Assembly (NCBI RefSeq): GCF_040183065.1
Contig: NC_091132.1
Coordinates: forward strand, 157,020,102-157,084,101
From: Periplaneta americana
Lineage: Eukaryota > Arthropoda > Insecta > Blattodea > Blattidae
Direction: 5' to 3'
DNA length: 64,000 nt
Part shown: in pieces, positions 1-64,000 of the stretch
Layout: every line of letters begins with the position of its first letter
Numbering within the stretch: the first letter of the stretch is position 1
Made by a program: the position numbers and the translations under genes
The notes under the pieces: generated by a model
What the model was told of the DNA's origin: nothing
The model's database searches: none
What the model saw: the letters and a program-made list of their open reading frames with translations, nothing else

Positions 1-581
1 AAAAAAAACATGGGAGATGGTGATACATTTTTATACATTCTGCCACTGAAGTAAAAGTAGGACAGGGCGTTCGAGAGGCGGTGCAATATACCTTGTGACG
101 TGGGAAATATACAGCCTTGAATAGAAAATTCTACGATATTGATTGAGTCATTTATAATGTTGTTATAATTATATTTTCCATAAATATTAAAACATTCTTT
201 CAATACTTTTTAAACTGCAATTAGTGATCATTTTCACTCATTGAGTTGTATGTATCGAATTTCAAATGAAAAAGTAATGTGTGATCGGATTCACCCCACC
301 TATTGAGGTGACACCAATCAACAGGATACATTAAACAATACGAACTGGAAAACAGTGGAAGATATACTACATTCGTTAGAAATTATTATGCAAAAAGATT
401 ATTATAAAATTAAATCGACGTCACACTAGGATGTAACCTTACATTGTTAACACTTAGATAACTCAAAATATTGATCGGATTCACCCCATGTTGTAGTACT
501 GGTTATATGGAATCAGAGTACAACCAGTATAACTTGAAATCTTGTTAAAACTTACAAATAGGTATAATATTCACCCACCAC
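1..581. other. AT-rich sequence without recognised gene
   Basis: No convincing coding sequence on either strand. A 17-bp direct repeat (TGATCGGATTCACCCCA) occurs at 282-298 and 472-488. The right part (about 560-581) abuts the SINE TSD and may belong to the LINE fragment that resumes at 865. Confidence 0.5.
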
Positions 582-593
582 AACATTCACACG

Positions 594-864
594 TCCACAC
601 CTGTGGAGTAACGGTCAGCGCGTCTGGCCGCGAAACCAGGTGGCCCGGGTTCGAATCCCGGTCGGGGCAAGTTATCTGGTTGAGGTTTTTTCCGGGGTTT
701 TCCCTCAACCCAATACGAGCAAATGCTGGGTAACTTTCGGTGCTGGACCCCGGACTCATTTCACCGGCATGAACATCTTCATCTCATTCAGTCGCTAAAT
801 AACCGAGATGTTGATACAGCGTCGTAAAATAACCCAATAAAATAAAAAATAAGTAAATAAAATA
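594..864 (+). mobile_element. tRNA-derived SINE (family 1) with 12-bp TSD
   Basis: A tRNA-like head contains a B-box-like GGTTCGAATCCCGG (648-661), followed by the body GGTTGAGGTTTTTTCCGGGG and a tail ending GCGTCGTAAAATAACC plus A-rich sequence. A perfect target-site duplication AACATTCACACG lies at 582-593 and 865-876, so the insertion is full length. Other family-1 copies are at 3049, 3991, 33128 (minus), 42707 and 47253. Confidence 0.92.
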
Positions 865-1128
865 AACATTCACACGATCATAACATTCCTCAACATTATC
901 CTTTCCCTCCCACAGAACATCCTCATATTCATTTTCTTTCACTGTAGCTGTTACTCGACTTTGGAATTCCCTAGCGAGTAATGTCAGAGACTATCAGACG
1001 TCAAAGCAATTTAAGAATAGACTAAGGAAATATTTTCCAAACAATTCTCGTTAGCAAATATAGCTGTTACTATTTTCTCAATCTTTAATGATTATATACA
1101 GTATATCATAGAATAAATATTAAAATTA

Positions 1129-1181
<53 letters not shown>

Positions 1182-1392
1182 TCTATTTCTCACTAACATT
1201 ACTTATCTAACTTTCATTATTTACTTTTACTTTCATTATTCACTTTCATGCTCTTTTACGGTCTAAATATTAAAGTAATAACTACTGTATACTGGTAACT
1301 ATGTAAGCCAGTGGTATTCAGTTAGAATTAGAGCCTCAGTGGGCGGAAAAGGCTGGCCTTAGCTCAGTCCAGATTAAATAAATAAGTTATTA
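865..1392 (+). mobile_element. 3' end of a non-LTR retrotransposon (LINE), Jockey/CR1-like
   Basis: A plus-strand frame of about 50 residues ending at TAG 1052-1054 reads FTVAVTRLWNSLASNV, then RDYQTSKQFKNRLRKYF. This is the typical C-terminal tail of insect LINE reverse-transcriptase ORFs. The 3' untranslated part includes an (ATT)n run at 1128-1180 and ends near TAAATAAATAAG. The SINE at 594 inserted at or near its 5' limit. The clade is uncertain because only the tail is present. Confidence 0.7.
1128..1180. repeat. (ATT)n microsatellite
   Basis: About 17 ATT units within the LINE 3' region. Confidence 0.97.
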
Positions 1393-1430
1393 TTACTTAT
1401 TTTATCATGTTCTCCGAGAATTTCATTGAA

Positions 1431-1672
1431 GCCAATCGCGTGGCTCAGTTGGCCTAGCGATCCGCAATTGCGCTCGGGCGCGGGTTCGATTCACGCTTGG
1501 GTTGATTCCCTGGTTGGGTTTTTACAAGGTTTTCCTGAACCATAATGTGAACGTTACGTAATCTGTGTCGAATCCTCGCCTCATGTCGCCAAATACCATC
1601 TCTCTATCACCAATCCCATAGACGCTAAATAATCTAGTAGTTGTTGTACCGTCATCAAATAATCAAGTAAAA
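1431..1672 (+). mobile_element. tRNA-derived SINE (family 4)
   Basis: Starts GCCAATCGCGTGGCTCAGTT, an A-box-like segment, then a B-box-like GGGTTCGATTCACGC (1482-1496). The body reads TCCCTGGTTGGGTTTTTAC and the tail is A-rich (AATAATCAAGTAAAAA). Its body differs from family 1 and this is the only copy I see. Confidence 0.75.
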
Positions 1673-2004
1673 ACACTTAATTTATTAAAACTCCAATTGA
1701 AAAGTGTTTTTGCAAAAATAATACACATTTTCATATGAATCCTGACCCTATTCCTCGTAGTGTAAAGCACGTGCTGTGGTTGTGATCAGGCTGAGGCATA
1801 TCAACAAATATAGACCAGCTGTTAACAATAGAAGTCGTCTTCCAGCACCCTGTAATAAATTGTTCACTTAAGACAGTGGTCATGAGCACTCGCTGAAATG
1901 TGCAACGGGTATACGGTGCACTGTGTTTTCATGGGTAAGAGATGATATCCCCAGTGTGTTCTGTGCTAACAACCCCTGATTTAAGATATATCTTTGTGCT
2001 GCAG

Positions 2005-2142
2005 GAACGGAATCTTGTGGATCAGCATGTGACTGGTATAAAGGAGGAATATCAGGACCAGAGCCATGATCTCACATCTGAGATAAAACTTGAGGAAGAT
2101 CCAGTGCCAATTTCGTTTCCTGTGGTGAAACGTGAACCTGAG
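2005..2142 (+). CDS. C2H2 zinc-finger gene A, internal exon (acidic linker)
   Basis: The acceptor CTGCAG ends at 2004 and the donor GTGAGT starts at 2143. The exon is 138 nt, phase 0 at both ends, and encodes 46 residues beginning ERNLVDQHVTGIKEE and ending FPVVKREPE. It aligns residue for residue with both second exons of gene B (24721 and 31330). The peptide is acidic with two short KxE-type motifs and no recognised fold, and would form the N-terminal non-finger region. The exon carrying the start codon must lie left of the window. An ATG at 1942 is open into this exon but reads through the acceptor, so I do not use it. Confidence 0.85.
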
Positions 2143-3048
2143 GTGAGTGTAGCACAAGGAATGTAATGTGTGTTCCTCTTCCAGTGTTTATCTTGCATTT
2201 TGATTGTAACGGGCACTACCTCTTTACAACAGTACTTGTAGTGCTTTTACTCTATGATAGATACAAAGAACTTACCAGTATGGTTTATTACAAGTTATGC
2301 CATGTTGCAGAGAACTAGTGTTGGAATTTTATCACTGTTTTTGTCTTAAATACGAAACGGAAATTGCTTGTTAGCCTTACTCTTAATTGTTTCCAAGCAA
2401 CATATTCACACAGTGGGTTTGAGAAAATATTCTTAACCGCAACACTTCTTTTTTCTTCTCTGTGTCTTTGTCTAAAATTCTTAATATTTCTCAGCGTTTC
2501 CAAGTAATTGATTTTTCTTTAGATTTATCTACAAACATTGCCTCCTTGCTTAATCTATTTATCACCTCTTGTTTTTAAATATTTACGTACTTGCAATATA
2601 TCCTTTCTAGAACATAATCTTACCCATAGAAGAAAAATATTTTTTTTAACTTTACAATAAAATATGTAGCTGATTTTGAGTAGATTCCAGAATAGGTTCT
2701 AAATTCTGCAATATGTTATGATACATACATGCAGGTAGTTTGCATGGAACTATTTACTCTTATTCTGTCAGTGAATTGCATTTAGTTTTTATACAGGTAG
2801 AAGACAAACGTAAAATTAGAAACATCAGTTTACCAATTTTAAAATGGCTAGAAACAAACATAATAAATTTGAATTTTCTTGTACTTCTTATGAGTACCGG
2901 TATATAACAATTTATCAAGTTCAGTGAATGGTTGAACAAATTTTCTGAACCAGACCAGTATGTTTCTAGTAATGTAAAAATTTGAAGCCATACAATGACA
3001 TAGTTTAGCCAAGGTTACAAAAGGGAAATTTTATGAATTTTTGTCCAA

Positions 3049-3290
3049 AGATGTGGTGTTATAATTACGATGTCTGACCGTAAAATTGGTGCACTGTTGT
3101 CCATATACTGGTGGGGACGAGTTACCTGTTTGAAGTTTTTTCTGGGGTTATTTCTTACTCCATTCAGAGCAAATGCTGGGTAACTTTTGGCGCTGGACAC
3201 TGAAATCATCGTACTATCGTTATCACCTTCACTTCACTAAGACATTAGATAGCTATTGTAGTTGGTGAAGTGTCGTAAGATAAACAATTT
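3049..3290 (+). mobile_element. Decayed SINE family 1, shared with copy B
   Basis: The body (GGTTGAAG/TTTTTTCTGGGG-type sequence, CAAATGCTGGGTAACTTT, GCTGGACAC) is recognisable, but the tRNA-like head is badly degraded. The same decayed copy is at 42707-42945, so it inserted before the segmental duplication. Confidence 0.7.
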
Positions 3291-3990
3291 ACCAAATCCA
3301 CCAAATTCGTCAATTGAAATTGAATTATTCGGCCATAAATAATTGCTGCTATTATACAGGAGTTAAATAGTTATTCTAGAGCAATCATTTTCCTCCAGTT
3401 TGCCACGGCACACTCAAAAGATCCGCTGGTGTGTGGAAGAATACTGACTGCATTTCAACTCGACCTTCGGTAAACACAGTGTAGGTGTGCGAGCAGCAGA
3501 GAAGAGAATAACTGACGCACATTTGCGGTAGCCAGATCAGTACAATTAGAATATCGTGCCAATCTTTGAAAATATCGTATTTTACTTGGCTTTATGAAAG
3601 AAAATGTTTCGTGCAATAAATGCCTTAGAAACACATTTAATGATATTGTATGTTTTCAAATTTCCTAAATAACAAGTTAATTATCGCACTAATGTTGCAG
3701 TGTAATAATTTTCTGTCATTAAATTTTGCGTTTCTATTATAAACATTAAATAAATGTACAAAAATTGTGTTATTTCTATTTGTGAATAATATATATTTTG
3801 TTTCTCTTCTCAACGTCTTTCGCACCATGTGCCTTTTCACCATTCATCATATTATCATTCCCCGGCATGTTGACTCACAAATAATTCATAACTCACAAAT
3901 AATTCATAGGAAATTAAAAATATATTTAATATATTAATGCACATACATATACTTCATTTATTTGTATTTTGTAATATATTAGTTTGTTCA

Positions 3991-4238
3991 CACTTGTGCA
4001 CTAACAGTTAGCGCATCTGGCTGCGAGGCCAGTTGGCCTGTGTTCGATTCCCGGCCGGGGCAAGTTACCTGGTTGAGGTTTTTCCGGGTTTTTCCCTCAA
4101 CCCAATATGATCAAATGCTGGATAACTTTCGGGTGATGGACTCAGGACTCATTTCACCGCTATTATCACCTTCATCTCATTCAGACGACAGATAACCTAA
4201 GATGTTGATAAAGCGTCGTAAAATAACCTACTTAAAGA
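3991..4238 (+). mobile_element. SINE family 1, insertion specific to copy A
   Basis: Complete head with B-box-like GTTCGATTCCCGG, body and tail GCGTCGTAAAATAACC. Copy B (44727-44765) passes directly from CACACTT to the CCCTCCTGCTTGG flank without it, so the insertion postdates the duplication. No clean TSD could be read. Confidence 0.85.
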
Positions 4239-4533
4239 AAAGTGTACTCATATCGAAATTCCCCTCCTGCTTGGTAACAACGGTGTGTGCCACAACATTT
4301 TAAATTACTGGTACATTTTCATTGTGCCACATGTTGAAAAAAGTTAAAAAAAAGCTGTTCAACAAGAAAAAGATGTGTCCCATTAATTATATGCCCCAAG
4401 AATTGTCTTTTATTAGCTAAGATTCTACTAGGCCTAATAAGACTTAAACGCAGTTGTATGACAGCTAAAATCGATGCGCTTTTATTCATGTAAATTGAGC
4501 TACCTTTTTGTTTTATTTGCTCTGTATTTGTAG

Positions 4534-4607
4534 GAAGGGCAGAGTGACTTCAATGAGGAGCCAAGGGTGGAAGTGACGACAGAGGACAAGGAGTTTTACG
4601 CTGAAAG
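4534..4607 (+). CDS. C2H2 zinc-finger gene A, short acidic exon
   Basis: The acceptor TTTGTAG ends at 4533 and the donor GTGAGT starts at 4608. The exon is 74 nt: 24 codons (EGQSDFNEEPRVEVTTEDKE, then FYAE) plus two bases that complete an Arg codon with the first base of the finger exon. It starts in phase 0, matching the preceding 138-nt exon. The homologous exon of gene B (46085-46167) is nine bases longer in frame. The peptide is strongly acidic and without a known domain. Flanking intron sequence is also homologous to copy B. Confidence 0.85.
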
Positions 4608-5030
4608 GTGAGTGTTGTGTACTATCTTCACGTAGGGAGTTATTGTGTTTGAAGTGACCGTTTTCTTGACTATTCAGAAGTAGCTTCAGCAGAACTGTGT
4701 GCCTGAATCATCCTGCACTAATCAATTATCATATTCACACTCCACATCTATTGATAACTGTTTTCCATAAGTACTGTTCAAATTTTTCTTCATGTTCTTC
4801 AATAAAAGTACCTAGATTCTCAAGAATATAATCTTGATGGACATGCTTACACTTACATTGCATCCTAGGTTCGTGAAATCTTTAACATAATTTCAACAGT
4901 TTCTTTATAATTGAAGTTTTTGTAATTCCCTAGGAAATAATGAACTCCATTTTGAGTCCCTTCCAAGAGTTTTTCTACGAACCGCTCACCTGGTTTAGGA
5001 AGTCATTGCGTAACATTAATTTCCTTCTTT

Positions 5031-5175
5031 TAATGTTATGGTTTATTTAACGACACTCGCAACTGCAGAGGTTATATCAGCATCGCCGGATGTGCTGGAA
5101 TTTTGTCCCGCAGGAGTTCTTTTACATGCCAGTAAATCTACTGACATGAGCCTGTCGCATTTAAGCACACTTAAA
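5031..5175 (-). mobile_element. SINE family 2 fragment
   Basis: Matches the 13360 and 61949 copies through TTTAACGAC, ATATCAGCATCGCCGG, GGAGTTCTTTTACATGCCAG and TCGCATTTAAGCACA. It stops before the tRNA-like head, so it is truncated. Confidence 0.75.
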
Positions 5176-6399
5176 TACCATTCCTTATTTTATTTATTTA
5201 TTAATTTATTTGTTTGTTCGTTCGTCTGTCCGTCCGTCCGTTAGTTCATGCATTCTAATGCAGTTAAGGACATCAATCTTTCACATCATTGGAATTACAA
5301 CTACAATAATATATACAATGGTTCTAAACAATGTTCCACCAGGTTCTGATTTGTTTCTGTTTGGCCACTGTTTCCCCTTTCACTGCATAGACCTATATCT
5401 ACTGTCCCCCCCCACACACACACACGCACGCACGCACGCGCGAAACTTGATAGTGAAGTTATTACTAGCGTTTATCTCTCTTATTCTTCAATATTTCTCA
5501 CAGATAGAGTATACAGCAGTGCTGTCACGAAATCATCATGGAAACTTGTGATTATTATGTTACGGGATAGCCTCGTGCTTCTCTGTAAAAGACTGCATAT
5601 AACTGTACGCCTACTCAACTCTCAGGCACCGATGTAGAAAGTGTTACTGTAAGTATGATATTGTAGTTGTAGTGAAATCACAGTCATATAAATGAGACAA
5701 TTTATATGATTAGTACCTGAGATGCGTCATGCACAATAATAGTCAGCAGTAAAAAAGCGTATAAGAAATTTAGAAAAATTCTACAAGAGACAAACAAGAA
5801 AAACATAAACATTATTTAAAATTGGAAATATTTATGGTATATAATATAATGATTTTATGGCTGTTTCCTTATAAATTAACAGTACTTCTCGTTTAATAAT
5901 ACGGTATTTTCTTCTAGGCGAAAATAGTGTGTATTGTACTGCAATTATATTTTCATGAAACATTGGAAAAAATAACCATACACTGGGACGTAAATATATG
6001 CACAAACTGAACGACAAAGTAAGATAGTTATATCCTAAGCTTTTATTTAATTAATTATTCGTTGCAATTCGTTGCACATTAGCTTGCGTATATCGACAAG
6101 CTTCTCTCTTTGAATTGGCACGATTTTGTCTGAATATGCCAATCAAGAACGTAAATATGGTATTCTTCTTTGTACTTAGAAGAAAACATTCTCATGGAGG
6201 CAGATAAAAAAATTAATCTTTTTTCTTCCATTATTTTAATAATGAGAAAATTTTGGCCACACAAGCGCAATTACAAAGGCTGTAAAAAAGTAAGTCTCCG
6301 TGGGGCTGTTTACAATTTCTAGGAAAGTGTTATTGGAACAGATATAGCAATTGTTCTGTAATTTTTCATTCTATTCACCACATTGAGATATTGTCATTT

Positions 6400-6530
6400 A
6401 GTGCGATCAATTCTTGTATCCTTGTGTCGTAGATGTCTGCCGTCTGGAATTGGAACCAATGTGTCTGCAGATGTCTTTGATATGAGTTGTTTCTGCGAGC
6501 TTTCAGGATTTCACAGGCTTCCAAATATCA
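6400..6530 (-). pseudogene. Possible mariner transposase C-terminal fossil
   Basis: On the minus strand the sequence, clearer in copy B (55505-55620), reads HWFRFQMADIYDTRIQKLIP. This resembles the C-terminal end of some mariner-type transposases. It is present in both paralogous introns, hence older than the duplication. Only about 40 residues support the call. Confidence 0.35.
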
Positions 6531-6692
6531 TACCTACATATGTGGGATCTGCATGGAATGATAGCCCTTTATCGACAGTCCATGAAACTCGCATAAACTC
6601 ATTTCGCCACATGTGCTGTTTCTAAAATCCCTGATTCAACTGTATCTATATTTGTTCGACTATTTTATAGACTCATAGTATATTTCCTTCAG

Positions 6693-7764
6693 GATTGCAG
6701 CTACCAGCGAGAGGGCTGTATCATCAGAATTCGACTGTTTTGCACTTGAAGAGAACCGGACAGTGTGTGACATTCCGAAGAATTCAGGTCCTTCAGAAAA
6801 ACCTTCGCGGACTCGTGAATTCGAGAAGAAATTCCTAATTGAATTGTCAAAAATACCTATCCCGAATGCTGCAAAATGGAGCATACATACAGCCAAAGAC
6901 GTAGGCAAGAAACCTTTTAAGTGCAATGTTTGTAATAAATTTTTTTCAAGTTTATCGTACCTAAAAACTCATGGACGCCGGCATTTGGGCGAGAAACCTT
7001 TCGAGTGCGATGTTTGTGGCAAGAGCTTGTCGCAATCTAGTAACCTAAAAGTGCATAAACTCATGCATGCAGGCAAGAAACCTTTCAATTGTCATGTTTG
7101 TGGTAAATGCTTCTCCCAATCGATAAACCTAAAATATCATGAACGCATTCACACTGGCGAGAAACCTTTCAAATGTAATGTTTGCTGTAAATATTTCTCG
7201 ACGCAGAGTAATCTAAAAAGTCATCAACTTGTACATACGGGGGAGAAACCTTTCAAATGTGATGTTTGTGGTAAGTATTTCAGCCAATCGACAAACCTAA
7301 GATGTCATCAACGGCGGCACACTGGCGAAAAACCTTTCAAATGTGATATTTGTGGCAATAGCTTTTCGCAATCTAGTAGCCTGAAGATTCATAAACTATT
7401 GCATACAGGAGAGAAAGCGTTCAAATGTAATGTTTGTTGTACAAATTTCTCGACACTGAGTAACCTAAAATGTCATCAACGTATACATACTGGGGACAAA
7501 CCTTTCAAGTGTGATGTTTGTGGCAGATGTTTCTCCAGAGCACATCACCTAAGATGTCATGAACTCTGGCACACAGGAGAAAAACGCTTCAAATGCGATC
7601 TCTGCGGTAAGTGCTTTCCGCTGTTTGGAACGTTAAAAAAGCATTTGCGCCAGCACACAGGGGAGAGACCTTTCAAGTGTAGTGTTTGTGCTAAGTGTTT
7701 CTGTACTAGGAGTAGCGTAAGACTCCATGAACTTCGGCACACGGGCGAGGAACCTTTCAAATGA
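6693..7764 (+). CDS. C2H2 zinc-finger gene A, terminal exon with ten fingers
   Basis: The acceptor TCCTTCAG ends at 6692. The first base completes an Arg codon with the preceding exon, and the frame then runs 356 codons to TGA 7762-7764. About 70 residues of acidic/serine-rich linker (IAATSERAVSSEF and onward) precede a run of ten C2H2 fingers of 28 residues each joined by TGEKPFKC-type linkers. The Cys and His ligands appear intact in all ten. Family knowledge: such poly-finger proteins are nuclear sequence-specific DNA binders, usually transcriptional regulators. The stop falls right after the linker following finger 10 (EEPFK), yet finger-like sequence continues downstream, so the array was once longer. 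It has the same length as the gene B exon (1072 nt) but different helix residues in most fingers. The target is unknown. Confidence 0.93.
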
Positions 7765-8260
7765 TGTGTTGGTGGTATTGTTTCTTGCTGTTAAATATCC
7801 TACATAATCATTTATGCCAGCACACAGGGTAGAAACCTTTTAAGTGTAATGTTTATTAATATTTCTCTAATGCACATGGACGAGAAACCATTTGAATTTG
7901 ATTTTTGTGATAATTGTTTTGCGCCGTCACATACTTTAAAGTTGCATTTACGGCAACGCACGGGCGTGAAACATTTCAAATGTGATGTTTCTGGGAAGTT
8001 TTTCTCTCAGAGGAGTAGACTAAGATACTATGCAAAGCTCCACACAGGCGAGAAGCCTTTGAAATGTGATGTTTGTGGCAATAGTTTTTCGCAGTTAGAT
8101 AATTTAAAATCCCATCTACGGATGCACACAGGTGGGTAACCTTTCAAATTCAAGGTTAGTCATGTTTCTTTCAGTCGGGTAACCTAAATATCCATGAATG
8201 TTGGCGTTGACGATAAACATATCAAATGTTCATGTTGAGTTATTTTGTTTTTTATATGGT
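7765..8260 (+). pseudogene. Fossil zinc fingers downstream of gene A stop
   Basis: A frame at 7849-8139 still reads finger pieces: FDFCDNCFAPSHTLKLHLRQ, then KCDVSGKFFSQRSRLRYY (second Cys and first His lost), then a nearly intact CDVCGNSFSQLDNLKSHLRMH ending in TAA. Further finger-like DNA (TTTCAGTCGGGTAACCTAAA) follows in another frame. The ancestral array thus had at least three more fingers. The matching fossil in copy B is 56873-57300. It is unlikely to be translated, because it is separated from the exon by stops and frame changes. Confidence 0.8.
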
Positions 8261-11107
8261 AATAATTTAATTGAATTATATTTGTTTGTGGCAAAATTTT
8301 CTCATACAAAGTTAATAACCTGTAATTATTCAATCAATATATTTTCCTTGAGATATATATAATTTTATAAAAACATTTATTTTCATCCTTTAGATAATTC
8401 ATCATATCTCGCAACTCCCTCTGTTTCCGGCTGGAACCTTGCTGGTACAATTCAACGCTACAGAGAGGTGGCAATATTGTTCAAAATCAGTTTCTTGCTG
8501 ATAACGCCACTCTCATTCTAGTGTTCAAGTTGACTGAACAGTTGTTCAAGTCACCACTACACCTTCGTTATTCTTGTCCACTATGTTTTCGAAATTTGAA
8601 GTTTTATTTGTTGGAAGAGGGTCTTGAGAAGCACTTTTAAAGTTACAGAGCTCAGATGAGTGAAATATTTGCAACGTACATAAGGTTAATGTTTGTATGA
8701 AACAAAAATTACTTTTATTAGATCTACTGGTACCTGTTTGTCGCACTTAAGCCTGCATTTTTCCTTTTGTTCAAAATCTTGGTCACAGCTTAATAAAGAG
8801 GTATTTTTGGCCACCTTCATCAATAAATCCGTTATGTATGGGGTAAAGCCATAAGAACAATAACATATTTTATATAAATCATGATTACACAACTTCAGCA
8901 TTACTAACGATTTGAAAAATTTGTTAAATGTACAAATTTCTGTATTAAATAAAACTATTATGGTATAATGCCTTAATCTCTTGCCATTGTTAATTGAAAT
9001 TTGAACGAAATTTATAATTTGTTCTGTATGCTTTGATTGACACACGAATATTTTTCCCAGCGGAATGCATAGGATCTTTTCATTCTTCCTCTTTTTTGTA
9101 ATGCATTAGAAGCATTATCACTCATGTTGTAATATCATGATGCCAAATAAGTTGTAATGTTCACAAAAATTATGAGACATTCAAGAAAACCTTGCTTAGT
9201 AATAGCACATAGCTCATTATATCTGGAAACAGTGATGTTCCTATCTATGTCTTTGGATACGATTTGTAACTACTTTCAGGTTCCGTTTTTACTAGATCCG
9301 TTTTGTATTTAAGTAACGGTTGTTTCAAAGCACACTTTAAGGCAGAAAAGGAATCAATGTCTTTTGCCAAGTCTTGTCATGTTAGGCAAGTATAACATTT
9401 GCAATATTTTTATCTCATCTTCACGAAAGCCGCCCACTATACTGTATTTATAATTGCATTCTTTTCGACATCAGACAGAAGTCAATACTGTACATTAGTT
9501 ACCTTGTAAAACGGTACTAAATGCTCCTGACAATTTTTTAAGAAATCTCTAAAACTTCCTATCGATATGGTGATTTTTTTATTTTGTAAAGCATTTATTA
9601 GATTCATTTATTCCTCGTACATATTTCAATCTTCTAAAAATCAGTTTCAAATTATTGGGACGTGGAGAATATTCATGTATCCGAAATATTATCTATTGCC
9701 CTTCGTTTACTACCAGTGCTTCTTGAAATTGTCGATTAATAAAATAATGTACATAATTTTTGTATTAGCTTAAGCTTTGTATAACCCTTTCCTTATTATC
9801 AATTAATTTAAGTTTTGAATGAACAAAATATTACACAATTCTATTCTGAAGCTTGTTTTTTTTTTTTTTTTTTTTTTTAAAGAGTTTCATTTCCTTTCCA
9901 AACCATTTTCATTTAACTTATAACATCTAATGAAATTTTAAGGGTACAAACACCTTCATACACTTACCAACTATAATGCTGAGATGAAGATAATTAACAG
10001 ATATTTCTAGATCCCTCCAAGGTAAGTGGAGTTTTCAAACACAAAAAGGCCTTTTTTAAACTGTCAATTCAAGATCGTACCAAATACAAGATATTGCAGA
10101 GCATTGTCAAAGAAAAGCGATGCACTAGACTGAAACTTGTGTTTATCTCAATCACCGATGTGCTTAAATATTTTATTGACTTCACTGCCATAAAGTTAAC
10201 AACTTGCTTATTGTCAAGCTCAGATTTCAGTTTCCACATTGCAGCATGCAACTCAGTTGATGTAAATGACTTTTGTTCTAGCTGTTGAATGATTCTGTGA
10301 AACACTTTAAGTGCATTGTGAAGGAACTATAAAGTGCACAAATGAACTGAAAAATCGCCATCTTCACTCAAAACAGACCACAACATCCTCCTGCACTCTT
10401 CTTCCTCTTGAGATAAGAAGTACGACGTCATATGCGTTCAACCACAGGGTTATTTCCTAAATGTGAATAATCTTAACTAGTATGCTAATGAAAAATATAA
10501 TAACTGTTTTTTACATCTTGAATAACTCATTCCCGGGTATGTGGTCCAGAACACTCACAACAATAATGGCAGCTTTCATGCGCACACTCCATATTTCATA
10601 AGCAATTTCGGATGAGGTGTGAGTTTTGGAACCAGTTTATTTGCCCAATCTTGAGAATTGTAACTTACACTGTGGACGACACCATGGTAAGCCGATACAA
10701 CTTAGGTTACACAAGATTTTTTTCTTTCTTCTCCTTCTTTACACAAAATTTGAACATCATATGAGACTACCAAACATTTGTCACACCACCTGTACTAGGC
10801 CAATTCTTTTTTGAAAGACAGCTTGCACTGCGCGTTTTCCTTCACGTCTTACACCAATCCTTTGTATACCGGTACATAACCTAAATTCGGTAGTAGACGT
10901 GATGCTCATCTGAAACCCTTTTCCCTGCTCTGTTAATCACTCCTCCTGAAAAACACAATATTTCCCTAACTTATTTTTACGAGTTCCTGTCTGGTCAGAA
11001 AACTAAGGTAATGTCGATGTAGCTGGCTTTTACTTGGATATACATAATTAGTTGGTAGCATCCAAGGAAGAGTCGCTGTTTCCCGATGAATATGTTGGAT
11101 GATATAG
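8261..11107. other. Paralogous 3' flank without intact gene
   Basis: Shares order and about 90-95% identity with 58709-61702. Short minus-strand frames recur in both copies (8686-9045; 10069-10305 with 60559-60765) but are broken differently in each, so I take them as decayed coding or non-coding DNA. A T-run lies at 9857-9879. No family was recognised. Confidence 0.55.
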
Positions 11108-13107
11108 CAGTGGCGGCTCGTGCCGGATAAATTAGGTGAAGGTCAATAGAATTCTAGGTAATTTCCTGGAATCGTTATATAGCCGTGACGTCGCGAATGC
11201 TTTTGTAACCTATACGATGGTCATATTGAATTAATGTAATATATTCACCATTTTCTTAAGTTTTATGAAAAGCACAGCATATAAAATAAACAAATTTTCA
11301 ACATTTTCGGAAGCTACTCCCCTTAATCCCGAAGAATTCACTGTCCCAGCAAAACTTCCGCACAATACATACCACAACATAAAACAACCACAAGTCCCCA
11401 TGACATAAAAAAGACAAAATCTAACACATTTTATACAACACATCAAATTAAAAGAGTACACAAGAAATAGGACCCATAACAAAATTCAAAATCACAATCA
11501 TAATCGTAAACTGTATTCATATTTTAAATCAACTTCGGAACATGCAACTTCCGATATAAGCTTACCTATCCAGTAAAATCAGTAGCTACAATTAAATCAA
11601 AGCAGTATTCTGTTGAACAGAAAACTTACACTTGAACGGAAAAGAAGGGGGCACTAGTAATTTCATCTCTTACAAGTTCATTGATGCATTCAGAAATGCA
11701 ATCAATTATTTCATTTTGAATCGTTTTAGATTTCCCAGAAAGAACCGGTCTAATTTTTTTCATAGTGATTTCTAATTTTCATAGGGCCAATGAAATGAGA
11801 GCCAATAATTCTTTGAAATTCCCCCTGTTCTGTGACGAAATACTCTCATCATGACCGCGGAAAGCCAACTCCTGCTTGCTTAGAAACAATACCGTATCGA
11901 TTGCGGTGTGCATTACCAGTCTATTTAAACATACGATTTCATTAAATTGACTTACGTATAACCTATAACTTTCCTTTAGTGCATCCGCAATGGTGTTCAT
12001 GTTCTTCTGCAGGGCCTTTAATTGCAAAATACATTTAATGTGTTCAGCTGAATCTGCATGGCTGTAAAGACCGCGATTGACATTTCTGAAATCGCAAAAT
12101 CCAGTTGAATTCCAAGCGGGTTTCTTGTTCCCCAGAAGAAGACAAGGCCAACAATACAACTTCTCGTTTTAGTGACTCCCACATAACCAGTTGCAATCGG
12201 CATACCACGAATCTTGAAACTGAATATTGTATGACCGACCACCACTTTTCACTTTTTTCATAGTTATATTAATGTGACTTGTTCTGCGGTATTTTAAAAT
12301 ATCTTGCTTATCTTCTGCACACCAACGAGAGAACGGTGTCTCCAAAAGATTACACACTTAATCGTTTAACGAATTCATGTTTTCATCGCATTAATACACG
12401 TAGTAACACCTTCACACTTCGCTGCACTTATCACAACAAAGAATACGTAAAGCGAAATCGTTGGTCAGCGCGGGTCAAATGTACAACGTAGTTTCAAATG
12501 TTATGCCAACTTTCTTTATTACAGGGTACTCAAATTATTTCAAAATCCATACAAAACATAATATTCAAGAGATGCTAACGTTAAAAAAATACCAAAATAT
12601 ATACGTTATATGCTAAATTTAAACAATATTTAACTTCTTTGTAGAATATTTTATGTTTTCTTATTTAGTTGCAAAATATTACAGTTTACCACCCTGATCC
12701 AATGTTTGGACGAGAGAGAGATTCTGTCTTTCAAGAATAGAGCAAGGAGATGAATGCCTGCTCCACAGACCCTCATAATAGCCTCGCAAAAGGGACCGGT
12801 AATTCATAGTAAGCAACTCGTTGTCATGGCAACCGGGTGTGTTTACTGAAGGCCAAAAGGAAAGTCTCATTCGGACCTTCAGCTGGTCTGCTAGCCACGT
12901 GGCCTGGCTGGTGAGGGGTTCATGTGAAATGCTGCAGTGAACGTTAACTGAGCGGATTAAGCCGAACAAGATATTAAAAAATAGAGCAAAATATGGTTTA
13001 GTGAAGGATTCATTTTATTTTAATTTATTGATAAAATATATTTTATTAAAGCACGAAAAAAGGGGTGAAGGTGGCCTTCATGTACTTCACTTGAATAACC
13101 GCCACTG
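11108..13107 (-). mobile_element. hAT transposon, 2.0 kb, internally decayed
   Basis: The ends are CAGTGGCGGCTCGTG and AATAACCGCCACTG, a 9-bp perfect terminal inverted repeat. An 8-bp TSD TGATATAG/TGATATAA lies at 11100-11107 and 13108-13115, and the empty site TGATATAA is in copy B at 61703-61710. On the minus strand, 11779-12159 encodes 126 residues including YCWPCLLLGNKKPAWNSTGF and SKQELAFRGHDES, typical of hAT transposases of the ZMYM1-like group (TTF-type finger region). Most of the catalytic part is missing. The insertion is specific to copy A. Confidence 0.92.
11779..12159 (-). pseudogene. hAT transposase fragment (TTF-type finger region)
   Basis: A 126-residue minus-strand frame inside the 2.0 kb hAT element. 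It holds a Cys-containing YCWPCLLLGN segment near the N-terminus, a CDFRNVNRGLYSHADSAEHI segment and the SKQELAFRGHDES motif near residues 93-105. A further minus-strand piece at 12018-12245 overlaps in another frame, showing frameshifts. It lacks the C-terminal hATC dimerisation region, so it is not functional. Confidence 0.8.
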
Positions 13108-13359
13108 TGATATAATAGTCTTACATGACGTCACGTATGTCCGAAGATTACATTGCAAGTTTGAAAAACTGTTTTAAAGGAAATGTGGCAATTTGTCTAC
13201 CTAAATAATATTAAAAGCATACTAAAGGGAGTAGTGTAGTGAATAGATTTAATAAACATATAATGACACAATTGATAGTGGATAACTGTAGTAATGCCAT
13301 CATATTGGATACTTGTACAATATTAAGTTAATGAATTAGTGATTTAAGGATTTAATTTT

Positions 13360-13575
13360 TTTTAATTGCTTTATTTAACGACGCCGTAAGTGCCGATGTT
13401 ATATCGGCGTCGCCGGCGTACCGGAATTTTGTTCTCCAGTTCTTTTACATGCCAGTAAATTTACTGACATGAGCGTGTCGCATTTAAGCACATGCCATCG
13501 ACCTGGGCCAAGATCGAACCCGCAACCTCAGGCACAGAAATCTAGGGCTGTACCGACTGCGCCACCCAGGCCGAC
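13360..13575 (-). mobile_element. tRNA-derived SINE (family 2), shared by both copies
   Basis: Read on the minus strand, the head GTCGGCCTGGGTGGCGCAGT carries an A-box-like segment, and GGTTGCGGGTTCGATC is B-box-like. The tail is TTTAAC/TTAAAT-rich. The same insertion is at 61949-62165 with the same flanks, so it predates the duplication. Confidence 0.85.
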
Positions 13576-13655
13576 AATTAATGATCTTCTCGTACCGGTA
13601 TTTGACATATTAACTGTAATCAAGTTAATAGCAAACAAATTAATTCAATTCTACT

Positions 13656-15088
13656 TACTTACTTACAAATGGCTTTTAAGGAACCCGAAGGTTCATTGCC
13701 GCCCTCACATAAGCCCGCCAGCGGTCCCTATCCTGTGCAAGATTAATCCAGTGTCTATCATCATACCCCACCTCCCTCAGATCCATTTTAATATTATCCT
13801 CCCATCTACGTCTCGGCCTCCCTAAAGGTCTTTTTCCCTCCGGTCTCCCAACTAACACTCTATATGTATTTCTGGATTCGCCCATACGTGCTACATGCCC
13901 TGCCCATCTCAAACGTCTGGATTTAATGTTCCTAATTATGTCAGGTGAAGAATACAATGCGTGCAGTTCTGTGTTGTGTAACTTTCTCCATTCTCCTGTA
14001 ACTTCATCCCGCTTAGCCCCAAATATTTTCCTTAGCACCTTATTCTCAAACACCCTGAACCTATGTTCCTCTCTCAGAGTGAGAGTCCAAGTTTCACAAC
14101 CATACAGAAGAACCGGTAATATAACTGTTTTATAAATTCTAACTTTCAGATTTTTCGACAGCAGACTGGATGATAAGAGCTTCTCAACCGAATAATAACA
14201 CGCATTTCCCATATTTATTCTGCGTTTAATTTCCTCCCGAGTGTCATTTATATTTGTTACTGTTGCTCCAAGATATTTGAATTTTTCCACCTCTTCGAAG
14301 GATAAATCTCCAATTTTTATATTTCCATTTCGTACAATATTCTGGTCACGAGACATAATAATATACTTTGTCTTTTCGGGATTTACTTCCAAACCGATCG
14401 CTCTACTTGCTTCAAGTAAAATTTCCGTGTTTTCCCTAATCGTTTGTGTATTTTCTCCTAACATATTCATGTCATCCGCATAGACAAGAAGCTGATGTAA
14501 CCCGTTCAATTCCAAACCCTGCCTGTTATCCTGAACTTTCCTAATGGCATATTCTAGAGCGAAGTTAAAAAGTAAAGGTGATAGTGCATCTCCTTGCTTT
14601 AGCCCGCAGTGAATTGGAAAAGCATCAGATAGAAACTGACCTATACGGACTCTGCTGTACGTTTCACTGAGACACATTTTAATTAATCGAACTAGTTTCT
14701 TGGGAATACCAAATTCAATAAGAATATCATATAATACTTCCCTCTTAACCGAGTCATAAGCCTTTTTGAAATCTATGAATAACTGATGTACTGTACCCTT
14801 ATACTCCCATTTTTTCTCCATTATCTGTCGAATACAAAAAATCTGATCAATAGTCGATCTATTACGCCGAAAACCGCACTGATGATCCCCAATAATTTCA
14901 TCTACGTACGGAGTTAATCTTCTCAAAAGAATATTGGACAAAATTTTGTACGACGTCAACAAAAGTGATATTCCTCGAAAGTTACCACAGTTGGTTTTGT
15001 CCCCCTTTTTAAAAATAGGTACAATTATGGACTCCTTCCATTGTTCTGGTACAATTTCCTTTTCCCAAATAGCAAGTACAAGTTTATA
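13656..15088 (-). mobile_element. 5'-truncated LINE, copy A specific
   Basis: A nine-base TSD AATTCTACT lies at 13647-13655 and 15089-15097, and copy B has the uninterrupted site near 62225-62235. The 3' end (left) carries a TAAG tetranucleotide run instead of a long poly-A, as RTE-like elements do. The element is cut off inside the reverse-transcriptase domain. Confidence 0.92.
13676..15088 (-). CDS. LINE reverse transcriptase, 3' part (RTE-like)
   Basis: An uninterrupted minus-strand frame of about 470 codons ends at 13676. The reverse-transcriptase blocks are in order: [18 protein letters not shown] near residue 35, [11 protein letters not shown] (catalytic Asp about 115), [13 protein letters not shown] about 171, and YADD about 212-215. 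The C-terminal region has LYGCETWTL and [13 protein letters not shown]. The frame is open upstream to 15115, but those last codons read flanking DNA beyond the TSD, so no native start exists. The endonuclease domain is missing through 5' truncation. The open frame suggests a recent insertion. The clade call (RTE-like) is from motif recall. Confidence 0.88.
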
Positions 15089-15291
15089 AATTCTACTATA
15101 TAATAATAAAGTCATATGTTTAATTCCATTCGAAGTATTTCATGTTGATTGTACTTAAACATAATTTTTAAGGGTTTGTTCATAAACGAATTCATAGCGT
15201 AATGGGTATGATAGTGATTTACTAAACGAAAGATTCTAGGATATCCCGGCGCATTTAAAGGTAAGTGAGATAGCCCAATCTAATACAAAGT

Positions 15292-15580
15292 AGTAAAAGG
15301 TAAAGGTAAAAGGTATCCCCGTAACATGCCATGAAGGCATTTGGGGGGCATGGAGGTAGAGCCCCATGCTTTCCATGACCTCGGCACTAGAATGAGGTGG
15401 TGTGGTCGGCACCACGCTCTGACCGCCTTTAACCCCCGGGAAAGACCCGGTACTCAAATTTTATAGGAGGCTGAGTGAACCTCGGGGCCGTTCTGAATGT
15501 TTGGCAACGAGAAAAAATCCTGTCACCACCTGGGATCGAACCCCGGACCTTCCAGTCCTTAGCCAGCTGCTCTACCAACT
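15292..15580 (-). mobile_element. tRNA-derived SINE (family 3), copy A specific
   Basis: On the minus strand the head AGTTGGTAGAGCAGCTGGCT (A box) and GGGGTTCGATCCCAGG (B box) is followed by a body with TTGCCAAACATTCAGAAC and GGGGCTCTACCTCC, and a tail of AAGGTAAAGG-type repeats (TTTACC on this strand). Copy B (62425-62440) lacks it. Confidence 0.85.
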
Positions 15581-16232
15581 AAGTAGAATAAAGTAAGTTG
15601 CGGGAAAAGAGAGAAGTAGAGCAATATATGTGAGGAAGAAAGATCAGTGATATGGTGTAGGGTGGGAGAAAGGAAACCAGCGGTAACCCCTGATTACATT
15701 AATATTTGGAAGTATTTCCATCGTACATGACGTGATATATCGCATCATCGATCTTCTATTGCAATGAAAAATGAGTAATTATTTGATTTTACCGATTACC
15801 TACTATCAGCGCTTACTATTAATAGTTTTAATAAGTAATATTAGAAGAAAAATTATGCTAAAAATTATTACAAGGAAGAATAAAGTATGAAATTTATTTA
15901 CAGCCATTCTGAACCTCGATCGTCTGTCTGAAACCATTACTTCCCTTTCACGGCATCACTGATCTCTGTGCTTGATTTGTTCCTATTGCAATAAAGTTTT
16001 GGTATGTGTTGCCTGCGTTCCCGGTGTTCGACTTTCGTACAAGTGCAGTAAATAACGTTGATGAGGTAAGTTACAATTATCAGTTTTAAGAGATATTACG
16101 AATTTAAACGTACTTAAGTTAATATATGTTTTTACTTTTCAATACGATTGTCATTCCAGTTCTGTTATTGTTGCATAACTATTATTGGTAACTTGTATAA
16201 GGTATGTGACAAGGTTAGTGGGTTAGTTGAGG

Positions 16233-18118
16233 CACTGCCATCGTGATCTAATACAGGCCGTAAGGCAGACCACGTGACTCCCTTAACAGCTGATCGCGAA
16301 AGGCGGTCTTTCAACCATATGACTTAGTTGCAGTGCATGAAGAATAACATATATTTCTCTGAAATGCAGTGTAATTACGTCAGTAAAATTTTAAACAGTG
16401 ATTGTGAGACACTTGAGACACAATTTACTTGCAATTTAAGGTATAATATTATTTTTGGTGTGAAAATTACGTTGTTGCAGGCAAAGTTCGTATGTGTAAT
16501 ACCTGCCTTTATTTCGATTAAATATTGCGCCCTTATGTGGTTAAGTGAAATTTTGGTCTTATAAACAGTAGGCTAAATATGTGTAATAATATATACCTGA
16601 AAGTGAAACATTGACTGGCATGTAAAGTAAGTTGTGATTAGGCCTAAGTGCAGCGTTACCGATGTTACTCTTGTCTAATCCATTATTGTTAGTTTACCGT
16701 ATTTGTCTTATTAAATTTAAATTATTGCGCCCTTTTTATTTGTGAATAACCTACATTATACGAGTAAATAATACGACGTTTGATAATATACACAATTTGA
16801 ACTTAAAACGAGATACATATAGTATATTACGAAAAATTATACCCTATAGTTTTCATTACTGTTACAGTATCTAGAATTGTAATTAGTTGAAATAAAGCAC
16901 TCATGCTTCATTACGAAATTCTTGCACATTCATTTATGCACGTTTCAACAATTTTTAGTTGCATCGCACGCATATTTTAATGTATTGAAGTTATAGGTTA
17001 TGTTTATTCTATCAGTACTTGCCTTATTTCCATATTCGCAATTATGCATTATAATTAAGCATAACGCTACGTATAACTCATAAATGCAATTTGTCTACAC
17101 TTCAATTGTATTTATTCGTTTCAGACGGTACTCCAGTCTGAAGTCTGATTAGTTTAATATGTTACTAGGGCTAAACTAGCGCTGAGGTAGTTCCCTTCGT
17201 ATTCATACATCTTGCATATACAAATTAGTTCGGTTCGTTCAGGATTTTAATATGCCTTGCTTATAGGATCAAATGCATCTCCACAAAAAATAAATTCAGC
17301 TGTTTTCAGTTCAGAAATTACCGGAACTATACCTCAGCGCTACTAAGTAATATGACGTATGTACATTTCATAGGAGGGACTGTGGTGAATTTTCTACCTA
17401 TAAGTAAGGACGGTAACCGTGTTCTGAAGTTTATCCTAAAAAATATATTCTTCTTTATTAAATCTCAAAACCGTTTTCGTTCTCAACTTAAGCCTAAAAT
17501 GTTGACGCAGATAGGTTATGTTAACATGATAAATTCTCTTCACATAAAAATAACACAGTTTTATTTATTATTCCTGCCACATTATGCAACACATTAATGG
17601 AACTTATGCACATATTACATTGAATAAAAATTTAATTGTATTATTTATTTGTTCCCTACTATACTGGGTTATAATGAATTGTATTTATCTAACCTACCAG
17701 ATTAACACACAACTGTACATACACTAATTTCATAGGAGGGACTGTGGTAAATTTTGTACCTACAAGTAAGGAAGGTAGATGTGCTAAATTAAAATCACAA
17801 TATAAATAATTCTTCTTTATTAAATCTCAAAATAGCTTCCATTCCAAACTTAAAATGTTGATGCAACCAGGTTATGTTACCATGTAAAACTCCGTTCACA
17901 TTAAAATAACACAGTTTTGTAATTATTTCTGCAACATATTATGCAGTAAGAAGTGTGAAGGGGTCTTATACACACATTACACTAAATAAAATTGAGCGCT
18001 GACACGCATTAAAGTAATATATTTCACTCAGCTCCATATACTCAAATAGAAAAGCCCGACTCATCGAGTGACGTCACACAACCTACATTACGGCCTGGTC
18101 TAGATCACGATGGCAGTG
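16233..18118. mobile_element. Nonautonomous P-like element, 1.9 kb
   Basis: The termini are inverted repeats sharing CACTGCCATCGTGATCTA and then ACAGGCCGTAA/CCAGGCCGTAA, about 28 bp imperfect. A 7-bp TSD GTTGAGG lies at 16226-16232 and 18119-18125. A CA-starting TIR of about 30 bp with a 7-8 bp TSD fits the P superfamily, and a THAP-bearing element with the same geometry is at 29288. It has no transposase frame. Two diverged direct copies of about 270 bp (17350-17625 and 17725-17995) fill its right half. It is absent from copy B. Confidence 0.7.
17350..17995 (+). repeat. Internal direct duplication in the P-like element
   Basis: Both copies contain CATAGGAGGGACTGTGGT, then TTCTTCTTTATTAAATCTCA and AATAACACAGTTTT, spaced about 370 bp apart. 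Confidence 0.8.
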
Positions 18119-18198
18119 GTTGAGGTGATATCTAAGTGACGTGAGGCCCAGGATCTCAAATAACTGAAATCTTTTCACATATTTGTCGGGCACACGTC

Positions 18199-18324
18199 AC
18201 TTAGATTTCTCCTGAACTAATCCACTAACCTTTAGATTTCTCCTGAACTAATCCACTAACCTTTAGATTTCTCCCGAACTAATCCACTAACCTTTAGATT
18301 TCTCCTGAACTAATCCACTAACCT
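18199..18324 (+). repeat. 31-bp tandem array (about 4 units)
   Basis: The unit is CCTTTAGATTTCTCCTGAAC plus TAATCCACTAA. Copy B has a single unit at 63077-63108, so the array expanded in copy A only. There are no spacers. Confidence 0.95.
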
Positions 18325-19163
18325 TGTCGCATATCTTGTAAAAGACCGGCGGCCCCTTGCTAATTAGTAATTACCAACTACCGTGTGTCACAGAAGTCAG
18401 TTGGCAAATGGGAAACTTTACTCTAATTGGAAATACAATTGTATATAGCAGAGATTCTCAACCTTTGAGAGACCGCGGCCCGATAAATTATTTTTCTGTA
18501 AGACGAATATACTCTTAAATGCCTTTCCAATTTTCTTAAAGTTCACACATTCAATTAACGTAAGCATTAATAAATAAGTATGGCCACAGTCTAGTATAGA
18601 CAGTCACAAAGCATGAGTTCTTGAAGGTACTAGGAACAATAGATTGTGCCGGTGTTATTTCGCATTGACTGTAATGAGGCGATAGTAGCGACCCTAGTGG
18701 TTAGCAACTATCTATGGATGCTTATTCCTTACGTATTGAACTTCGTGGCTGTATATACTTGGCTGTGGTATGGCGTAATCTTAAGACATAAAGAATTCTG
18801 GAACAGTATGAAAACTGTGACTTCTTTACAAATAATTTAATTCTGAATCACTGGATTAATGAAATTTTGTAGCATATTGTTGTTTCCTCGAGCCATTATA
18901 ATTAATTTATGCTAATTTTCATTAACAGATCTCTTTGTGAACACCAAAAGCTTGTAACATTTATGACTTTTCTCACTGTGTTGTTAAATTGGTTTTCATT
19001 AGGCCTATATTGGTTGGAAACGGGAAAGATAATGGGAAGAATGATTTTGCACTGTAACTCACCACCGACGTAAGCTGAGCAGTGGAAGCAGCAGAAAGGT
19101 GTCAACATATTGGCGAAACATACAGGCCTACACATGAAAATTATTTGTATGTTAAATATTTAC

Positions 19164-19920
19164 GTTGGTATAAGGGAAACTATGACTTATATGGGACGCA
19201 ATTAGACAAATTAGTAACTTTTCTCCTATCTAATATATTTTCGTGAAATTGTATACAGTATTTACACGTAGTTTTGTTTACAAACTCTGATGACGTTGGT
19301 ATATTGGGAACTACCGTAAACTGGCGTTACTTTGAACACAAAGGAAACTTTGATCATTTTTTTCAGAAAATCATATTTAGGTTTCTACATGCTGCACTTG
19401 TTATAGATGGAGGTAAATTATCATAAAATCATTCTCATACCAAATTTACTTCCATCTATAACAAGTGCTGCATGTAGAAACCTAAATATGATTTTCTGAA
19501 AAAATGTTCAAAGTTACCCCAGTTTACGGTATCCCTTATAGGAGGATGCATTTAGACAAAATTAGTAACTTTTCTCCGATGTAACAGATTTTTATGAAAT
19601 TTTACACAGTAGTTACAAGTAGTACATTTGTTTTGTATACAAGCTGTGATGACGTTGGTATAAGGGAAACTGCCACTTATAGGAGGATGCATTTAGACAA
19701 AATTAGTAACGTTTGTCCTACCTAAAAGATGTTGATGAAACTTTATACACTAGTTACAGGTAGTACATTTGTTTTGTATACAAACTCTGATTAGGTTGGT
19801 ATAAGGGGAACTGTCACTTATAGGGGGATGCATTTAGACAAAATTAGTAACTTTTCTCCGATCTAACAGATTTTTATGAAATTTTACACAGTAGCTACAG
19901 GTAGTACATTTGTTTCGTAA
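19164..19920 (+). repeat. Minisatellite of about 131-141 bp units
   Basis: Units start GTTGGTATAAGGG at 19164, 19295, 19654 and 19795 and carry GCATTTAGACAAAATTAGTA and GTAGTACATTTGTTT. The second unit is interrupted by the palindromic element at 19314-19529. Copy B shows the first unit at 63942 before the window ends. Confidence 0.88.
19314..19529. mobile_element. Palindromic MITE with TA target site
   Basis: Nearly the whole element is one inverted repeat: CCGTAAACTGGCGTTACTTT at the left, and its complement in the right arm ending AAGTTACCCCAGTTTACGG, with arms near 95 bp around a short loop at about 19412-19440. It is flanked by TA on both sides (19312-19313 and 19530-19531), as for Tc1/mariner-type MITEs. 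Confidence 0.88.
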
Positions 19921-20860
19921 ACTATCACTAATTCTCTGGATTGTCTTTGTTTCGACCTCATACTTGCTGTAATGGAAAAGCTCTGTTGAGCAGCCACGAC
20001 TATTTCAAAGAATAAGTTTTCTCTAAATTGTCATTACTATTACGATGAGAACCTAATTTAATAAGTAGCTCCTAAGCCAATGTTCATTTCGTTAAAGAAA
20101 ACTCATATGCTTTATCCTCTTGCTCTCCAACGATAAATTATCTTATGGGGGAAAAAATGTAATAGTTTAAGTACTATTGCACCTTTTGGGCACTCGGGAA
20201 GCTCATCTGATATATAATTAACAATCTCTCACCTTGCATTCTGCGAATTGTAGCAGATTCGGTTCTCAGATATTTAAATAACTACAACGAGAAGAATTGC
20301 ACTACTGCACCTGGAAAGAATAGTGCGCATAATTTATTACTTCCGCAAATCTGCGCACCTTAAGACTTCATTTAAAATAGCGATAATTATTGGAGGAAGT
20401 GAAAAGAAAATCATTTTGGGACGGAAGAAAGGGTGTTTTTTTCTCTACTTTAGCCAAGTGTGCACTCAATGGTTATATTTATATTTTGTCTCGTGTCCAT
20501 TCATGCTAATCTGACATGTTATAACAATATTAAATGTAACAAAAACAAACTTTATTACATATCTAAAGAACCACTTGACATGTTGATATCAAATATGATA
20601 GGAATCGACCACTTACAACAGAGTTACAGCACAAAGAAAAGGGTAGACTCGAGACACTTGCTGAGTAAGAACGCTGCATGGTCGAAATGTGGCATGTTAC
20701 TATCTTCTTACCTCACTCTGCAGCCACCTACACTGATTAAGATAATCAATTGAGTGTTACTCAGTTATATAGGAAAAGTAAAAATTAAGGGTTTTATTTT
20801 ATTTTTTGACATGTCATTTTTCTACATTTTTCCTCGTAAATATGGATTTTGGAGCACTGT
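19921..20860. other. AT-rich flank without recognised feature
   Basis: Short open frames only. I see no domain, repeat or RNA feature I can support. Confidence 0.5.
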
Positions 20861-20867
20861 GCAGCTG

Positions 20868-20940
20868 TCCATTGCTAATTAGTAATTACCATAAGTCAGT
20901 TGACAAATGGGAAACATTACTTTAATTGAAAATACAGTAG
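20868..20940 (+). repeat. Second copy of a flank segment
   Basis: TTGCTAATTAGTAATTACCA, then CAGTTGACAAATGGGAAAC, repeats the sequence at 18357-18440 (also at 63138-63225). It probably marks part of a dispersed repeat or the duplication edge. Confidence 0.7.
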
Positions 20941-21440
20941 TGTAAGTACAGTATGTTTATTACTGCAGATGTTCAGAATGTGCTTCATTTACTTGAAGAC
21001 AGTGTCTCTCCCGATGGTCACATTCTTCCGTTATGCTTAAAAGTGTTGCAGGTGGGATATGCTGGATAACATAGGTGATCCTTCACTTCAAGTCATATAT
21101 TATATAGATGTAGGTTTTGTGTGAAAAAACGCTGTTTCACAAATCACCATAGAAATAAATAAGAGGTGTGAGGTCTGGTGACCGTGAAGGCCGTGACAGT
21201 TCCAACCTAGTGTACACCGAACATCTCATTTAGTTTCTGGCGAACTTTTAGAGCATAATGTGCCATGCTCCTATCTGTTGAAACCACATTCTTATTCGTT
21301 TGTTCAGTGACAAGTCTTACAGCAACTCCATTATAGTGCTGTCGACTAAGTCCCTATATGTGTCTCGGTTAGATTTCAGTCAAATATGGTCCCACAACCA
21401 TATTACCTAGTATTCCAAACCACATCATAACTTTTGAAGC
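20940..21440 (-). pseudogene. Decayed Tc1/mariner-type transposase fragment
   Basis: Minus-strand translation gives, across stops and frame shifts, a PDL-like TVTRPHTSYLFLW segment, VKQRFFTQNLHLYN, and a tail resembling the usual C-terminal EAHSEHL end. This order matches the last third of DDE_3-type insect transposases (an RSPDLTPLDFFLWG-like block followed by VY-TKP). It is heavily mutated and the ends are not defined. Confidence 0.5.
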
Positions 21441-21868
21441 AACAGGGTTGTAAATTCTGACACGCGAGAAGTTAATGAGATGGTATTTAAAAGTGGATAA
21501 TAGTTAAAGCATTGTTTTGAAAGTATTCTTGAATTCTCCCTCATTGATTACTAATTTGGGTGACATCGTGAGAAAGAGTAGTGTTTATTCAATGAAGCAT
21601 ATGAGCGCACTTACCCACACAAACGCACTCCTCCAATTGATTCTATAGAGAAATGGGATCTCATTTTGTACACGAGGAGTCTGCATATCCAATTCATAGC
21701 GACTTACCGCTAATATCAACATGTCTTACATTCCTGCGTATAGCAGATAATTTGTTCAGAACAAGTTCAGAGTATTCAGCAAACTATGTTACAACCGCTG
21801 TAAATAAGACTCTTGTAATATCTTACATCCTGCAGATGAATGTCAATCTCTATAAATTCCTGTTTCAG

Positions 21869-21954
21869 TAGAGATGGATGTGATAAAGATGGAACCCGAC
21901 ATCAACCCATTGCCTATGCAGACAAGTGATGCAGAAAAGAAGCCCTTATCAGAG
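21869..21954 (+). CDS. C2H2 zinc-finger gene B, first coding exon
   Basis: The acceptor TGTTTCAG ends at 21868, so an untranslated exon lies upstream. The ATG is at 21874. The 27 codons (MDVIKMEPDINPLPMQTSDA, then EKKPLSE) end in phase 0 at the donor GTAAAT (21955). The start was chosen because it is the first ATG after the acceptor, it opens a phase-0 exon that joins the 138-nt exon in frame, and, from memory, an MDVIKMEP-type start is typical of a large zinc-finger family in cockroach-like insects. VIKMEP is a possible SUMO-acceptor-like motif (psi-K-x-E), an inference only. A TIR element begins 20 bases past the donor. Confidence 0.82.
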
Positions 21955-22574
21955 GTAAATGAACAGTGATATTATGGTCTGTCCAAAACTACTTCCGACC
22001 TCACAAATGGCAACCATTCAAATCAACCAATCACGAGAGACGCGTAACCATGGTAACAGGACGGTGTTTCCGTGTCTGTGTTTTCAAGTTGCACGTGAAT
22101 ACTGTGGCCCAGTGGTGAATATAGTACCCAGAATGACTTTGAGTTGGCTGGTTTGCGCGTGCTTTGTGTGAATTAAAAATATTATTTAGTTGTATTGTTG
22201 TTTTCGTGTATCGATAATTATTGTGTTTAAATTATATAAGACATGTTATCTTCGTTGTTATTGGTGGAATGTGCGACTAGTGTGTGTTTTCTAGTTTCTG
22301 CGAGGTTTTCTAAAGAGGTGACTTGTGCAATGTCGGAAGGAAAAAAAGGTAGGCGGGGAACAAAGAATATTGGACAAGGTGCCCCATTAAAGAGTCAGCG
22401 CGAGAGAAGGTGTGTAATGTAAGAGAGTATTTTGAGAAGGAAAAAGATATTTGCGGACCTCTTTTACCGTTGGCGCAAGCCATAATGAGAACTACTGCTT
22501 GTGTTAAAATTAATAAGAGCAATGTTATTGATATTGGAAAAGAAATATGCCGTGTAGATTTTTCATCATAAATA

Positions 22575-22740
22575 TTTTTACAGTTTACAATTTTTTCAAC
22601 GCCTTTCTAACAATATTACATTGAAGAATACCGGCACTCATAAAAGTGAAAGCTTCATATTAATTTTAAACTTGTTTTTACAGTTTACAGTCCTTTCAAC
22701 ATTTTGCTAACGGTATTACATTGAAGACTACTACCAGTAC
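22575..22740 (+). repeat. Tandem direct repeat, 100-bp spacing
   Basis: TTTTTACAGTTTACA, then TTTCAAC and ATTACATTGAAGA, occurs at 22575-22637 and 22675-22737. Confidence 0.8.
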
Positions 22741-22746
22741 TACTAA

Positions 22747-22794
<48 letters not shown>

Positions 22795-22834
22795 CACTAT
22801 CACTATCACTACTACTACGACTACTACTACCACT

Positions 22835-22866
<32 letters not shown>

Positions 22867-22882
22867 GCCACTGCTACTGCTA
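22735..22882. repeat. (ACT)n microsatellite, imperfect
   Basis: A long CTA/CCA trinucleotide run. Minus-strand poly-Val/Ser and plus-strand Thr/Tyr frames here are artefacts of the repeat. Confidence 0.95.
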
Positions 22883-23344
22883 CTGGTACTAAAATAATAT
22901 TGTACACCAATTTTAATGCTCATTGTTAAAAAATTGGTTAGAAATATATGTGTTCATGTCAGCCTTTCATTACTGCAATCTATCAGCAGCGCACTCGCTT
23001 ACACGAAAGATGGGCAACATGACAACACTGCTCCCCCTTCTCTGTAAGCTGTCAAGTCGGAAGTAGTTTTGGTCAAAGTATAGGTGATCTTTTCTATGTT
23101 CGAGATACATAACACTGTAAACTTTGACACAATAACTATAAGCTACATGTTTCAATTTATAGTTAGCAGACTGAAGTAGGCCTACACTAACAAAATTCAA
23201 GTCAACAGTAACTAGTACTGCTCACCAACACGTCACAAGTTATATTCTTGTATTAGGCTATTATAACAGTTACAGCTGGTCCGCAGAACCAGATTTCGCC
23301 AGCTGTAGTAGCTGCTCATATTCATCAGAATGCTTCGTGAACAA

Positions 23345-24240
23345 AGGTATGATATGATAATATGATATGATATTTGTTATAGTTCACAGACAAAAAAAGA
23401 GTATACATACATACAATGATTGAAACCTTAGATTATATACTTTATAATTTACATATAGATATACAATTTTTAATATAATTTCTAAACTTAACATATTTTG
23501 TATAATATGTTTTATCCTTTACTTGCAACTAGTTTTGTGCAAGACTCAACTCATTTTAGTATGTTGATACAATTATTCTTTGTTCACTTGCCTAAGATGT
23601 ACTTCACGTTTCAATCTGCACTGAGCAGCTATCATATATAAATCTTCCATTATTCTAGTATATTAAAAACTTTTGAATATATGTGTTTTATTTTATTTCT
23701 TGATAGTACTATTCAAAAACTAAACCTTTTTTCTTATCTAATTTTTCTCATTCAATTCTAGCTATTTCATTTATTCTTTCCATTCTAATTTTTTTTGGCC
23801 AAAAAGAAAATATATAGACCTATTTGCCTTTGTAACTTTATGTTATTATTATTCATAATTTTTTATAGCTATTTCTTTATTCATTTGTAGGAACTTTTCA
23901 TTTGTAAATTTCATCCGTATTTCTTTTGTATATTGACATTCAAAAACAATATGAATGTCATCTTCTCTATGTCCACATAATGGGCACGTGCCTTAAGGTA
24001 TATTACCTGTATTATTTCTTAATCTCTGAATTGGTGGACTAAGATATCACACAGTGGTTAAAGTTTTATGACAAAGTGTCTTCCCCAATGAAGACTCATC
24101 GGCTAGTGAGCCTGCCAGATTCAATTCTTTAACTGGAAGAATAGTTGTTTGTTTAGTTTCATCAGCAAGGAGATGTTGCTGCTTAAAACAAGGTACTGAT
24201 TTATTTCTCACCTTGGTCATAGCTTTGAATTACAGCTTCA
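23345..24240 (-). mobile_element. LINE 3' end with C-terminal Cys/His motif
   Basis: On the minus strand around 23990-23860 the reading is CPLCGHREDDIHIVFECQYT, the C-x2-C...H...C motif found after the reverse transcriptase in several insect LINE clades, followed by KEIRMKFTNEKFLQMNKEI and stops. Upstream (24212-24000) weaker frames continue. The 3' end at the left carries TATGATATGATAATATGATA, a short-repeat tail. The 5' limit is uncertain. Confidence 0.7.
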
Positions 24241-24720
24241 GTAGCATCCATTCGAACTTGTCTCGCTCTAGTAATATAAGAAGAGATGTTAGAGATCACA
24301 ATAATTTGCTACTTGAGTCAATATTAAACAGAACAACTCTACTACAATTCTGTCACTCACTACTCTCAGGAAAATCATTTAACACAACTCATTTCAAAAC
24401 ATATTTCACATTTGACGGTATACTTTTCTTGTTATAGATTGTCATTATGAGGTGAAATATACTTCTATGTGGAAATATAAAAAAAAGTAAACATGTATTT
24501 CAACAAAACAAAATGATATTACAGAGCTATTTCCTTATATGGTGCATTACTAGGCTTTTTGTGCAACTTATGTTTCACTATTGACTCTGAAGTGTGTTCA
24601 CATGCGTTCGTTGACATCAGGATCTAATAATAGAGTTGTGAGACATTGAAATTGTCTCTGATTTTTTGTGAACAGTTACATATAATATATTTAATAATAA
24701 TTATGTTTTGTGTGTTACAG

Positions 24721-24858
24721 GAAGGAGATGTATTAGATCAGCACTTCACTGAAATAAAGACGGAATGTAAGAGCCACAGCTACGATCTCATATCAGAGAT
24801 GACAGTTGATAAAACACCTGTGCTAATGGACTTTCCCGTCATGAAAAGTGAAGTTGAG
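24721..24858 (+). CDS. C2H2 zinc-finger gene B, exon 2
   Basis: The acceptor GTGTTACAG ends at 24720 and the donor GTGAGT starts at 24859. The exon is 138 nt, phase 0 at both ends, 46 residues beginning EGDVLDQHFTEIKTECKSHS and ending FPVMKSEVE. It is homologous to gene A exon 2005-2142 and to a second copy at 31330-31467. Its surrounding intron sequence (24600-25440) is also homologous to that around 31330, so a block of about 0.9 kb was duplicated in tandem within gene B. The peptide is acidic with IKTE and MKSE motifs and belongs to the non-finger N-terminal region. Confidence 0.88.
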
Positions 24859-25808
24859 GTGAGTCAGTTTATGAAGTGAGTTGGTCAGTAGTTCTGCCTC
24901 TGTTACATACTGGCTGATGGTGTCTGATAGATTCAGGTGACCAGTGGATACGATTTTTCTGTCATGCTGTCTATTTCTTCATCCTTTATCATTCGTTAAT
25001 CTTTTCCACCCCAATTTTATTATAGAAATTACAATCCTGAACGTTCACTAAATTATATACATTTTGATGATTTGATCCCCTCTGATGTTGGCATGTTGCT
25101 TTTAATTTAATTGACAGTGCAGTGTGGAATAGAGGTCAATCTCAGTTAATCCCGTGAAAGGTGGCCAAACTGGTGGTTTGCATCTGGTTTGAGAAGTTCA
25201 CTTAATTGTGATTTTTTAAATTAATTAGTTTATTAGCCAAACTCCACATATTTGCTGTCTATTTCTTGGGACCAGTTGTTTGTAACTACGCCTTAGTATC
25301 ACAAGTTACAAATACTACTTCATAGTTCCTTTTCCATCCTACTCCTTCCCATCCTAGCATCGTTACACTGACTGTTACTTGAGGACAGAGTATTATTCCT
25401 GTCTTCCACTCCAACACCTTCAGTAAACCAATGCACAAGATTATGAACAATAAAATCATTCTAGACGAGGCCTTTCATACAAATTATATGAATGCTGACT
25501 CTGGAGTGTGTTTACGTGCATTCATTGTCATCAGGATTTAATAATAGATTGAAGAGACATTAAAATAGTAACATGTGTTTCGTGAACAATTTTATAATTG
25601 AAGGTTTCAGAGCCATAGCAGGCCAAGCGCCATTTATTAAAATCGGAGAAAGAAAGGGTTAAAGTTAAGTATATACTATAATTGAAGGGTTCTGAGCCAT
25701 AGTGGGCCAAGCGCCATTTATTAAAAGCAGAGAAATCATTACTATAGATTACTATAGTTTCATGAAGATTGACATATCATTTAGTTTTAATGTGTAGGTC
25801 ATTCCATT

Positions 25809-26189
25809 GTAACAAACGTTACATTCTTACATGGATTTGAACATTTGACATTTTTCTGCAGTCAACTGTAGACAAGAGCAATGCTTTTGAACATACCTAC
25901 TAATAGAGGATAGTGTGAAGATTATGTAGTACCAATAGTATAACATTGTGATGGTGCATGTTCTTTGGTTTACAATTTGAAAAAATGTAACAAACGTTAC
26001 ATCAAAGGACATGGATTCTCAAGTTGTGAAAGACTGTTGTGATTCTCTGTTCTTACAATATTTTATGTCAGATAAAAAAAATACAGCTTGAATCTAGGAA
26101 GATTACAGAACTAAATGACATAAACGTTTTTAATTCTACAGATGTCTGTTACTTGAAAATAATTAAAAACTTGGAGTAACAAACGTTAC
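25809..26189. promoter_or_regulatory. Left subterminal motif cluster (3 copies)
   Basis: GTAACAAACGTTAC occurs exactly at 25809-25822, 25987-26000 and 26176-26189, spaced 178 and 189 bp, between the left TIR and the transposase 3' end. These are probable transposase-binding sites (inference). Confidence 0.8.
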
Positions 26190-28409
26190 AAAGTCAGAAT
26201 TGAACAGTTTGTAAAGAACATCCTAGTGATCATTTTAAAAAAAAGGTAATTTTTGAGAGTACAATAACATTCGTACTCAACTAGCACAGTAAAATTTGTG
26301 TTGAAAATAAATTTTCCCCTAACTTCCTTAGGTTTAGGCAATGTGCTTAAAACTAGGTCTGGGGATATTTCATCTATATCGTCATTTGTTGGGTACACAA
26401 AGTAAGTGTTCTTTCCTTCTCTTCTTCTCATGAATTGTACACTACACATATTACTCACATAATTGAGAAGGAATATATGTCCGACATAATATTGTCCAGT
26501 TTGTGGGTAATGAACCAATACGTAATCACAAACTGATAGTTCTGAAAATTTTGAATTCATGGCATGATCAATGGAATGAGTAGATTTTGTAGGACTGCTT
26601 GTTTCTTCCTGCGTTTCTTTTATTTTATGTTTCTTAAATGGTTCAACATCTCCAATATTTGAGAAGAGCCCAACTGTGCTTGGTGCAGCAATTTTCACAC
26701 ATCGAGCTTGTTGGATTTCTACCACTGGCAATGCACTTTTCCATTCTTCTACATATTTTGCAGCAATTGAGTCAATTTTACCAGCAGGGACATAAAAACA
26801 ATGTATGTTGTAAATGTTAGATTTTGTGATGTCATAAAATTGCTCAGCATTTTGCACGGTAGCATTTTCTTGTAAAACTCGCTTCCATACACTGCGTTTA
26901 AGGGTAGCTCCAACACCATCGTGTGGGCCCTTACCATGGTAAGACTCGTTATAGTTCCATTCAACATTACATCCTAGAATTTTGGATAGTGTGCACAAGT
27001 ATGATATTGCCTTCCGGTTTTTAAAATGTTGTGCAGCACCATCAGTCCACAGATAAACTGAAGTTATAGGAGACTGCTTTAATGTAGACAGGTAGTTTAG
27101 TAGGATTTCATTGAAAGCAGCAACTTCAGCAGTGCCATGACTCTGTGCATCAGTAATGACTGCTAAACATATTGTTGTGACATCATCAGTAGAAGATTTT
27201 CGGAAATAGCAAACTACAGTATAGATTGTTGTTGATGTTTCTGCTGATGTGTGTGTCCAGTGTGCTGCCATAACGTCATTCTGAAATTTTGCTACATAGT
27301 TCTCAGCAAAATATGTTAGGAGAAGCAGCTGTCCTGGTTGTAGTGATGATTTTTGATTCTGCTGTTCCTTCCATTGTCTTCCTTTATTGTATATATGATT
27401 GGATAGTTGCGTTAGCTGATCCTTGAAATAAGTGAAGAATTCATTTATAGACATTATCTTTTTGAACCAGATGTCCACCTTCCCAATGCTTGGTGTGAAC
27501 CTCATCACAGTCATCATAAATTTTTGTAATCAGCGTGGATTCAATATCTCCACATTCTTGGCAACTTCTTTTCATACAGTTCTTATTTTCAGTTTGACAA
27601 ACTGTTTCTTTCAGAAGCTCCTTGTTGGTTTTTGGTTTTTCACTTGTTTTCCAGGGCGCTGCTGAAATCATTAACTGCGTATTTTCACAGTAAGGGCAGC
27701 AGCACATTATCTGATTCTTATCAGAGACCAACCTGACATGTTTCGGTCGCATTTCACAAAATTTTGATAGACCAATCTTTACATTTGGATTCTGCTCTTG
27801 AAAAAGTGTGTATACTTCACGCAAATGATACACAAGCAGCATTTTTTGCATATATTCTTTCTTTCCATCCTCATGTATTATAATAAAATCTTTTTTTCCA
27901 GGGAGTTGGCGGGAAACATCGTCACATTCATAAAAATCCTTCACCATTTGCATAGTATCTGCAGTAATAGGCAATGTAGAAGATGTGGAATGTTTTGCTG
28001 GCTGTACTAATAGATTAAATGATTCGGCAAGCTTTCTTACTACGGCTGTTTGTTTTCGAGGGCTCCTTGGAAGGTTTTTTTGTGCTCTTTTTATAGCCTT
28101 TCCAAAAGAATTTGCACTCTTATAAGGAGGACTTCCTGAAGAACCGTCTTTCAAAATACATGAACTTAAAACTCTTGCTTTTTGTCTTCTACGATATTCT
28201 TATACTCGCTTCCTAGTGGCTTCTCTTTCTGCAGATTTTTCCGATTTTGATTTTGGCTTTTTCCTAAGTTTCCTCATAATATTACGACACTTTTCTAGTC
28301 TCTCTTGAGTTTTTTCTGTGTCCATTCCAGCTCTGTACTCACACATTCTCTCAGCAGCAGATTTTGGAGCTTTTTTCATACTGAAATGCATATATGGCCC
28401 ATCAAACAT
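26186..28409 (-). pseudogene. Transposase of the unclassified TIR element, one stop and one frameshift
   Basis: Read from 28409 leftward: a basic N-terminal block (SAAERMCEYRAGMDTEKTQE then KKPKSKSEKS), one in-frame TAA at 28200-28202 (frame continues EYRRRQKARVLSS), a middle part with RAQKNLPRSPRKQ and a Cys-rich section (CCCPYCENTQ; CMKRSCQECGD), then a frame change near 27450-27515, and a C-terminal 443-residue frame. That frame contains LAVITDAQSHGTAEVAAFNE, YLWTDGAAQHFKNRKA and NESYHGKGPHDGVGATLKR. The acidic residues in TDGAAQHFKN and GKGPHDGVG look like RNase-H-fold catalytic positions (inference). Apart from the two lesions the coding region is intact, so it is young. From memory, similar proteins are widespread in insect and cnidarian genomes as uncharacterised loci. 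Confidence 0.72.
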
Positions 28410-28512
28410 GAAAACGTACTAAAACACGTCTTATTTTAAATATAAGCCTACCAAACATAGCCAGTAATCAATAATTTCATGTATTACATCTGATTATCTT
28501 ATTATTTTTTGT

Positions 28513-28723
28513 GTAACAAACGTTACCACATTGTTATGTAACATTTGTTGCTATTCAATGTAATGTTTGTTACACAGATTTTATATAAAATTATTATTTT
28601 AAAAATCAGAACGTCTAGTATTTATGTAGCTTACATGAGGAAGATAATACAAAGTTTCATTTTAAAATAAAAAACAGTTTTCTAATTATGAAATAAAATT
28701 AATATTTTTGTAACAAACGTTAA
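28513..28723. promoter_or_regulatory. Right subterminal motif cluster (4 copies)
   Basis: GTAACAAACGTTAC lies at 28513-28526, a degenerate copy at 28538-28551, an inverted copy GTAATGTTTGTTAC at 28560-28573, and GTAACAAACGTTAA at 28710-28723. All are upstream of the transposase start, so they may also overlap its promoter. Confidence 0.75.
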
Positions 28724-29437
28724 ATAACCTAAGTATTTCTTTTAACAGTGGATAACTACTTTCATAGATTATATTTCCACTCATTGTTACTACATACAGG
28801 CACTGAAACATTTACTTTCAAAGGTAATATAGCACTAACTTCATGGAATTTAATATTCTGATAGCTATGTCTTAAAATCAAATGACGTAATCTTACCAGA
28901 ATCCCTCTGTAGCAGCCATGTCGACTTTGCTTGTTGGGAACAAACAAATTATGGCGATAAAATTAAAATTATACCATGCTGTATAAAGTCAATGAATTTG
29001 AGAACTTTTTAATGCAAAAGAACAGTTTCTTCGATTAAATATAAAATTTTGTCTTTATGTCCCTCATCTCGTGGAATGACCCGTGTACACTTTATTTTAC
29101 TTGTTATGTTTCCATTAAATTAAGGTAATAACTTCATTTTAACCCTTGTTTTCTACGGTTTTAGTAAATGGCACTTGGCCCAGTATGGCTGTGAACCCTT
29201 CAATTTAATGAAGATTGACATATCATTTAATTTTAATGTGCATACTTTATCCTACTTGCTATATGCTTTGTTAAATTATAGTAATCACACAGTCTAATAC
29301 ATACAGTCGCGCAACTTCAACACTCTTTTTTTTGTCAACATTCGCGACACTAGCGCCCAAGCGGCAGGCAAGGCACAGGTTGATACAGTCAGCACGTGCT
29401 TTTAAGGGATGCGAGATGTTATAATAACGTTTTAATC

Positions 29438-29538
29438 ATGCGTCGGAATAAAGACAATGTGTGCAGTGCTGTAAATTGCAGTAACAAGTTTAAATCTCCG
29501 AATTTGTCGTTCTTCAGATTCCCTAAAGACCAAGAGAG
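29438..29538 (+). pseudogene. THAP-domain N-terminal exon in P-like element
   Basis: ATG 29438, then 33 codons plus two bases up to a GTAAGT donor: MRRNKDNVCSAVNC with the C-x4-C pair of a THAP zinc module, followed by LSFFRFPKDQER, matching the FPKD-type segment that follows in THAP domains. The remaining THAP residues (C-x2-H and AVPTIF box) are not found in the next candidate exon after 29715, where the frame soon stops. P-element transposases begin with THAP domains, which agrees with the TIR and TSD. It is not expected to be functional. Confidence 0.68.
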
Positions 29539-30288
29539 GTAAGTGTATATCAGAAAATCCTAACTCAGTAATAACCAATAATCCACAATGTCGATAGCCT
29601 ATGTATTGTATTCTATAAAGCATTTATTAGTTATCAGTTACCTATTTATATGTCAGGAAGGACAGTTTAAATGAAAACAAAGTAAATACCTGTTACAGTA
29701 TTTATTTTGTTGCAGGGATCATATGTGTAAATGTGTAACCATTCCGATTTTGGATAATGTATCTGCAGTTTTTAATGCAATTAGGCCTAATTCCATAATA
29801 TTTTAATTCGTGTTTTTTTCTTTATATTTTTTTTAAAGTTGAATGTTATATTGCATTCAAGTAGGGATCATGGTGTTAATTTTTCAAGAATTCATGTAGT
29901 ATTGTATTCCTTTTGCAAAATATTCACTTCTTGAATAAATCCAGACTGTGTCGATAAATTTCTGATGTGTTGGTGTAGATTGATGTGGCAGACGTATGAA
30001 GTTCTCAAGAAATAAAATAGCGATTTTAAATTTAATATAAAATAGCAATCTTTTCTGTAATAATTTGCATGACTGTTATTGGTGTTGATTTTACAGTTCC
30101 AGTGATTATTTATTGAAAATAGAAGTACATTTTCTGAGTTACTTGAAGTTAATTTTTTTTAACAAAATTGTGTGTTCATTTATTTGTTCTCACCTACGTG
30201 ATATTAACAGTAATTACATGTAAATTGCATACTATATAGGTAGGATATGTTTAAATTAAGCCTATGTGTGAAAACTGGGAATGTAATG

Positions 30289-30482
30289 CAGGGGCGTATT
30301 TTGCGGGCTACCGGTGGTAGCCCAAGGAAATTACAAAAGAAAAAGTTTATAATATAACATAATGTAATAATTTTGTATTATTAGTTTACCATAGTAATTA
30401 AAATTAAAGTAATTGTTAGATATATTTTGTGTAATAATAGGGTCAGCGGTAGCCCAAGCCCTTTAACCAGTATACACCCCTG
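30289..30482. mobile_element. hAT-like MITE, 194 bp, with perfect 8-bp TSD
   Basis: The ends are CAGGGGCGTATTTTGCGGGC and CAGTATACACCCCTG. The TSD ATGTAATG lies at 30281-30288 and 30483-30490. A near-identical sibling is at 51421-51611. Confidence 0.93.
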
Positions 30483-31329
30483 ATGTAATGTAAAATACGG
30501 TAAACTTGCCATAAAAAAAGTTACATCATAATATCAGCACTATTTGTGACTCAAAATAATAAAGGAAATACCGGTTCTTAAGAAATGTAAATAATAATGA
30601 ACTTTATAAATCGGTGTCTGTCATATTAAGATATAAATGCTCTGCTTTTTTATTTTCAAGTTTACCTCAGCGGTCGTGTTTATCCCAATTTGCGGTATGG
30701 AAAATAGTTAATATCTCAGGAAATACGGAGAGGAATTCACCACGCGATGTACCCTACGAGATATGCCCTGCAGTTTTGAAACTACTAATTTTGACTCTTC
30801 TCGCAGGAAATATAGAGATCCAATGATGCATAAATATATTTAGGAATGAACTGAATTAACCGTCCACGTACGAACAATTATGTTATATCAAACCATGATA
30901 AGTGATCAGGGCCATGATTCAGCTGTAATGAGCAGAAAGAATTACGTTTATTCCCAGCTTCTGAAACTTGTAGATTAGCTGCGTGTGAAATACTTCTAGG
31001 ATTCTAAAGTAAAATTAATAAGAACCATATACACTTACTGTACTGCATAAAAATAAAAAATAAATTACGCAAAACCCGTTTTCTGATGTATCACATGTCG
31101 TCTGCACACTTTTAACTTGCCTGCCGCTAGAGGGCTACTGTCGCACCAGCTGTCAAATGTTGCCATATTTTATACGTATGAGTTGCGCGTCTGTATGTAT
31201 TAGACTGTGGTAATCACTTAATTTTAACTCTTATTTTCTCCATTTTTAATAAATGGCGCTTGACCCACTATGGCTCTGAACCCTTCAATTATGATATATT
31301 TAATAATTATTATGAATTGTGTGTTGCAG

Positions 31330-31467
31330 GAAGAAAATGTATTAGATCTACACGTAACTGAAATAAAGACGGAATGTATGGACCGCAGCTATGATCTGAA
31401 ATCAGAGATAACATTTGATGATACTCCTGTGCCAATTGACTTTCCAATCATGAAGAGTGATGCTGAG
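31330..31467 (+). CDS. C2H2 zinc-finger gene B, duplicated exon 2
   Basis: The acceptor TGTTGCAG ends at 31329 and the donor GTGAGT starts at 31468. The exon is 138 nt, phase 0 at both ends, encoding EENVLDLHVTEIKTECMDRS and onward, ending FPIMKSDAE. Length, phase and splice sites match exon 2 at 24721, and introns on both sides are homologous, so this is a tandem exon duplication. Splicing could use either copy or both without changing frame. The reading frame is free of stops, so it is probably still usable. If both are included the predicted protein is 503 residues, otherwise 457. Which form is made cannot be seen from DNA. Confidence 0.8.
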
Positions 31468-32110
31468 GTGAGTGCTGTTTACGAACTGTGTTGGTCGGTT
31501 GGTCGGTAGTTCTCACTGTGTTATATACTGGCTGATGTGGCTGCTACACTTAGATGACCAGGGAGTACGATTGTTGCTCTGATGCTGTCCATTTCTTCAT
31601 CCTGCTATTCTTTGTGAATTTTTCCCACCCAATTTTTCTGGTAGAGACTGCGATGCTGAACGTTCACTAAATCATACACATTTTGAACTTTTAATTACTG
31701 CTGATAATTTTGACCCGTGTTCACTCTGATTTAATAATCAGCCCAGTGTAGAGTGGGATCAATCTCAATTACTCTGGTGGTACGTGCCAGTTATGTTGTG
31801 CTTCGTGTAGGAAAAACCGTTAAGTACCGTATATTTCTTTTAATTCGTCTTTTGGCAGCTAAAATCTACATGATTATTGCCTATTTCTTGGGACAAATTG
31901 CTGGTAAATACGCTCGAACATTACAATTTACGAAGACACCTTCAAAGTTGTATTACCATCGTCCTCGACTCTGCAGTAGCCACCTCACATTGACTGTGAC
32001 ATGGTTAGGGTGACTAGATTTACATCGATAAAAAAGAGGACACAAAGCTTCAAAAAGGAGGCCATTGTTAAAAAAAAGAGGACGGAAAATATGTACCTAG
32101 ATTTAGACTT

Positions 32111-32674
32111 ATTCCGCCGACTTAGCTCTATGGTAGTGTGTCTCTAGACTAGCTGGCCCGGGTTCGATTCCCGGTGGGGTCAGAAATTTTAATATAAAAT
32201 TTCTACCTCGGGACTAGGAGAGATGGCGGTGCACAACTTCTAATCACTAGATTGTGCACCCATATGCGTGGGTTAAATCCCACATCTCTCTGCAGTGCAT
32301 ATGAAGCGAAGGCATATATCACTTTTTATAGTGATTCATCCATCGGATGGGGACGTTAAGCCTGGCGGCTCCATTGGTGCTATTCGACAGGAGTAGGCTA
32401 TGTGCTGGCACCCGGTTTCCCCTTTTCCCTTCCTCATCATCATCATCATCATCACTCATTCCCGACACTACACTTACAAGAACACTTACACATACACTCA
32501 CTCTAGTACATGACATAACTCTTCACAGATACACATCATGTACAGCATGACCCACCGAAGTGGTGTACAACTAGAAAATGGGTCATAGTTCTGCCATTTA
32601 TCAGCAGCATGCGGAACCCCAATCACGCAAGTGAAGTGGGTGGGCATTGGATATACACACACACATACACACAA
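32111..32674 (+). mobile_element. tRNA-derived SINE (family 5), about 564 bp
   Basis: The head GCCGACTTAGCTCTATGGTA (A-box-like) and GGGTTCGATTCCCGGTGGGG (B box) is followed by a long body with GGGACGTTAAGCCTGGCGGC and GTAGGCTATGTGCTGGCACC, ending in an (AC/AT)n run. The TSD ATTTAGACTT/ATTTAGGCTT lies at 32101-32110 and 32675-32684. Confidence 0.82.
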
Positions 32675-32815
32675 ATTTAGGCTTGCCCCTATATTCTACT
32701 TTAAATTACGTCAATATTTATTTTATTAAAAAATATTTACAGTACAGATTTGGGCTTATATCATACTTAAAAGTATGCTAATATCTATTTTATTACAAAA
32801 TAATTACGAAAGAAC

Positions 32816-32816
<1 letters not shown>

Positions 32817-32860
<44 letters not shown>

Positions 32861-32871
32861 TAATAATAATG
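32817..32871. repeat. (AAT)n microsatellite
   Basis: About 17 units inside the hAT-like element. Confidence 0.95.
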
Positions 32872-33127
32872 TAAAATCAGTTAGCTACATGCGAAAGTCA
32901 AGGGAACATAATTATTAAAGAGAACAGAAAATATCTATTTAGATTTATATTCGCACCTCGATCTCTCGATTTACTAGCTACCTGTGAGCAACGACCATAA
33001 CAAGGAGGAGCAAAGAGAGTTATGATCGTTAGCAAACGGTATATTCCGTTGATGCTGCTGCCACCTACAGGAAAATTACATGAAAAAGATGTCAAATCAA
33101 AATAATTTCAAAATATCAGGCATACAG

Positions 33128-33370
33128 TAGTAGTAGGTTAATTTACGACTCTTTATCAACATCTTAGGTTATTTAGCGTCTGAATGATATGAAGGTGATA
33201 ATGCCGGTGAAATGAATCCGGGGTCCAGGACCGAAAGATACCAAGCATTTGCTCATATTGGGAAAACCCCGGAAGAAACCTCAACCAGGTAACTTGCCCC
33301 CCGACTGGGAATCGAACTCGGGCCACCTGGTTTCGCGGCCAGACGCGCTGACTGTTACTCCACAGGTGTA
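33128..33370 (-). mobile_element. SINE family 1, minus strand
   Basis: Reverse complement of the family body; the head ends CTCCACAGGTGTA at the right. The TSD GCATACAG lies at 33120-33127 and 33371-33378. It is nested in the hAT-like element. Confidence 0.85.
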
Positions 33371-33495
33371 GCATACAGGCTACGAAAAGGAGGCCATTTC
33401 TTCATTTTTAAAAAATCCACCCATACCCTGGACAAAGGCCTAAGAAGGAGGACATGTCCAGACAAAAGAGGACGTCTGGTCACCCTAGACATGGG

Positions 33496-34319
33496 GAGGA
33501 TCTTTTTATCATTTAAATTCCTGAAATAAATCAAGAGACTGGATTGGGAACAATAATATCAAACCGGACTTTGGAAAAGTAAAAATTCAAAGACCATAAG
33601 AGAAGTAATTGAACATAACAGTAGACGCAACAATCACCCTGAATATTCACACATAAGATAATTTCTTCCATTGTTCCTTACACGTTCTGAATTATTTTTC
33701 CTTCATTTTCAAACTCTCTTAGAATTTTACAAACCTTCATTTGTTTAGCTTATTTGTATGCTTGCTGTAAATCCAGAAATATCTGAAATAGTTTCGAACT
33801 TTACTATCAAAAACTTTCCGTTACCAATTTTACCAGAACAGTTTGATTACTTGTCACCTTGGTCTTCCTGAATCCTACTCACATATGAGCATCCATCACA
33901 CCATTCGAGTGTCACTTTTATTTACTCTTACACTTGATTGCTTCTTTATGGAATTCTTATTCAGAACGGGATGTTTCTTAGAAAATGCCATATTATTTTC
34001 TCTTTTAATTTGTTTAATTCGTTTGCATTTTTCACCGACAGTGTTTGAACATTTTCCTGAATTAAGTAGGATTGAAAATCAAGTCTACTGCACATGAACT
34101 GCAGTGCACTGATTCATGAACTGCTATTGTCCTATAGGCTCCGTGCATATAGCAATGTGCTGCTACAGGCGGACACTACGAGAACTACTTGTAGGGTTGT
34201 CTTCAACAGCTGTGTGTGATCTGTGTTGACAGCCGACTGCTGGAAGATTCGAGTAGGAGTGATTTTATACGCATTTATTTAATCTTTCATAAAGTGTTGC
34301 CTTTAGATTGCTATTTTAA
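33496..34319. other. Intron sequence without recognised feature
   Basis: AT-rich flank between the hAT-like element and the THAP exon. One 84-residue open frame (33843-34097) has no recognisable motif. Nothing else is supported. Confidence 0.5.
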
Positions 34320-34478
34320 ATGTCAAAGCGGTCCAGCAAAATTATGTGCTGTGTTTTTAGCTGTAATAATAGATATTGTAATATAGAGCAAAGTATGAAG
34401 TTTTATAGTTTTCCATCACGACCCCACGAAATGGATTTATTTGAAAAGACGGTGGATAATAGCAGTAAATCGGAAAGA
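34320..34478 (+). pseudogene. THAP-domain transposase-derived gene, exon 1
   Basis: ATG 34320 and 53 codons up to GTGAGT (34479): MSKRSSKIMCCVFSCNNRYC with the C-x3/4-C pair of a THAP module, then KFYSFPSRPHEMDLFEKTVD. The second half of the domain is at 36378, across an intron that now holds a mariner. Exon 1 ends in phase 0, but the open frame of the downstream exon needs a different phase, so either a lesion exists or the splice site differs from my reading. The family (THAP plus helix-turn-helix plus DDE_4-type domain) is a DNA transposase or its relic, lying in an intron of gene B on the same strand. Confidence 0.65.
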
Positions 34479-34695
34479 GTGAGTTTAAATTAAGTACTTC
34501 GGATTTAAATATTTTAATTAATACCTAATTAAGTTTTTACAGAACTTATCGTAATCGAGAAGTTTACAATATACTAACAATAACTATTGCATGCAAATAA
34601 TCACGTTAATGTTATACTTACAAAATAAGCAGCTGTAGGCCATATTTTTGAACACATCTTAATAGTAGGGCGCATTATATTCAGTAATTATACTA

Positions 34696-35982
34696 CTGGG
34701 TTCAAAAAGTTTCGTATTAATATATAACATGGGATATTATACATTTGTGTTTTTGGTAACATTCATGATGTCATTTCCTTAAAGTTGGTTGATAATGGCG
34801 ATTGTTGGTTTTGAGTTGTAGGCAATTGTTTATCATAGTGTTTTGTTTGTTCGTCGCATTTTGTAATTATGTCCACAGAGCAACGTACAAACATCAAGTT
34901 CTGTGTTTTGTTACACAAAACTCCTGCAGAGACATTAAGATTGTTGGAAGAAGCATATGGCGAAGCAGCAATGAAGAAAACTCAAGTGTATGCCTGGCAT
35001 AAACGCTTTTCTGGTGGTCGCGATAGCATCAAAGATGACATACGCAGCGGCCGACCAACAACTGCAACAAATGAAGCAATCGCTCAGCGTGTGCGTAATG
35101 TTGTGAGGGACGACCGACGTAAAACCATAAAAGAGATAGCAGCAGAGGTCGGAATATCAGTCGGAAGTGTACACAATGTTCTTCACAAGCATCTCAACAT
35201 GCATTACGTGTCTCAGAAGTTAGTTCCGAAAATGTTGTCAGCAGAACAGAAAGAAAGAAGAATGACTCTTGCTGGGGACATGATCAGTATGGCTGATGAA
35301 GATGGTGATTTCTTAAACAAAATTATTGCTGGTGATGAAACTTGTTGCTACTTGTACGACCCAGTCCCTAAACGACAGTCATCTGAGTGGAAATCGAAAA
35401 CATCTCCTCGGAAGCAAAAATTTCCTAGGGACACTTCCAAAGGCAAAGTTATGTTGGAAGTTTTCTTCGACTCTCAGGGTCTCATCCACCATGAGTTCAT
35501 TCCAGAAGGTCATACTGTAACGAAAGAATTGTACATAGAAATCCTCCGTCGCCTCCGGAACGCAGTGAGAAGGAAATGTCCAGAAAAGTGGGTAGAAAAC
35601 AACTGGTTCCTTATGCATGACAATGCACCTGCTCATCGCGCAATTATTGTAAAGAATTTTCTTGCCAGGCACAACATAACTGCTTTGGATCATCCACCAT
35701 ACTCTCCTGATCTCTCACCATCTGATTACTTTCTGTTTCCCCATCTGAAAAGTCATCTGAAAGGACGGAGATTCAATGCTGAAGAGGTTATCGCAAACGC
35801 GACGAGAGCACTAAGACGGATTTCACAAAATGGCTTCCAGGCCTGCTTCCAGGAACTCTACACGCGTTGGCAAAAGTGTGTTGTTGCGGAAGGCAACTAT
35901 TTTGAAGGGAATGCTTTAGAATAGTGTTTAAGGTACGTTGTTTCTATGATACTAGCAAAGTCCGGGAACTTTTTGAACCTAG
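34696..35982 (+). mobile_element. Full-length mariner transposon, 1287 bp
   Basis: The inverted ends are CTGGGTTCAAAAAGTTTCG and CTAGGTTCAAAAAGTTCCC (right end complemented), flanked by TA at 34694-34695 and 35983-35984. It contains one uninterrupted transposase frame. It lies in the intron between the two THAP exons. Confidence 0.95.
34869..35924 (+). CDS. Mariner transposase, 351 residues, uninterrupted
   Basis: The cut-and-paste transposase of the surrounding element, acting in the nucleus on the TIRs. Residues 1-110 hold the paired helix-turn-helix DNA-binding region (TLRLLEEAYGEAAMKKTQVY, then IAAEVGISVGSVHNVLHKHL). The catalytic triad is visible: D156 in AGDETCCYLYD, D251 in MHDNAPAH and D286 in YSPDLSPSDYFLFP, giving the exact D-x34-D spacing of mariner. 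The usual WVPHEL block is altered to YVSQKLVP. The length is within the family norm (about 345-355). The ATG at 34869 lies about 170 bp inside the left end, as expected. There is no stop or frameshift, so it is young and may be active; activity is not shown. Confidence 0.95.
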   Translation: MSTEQRTNIKFCVLLHKTPAETLRLLEEAYGEAAMKKTQVYAWHKRFSGGRDSIKDDIRSGRPTTATNEAIAQRVRNVVRDDRRKTIKEIAAEVGISVGSVHNVLHKHLNMHYVSQKLVPKMLSAEQKERRMTLAGDMISMADEDGDFLNKIIAGDETCCYLYDPVPKRQSSEWKSKTSPRKQKFPRDTSKGKVMLEVFFDSQGLIHHEFIPEGHTVTKELYIEILRRLRNAVRRKCPEKWVENNWFLMHDNAPAHRAIIVKNFLARHNITALDHPPYSPDLSPSDYFLFPHLKSHLKGRRFNAEEVIANATRALRRISQNGFQACFQELYTRWQKCVVAEGNYFEGNALE

Positions 35983-36377
35983 TATGTAGGAAAGTCTTCA
36001 TGATAGCCTGTATTATATAATTACAGAAATAGGCCTATATGACAAATACGGAAACATAGTATCATTACATACATATTTTACAATTACAGAATCATATTAT
36101 GAATATGGAAGGAATTACAAATACAGAAAAATAATATAAATAAAAGTACATTACAATATTGTAATAGTCCTAAAGATATAACATTACAAAGACATATAAC
36201 AAAAAATAATTTATACTAATGACAACAGAAATTACAAAACATTTAATAGAAACCAAAGCTACATTTTATGAAATCCATTTGAAGTGATTTTCTAAATACC
36301 ATCTGCCTTTTAGTTTGGCAAACATTAAAAAATATGCTTAGATTAATATGTCACATTTACACGAATTATTTTTATAG
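35983..36377. other. Intron remainder between mariner and THAP exon 2
   Basis: AT-rich, with repeated TACAGAAATA/ATTACAAA motifs. No feature recognised. Confidence 0.5.
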
Positions 36378-36852
36378 GGCAGACGGCACTTTATGGACAC
36401 CTTCCAAATCATCTAGAATCTGTAGCGAACATTTCATAGGAGGGTGTAAATCTAAAAATCCTTCCAGTCCATATGTTCCAAGCAGCTTTCCTGAATGTTA
36501 CAAAAGGAAGTCAACAGGAACAGACTCTCTCAACAGATTTAAAAGACTGAAGAAAAGAACTGAAATAATTTCACTGCCGGATACATCAGACCTTTTGGAA
36601 AATAGTGGGTCTATTCTAGTGACCATCAAAACTGATGCCAAACTCAGACAGATAGAAATTATGACAAGGAAAGCAAATTTGAATTCAGTTGTGTGGTGGA
36701 TGGAAACAATGTCAGCACACAAGCATGCATATTCAGCCTTCCACGCGTTATATGCCAAACTTAAGTGTTCCAGTAATCTGTCTGGGCCTGACTCCCCATA
36801 TGAAAAAAGAGGATTTTGTGGTTATAGTTCAATATCTGATGAATCACAATGA
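36378..36852 (+). pseudogene. THAP-domain transposase-derived gene, exon 2
   Basis: The acceptor TTTTATAG ends at 36377. The frame reads ADGTLWTPSKSSRICSEHFI with the C-x2-H ligands, then SPYVPSSFP, the AVPTIF-like box that closes a THAP domain, and continues through a basic linker (RFKRLKKRTE) to TGA 36850-36852. The following helix-turn-helix block (36856) is in another frame, which marks a frameshift. With exon 1 it makes a complete THAP signature (C-x3/4-C, W, C-x2-H, AVPTIF-like). Confidence 0.7.
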
Positions 36853-36855
36853 AAT

Positions 36856-37172
36856 GTGCTGGCTGGTGTTAAAACAGAAATTTTTAATTTATTTTTGAAC
36901 CTACTGTCAGACAGTACCCAGCGTAAAATTAGTAAAGAAAATAAACTTTTAATATTCTTAATGAAAATGAAGTTGGCCTTGCCATTTGCTGCCCTTGCTG
37001 TAATTTTCAATGTTCACCGTAGTACTATTTCTAGAATATTCCAATCTGTTTTACCTACACTTGCACAAGCAACTAAAAACTTTGTTTTCGGCCCAGCAAA
37101 GATACTATTAATGCAACATTGCCTACTGTTTTTAAAGATAATTAAATCTTAAAGATAAAAAGATAAGATGAT
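36856..37172 (+). pseudogene. Helix-turn-helix part of the THAP transposase
   Basis: The frame continues LAGVKTEIFNLFLNLLSDST, then QRKISKENKLLIFLMKMKLA, PFAALAVIFNVHRSTISRIF and VLPTLAQATKNFVFG. This is the HTH region that precedes a DDE_4-type nuclease in THAP-bearing transposases. It breaks off before the nuclease: the frame changes and the homology ends near 37172, exactly where an inverted copy of the same block (41648-41841) also ends. Confidence 0.68.
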
Positions 37173-37238
37173 TTTGTTTTATATGCAGGTACAAACATCA
37201 CCTGTCTTCATTTATTTTTCACCCATTATGTTTTAATA

Positions 37239-37262
37239 TTATATATATATATATATATATAT
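37239..37262. repeat. (AT)n microsatellite
   Basis: About 12 AT units. Confidence 0.9.
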
Positions 37263-37324
37263 GTAGAGAAACGTAAAATTACAAACTTTGAATCCATTTT
37301 CGAGTTACAATCAGTCATATATAT

Positions 37325-38198
37325 TCAAATGAGAAAACATGCAAATGTTCAGTCTTTTGACTTACTTTAATGTAAAATACTGAAATAGTTATTTTATATT
37401 GTCTTGCGTCATCAATATCCTACATTAATTTGTACCCAATTACATAATATATAATATAGCCTAAATTTAATTTCTAATTTAATCCACGAATGCTTTTTGA
37501 GGTACAATTGAGTTTGAATAAATATTTGTCATTTACGCCAACTCACATTCATTTAATATTTCTCAATCCATAGTATTTAATTGACATTCATTTTTTTCCA
37601 CCAAATTTATTACTTTAAAATTTTTGTATCTCAGTTTAAAAAATATCATATTTTCCATTTAATTTATATTACGTTTATTTTTTATGTATGTTTGTTCTTC
37701 ATTTCACTTATCATATTCTTCAATCTCAAGATCTGTTTCATACTACATCTTTTATTTTATTTTACACATGTTAACCTAGTACACATTAAAGATATACATA
37801 TTTAATAAGTTTTTATTCATAACAGTGTCATTCCTACAAATCACTTGATTTTATTCCTGTTCACCAATTAATAGAAATAACACGTATTATTTTTCATACG
37901 CCGTTTTATTTAAATATACATAATTATATCCACCACATGTAATGATGCCTTTTATACTCTCTTTAAACATATCATTTTCCATTATTTTAACCGTGGATAT
38001 GTCTTTATATTTGTCAATATTTAATATGTATTGCTTATTTATTTTATAGATATCGAATTTTATGTCTGAAGATGCCCACAATTGGGCGAAAACATTAATA
38101 CTAATGTAATTTTAAAATAACTATTTCAGTATTTTACGTTAAAATAAGTCAAAAGACTGAACATTAGCATGTTTTCTCATTTGAGTAAAATTACAAAC
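37325..38198. repeat. Inverted-repeat unit, possibly Penelope-like
   Basis: The left arm (37325-37408) TCAAATGAGAAAACATGC, then GTTCAGTCTTTTGACTTA and AATACTGAAATAGTTATTTTA, is matched by its complement at 38112-38198 (arms about 80 bp). The interior is very AT-rich. Next to the right arm is CTGAAGATGCCC...GGGCGAAAAC, a hammerhead-like motif known from Penelope-like elements, which often insert with inverted terminal segments. No reverse-transcriptase frame survives. Confidence 0.6.
38066..38108 (+). ncRNA. Degenerate hammerhead-like ribozyme motif
   Basis: CTGAAGA matches the CUGANGA core, GCCCA/TGGGC forms stem II, GAAA follows, and ACATTA/TAATGT gives a stem III hairpin. An unpaired T before stem II, one extra A after GAAA and weak stem I pairing mean it is probably inactive. 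It is only a motif match. Confidence 0.3.
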
Positions 38199-38697
38199 TT
38201 CAATTGCCAAATTTTAAATTACTAGAACTAAACATAATATATTTTAATTTTCTTTCACTTCTAATGAGTAGATTCCAACTTACTTAAAATTCTCGGGAAA
38301 GTCATCAAGTTCACGAAATGGTTGACCGAATTTTCTAACAAATTGTTTCTCTACGTTATAATGATCATTATGGTCATGTCAAAGGAATCTTTGTGTACTT
38401 TAGTATAATTGTATAGTACATGATTTTGTCTGGGAGAAATTATGCAGCTAAACTGGAATAAATTAGCCAGTATATCTATATATGCGCAACATTTAATTAT
38501 CAGTATAGTATGTTTGTTAACTGCTGGTATTATGAGTACAGAAGTAGTATCAAAAGCAAACTGAACGAGACCATTATACAGAGTTGCAGTGAAATTCCTT
38601 GGAGGTTGAAAGGAACAATATGGTACCGGTACATAGAAATGAATAGAAAGTCTATATTATGTTCTGCGATTAAATGCACGGTTAATAAGTACATTAA

Positions 38698-41499
38698 CCA
38701 TTACCGCTCCTATGTTGGAGTCAGTCCGCCACTAAAATATGTCAGCTGCAGTCCTGCGCCGGACTGAGTCCGCCACGTTTCCTACAATGTTTATAAACAC
38801 TCCGAACTCGGAGCAAGGAATGCATGTTGCGTCAGTATGTTATTGAGATTACGATCTGTGCGGTGGTGTTATTTCCGTGTGAATTAGAATTGTTTCCTGT
38901 GCTCTAAAATACATTTTAGAAGTGGCTGCGAATGTTTTATCGTTCTTGTTATCACAATGGCGTCTGCGAGCAGAAATGTTGTCAAAAAAACTAAACACAT
39001 AGTGAAAAAAAAACGGAAGGCTTTGGGCGACGATGAGATACATGAAGACTTGCATGGGGATTGGGAAACTTTTAGTGATGATTCAGACATTGAACTAATT
39101 GAAGACAATGACTCTGATTCTCAAGTAAGTGAAGCCATTTCAAGTGACAGTGACGATTCTGATGACAATCAGTCCAGTTCAAGTGATGTTGAAGATGATG
39201 GTGATGATAAAATAGACAGTGTTGACAATGATGGTTGGGATCATTGGGGTGCTAATGACAATGACTTTCATCATATACCGTTTCGTGGAACAGCAGCTTA
39301 TAAACCTCCCCAGACTGGACGAAAGCCTGATTCACCATTTTTATTTTTTTTTGCTATTTTTTAGCCAGACACTGTTTCAAGAAATAGCTACCGAAACCAA
39401 CAGGTACGTTAGACAAAAAATACAAAAAGTCACACCTTTGCAAAAACATTCAATTTGGAACGGTTGGGAAGATGTCACCGCTGAAGAGCTAATGGCTTTT
39501 CATGGAGTAATACTGAATATGGGAAGACGTATGAAGAGTACTATCAAAGACTTTTTCTCGGAACAATGGTTAGACAGTTCGCTGTTCTACAAAGACATAT
39601 TTTCAAGAAAGCGATTTCTGCAAATATATTGGGGTCTTCATGTCTCTCCCCCTCCTCGAGATGGAACTCCAGACAGACAAATGCAGTCCCGAGCAAGTAA
39701 AGTAAAAAACGTTGTAGATTACGTTGAATAAAAATTTTTGGAATTTTACAGTCCATCGTAATATGTATGTGTGGATGAGTCTACTGTAAATTTCAAAGGA
39801 CGTGTAGTATTCAAGATGTACAACCCACAGAAACCAACAAAATGGGGTCTTCGAATTTATGTAATTGCTGATTCGACAAATGGTTATGTCTGTGGTTTGA
39901 TTCCTTATTATGGATCAGTAACTACAAAAAGTTTGATTCATCCAGAACTGACATTCACCAGCAGAATAGTTCTTCAACTTATAAACAAAGTTCAGAGTGT
40001 AACGAATAAGAAAGGATACCATCTATACACAGACAGGTTTTACACAAACTTGGATCTTGCTCGGGAACTGTTACAAGCAAACGTTCATTTGACTGGTACA
40101 ATAATGCAGAATAGGAAAGGCTTGCCGAAACAAATGAAGAAGAAAGCACTGAAAATAAAGAAACATGAAGTAGTAGCCTACAGGAAGGAAGACAAATATT
40201 TGACATTATCGTGGAAAGACAAGCGAGTTGTTACCATTCTAAGTACATGGCATAATCCAGACACAAGAGAAGTCTCGAGAAAAACTGCGAAGAAAGTAGA
40301 GGTTTTTCAGAAACCTGTTGTTGTTATAGACTACACTTCAAAAATGGGAGGAGTCGATAGAGCAGACCACTACTGTTCAAGCTACGGTTTCCTGAAGAAA
40401 AGTTTGAAATGGTGGCGAAAATTATACTTCTGGATTCTGGAGATTTCCCTTGTAAACAGTTTCCACCTGTATTGAATCAAAACTCAAAAAATCTTCCTGC
40501 TTTGTCTCACCTGGAGTTTCGTAAGAAGATCATCGAAGGATTGGTGGGGAATGTGAGAAACAAAATGTCTCGAAAACGTGGGAGACCAAGTACCGGAGAT
40601 ACAGAAGATCGTCTCAATGGAAAATTACACTTGATCCGGGCACACGAAAGGAAAGTTACGAAGGACTGTGCAGTTTGTTCGAACAGAAAAGTAAAAGGTG
40701 GCAGGAAAGAAACGTCGTTTTATTGTGATACATGTGAGAGGAAGCCAGGACTTCACCCCAACAAGTGTTTCGCCCTTTACCATACAGAGAAGAAGTATCG
40801 ATAGGTATGTATTAGTTCTTATATTTATTTGAAATGTGCATGTAGAATATCTAGCAAAGATACGTGTAGAAAAAATACGCCAATATATATTGGCACGAAA
40901 GTTCCAATAATGTATTACATTTTATGAATTATGTTCTTCTAACAATCCGCCACTGACATTCGTATATATTCATTCTCTTACCACGTCTTCTCTATGGCTA
41001 CAGATCTCATGTGTTTATCTTTCACAGTTATCTTACTATTACAGTGCTAAATATAGATCTTCGAACCTGACCACTGCCAGCTCAGAAGGAAGTGTTGTCT
41101 TATAATGACGGCGAAATATAAACCAAAGATTACGACTTTGGGTGTTTACATGTCGCATATCTCGACCTAAAAGGCTCTTCACATCTCTAAGTTCATATTA
41201 CTTTCATTAGCTTTGAGTTTATTATCTGACGAACGCGAGCAAGCACATGGCTTCACATTCATAAAGGCAAGCCCGTACAGTCGAAAACGAATTATAGTAG
41301 ACAGTTAATATTCAGTGAGACGAATGCGTGAGCCTTTCATATAATATTTTAACCCCATATATCAAAGATTCTTCTCTTTTACGAAAGTTACAAAAGAAAA
41401 TCAAGCAGTGTAAAATAGTAGTTCAATTTGCACTGGTGAGCGTCATTTAAATGGACCAGGCGCATAGTGGCCAAGACTTTTAAATCCGACCAGAAAGGG
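38698..41499 (+). mobile_element. piggyBac transposon, decayed
   Basis: Candidate TTAA target sites lie at 38694-38697 and 41500-41503. The ends start CCATTACC and (complemented) CCCTTTCT, which resemble each other only weakly, so the exact borders are tentative. The interior encodes a transposase in four frame-shifted pieces (38957-40804). GC content and codon pattern do not differ obviously from the neighbours. Confidence 0.75.
38957..40804 (+). pseudogene. piggyBac transposase, at least three frame breaks
   Basis: The pieces in order are as follows. 38957-39364: basic then Asp/Ser-rich N-terminus (DSDIELIEDNDSDSQVSEA). About 39355-39731: NGWEDVTAEELMAFHGVILN and SRKRFLQIYWGLHVS, with stop at 39729. 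39771-40475: catalytic part with CVDESTVNFKGR, LYTDRFYTNLDLA and KMGGVDRADHYCSSYG, the three Asp blocks of the DDE_Tnp_1_7 nuclease. About 40470-40804: C-terminal Cys-rich zinc domain CAVCSNRKVKGG, then CDTCERKPGLHPNKCF. Every domain of a PGBD4-like piggyBac transposase is present, but frameshifts near 39355, 39735 and 40470 prevent translation. Confidence 0.9.
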
Positions 41500-41647
41500 T
41501 TAAGTTTGAAGTTTCAGCAGTATGGCATCATCGTCGCTAACACACTCTACTCATGATACAGATGTAAGAGGGCAATGAACTCGGTGTGTTTGGGTACGTG
41601 AACTGCTTTCTGCCTCGACATTGCCCCTAGTTTTATTCGTGCAGTAT

Positions 41648-41841
41648 CATCTTATCTTTTTATCTTTAAGATTTAATTATCTTTAAAAACATTAGGCAAT
41701 GTTGCATTAATAGTATCTTTGCTGGGCCCGAAAACAAAGTTTTTAGTTGCTTGTGCAAGTTAGGTAAAACAGATTGGAATATTCTAGAAATAGTACTATG
41801 GTGAACATTGAAAATTACAGCAAGGGCAGCAAATGGCAAGA
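41648..41841 (-). pseudogene. Inverted copy of the THAP transposase HTH block
   Basis: The minus strand reads LPFAALAVIFNVHHSTISRI then FQSVLPNL, nearly identical to 36980-37172. Both copies stop at the same base run (AAAAAGATAAGATGAT). The pair forms an inverted repeat of about 190 bp spanning 4.5 kb around the Penelope-like unit and the piggyBac. Confidence 0.8.
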
Positions 41842-42141
41842 GGTTTCTAAAGTTAAATTTACCCAAAAACCGTCCACACTATTAAATTATTCCAGAGGGA
41901 TAAATTATTCTTTATTAGATATCCTATCAAAATCACGATACCGAATAAGAGGTTGTTAAACATTTGAGAATTTTTTTTTTTGTGGGGGAAAAAAAAACTA
42001 TGAACTTTCCAGCAATATGATATTATAGTTTGTTATATACAACATGAGCTATTCACTCTGAAACTGTGCAGGGCTATTTCACTTGCACCCTGTATACCTG
42101 CTAATGCAAAAATTGTGGCTTGACAATGACATAGTATAAGA
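41842..42141. other. Intron sequence without recognised feature
   Basis: Includes a T-run near 41973 and an A-run near 41990. The right part (42000-42140) is distantly related to 2660-3000 of copy A. Confidence 0.45.
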
Positions 42142-42662
42142 CAGCGTATCTCAAACTTTTTTGGAATGGGGACCACTTTTTAAAGTCAGAACACTTCCGC
42201 GGACCACTTACTCTTGCTCCCTTCGAAAGCAAATTTATCATTTTCGTAGCATATTTTAATATCAGTATACTTATATTTAAAATTGAATTAAGGATCGGTA
42301 CTTTAGTCCTCTGTTATGAATTCGGGTGGTCTCTGGCTGGGTTACAGGCGCGGCGCCAGATGTGCAGGGAAACGATGTCGAGAAACACCACGTGTATAGT
42401 GCTTTAAATCCCTGTTTTGCTGCTGAGAGTGGAGTGGGAAGTCGATAGACGGGTAGGGTAATAATTTCATAAAATGTCAGTACTGTGAGAAAAAGTGAAA
42501 TTCGATTGCCATGTGTCATTTCCAGACTCTGAGATTTTAAGCTATAGTGAGATACGCAATTCGTTTGAATTTTATTATTTTTTTTTCGTCTTTTTTGAAG
42601 GACCACAAGCGCAGAACTCGAGGACCACAGGTGGTCCGCGGACCATAGTTTGAGAAACGCTG
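42142..42662. mobile_element. Nonautonomous hAT-like element, 521 bp
   Basis: The ends are CAGCGTATCTCAAACT and AGTTTGAGAAACGCTG, the CAG-TTTCTCAAACT type common in hAT MITEs. Flanks ATAAGA(CA) repeat on both sides (42136-42143; 42663-42670), an 8-bp duplication if the first CA is shared. Copy A has no insertion at the matching place (near 3005). Confidence 0.82.
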
Positions 42663-42706
42663 ATAAGACATTGTTAGAAAAATGTGGATTTTACCAATTT
42701 CGTACA

Positions 42707-42945
42707 AAGATGTGAAGTTACAATTAGCAAGTCTGACAGTGGAACTAGCGAACTGGTATCCAAATACTGGTTGAGGAAGTAACCCGGTTGAAGTTTTTTC
42801 TGGGGTTATTTCTTAACCCATTGTGAGAAAATACGAGGTAACTTTCGCTGCTGGACACTGAAGTCATTCTGCTGGCATTATCACCTTCAATTTACTCAGA
42901 CATTAGATAACCATTGCAGTTGATAAAGTGTAGTAAAATAAATCA
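42707..42945 (+). mobile_element. Decayed SINE family 1, partner of 3049
   Basis: Same degraded body (GTTGAAGTTTTTTCTGGGGT) and the same flanks (ACATTAGATAACCATTG, CCACCAAATC) as in copy A. Confidence 0.7.
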
Positions 42946-43331
42946 CTTACAAAATCCACCAAATCAATGACTTGAAATTTAATTATTCGTTCATAGATAA
43001 TTTCTGCAATTATATAGTAGTTAAATAGTTATTCTATAACAGGCATTTTCCACCAGTTTGCCGTGCCAAACTCTAAAGATCTGTTGGTGTGTGGCAGAAT
43101 CCCGAATGCAGCTCAAGTCAATCTACAGCAAACATAGTGTAGCCAGATAGAAGTACATAGTGTCCCGACTCACGTTAACGCATGGAAGTGCCACAGCACT
43201 GTGCTTGTGTACTTTTAGGCTGTTAAAATACCTGATTATGGCATTCTTGCTGCTTACACTAAATGTGCGCTATTATTGAAAGTTTTTGCTATTTGCCAAC
43301 AATGGAAAAAGGGCAAAAATGTTTCCATAGC

Positions 43332-43383
<52 letters not shown>

Positions 43384-43399
43384 TAATAATAATAATAAC

Positions 43400-43450
<51 letters not shown>

Positions 43451-43451
43451 T
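43332..43451. repeat. (AAT)n microsatellite, about 120 bp
   Basis: Long AAT run with two interspersed AAC units. The poly-Ile and poly-Tyr frames here are artefacts. Confidence 0.97.
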
Positions 43452-43980
43452 ACTCACAACAGACTACCTGTGTTAAATTTTCGAAACTTTCCTCGTTAGC
43501 TTCGGTGATTTGTAAGCTTGCAGTTATCTGCGAATGTTTTTTCATTCGGAAAAAGAATCTACACTCCATGTAATGTAATAATAGCTTTGAAATTGCATCT
43601 TTTTTATGTTCCAAACTGCAACCCACTTCAGAGGACCGAATCACAACATTATCGAAACTGTCTAAGCACTCAAAAAAAAGTCACTTCACATTTCACTTTC
43701 AGAATGCAGCTTTTGTTTTAATTTGATTTCAGTCTGAAGAAAAACTTCATAAAGACTTTGAGATGGCCTAGTTAAAAGGGGAATGCCACTATTAGAGCCA
43801 AAATCTCTTATTTCACTGAGGTGGAATCACTTGTGGGCACCTGACTTTGTTCACGAAAAAGTTGTACTTATACTTTACGATGAATAAATTGGCAGAATGT
43901 TTTAGGATGTATCCAGCCAAATGGTAACTAAACATCTCTTTCTAGTATCAAGCTCAACATTAGATATTTCTAATTCTGGT
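43452..43980. other. Intron sequence without recognised gene
   Basis: No supported coding sequence. The right half probably belongs to the P-element remnant that follows. Confidence 0.45.
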
Positions 43981-44710
43981 ACATGGTTTCTTGGTAGTGT
44001 GGTTTCTATTCCTGAATTATAACCCTATTTTTCAGTGATGATTCCACATATCTGATTAGTCCTTATTACGTTGCTCTTCTTTTTTTAGCAAGTAGTCTCA
44101 TTTGATTTACACAAGAAGTGAGTGGTGTATCAACTCTAAACTCACAGTTCCCTCCAGATGACAAAGTTTGCTTAATAGGGATGTAAATACACTGCAGTAA
44201 ATGTAAATAAAGAAAGTCTACTACAGATGGGTGGTGGTCACAGGTGAAAGACCGCATTATCCCGAAATGGCGTTCCAAGCGATCTTGGCTAGATTTAGAC
44301 GTCAAAATATATTTGTACCCTTTGTCTCCTAGCCATTCACTTAGCTGCAGAGGACTCTGAATGGATACTAACAGGGATTCCATTGTTCCAGACGGTGCGA
44401 AACTATTGCCTTTAGTTTTTAGAAGCTGTAGAAAATTACGTAGTATATTGTGTGAGTCATCATACTTACAGAATGCTTTTGATGGTATGCGTGAATTATA
44501 ATGCGTTTGAAACTTTATTAAATCTTTTGTTCAGAGCCCTCAAAATCCACCGACTTGGTTTGTCGAAAAAATCTTATTCCATCAGCAACACTTCTACTCA
44601 TGAGTTGAAATGCAAGCATTGGTTTTAAGTGGGATGGGAGCCAGATAAATAAAAAATAATTTATATAAAATTGAAAATATTTTGTTATGATGTATTGATG
44701 CATATACAAT
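43981..44710 (-). pseudogene. P-element transposase C-terminal remnant
   Basis: The minus strand reads LPSHLKPMLAFQLMSRSVAD then GIRFFRQTKSVDFEGSEQ (44650-44520). After a one-step frame change it continues IKFQTHYNSRIPSKAFCKYD, LRNFLQLLKTKGNSF, LGDKGYKYILTSKSSQDRLE, RHFGIMRSF and DHHPSVVDFLYL, stopping at 44066. The ILTSKSSQDRLERHFG block is the hallmark of P-element/THAP9 transposases (LTSRLNQD-LE-FFG type). The N-terminal half, THAP domain and TIRs are absent. The remnant is missing from copy A. It lies in the intron of gene B, opposite strand. Confidence 0.8.
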
Positions 44711-44883
44711 TACCTCATTTATTTGTATCTTATAGGCAAATTCACACTTACAACCCTCGAAATACCCCTCCTGCTTGGGAACAAAAGCTTTAGATTATAT
44801 GAGTATGCCGCAGAAATTTAAATTACACTTTTAGTAAGCCACGTGCTGAAAAACGTTGAAAAATGCTGTTCTATAAGGAAAAT

Positions 44884-45943
44884 TCATTTCAATTTATTTT
44901 GGCCATTAGACATACAGTTTTAGGCTTCGTCAGAATACGTTCAAAAACATATAATACATTTGAAAAAACACTAATAAAAGGAACAGTAAATGTAAATAAA
45001 ACAAGGAAATAATGTAATAATTTGATTTTTTTCATGCATAAAGAAAACATTTCACCCTCAATATATTAATTGTAACTAATTGCAATTAAATGTATTTATT
45101 AAAAACAATTTCATACAAGTTTGTGTTGCAAATCTCACCAACAGAATAAAAAGGATTATTTAATAACCATTGAAAAATCTAGTTTTGAAGCTATTGATTG
45201 GTAGCTTATAGTATTGACTGGGGAGCTTATTATATAATTTCATCCCCATAATTGAAAAGTTTGTGTCGGTCTTGTGTAATCTACTATATGGGATATTAAT
45301 TTGTTCACTATTTCTAATTTCATGATCATTATACTAGCCACTAATGAGTAACAGTCTATATTTTGCCGAGTTTAAAGTATTAGATCATAAATATACAAAT
45401 TTATGATTATTAAAATCTATGTTTGTCTGAAAAGTGGCCGACAATATTCCACATAGTTTGTTTTACATAACATTCTAATGGCTTTCTTTTGTAAAATCAA
45501 AACACTTCCAATTTGGGTTCCATTTCCCCAGAAAATTAGGACATACCTGATTATCGACTGAAAGAAAGAAAAGTAGGCACATCTTAAATAATTTTGAGAA
45601 ACGCGAGTCGTTAATTTCTTTAACAAATGTAAAACTCTTGAAAGTTTTGTGCATATGTATTCGATGTGGTTGTCCCATGTTAAACTGGAGTCTATAAAAA
45701 GTCCTAGAAACTTTGTATAATTGAGTCTGGTGTTCTTATTTATTAGATAATTTAGGCTAAAAGTTGTGTTGAGAGTTTTTTCTTGATTAAGCAAAACACT
45801 ATTAAATTCAAACCATAATGCCTTCCATGATAGAATATCGTTGTTAAAAGCTGGTAATTGATTTAGAGCAGAACAAGAACATAGCAAAGTAGTGTCATCT
45901 GCATACATAATTGTTATTGCTTTAAGTACGCCACATAAAATCT
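44884..45943 (-). mobile_element. Truncated LINE, Jockey/CR1-like, copy B specific
   Basis: A minus-strand frame 45950-45417 encodes MYADDTTLLCS (catalytic YADD), FLGLFIDSSLTWDNHIEYIC and FSFFQSIIRYVLIFWGNGT. After a frame break, INIPYSRLHKTDTNFSIMG and KLYNKLPSQYYKL follow down to about 45220. Copy A near 4365-4405 runs straight through, so the insertion is later than the duplication. It is 5'-truncated inside the reverse transcriptase. Confidence 0.85.
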
Positions 45944-46084
45944 GTGTCAAGAATTATCTTCTATTAGGTGAAATTCTACTAGGCGGAATACGATTCGTAT
46001 GCTGTTCTGTGGTATCTAAAATCGATGCGCTTTTGTTAATGTAAACTGTGCTGTCTTCCTGTTTTATTTGCTCTGTATTTTTAG

Positions 46085-46167
46085 GAAGAGCAGAGTGACT
46101 TGCACACAGTGAATGAGGAGCCAGGGGCGGAAGTAACAGCAGACGACAACGAGGTTTTGACCGAAAG
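46085..46167 (+). CDS. C2H2 zinc-finger gene B, short acidic exon
   Basis: The acceptor TTTTTAG ends at 46084 and the donor GTGAGC starts at 46168. The exon is 83 nt: 27 codons (EEQSDLHTVNEEPGAEVTAD, then DNEVLTE) plus two bases completing an Arg codon with the finger exon. It starts in phase 0, so it joins either or both 138-nt exons. It is homologous to gene A exon 4534-4607, with an in-frame nine-base difference (three extra residues near LHTV). Flanking introns are homologous as well. The peptide is acidic with no recognised domain. Confidence 0.87.
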
Positions 46168-47241
46168 GTGAGCTTGTGTGCGAGTCTTCACGTAGAGAGT
46201 TCATTGTGTTTGAAGTTTCTGTTTTCTTGACTGTGTAGAATCAGCTTCAGAAGAACTGTCTGTCTGAATCATCCAGCAATAATCAGTTATCACATTCACA
46301 TTCCACTTTCCTTAGTATCTGGTTTCCATAAGTGCTGTTCAGGCCTTTCTTCTTGTAATTCACTAAAGCTGTCTAGGTTTTCAGTAACATAATATAGATG
46401 GACATGCAAGAAGTGGACCTTTACACTCATATTGCAGCCCGGGGTCTTGAAACGCTCCAACTTAATTTCTACAGTTTCTTTATAATTGAGGTCTTTCTAA
46501 TTTCCTAGGAAATTATGAACTACCATTTTGAGTCCATTCCAAGATTTTTTCTGTGAAGCAATTATCACGTTTACAAACTCACTGTGTAACATTGATTTTC
46601 CCATTTTAATTATTTGCTTGTTTGTTTATTTGTTTGTTTGTCTGTTGCTTCGTTCATGCAATCTGGTGGAGTTAAAGCCATCAGTCTTTCACTTTCACGC
46701 CACTAGAAATTCAATTACAATAATACGTATGATGGTTCTTGAAAAATGTTGTTTCACCAGGTTCTGATTTCTTTGTGTTTGGCCACTGTGTACTCTTCCA
46801 GTGTGTAAACCTAGCCTTACTGTCCCACTCACACAAGATACATGTTGGTGTTGTTACTAACTAATGCAGAGTTCTTAACATTAAAGCCATTAACTCCCTT
46901 GCCCTCCAATATTTCTCACACATAGTTTACAGTAGTGATGTCACGAAATCAGTACGGCAATTTATGATTTTGAAATTACGGGATAGCCACATGCTTCTCT
47001 GTAAAAGACTGCACATAACTCTATGACTACCCTGCGTACAGGCAGGGTTGTACAACTTGTTACAGTGAGTAAGGGATTGTAGTTGTACGGGAAATCGTAT
47101 TCATAACAGAGAATTTATGTCTGAGATACGTCAGGCACAATAATAATCAGCAATATAAAAGTGTAATGAATTTATATAACAACTTCTACGAAAGACAACA
47201 GAATAAGGCATAATAATTATTATTATTTTAATTTGAAATAT
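46168..47241 (+). other. Intron of gene B, paralogous to 4608-5845
   Basis: Same order of motifs as copy A, including a TTTG-rich tract (46615-46645), but lacking the family-2 SINE fragment found at 5031. No gene. Confidence 0.6.
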
Positions 47242-47252
47242 TTATGATACAA

Positions 47253-47523
47253 GTCCACACCTGTGGAGTAACGGTTAGCGCGTCTGACCGCGAAACCAGG
47301 TGGCCCGGGTTCGATTCCCGGTCGGGGCAAGTTACCTGGTTGAGGTTTTTTCCGGGGTTTTTCCTCAACCCAATATGAGCGAATGCTGGGTAACTCTTGG
47401 TGCTGGACCCCGGACTCATTTCACCGGCATTATCACCTTCATCTCATTCAGACGCTAAATAACCTAAGCTGTTGAAAAAAAGCGTCGTAAAATAACCTAC
47501 TAAAATAAAAATTAAAAAAAAAA
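47253..47523 (+). mobile_element. SINE family 1, copy B specific, 11-bp TSD
   Basis: Full-length head (B box GGTTCGATTCCCGG), body and tail. The TSD TTATGATACAA lies at 47242-47252 and 47524-47534. Copy A near 5830-5850 shows the empty site. Confidence 0.93.
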
Positions 47524-47789
47524 TTATGATACAATATAATTATGATTTTTTTTATTATTTCTTTATAAATTAACAGTATTTCACGTTAAATAATATAGCA
47601 TATTCTTCTAGGCGAAAATTGTATGTACTGTATGTAAATTACTTGAATTATGTTGCGTAACGAAACATTGGAAGAAAGATCCATAAACTGGTACGTATAT
47701 ATATGTGCTTATTGAACAGCAAAAAAAAAGTAGTTATTTCCTAAGCTTTTATTTCGTTAGTTATTTGTTAGAATTGCAATGCATACTTA

Positions 47790-48782
47790 CAATGTCCAAA
47801 AACATTTTCTTGTATTACAAGAGTTCATTTTTCTCACTTGAAGTACTTGCAGCACACGCATGACGTTTGAAATTTATTTTTGGATATAACATTCTTTATA
47901 TCAGGTAATAGTACATTAGCAGGTGCAGTCCTTAAAACTGAAGATAAATTATTGCCTATCAGTCGACTTCTTAGCCCAAACTTGTTAAGTTTCATGAAAG
48001 AAAAATAATAGGGTTACACCTATATGTACTGCCGAACATTGATATTATTTCTGAAACATATTTTTATGTTATTATTTATAATAAAAAGTAAACATTGAAG
48101 TAACTGAAGATAATGTGATGATGACTTCAATGGTCTTTACTTGTTAGCATGAAATAGAGTGATGCATGGTATTAAATTTGTACTTTGCTATGACATCTGG
48201 CATAAAACTGCACGTAGGAGAGGGATATCAGGGGAGGTAATGTTTGAGTGTGTGCTGTGCTGGAAGGAAATTGAACAAAAGCATGTAAGGGAACTAGAAT
48301 GGGATGAGGTCGCTAGTTTAGAGGAAAGGGCTGGACATCGCTGTAAATATTTCTGATCTATGTCTTTCTTAAGACAGCACACTGGATAAAATGGTGAAGA
48401 AATAATTTCAATTTTGTTCAAGTGTTTGTAGGTAGCACTCTTGATAATAGTCCTATATCACATATAAAATTAAATGGTATTATTATTAACTACATAGTCT
48501 TTTTTGTTTATATATTTGTTTTCGTTTATTTATATCTGATGTGTTTCTCGTTTCTTTAGGAAGTGAAACAAATATTAATTTTTTTTATAAAGACCAGGAC
48601 TCGCCTATTAAGAGCCTACAGGTGGTCGGGCAGTAATATTTTATAAAACAGGCGTCACAAAGTTTATTAACAAACGCCATGTAACTTTTAAAATAAATTA
48701 ATTAGAACTAAAGGAAGGAATAATTTTACGCTACTAGGATTTCAACACACAACCCGTGGTAGGAAAAGCAGACATCCCTAAG

Positions 48783-48818
<36 letters not shown>

Positions 48819-50660
48819 CGTAAGGTTAACTACATTGTAGACAGACGAGTTTCAATGAACAAACAGAACAGCAATACCTTTAAGTGGAGTTCGTTTACAC
48901 GTGTGAACTGCACGTAGAACTTAGAATTTCTAACTATCAAGAGTCGATCCATTCTTTTTGCTGTGAAGCTTAAATCTTATTATGTGAAATCATTAGTGAC
49001 CAATAGTAGGATTCTGTATTGTGCTATGCTGTAGTTATTATTCTGAATGGTTTCATTAATTTGTCCATCTTTATTTTCCATTATCAAAAAGAGGCTCAGC
49101 AACATCTGCATATATTTCATACTTCAAATTGTATAAAATGGAATGCCGCTTACCTTAGGTGCCATCAATAATAAAGTAAGGATCAGATCAATCCTAATCA
49201 AATTCTAGAGTGGAGTAACACGGGGAAGCTCATAAGAGACACAGAACCAAACATATACTGTATTCATCAAACAAACACTCAATATCGTTAATTCTTTCAT
49301 AGCATTCTACCCTGGGTGAGATCTGTCTTTGCAAACCCAGTATTCTCCAATCTTTCCTAATTTCCGCCTTTCTTATAGTGTCCGCTTTCAACCCATATGT
49401 CTCACTGTCGTCTGTTGTCTGAAGGTTCTGGTCAGTTTCCTGTCCGGCAAACTTGAGAATATGTGGCAGTATCCACTTTCCCTTCCATTTCCAGGTGATA
49501 TAGTGGAAAATGCAGCGCTCATTTTATGGAGTGTGTGTGTCAGGCACTTTCATACAAACACGCTCTGGCTTTCTCAGTACTACAGTTGTAGATCTTTGGG
49601 TGATTCAGGGACGTACCTTCTGGTCACCTGGGTCAAGCAGGAATAGACGCCTATGATCTTTCTGCTTCATTTTCCTCTCAGGAGTTTAGAGATCGTTCAC
49701 ACAACTGACGTCATTTGTGTTGCAGAACAGTCGCAGAGGCCACCTTAGAAGTTGTGTTTTCTCTAGCAATTTTGTCCACAGTATCCACCCCTGCTTTGGT
49801 TTTGTTATAGTCGAGTATTATTTGTGACTTGAAATTATTGTCTTTTTTTAAACAAGAAATGTCATGATGCTGTGATGGCAGTAGCATAACACAATCTTCT
49901 TCTTCTTCTTCTTCTTCTTCTTCTTTTGTTTTGGATTATAGACTGTCAGTCAAATGACCAATAGCCCAAAAAGAAACAGAAAGAACTTCTCTTCCTTTCC
50001 CTACTGTGTACGTTTGGGAATATGAACTTTCTTTTTTTTTCCACACCAGTGAGGGCTAGATTTTGAACTAAAATGTTCTCCATCAAATTACAGCTTATGA
50101 AGAGTTGTTCGTTGTTACTCTTCGTCCTATTCTCTAGAAAGCTAATATAACATCTTGGGAAGTTCTCATTCCTTGGTTCTTGTCTGTTCTCTGGAGACCC
50201 ATCCGGAATCCCTACTGTGTGAACTTGCTGGTATGACAATGACAGGTATTTATACCAAATTTCTAGATTCTTGTTCTGATAATAACTTGGAAATAACATC
50301 ACCCACGTAAAAGTGACTAACTAAAATGCATTCAATAGGAGACTATATTGCTACAGACGTCTCCAATACTTCTCTCAATTGAGTCAATTTATGTTTTTAT
50401 GTCACTGAGTGCGAATACAGTTGTCATTAAAGTAGAGAAAAAAAATATTTACTGGTCTTGTATTGCTTTAGAATTGTAAATTACATTGTTGTAGAGCTTT
50501 GAAAGAAATGTTGCTAGTTTAATGTTGGCAAAACAACAAATACCAAGTTAGAGATAATACCAATACAAATTTTTTTTATGATAATGATTTTTATGAAATA
50601 TAATCAGTAATGTTCTTCTCCCAAATGTCATAATTTTAAAGTGACAAGATTAACAAACTA
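47790..50660. other. Left part of a copy-B-specific block, no gene recognised
   Basis: Copy A passes from 6060 to the sequence seen at 55140 without this block. It contains a (CA)n run (48784-48816), a (TTC)n run (49897-49926) and short open frames (up to 118 codons) without recognisable motifs. Its origin is unknown. Confidence 0.5.
48784..48816. repeat. (CA)n microsatellite
   Basis: About 16 CA units. Confidence 0.95.
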
Positions 50661-50809
50661 CGAGGGTCACTCCGAAAGTAATGCACAACAATTGTTTTAA
50701 ATTTATTTTCTATTCTACACATTTGCAATTTATGGAGGTCATAGATACATCCTCCCTGCTTGTATTCAAATTTAATATAAGTACTTCCCGTGATAGCACT
50801 CCTTCAGAA

Positions 50810-52060
50810 TGGCTGCTGTACTTGACATTCGTCAGAAACACGTGCTGTTATCGAGTTCCTGTGTCTTGTGAGGAGATACTGGGAAACATTCACAAGAAGT
50901 TGAAAAAATAGTATGGAGATGTAGCTGTCGATCGCAGTACTGTTAGTTGGTGGGCAAGCAGGTTGTCTGGTGAAAGAGGGCACGCCAATATTCGGGATAT
51001 TCCTCGCAAACGCAAACCCCCAACACTGCACGAAGTCCTGACAATTTGCAGCGCTTTAACAACACTGTTGTGGCTGACAAACGCTTAACAGTGAAAGAAT
51101 TGTCACTCTAAGTTGGAATAGGAGAAGCAAGTGTATGTGCAGAATATTGAAACAGTTGGAGTTAAAAAAGATTTGTGCCAGGTGGGTTCCGAGGATGTTG
51201 ACAGAAGCCCACAAAGAAACCCGAAAAACAATGTGCAGAGAACTTTAGGAACATTATGAGAATGGTAGAGATTACCTTCTTGCAAAAATTGTGACAGGAG
51301 ATGAAACATGGCTCCACAATTTTGAACTGGAGGCAAAGAGGCAAACAATGGCATCAAGCAAATTCACCAAAGAAAAAGAAATTCAAATCTGTGCCTTTGG
51401 CAGGAAAAGTTATGACTATTCAGGGGCGTATTTTGCGGGCTACTGGGGCTACCGGAAATTACAAAAGAAAAAGTTTATAATATAACATAATGTAATAATT
51501 TTGTATTATTAGTTTTACCATAGTAATTAAAATTAAAGTAATTGTTAGATATATTTTGTGTAATAATAGGGTCAGCGGTAGCCGGAACACTTTAACCAGT
51601 ATACGCCACTGTGACTATTGGGTTTGTTCGATTCAGGAGGACTCTTGTGGACGTCATGTCACACAGAACCGCCATTAATTCTCAAGAAACTTCAAGCTAA
51701 ACTGAGTCGTGTTCGACCACATCAGGAGAAGCAGGATGTTCTCCTGTTGCACGACTACACACGGCCACATGTCAGTCACAAGACCACAGACCAGATCAAA
51801 AGAATTGGATGGACAACACTGTCAAACAACTGCCTTACAGTCCTGATCTGGCATCATGCCACTAGCATCTCTTTGGTAAACTCAAACAATCTCTTCGCAG
51901 AACGAGGTTTGAATATGACTCCCTCTTGCACCCTGGTAAAGACTGGGTGAGACGTGTTGGTTCAGACTTTTATCGTGTAGGTATACAGGCCCTCGTTCCA
52001 AGGTGGCGTAAGACAGTTGAAAGGGACGGGGATTATGTGGAAAAGAGATTTTTATGCTTA
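50810..52060 (+). pseudogene. Mariner transposase pseudogene
   Basis: Recognisable pieces are VIEFLVLXGD-like N-terminus, GDVAVDRSTVSWWASRLSGE (about 50920), VTGDETWLHNFELEAKRQ (first catalytic Asp, about 51290-51340), SRVRPHQEKQDVLLLHDYTR (second Asp with HD; the usual HDNARPH has become HDYTRPH), and VQALVPRWRKTVERDGDYVE (C-terminus, about 51980). Stops and frame shifts occur throughout, and a MITE splits it at 51421. Confidence 0.82.
51421..51611. mobile_element. hAT-like MITE nested in mariner, perfect TSD
   Basis: The 191-bp sibling of 30289-30482. The ends are CAGGGGCGTATTTTGCGGGC and AGTATACGCCACTG. The TSD TGACTATT lies at 51413-51420 and 51612-51619. Confidence 0.94.
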
Positions 52061-52634
52061 AAGAATGTATCTACATTCTGTGAAAATAACAAACCTGTTG
52101 GACAAAAACCAAATTTTTGAAATAAATGTTGTGCATGACTTTTGGCGTGAACCTCGTATAAACATCGTATATATGACGAGTATAAGGGTAGAAAGAGTTA
52201 TAGCACATTCGTATTCCCGAATTTCGAAACAGTGGCAGAAAATAGCACACTCATGTCGAAGAAGATGACTTTGGACAAAGAGGTTGTACAGATCAGAACC
52301 TAATTGGTGAGACAATTTTGATGCATCCAAATTACTCACAAATTATTTACAAAGATGCATCACTAATGCTATTGTACCTCCTGGTGAAATAGATTAGTGT
52401 TTGTTTTGATTTAAATATTCAATAATTGAATCAGGGATTGCAGAAACAGCACATGTCATGAAAACTAAATTTTTCAGTAGACACAAGAACGGTATTACTG
52501 GTAGTACACCACATCATTGGTTATAGTACTGGCTTCCTCATAGAGAAGCCCAATTGATGTGTCGTTTTATACCAAATATATTGAAATCTAATGAATGGTT
52601 AATAAAGTAAATCAGTATATATTAGGGTGTATCG

Positions 52635-52636
<2 letters not shown>

Positions 52637-52667
<31 letters not shown>

Positions 52668-52668
52668 C
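52637..52668. repeat. Poly-T tract inside the TIR
   Basis: About 32 T. The corresponding run in the right TIR (54910-54923) is about half as long. Confidence 0.95.
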
Positions 52669-53076
52669 AAAAATGAAAGTGGCTAGTGCGGAAAAGTTGC
52701 GACTTGTGGCAGAAAGAACGTAGAAAAAAGAAAACGGTAATTCGACAATATCCTGTGTCTCCGCATCAGCTCTAAAGTTTCGCGAGCCTAATGCTCTACG
52801 TCTGTTTTCAGTTTTTTTTTCTGTAGTGCAGCTCTTCGCTTATTTCTTTAAATTTACACTCAGAAATAACCCAGGACTCACTACGAGGAGGTGGCTGCAC
52901 TTCCAGCCCCATCCCTCCACCCATCCTTAGTAATATACTCCGGTGTCAAATGTTAGTTTACGCTGCATAGTCAGACTTCGTTCCGAAGCATGGTATTTCT
53001 TAGCTATGCACACTAAATTATGTGAAGGATTCCTACGGCTCACATACAAGCGGAGAATCCTACAAGCCGTTGTAAG

Positions 53077-53420
53077 TCATCGAGATTGAACAACTGGCCC
53101 TGGTTTCTTCCTTTCAAGCTCTATCGGACAGTGACCAGAATGAACGGCTTGGGAGATCCCCAAAAGATACTCCTGATCAGTAGGCCTACTAAGATCGGAG
53201 ATCTGTTCCTCGTTAATTTTGGTAATCCAGGGTACTTCAGTGATTTTAAAATTAGCCACTGATTTTGCCTCACAATGGAGTAACTCTGTCCAGAACGTGT
53301 GCCTGGACCTTTAGTGATACCAGCGAAATATTTCATGAAATAGTGGAGTGGAAGCTCATTTCCATGGAGAAGACAAATTAATATTTGGAGTGGTCTGCCG
53401 ATTTCCTTTTCGATTTCCAA
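53077..53420 (-). pseudogene. Decayed protein piece of the 2.3 kb TIR element
   Basis: Two overlapping minus-strand frames read IGRPLQILICLLHGNELPLH, YFMKYFAGITKGPGTRSGQS, then ISDLSRPTDQEYLLGISQAV and HSGHCPIELERKKPGPV. I recall similar blocks (FICQLHANELPLRHL, GPIGK, DLSTDQ-YL) in repetitive uncharacterised arthropod proteins, presumably the transposase of this element, but I cannot name the superfamily. A further minus-strand frame (53651-53995) shows no motif. Confidence 0.5.
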
Positions 53421-54943
53421 TCTGGTTCAGAGGAAGGGGAAGGGTAATATAGTTCTATTAAAGTTATAATTATGCTTCTCTTCTTTCTCTCGGCGATATA
53501 ATCGGCTGTCCTTTTCCTCCTGTGTTTGTGCATTGTCCTTTCGGCCAACAAAATATACCGCTCGAATGAAATTATTAGGTGCTTCTTCTTTCTGAATATT
53601 ATCTCCAATCTTCATTTCTCTCATGACCATCTATTATGAGACGCTTATTCCTAGTAGATATTATTCTCGCGTCTTGTAACAGCTATCGCAATTCCGTAGA
53701 GCCACATCTCTCCTCGAGGCGCCTGTCCTGAAGACTGCTGAAGATAATTTTGGTACAGACAAGCGAGCCTGAGCGGCAGAGGGCTTAGATTCGAAGTCAG
53801 AATCCGCACTGCTTCATTGCTGTTCCAAGTGGTGCGAAGGCGAAGACTCTGAGCTTGTAACTGATGTCTGTTATCTCTTCCTTGGAATCCAAGTCGCACT
53901 TCTTCAGATCGATGGCGAATGGGCCTCTTCGCTTTTCTCTCTTCACACTTAAATAGTGTCTTGGTCGTCACAATGTCGATGTTATCAATAATCATATTTC
54001 GTTAATTCCTCCGGCCTATTAGAAAGGATAGTTCTATCGATGCAACTTTTCTACTTAACTCACATTCACAAAGGATTTCCGGGTCCGGGCACTTACAAGT
54101 GCATATATCAAACTATTTTCAACCTTTATTAATAAAACCTGCTAATGCGCCCTTGAGATTGACCCACTTCGTTAATGCGACTTCAGAATATTCTGATATT
54201 TACTATGATACCATTTCATCTTTTCCACTACTCTACGTTTCCTGATGGTAGGAAGGCTTGCTGTTTTTCAAACCTCGATAAGTTTTTGGGTAGTAACATG
54301 AGCGATATCTTATATTCCATATAAGGTGTTTTCCACCTAGTTCGTTTGTCTTTAACTCTCTGATCCAAAGAAAATGTATTATCACATCCTTATAGGTTGG
54401 AAGTTGCGACTCTCTTATCGGTCCTTATGTAGCGAACAAAGGACTGTCAGCAGTACGGCGAGTACTGAATTATTTTTTCCATCATGGCAACACGATGCAT
54501 AAGAAGTATTGCATGTACCACTAAACCACAGATATGATACACTATTTCACAGGAAAAACAGCGTTACAAATCTGTCCAGCGTAGCTTACCAAATACAACT
54601 GCTGGGCAGACGCTACCCTGACTGCCAGCATCCCTCTCTTCTCTCACCCCACAGAAGATACTGATGTCAGATGCTTTTCTTCTTCTTGTACTATCTTCGC
54701 TAACCTTTAAAAGATCTGATCGATGGGGGTAGTTGTATAGGTATGCAGACTGTCGTTATATCAATTTTTACAAGTATGTGTTATAAATTCGAATCTTCAG
54801 TATGGATGCGGAGACACAAGATATTGATTAAATTTAATTTTCTTTCTCCTGCAGTCTTTATAGCACTAGTCGCAACTTTTCCGCACTAGCCACCTTCATT
54901 TTTGAAAATTTTTTTTTTTTTTTCGATACACCCTAGTATATAT

Positions 54944-55800
54944 TAGCTTGACATGTGCTGTTTCTGCAAGGCATCATATTCTAGTATAATAATTTCAATT
55001 CAACTAAAGTTTATTTGCCAAATTAGGGATATAATATATGCATAGGCATAATATATACATAATACATAAGTTGAGCATATAAATTAACTTCCTTTTTCAC
55101 AATAGGCCACTGAAAAATATTATTGTAAAATTCTTCATATTCATGTAGTATGTAACGCATTAGTTTGTGTATATCGTCAAGTTTCTCTCTTTGAATTGAC
55201 ACGATTTTTTCTGGATATGCTAATGAAGGTAAATGTAGTATTCTCCTTTGTACTTACAAGCAGACATTCTCATGGGGGCAGATAAAATAATGAATCTTGT
55301 TTCTTCCATCATTTTAATATTAAAATTTTGGCCACTCGACCGCAATTATGAAGCTGTAAAAAATAAGTTTCCCTGGGAACCTTTGCAGAAACAGAACAAA
55401 ATTTCATTGTAAATTTTATTGGAATAGATATAGCAATTATTGAGTTATTTTTCAACGTATTCACCAGCAGAATTGAGACATTGTCATTCAGTGGGATCAA
55501 TTTTTGTATCCTTGTGTCGTAGATGTCTGCCATCTGAAATCGGAACCAATGTGTCGGCACATGTCTTTGACATGAGTTGTTTCTGCGCGCTTTCAGGATT
55601 TCACAGGTCTCCAAATGTGAGACGGCTATACTGACATATGTGGTTTCTGCATGGAATAATAGCCCTATATCAACAGTTCATGAACTCGAATAAGCTCATT
55701 TCGCCACAATTAGTGACATGTGCTGTTTCTGCAATCCCTGATTCAATTGTATGTATATTTGTTGCGACTTTTTTAAAGACTCATAGCATCTTTCCTTCAG
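54944..55800 (+). other. Intron end of gene B before the finger exon
   Basis: From about 55140 it is paralogous to 6070-6692, including the possible mariner fossil (55505-55620, minus). GACATGTGCTGTTTCTGCA and the following bases at 55716-55745 also occur inverted at 52430-52465 and partly at 54952, a small local repeat. Confidence 0.55.
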
Positions 55801-56872
55801 GATTGCAGCTACCACTGAGAGGACTGTATCATCAGAATTCGACAGTATTGCACTTGAAGAGGACGAGACTGTGTGTGAGATTCCCAAGACTTCAGGTTCC
55901 TCAGGAAAGCCTTCGCAGACTCGTGAAGACGAGAAGAAATTCCAATTTGAATTGTCTAAAATATCTGTCTCGAATTCTGCAAAATTGAACGGACATTCAG
56001 CGAAGGACGTAGGCAAGAAACCTTTTAAATGCAATGTTTGTAAAAAGTGTTATTCAAAGTCATCGTACCTAAAAACTCATGAACGCCAGCACTCAGGCGA
56101 GAAACCTTCCAAGTGTGATGTTTGTGGCAAGAGCTTTTTGCAATCTAGTAGCCTATATTTGCATAAACGTTTGCATACAGGCGAGAAGCCTTTCAAGTGT
56201 GATGTTTGTGACAAGAGCTTTTCGCAATCTAGTAGCCTAATAAAGCATAAACGCGTGCATACAGGGGAGAAACCTTTCAAGTGTGATGTTTGTGGCAAGA
56301 GCTTGTCGCAATCTAGTAGCCTTAATTTGCATAAACGGTTGCATACAGGCGACAAACCTTTCAAATGTGATGTTTGTGGCAAATGTTTCTCCCAATCGAT
56401 ACACCTGAAATGTCATCAATGCCAGCACACAGGCGAAAAACCTTTCAAGTGCGATGTTTGTGGCCGTCATTTCACGCGTCCAAATAGCCTAATAACACAT
56501 AAACGCGTGCATAAAGGAAAGGAACCTTTCAAATGTGATGTTTGTTGTAAAAATTTCTCGACACTGAGTAGTCTAAAAGGTCATAAACTTCTACACACGG
56601 GGGAAAAACCATTTAAGTGTGATGTTTGTGGCAAATGTTTCTCCCAATCGATTCACTTAAGATGTCATGAGCCCCGTCACACAGGCGAGAAACCTTTCAA
56701 ATGCGATACTTGTGGAAAGTGCTTCGCATTGTTAAAAACATTAAAAAACCACTTGCGCCAGCACACAGGGGAGAGACCTTTCAAGTGTAATGTTTGTGGT
56801 AAGTCTTTCTGTAATAGGAGTAGCATGAGGCACCATGAATTTCGGCACACTGGAGAGAAACCTTTCAAATGA
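55801..56872 (+). CDS. C2H2 zinc-finger gene B, terminal exon with ten fingers
   Basis: The acceptor TCCTTCAG ends at 55800. The first base completes an Arg codon, and the frame then runs to TGA 56870-56872. A linker of about 70 residues (IAATTERTVSSEF, then acidic/Ser-rich) leads into ten intact C2H2 fingers with TGEKPFKCDVC-type linkers. Expected role: nuclear sequence-specific DNA binding; partners and targets are unknown. The exon is 1072 nt, exactly as in gene A, with no indel between paralogs, but helix contact residues (-1, 2, 3, 6) differ in most fingers: finger 8 is Q-I-H-C here against R-H-H-C in A, and finger 6 is R-N-S-T against Q-S-S-I. Fingers 5 and 8 share the same contact set, suggesting exchange within the array. 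As in A, finger-like DNA continues beyond the stop. Confidence 0.94.
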
Positions 56873-57300
56873 GGTGTTTCTGGGTATTAAATATCCTACG
56901 TACTCATTTATGCCAGCACATAGGGAAGAGACCTTTCAAGTGTAATGTTTCTCTAATATGGGAGCATCAGATACCATGAACCCCGGCACAGGACGAGAAA
57001 CCTTTTAAATTTCATTTTTGTTATAATTGTTTTGCGCTGTCACATACTTTAAAGTTCCATTTATGGCAGAGCACGGGCGTGAAATCTTTCAATTATGATG
57101 TTTGTGGCAAGTTTTTCTCTTAGACGAATGGGCTCAGATACCATGCCTCCAGACGGGCGAGTAACCTTTCAAATGTGATGTTTGTGGCAATTGTTTTTCG
57201 CAGTTACATAATTTGAAATCCCATCTACGGCTGCACACAGGTGGAAAACCCCTCAAATTTGAGATTTGTTGTGTTTCTTTCAGTCGGGTAACCTAAAAAT
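56873..57300 (+). pseudogene. Fossil zinc fingers downstream of gene B stop
   Basis: Broken pieces of the same extra fingers as at 7765-8260 remain: EKPFKFHFCYNCFALSHTLK, FNYDVCGKFFS followed by TAG, then KCDVCGNCFSQLHNLKSHLR-like sequence in shifted frames. The decay is greater than in A (an extra stop and frame changes). The terminal stop of the ten-finger array is shared by both genes. Confidence 0.8.
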
Positions 57301-57372
57301 CCATTAATGTTGGCGTTGACGATAAACATGTCAAATGTTCATGTTGAATTATTTTGTTTTTATATGGTATTA

Positions 57373-58708
57373 GAATTAGAATTAGCTCGTAGAATCCCTG
57401 TAGGGCAAGGGCCTCTTGGCTGGCAAGGTGGCTATTCTGGCATTCCCGCATAGCCAGTTCGGGAAAGATCCTTATTCTTTTGATGCTGCATCTATCAGTC
57501 TCCACTCTCGCTAGTGCTTGGCTGTTGTCGTCCAGTTGGATCCAAAGTGAAGTTTCAGATCGTCCGCCCATCTTTTTTTCTGTCGGCCTACGCTCCTTTG
57601 TCCGGTTTTGGGGTCCGAGGCCATTGTTTTGTACGCCCATCTGTTGTGGTCCATCCTCATGACGTGGCCCGCCCACTTCCATTTGATGTAGGTGGCTGAT
57701 GTTGCTGCGTCTTTAATGCCTGTCATCGTCCTCAGGTATTCGTTGCGGATTCTGCTATGAAGGCTGACGCCAAGAATCTTTCTCTCCAACTTTCTTTGGC
57801 ATTTTCCTAACATGTTTCTTTCTCTGTCTGTTAGAGCCCAGGTTTGGGCTCCATATATTAGGAGAGGAAGGTTGCAGCTGTACGGTATGTCTTTTTTCAT
57901 TCTTATATTGTATTCTTGGCTTGTGAGGAAAAATGTCAGACTCCAGAATTTGACCATGGTGCCGAAATACGTCTCTGGACTTCTTTGCGGGTAGCGTTGT
58001 TGTATGTCACTATTTGTCCTAGGTAGGTGTGTTCGGTGACGTATTCTAGTTCTCTGTTTTTTATTTGAATAATTTCCTTGTTGCTGTTGGTCATTAGTTT
58101 TGTTTTCTGGAGATTTAGTTCCAGTCCAGCTTCCTTACTCTGCTGGGCTAATTCTTGTATGCCTCAACTTAATTCATCCGCGGAAGTTGCAAACAGTATG
58201 ATGTCGTCTGCGAACCTTAGGTCTCGGAGTTTCTGCCCATCTATCTGGATTCTCCAGTCCATCCTCATTTTCCGAAAGATGTCTTCTAGCAGGCTAATAA
58301 ACAAGCTGGGCGATATGGGGTCTCCTTGTCTGACTCCTCTCGTTAAATGAAAGTTGTTGCCTTCTCTCTCCAGTTGGATTTTAGCTTCCATAATTGAGTA
58401 CATTTTGGCGATTATCCTGATGTATTTTTCTTCTACGCCTTGGTTTTGTAGTGCCGTCAAAATTGGGACATGCTCATCAGAGTCTAATGCTTTCTTGAAC
58501 TCTATGAAAGCTAGGTATAGTTCTATGTTGAACTCTTGAGCTTTTTCCATTACTTGAGTTACTGTTTGTATATGGTCTATTGTTGAGAAACCCGCTCTGA
58601 AACCTCCTTGTTCGACGGGCTGGTTCTCGTTCTGGCATCGATTTATTCTTGTTATTATAGTCTAAAATAGCTTGTACAATGTTGACATTATGCTGATTGG
58701 ACGATAGT
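57373..58708 (-). mobile_element. 5'-truncated LINE, copy B specific
   Basis: The TSD TATATGGTATTA lies at 57361-57372 and 58709-58720. Copy A has the empty site near 8255-8267. The 3' end (left) has a GAATTAGAATTAG run, a short-repeat tail. Confidence 0.93.
57511..58700 (-). pseudogene. LINE reverse transcriptase fragment, frame-shifted
   Basis: The minus strand 58550-58164 reads YLAFIEFKKALDS (usual FxDFxKAFD, with the catalytic Asp replaced by Glu), TRGVRQGDPISPSLF and LRFADDIILFA (FADD). A second frame, 57957-57511, gives LLIYGAQTWALTDRERNML, KWKWAGHVMRMDHNRW and RQKKRWADDLKLHFG. The order matches the reverse transcriptase and C-terminal region of an RTE-like or related LINE, different from the 13656 family. 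Frame changes between the two pieces (about 57960-58160) and the altered first Asp show it is dead. Confidence 0.82.
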
Positions 58709-58720
58709 TATATGGTATTA

Positions 58721-61700
58721 ATTTATTTTAATTATTTTTGTTTGTGGCAAATGTTCTTCATACAAAAATTAGTAACATATACTTATTCTATGAAGAACAT
58801 ATTTTCCTTGAAATTATAATAAAAATATATATATAAATTAGTTGAAGCAAACCTTTCATGAATGAACCATTGTTCTGTGAAATATCTTATATTTGAAATA
58901 ATATATCTTACGGATTTCATATAAAGATTTATTTTCATCCTTTAGATAATCCATCATATCTCACAAATCCCTCTCGTTCCGGCTGGAAGCTTGCTGATAA
59001 AATGAAAGGCTACAGAGAGGTAGGAATAATGTTCAAAATCACTTCCTTGCTGAAGACGCCACTCTCAGTCCACTGTTCAAAATATTTGAAAAGTTGTTCA
59101 ATTCATCACTACGCCTTCGTTATTCTTGTCCATTAAGTGTTCGAGATTTGAAGTTTAGTTGTTGGAAGAGTGTCTCTAGATGCAGTTTTTAAAGTTACAG
59201 AGCTCAGATGAGTGAAATACATGCAACGTACATAAGATTAATGTTTTTAGGAAACAATAATTACTTTTATTGGATCTACTGGTACCTGAATGTCATACTT
59301 AAGCCTGCCTTTTCCTTTTGTGCAAAATCTCGGTCACGGCTTAATAAAGAGGTATTTTTGGCCATCTTCATCTATTAGGTATGAAGTAAAGCCATAAGAA
59401 CAATAACATAGTTTTTATAAATCTTGATTACACATCTTCAACATTACTATAGATGTGGCAAACTTGTTAAATGTACAATTTTCTGTATTAAATAAAAGTA
59501 TTATTGTATAGTGCCTTATTCACTTGCGATTGTTAATTGAAATTTGAACGAAATTTATAATTTGTTTTGTATGCTTTCACTGACACACGAATATTTTTCC
59601 GAGCGGACTACATAGGATCTTGTCCTATCTTCCTCTTTTTCTTTAATGCATTAGAAGCATTATGTAAGAATATCATGATACAAAAGAATCTGTAATGTTC
59701 ACAAAAATTATGAGACATTCAAGAAAAGCCTTGCTTGGTAATAGCACATAGCTCATTATATCTGGAAACAGTGATGTTCCTATCTATGTCTTTGGATACG
59801 ATTTGGAACTAATTTCAGATTCCATTTTACTTGACCCGTTTTGTAATTAAATAGCGGTTGTATCAAAGCACACTTCATGGCAAAAAAGAAATCAATGTTT
59901 TTTTTTTTTTTTTTTTTTTCCACTTGGCACATTATACATTTAAACTCTTCAAGTGATCCTCTTTTGGCAAGTCTTATCATGTTAGGGAAGTATAACATTT
60001 GCAATATTTTTCTCTCATCTACACGAAAGCCGCTCACTTTACTGTAATATGCCAATGTGATTAATATTTATAATTGCATTCTCTTCGACATTAGACAGAA
60101 GTCAATACTCTGTGTACAATAGTTACCCTGTAATACGGTATTAAATGCTCTGGACAGTTTTTTAAAAAAGCTCTGAACTTCCTATCTATATGTTGAAGGT
60201 TTTTTTATTTTGTAAAGCATTTATTAGATTCATTTATTCCTCGTACAAATTTCAGTCTTCTAAAAATCAGTTTCAAATTATTGGGACGTGGAGAATATTC
60301 ATGTCACCGAATTATTATCTATTGCCCTTCGTCTACTTGCAGTGCTTCTTGAAATTGTCGTTTAATAAAATAGTGTACATAATTTTTTGTATAAGCTTAT
60401 TATTAACCATTTTGGTATTATCAATTAATTTAAGTTTTGAAGGAACAAAATATCACACAATTCTATTCTGAACCTTTTTTTGAAAAAAAGAGTTCCATTT
60501 CCTTTCCAAACCATTTTCATTTATAACATCTAATGAAATTATAAGGGTACAAAAGCCTTCATACACTTACCAACTTCAATGCAGAGATGAAGATCATGAA
60601 CAAATATTTCAAGATCCCTCCAAAGTAAGCGGAGGTTTCAAACACAAAAGTGGCTTTTTTTTTTAACTGACAATTCAAGATGGTATCATTTACAAAATAT
60701 TGCAGAGCTTTGTCAAAGAAAAACGATCCACTAGACTGAAACTTATGTTTATCCCAATCACCCATGTGTTTAAATATTTTATTGACTTCACTGCCATAAA
60801 ATTTAACAACTTGCTTATCATCAAGCTCAGATTTCTGTTTTCACATCACATCATGCAACTCAGTTGATGTAAATGACTTTTGTTCTAGCTGTTGAATGAT
60901 TCTGTGAAAGACTTTAAGTGGATTGTGAAGGAACCAGAAAGTGCAGAAATGAAGTGAAAAATCGCCATCTTCACTCAAAACAGACTACAACATACTCCTG
61001 CACTCTTCTTCCCTTTGAGATAAGAAGTACGACTTCATAGTCATTCAAACACAGCGTTATTTCCTAAATGTGAATAATTTTACTAATATGCCAATGAGAA
61101 ATATAATACCTGTTTTTATACCTTGAATGACTCATTCCTGAGTATGTGGTCCAGAACACTCTCAACAATAATGGCAGCTTTCGTGCGCACACTCGATATT
61201 TCGCAAGCAATTTCGGATTGAGGTGTGAATTTTCGAACCAGTTTATTTGCCCAATCATGAGTATTTTAACCTATACTGTGGACAACACCATGGTAAGCCG
61301 ATACAACTTAGGTTACACAAGATTTTTTTCTTTCTTCTCCTTTACACAAAATTTGAACATCATATGAGACTACCAAACATTTGTCACACCACCTGTACTA
61401 GGCCAATTCTTTTTTGAAAGACAGCTTGCACTGCGCGTTTTCCTTCATCTCTTACAGCAATCCTCTGTGTACCAGTACATAACCTAAATTCGGTAGTAGA
61501 GGCGATACTCATCTGAAGCCCTTTTCCCCGCTCTGTTAACCACTCATCCTGAAAAACACAATATCTCCCTACTTTATCTTTACGAGTTCCTGTCTGGACA
61601 GAAAACTAAGGTAATGCCGATCTAGCTGGCTTTTGCTTTGATGTACATAGTTATTTGGTAGCATCCAAGGAAGAGTCGCTGTTTTCCGATGAATATGTTG

Positions 61701-61948
61701 GATGATATAATAGGCCTATATGAAGTCACGTATGTCCGAAGATTACATTGCAAGTTTGAAAAACTGTTTTAAAGAAAATCTGGCAATTTGACTACCTCAA
61801 TAAGATTAAAAGAATACTTAAGGGAGTAGTGCAGTGAATAGATTTAATAAACCTATAATGACACAAATGATAGTGGATAACTGTAGTAGTACCATCATAT
61901 TGGATCCTTGTACAATACTAAATTAATGAATCAGTGATTCAATTTTTC
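58721..61948. other. Paralogous 3' flank, copy B
   Basis: Matches 8270-11107 and 13108-13360 of copy A. It holds a T-run at 59898-59920. Minus-strand frames 59780-60055 and 60559-60765 (the latter GSFFFDKALQYFVNDTIL) are partly mirrored in A but broken. No family recognised. Confidence 0.5.
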
Positions 61949-62165
61949 TAATTGTTTCATTTAACGACCGCTCGCAAGTGCCGAGTTTATATAGGCGTCG
62001 CCGGTGTACCGGAATTTTGTTCCACAGGAGTTCTTTTACATGCCAATAAATCTACTGACATGAGCATGTCGCATTTAAGCACATGCCATCGACCTGGGCC
62101 GGGATCGAACCCGCAACCTCGGGCACAGAAAGCTAGGGCTGTACCGACTGCTCCACCCAGGCCGA
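61949..62165 (-). mobile_element. SINE family 2, partner of 13360
   Basis: Same orientation, same flanks (AGTGATT on the left, GACAATTAATGATCT on the right) and the same length as the copy A insertion. Confidence 0.85.
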
Positions 62166-62966
62166 CAATTAATGATCTATTTGAATATTAACTGTAATCA
62201 AGTTAATAGGAAACTTATGAATTCAGTTCTACTATATAATAATAAAGTCATGTGTTTAATCCCTTTGGAAGTATTTCTTGTTAATTGAACGTAAACATAA
62301 TTTTTAAGGGTTTGTTCATAAACGAATTCATAGCGTAATGGGTGTGATAGTGGTTTACTAAACGAAAGGTTCTAGGATATCCCAGCGCATTTAAAGGTAA
62401 GTGAGATATTCCAATCTAATATAAAGTAGTAAGTAGAATAAAGTAAGTTGCGGGAAAAGAGAGAAGTAGAGCAATATATGTGAGGAAGAAAGAGCAGTGA
62501 CATGGTGTAGGGTGGGAGAAAGGAAACCAGCGGTAACCCCTGATTACATTAATATTTTGAAGTATTTCCTTCGTACATGATGTGATATATCGAGTCACCG
62601 ATCTTCTATTGCAATGAAAAATGAGTAACTAATTCTTTGATTTTACCGATTAACAACTATCAGCGCTTACTATTAATAGTATTAATAAGTAATATTAGAA
62701 AAAAATAATAATGCTAAAAATTATTACAAGGAAGAATAAAATATGACATTTATTATAGCCATTCTGAACCTCCATCGGCAATAAAGTTTTGGTATGTGTT
62801 CTGACTTTCGTACAAGTGCAGTAAATATTGTTGATGAGGTAGGTTACAATTATCAGTTTTAAGAGATATTACGAATTTAAACATACATAAGTTAATATAC
62901 GTTTTTACTTTTCAATATGATTGTCATTCCAGTTCTGTTATTATTGCATAACTATTTGGTAACTTG
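62166..62966. other. Paralogous flank, copy B, without gene
   Basis: Preserves the empty sites of the copy A LINE (near 62225) and family-3 SINE (near 62430). It has lost about 65 bp relative to 15920-15988 and a further short piece relative to 16006-16030 of copy A. Confidence 0.6.
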
Positions 62967-63122
62967 TACAAGGTATGTGACAAGGTTAGTGGGTTAGTTG
63001 TGATATCTAAGTGACGTGAGGCCGAGGATCTCAAATAACTGAAATCTTTTCACATATTCCTCGGTCACACGTCACTTAGATTTCTCCTGAACTAATCCAC
63101 TAACCTTGTCACATATCTTGTA
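62967..63122. repeat. Foldback repeat, copy B, uninterrupted
   Basis: Arms of about 65 bp: TACAAGGTATGTGACAAGGT at the left, and its inverse ACCTTGTCACATATCTTGTA style end at the right. The inner parts TCTAAGTGACGTG and CACGTCACTTAGA are exact inverses. It is a MITE-like hairpin element. Confidence 0.85.
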
Positions 63123-64000
63123 AAAGACCGGCTGCCCCTTGCTAATTAGTAATTACCAACTACCGTGGGACACAGAAGTCGGTTGGCAAATGGGAAACAT
63201 TACTCTAACTGGAAATACAATTGTAGGCTATATAGCAGAGATTCTCAACCTTTGAGAGACCGCGGCCCAATAAATTATTTTTCTGTAAGACAAATTTACT
63301 CTTAAATGCCTTTCCATTTTTTTTAAAGTTGACACATTCAATTAACGTAAGCATTAATAATTAAATATGCCACAGTCTAGTATATACAGTCACGAAGCTT
63401 GAGTTCTTGAAGGTACTAGGAACAATAGATTGTGCCGGTGTTATTTTGCATTGTCTGTAAAGAGGCGATAGTAGCAAACCTAGTGGTTATCAACTATCTA
63501 GGTATGCATATTCCCTACGTATTGAATTTCGTGGCTATATATACTAGACTGTGGTATGGCGTAATCTTAAGACATAAAGAATACTGGAACAGTATGAAAA
63601 CTGTGACGTGTTTACAAATAATTTAATTACGAATTTCTAGATTAATGAAATTTTGTAGCATATTGCTATTTCCTCGAGCCTTTATAATTAATTTATTCTA
63701 ATTTTCATTAACATATCTCTTTTTAACTACCTAAAGCTTATAACATTTATAACATTTGTCACTGTGTTGCTAAATTGGTTTTCATTACATTGGTTTGAAA
63801 CGGGAAAGATAATGGGAAGAATGATTTTGAATTGTAACTCACCACCGAAGTAAGCTGAGCAGTGGAAGCAGCAGAAAGGTGTCAACATATTGGCGAAACA
63901 TACAGGCTTACACATGACAATTATTTATGTTTTATATTTACGTTGATATAAGGGAATCTATCCCTTATATGCGGCGCAATTAGACAAATTAGTACTTTTC
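63123..64000. other. Paralogous flank at the right edge
   Basis: Matches 18341-19225, including a CAGAGATTCTCAACCTTTGA segment (63234; 18453 in A) that resembles a hAT end. The minisatellite begins at about 63942 and is cut by the window end. Confidence 0.6.

Follow-up and report, generated by a model that had tools for sequence, protein, structure and literature searches.

Subterminal site arrays of family-specific sequence and conserved spacing in a group of DNA transposons from Periplaneta americana

The ends of CACTA/Spm, Tn7 and phage Mu carry several sites bound by the transposase, set in arrays that are fixed and asymmetric, and these systems differ in transposase and in target duplication from the transposon analyzed here, which we call T. 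Hermes is like T in having repeated subterminal sites at both ends and in having unlike ends, and its repeats are described as being bound by the BED fingers of its own transposase (PMC10368747). According to the same account, the placement of the left-end repeats of Hermes relative to the TIR is exact and matters, and the distal repeats seem to be dispensable for binding. The Hermes repeats are short (AAGT/AAGC type; 17 + 14) and its target site is 8 bp, whereas T has eight 14-bp sites and a 4-bp TSD. For Herves, the transposase is reported to bind a motif near both ends (PMC3143072), and for Kat1 it is suggested that the repeats may aid cleavage (PMC4763223). By analogy, the nearest worked case for the mechanism that may act in T is that of Hermes.

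T was found in a window of 64 kb (the whole stretch of DNA analyzed), and a genome-wide alignment of its copies, as an earlier note on this window had proposed, gave its ends, its TIR and its TSD. The search of the 3.23-Gb assembly (91 contigs) returned at least 48 matches, and 40 of 2,065 candidates were scored. Among the matches listed, 32 near-full other copies started at query positions 100–117 and ended at 3399–3417, which corresponds to approximately 25797–29082 in the window and replaces the boundaries of 25683..29204 given in the earlier note. T is about 3.3 kb long, with the transposase gene on the minus strand; the oriented copies have the termini GGGTCATTCCA...TGGAATGACCC, and the TIR is 11 bp (GGGTCATTCCA). 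The TSD is 4 bp long (GCAC, TCTG and GTTA are examples); 26 of 32 copies, with the window copy among them, had an exact one, and none of the 32 had an exact 5-bp flank match. This count covers 32 of the 40 T copies, including the window copy; the other eight fell short of one or both ends.

The TTGAAGGGTT ends, which had been taken for the TIRs of the transposon, are the termini of a MITE of about 235 bp. This MITE is abundant (at least 41 matches, with 40 of 722 candidates scored), and in four of eight fetched copies both ends could be located by a simple search; these four were 231–236 bp long and were flanked by AATT (two copies) or AAAT (two copies). Two MITEs of this type, X and Y, surround T (Table 1): X is outermost, Y lies in X, T lies in Y, and a P-like element, whose THAP exon was detected at E = 0.00056, under the Pfam cut-off, also lies in X. 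A paralogous intron provides an empty site for X, in which 24582–24674 and 24681–25067 match 25496–25588 and 31290–31686. With AATT as the TSD of X, there is a 4-bp difference from this empty site (by eye), which we put down to divergence. Three interpretations of the nested structure were overturned: TTGAAGGGTT as the TIRs of T, by the boundaries of the other genome copies; AATT as the TSD of T, by these boundaries and the 4-bp TSDs of the genome copies; and the outer MITE as an internal-deletion derivative of T, by the copy boundaries and the TSD data.

Table 1. Positions of T, its parts and the surrounding elements in the window.
Feature	Position	Strand	Basis
Transposon T, window copy; terminal base 25796 unlike that of the family	25796..29082	-	Genome copy boundaries, ends, flanks
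Left TSD, GTGT (ACAC in the sense of the element, L016)	25792..25795	.	Copy flanks
Right TSD, GTGT	29083..29086	.	Copy flanks
TIR at 3' end of T, GGTCATTCCA plus changed base 25796	25797..25806	.	Aligned copy ends
TIR at 5' end of T, TGGAATGACCC on + strand	29072..29082	.	Aligned copy ends
Transposase, C-terminal frame P0001, presumed catalytic core	26186..27529	-	ORFs and protein alignment
Transposase, middle frame P0002, Cys-rich region	27441..28199	-	ORFs and protein alignment
Site 1, exact, 2 bp inside 3' TIR	25809..25822	+	Motif scan
Site 2, exact	25987..26000	+	Motif scan
Site 3, exact; overlaps stop of longest frame	26176..26189	+	Motif scan
Site 4, exact, 5' array	28513..28526	+	Motif scan
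Site 5, 2 mismatches; varies among subfamilies	28538..28551	-	Motif scan
Site 6, 1 mismatch	28560..28573	-	Motif scan
Site 7, 1 mismatch, 5' array	28710..28723	+	Motif scan
MITE Y, host of T, flanked by AATT	25684..29201	.	Nesting and MITE copies
MITE X, host of Y and of P-like element, flanked by AATT	25600..31286	.	Pieces 25600-25679, 29206-29287, 31217-31286
P-like element in X, THAP exon, TSD GTAATCA (29281-29287, 31210-31216)	29288..31209	.	

T is set apart from the named superfamilies mainly by its TSD, and it may already be catalogued under another name. The 4-bp TSD argues against T being a hAT element, for which an 8-bp target duplication is expected, or a member of the P superfamily, for which 7–8 bp are expected. 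Kolobok is like T in its termini (5'-RR...YY-3', GG...CC), but its TSD is given as TTAA (PMC9587614), to which that of T is not restricted. The TTAA TSD likewise argued against piggyBac, and the piggyBac domain DDE_Tnp_1_7 had no match in protein P0003, while matching the window's own piggyBac-like frame at E = 3.7e-50. Sola2 is like T in its 4-bp TSD and short TIRs; its TSDs are described as AWWT or AT-rich, and as AWWT for three families of Dictyostelium fasciculatum (PMC3627910). Compared by TSD alone, only 4 of the 26 exact TSDs of T fitted AWWT (hand count), and Sola2 was rejected for T. The TSDs of the X/Y-type MITE given above fit the AWWT pattern of Sola2. Literature searches by TSD phrase and by protein motifs found no description of the T group, none of the papers listed by a search on subterminal repeats and their spacing concerned it by title, and a text search for the TIR and site of T gave, among the matches listed, only TIR-like 10–11-mers in papers unrelated by title.

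The searches of Pfam, PHROGs and the PDB agreed with the earlier view that the superfamily cannot be placed. For P0001 and P0003, Pfam gave nothing better than E 0.02, and the weak matches to FMP23 (E 0.064), Use1 (0.027) and SGF29_Tudor (0.05) were not relied on. No BED or hAT domain was matched by the T proteins in Pfam, and no Pfam model for the T protein group was found. There was no credible match in PHROGs (best E 0.14) or, by sequence and profile, in the PDB (one match at 0.028, the others weaker), and tblastn against plasmids and phages gave none. Scans of viral contigs, for which P0001, alignment A1 and two degenerate patterns served as queries, gave nothing of use; the pattern matches were due to chance, as were the matches from scans of genome contigs. 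A match to HU-CCDC81 (E 0.00075) in one of seven related proteins was not relied on, and a single-sequence AlphaFold model (pLDDT 36, pTM 0.24) was unusable and was given no weight. In the window copy, the one in-frame stop and the one frameshift reported for the transposase frame were both seen, together with both of the peptide motifs quoted from it; in another copy (L035), the frame stays open over 711 codons. Six cysteines (236, 238, 271, 278, 283 and 286) and the motifs F-x-E-N, Q-x-E, H-W, D-G and H-x-K are common to the seven proteins. A candidate acidic triad of P0003 consists of D366 (D in four of seven proteins), D456 (seven of seven) and D497 (six of seven). We infer that the transposase may have a DDE/D-type core and that T would move by cut-and-paste.

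The earlier note had described seven GTAACAAACGTTAC-like sites in paired clusters outside the coding region. All seven were recovered (four exact, two with one mismatch and one with two), and they flank the broken gene as a group of three and a group of four, with none within it; the full number is eight, as the consensus shows, and the window copy is without one. The rest of the 64-kb window contains one further such site at ≤ 2 mismatches, and a first-order simulation of 25684–29201 (300 runs) gave a mean of 0.04 sites and a maximum of 1. The consensus, built from 35 of the 40 copies (L049, L050, L051, L054 and L055 were left out by a length filter), is 3,309 bp long (3,310 with the last base), with a mean divergence of 1.3%. 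Exact GTAACGTTTGTTAC sites occur eight times in it, divided equally between the two non-coding ends and absent from coding DNA; they start at 360, 514, 536, 561, 2897, 2917, 3106 and 3284. The four 5' sites begin about 360 bp inside the 5' tip. Of the four 3' sites, one lies 2 bp inside the TIR, and the distances of the others from the 3' tip, taken at their ends, are approximately 191, 380 and 400 bp. In 200 simulations of the consensus, no 14-mer recurred more than twice.

The absence of the motif from other copies had been named as evidence that would speak against a role for the sites; instead, all eight were kept at ≤ 3 mismatches in 31 of 40 copies, and the remaining nine copies, some of them truncated, kept three to seven. 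Within the T family, the divergence of the site columns was higher than that of the other non-coding columns (0.021 vs. 0.0136). Variation at site 536 and at the CpG positions accounts for this: without site 536, the value falls to about 0.009 (our own arithmetic on the printed columns), approximately three quarters of it on the CG pair. Site 536 was exact in 6 of 35 copies, was ATAACAAAAGTTAC in 16 and had other variants in 13. Copies with an altered site 536 still multiplied, as the variant shared by 16 of the 35 indicates, so the sites are not all essential.

Searching this genome at the protein level led to 15 diverged loci (L056–L070). Recurrent 14-mers, found without using the T motif, were present in six of the first eight of these loci and define five families: F2 (L056 and L068), with the site GTTACGTCAGTTAC; F3 (L057 and L064), with GTGTGTCCGTGAC; F4 (L058 and L059, seen also in L062 and L070), with GTTCGTGTGTCAC; F5 (L060 and L069), with GTCGTGTCTGTCAC; and F6 (L061, with one recognizable site retained in L065), with GTCGTGTAGGTCAC. 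L063 and the pair L066/L067, which encode related proteins, had neither an array nor a paired TIR in the sequence retrieved, and the sequence taken for L064 ends before its last site. The sites of all six families fit GTnn(n)GTnnGTnAC, a skeleton that was defined after looking at the sites (those of F3 and F4 are 13 bp), so the following split by position is descriptive. The identity between sites was 0.951 within families (115 pairs) and 0.622 between them (665 pairs), and at the skeleton-variable positions it was 0.935 within families vs. 0.274 between; the degenerate F2 site at 637 was kept out of these counts, and those for F4 come from L059. The 10-bp flanks of the sites were 0.342 identical within families. 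Identity ends at the edge of the site, which makes long-tract gene conversion unlikely. All six families come from one genome, and their transposases, measured for T, F2, F3, F4 and F6, are 28–36% identical.

We compared the distances between the sites across the families. The 3' intervals were 20, 189 and 178 bp in T; 22, 187 and 180 bp in F2; 21, 188 and 166 bp in F3; 14, 197 and 179 bp in F4 (from L058); 23, 187 and 178 bp in F5; and 23, 188 and 179 bp in F6. Second copies gave 22, 188 and 180 bp in F2 (L068) and 23, 186 and 178 bp in F5 (L069), and the last two intervals of another F4 copy (L070) were 211 and 179 bp, with 211 in place of 197. In all six families, the last 3' site and a TIR of the TGGAAT or TTGAAT type are 2–4 bp apart. 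At the 5' end, the distance from the tip to the core of the first site was 363–365 bp in the six elements with a placeable tip, which represent five families. The 5' array has the orientations +,-,-,+ in T, F2 and F4 (from L059; the fourth site of F2 is degenerate) and consists of two sites of the same orientation, 166–169 bp apart, in F3, F5 and F6. Exact 4-bp TSDs were found at L057 (AGCA) and L061 (AGCT); by eye, TCTA lies on both sides of L068, and TATT flanks L069, provided that the first base of L069 is read as a changed G. The intervals of the 3' array ranged over only 9–14 bp across families, vs. 381 bp for the control distance from the last 5' site to the ATG (43–424 bp in six families, counting the degenerate F2 site) and 308 bp for that from the stop to the first 3' site (49–357 bp in five of the six families, with the F6 value worked out by hand). 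When the DNA between the sites was compared with shuffles, the 30 comparisons gave z values from −0.8 to 3.4, of which three were 2.9–3.4. Between the sites, length is kept across families and sequence is hardly kept, being nearly unalignable.

We consider it probable (about 0.7) that the sites of T are arrays bound by its own transposase, and that the unlike ends are held in an ordered multi-site complex of fixed geometry. The transposase is the presumed binder, and the geometry of the complex would hold the spacing. Several transposase subunits would bind the 14-bp sites of both ends, and the bound subunits would mark the two unlike ends and hold them in one ordered complex before cleavage; site sequence and transposase would co-evolve under this fixed geometry. 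The retention of all eight sites in most copies and the five further families with the same layout strengthen the earlier proposal of a transposase–DNA assembly that uses several subterminal sites.

It is unlikely that the sites instead control transcription, under a host factor or through autoregulation by the transposase, and take no part in end recognition. Four of them do lie upstream of the ATG, the expected place of a promoter, but the other four follow the stop, one of them 2 bp from the 3' TIR, an arrangement seen in all six families, and a host factor would not account for site sequences that are specific to each family. The arrays might also be chromatin features, with sites at nucleosome-repeat distance that are read in linkers by a chromatin protein or by the transposase. 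The 3' intervals of approximately 188 and 179 bp and the 363–365 bp at the 5' end (364 being about twice 182) agree with this, but the pair of sites 14–23 bp apart and the 5' intervals of 149–169 bp do not fit one repeat length, and we regard this explanation as highly improbable. Scarcely credible is plain inheritance of sites and spacing from a recent common ancestor, or that the sites are functionless repeats: the families are homologous and share one genome, but their transposases have the low identity given above, the intervals persist while the DNA between the sites is nearly unalignable, and the flanks of the sites differ within one element.

For the transposase-bound arrays, a further, doubtful possibility is that the ends are also measured across the lineage by a transposase on a scaffold of fixed length, and that families split by concerted switching of site and protein, without cross-mobilization. 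Transposon ends with multiple sites are already known, and our results suggest that what is new here is the combination of family-specific sites with a conserved ruler. Joint change of a transposase and its dispersed sites is difficult to follow, as related systems usually lie far apart. With six families of one genome, each having its own readable sites in nearly one layout, the recognition code, the orthogonality of the families and the role of the spacing are open to study by swaps of sites, intervals and N-terminal domains.

The eight 14-bp sites of T, a DNA transposon with a minus-strand transposase, lie near both of its ends. Seven are exact in the consensus, and the eighth, site 536 (named by its consensus start position), varies between subfamilies.

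Features of the window (positions in nucleotides)
Feature	Position	Details
T consensus site 536	28538-28551	
Paralogous exon and intron pieces	24681-25067 and 31290-31686	80% identity
C2H2 zinc-finger frames	6679-7764 and 55787-56872	
~235-bp MITE, abundant	25600-31286	also at loci L072, L073, L075, L077
P-like element	29288-31209	nested in MITE X, the outer MITE copy
THAP exon of P-like element	29438-29539	+ strand
Mariner-type transposase	34839-35924	single open frame, 361 codons; Pfam Transposase_1, E 7.4e-16
piggyBac-type transposase piece	39762-40475	Pfam DDE_Tnp_1_7, E 3.7e-50
Reverse transcriptase frame	13676-15139	RVT_1, E 9.3e-39
DUF4371 piece	11779-12168	E 9.1e-8

The ~235-bp MITE has the TIR GAAGGGTTC and a TSD of AATT or AAAT, i.e., of the AWWT type, which PMC3627910 reports for Sola2. 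In the window, one MITE copy sits within another; the paralogous pieces give an uninterrupted version (empty site) of the locus that holds this nested insertion. The P-like element has the TIR CACAGTCTAATACATACAG and a 7-bp TSD, GTAATCA; a splice-donor-like end, GTAAGT, follows its THAP exon. The two C2H2 frames suggest a zinc-finger gene cluster.

Loci L066 and L067, which are 93.8% identical over about 2.8 kb, are two copies of a more distant relative; a SHGKS-type motif is present, and no site array was visible in either locus. The variants of site 536 in T itself constitute a natural series for testing which T sites matter.
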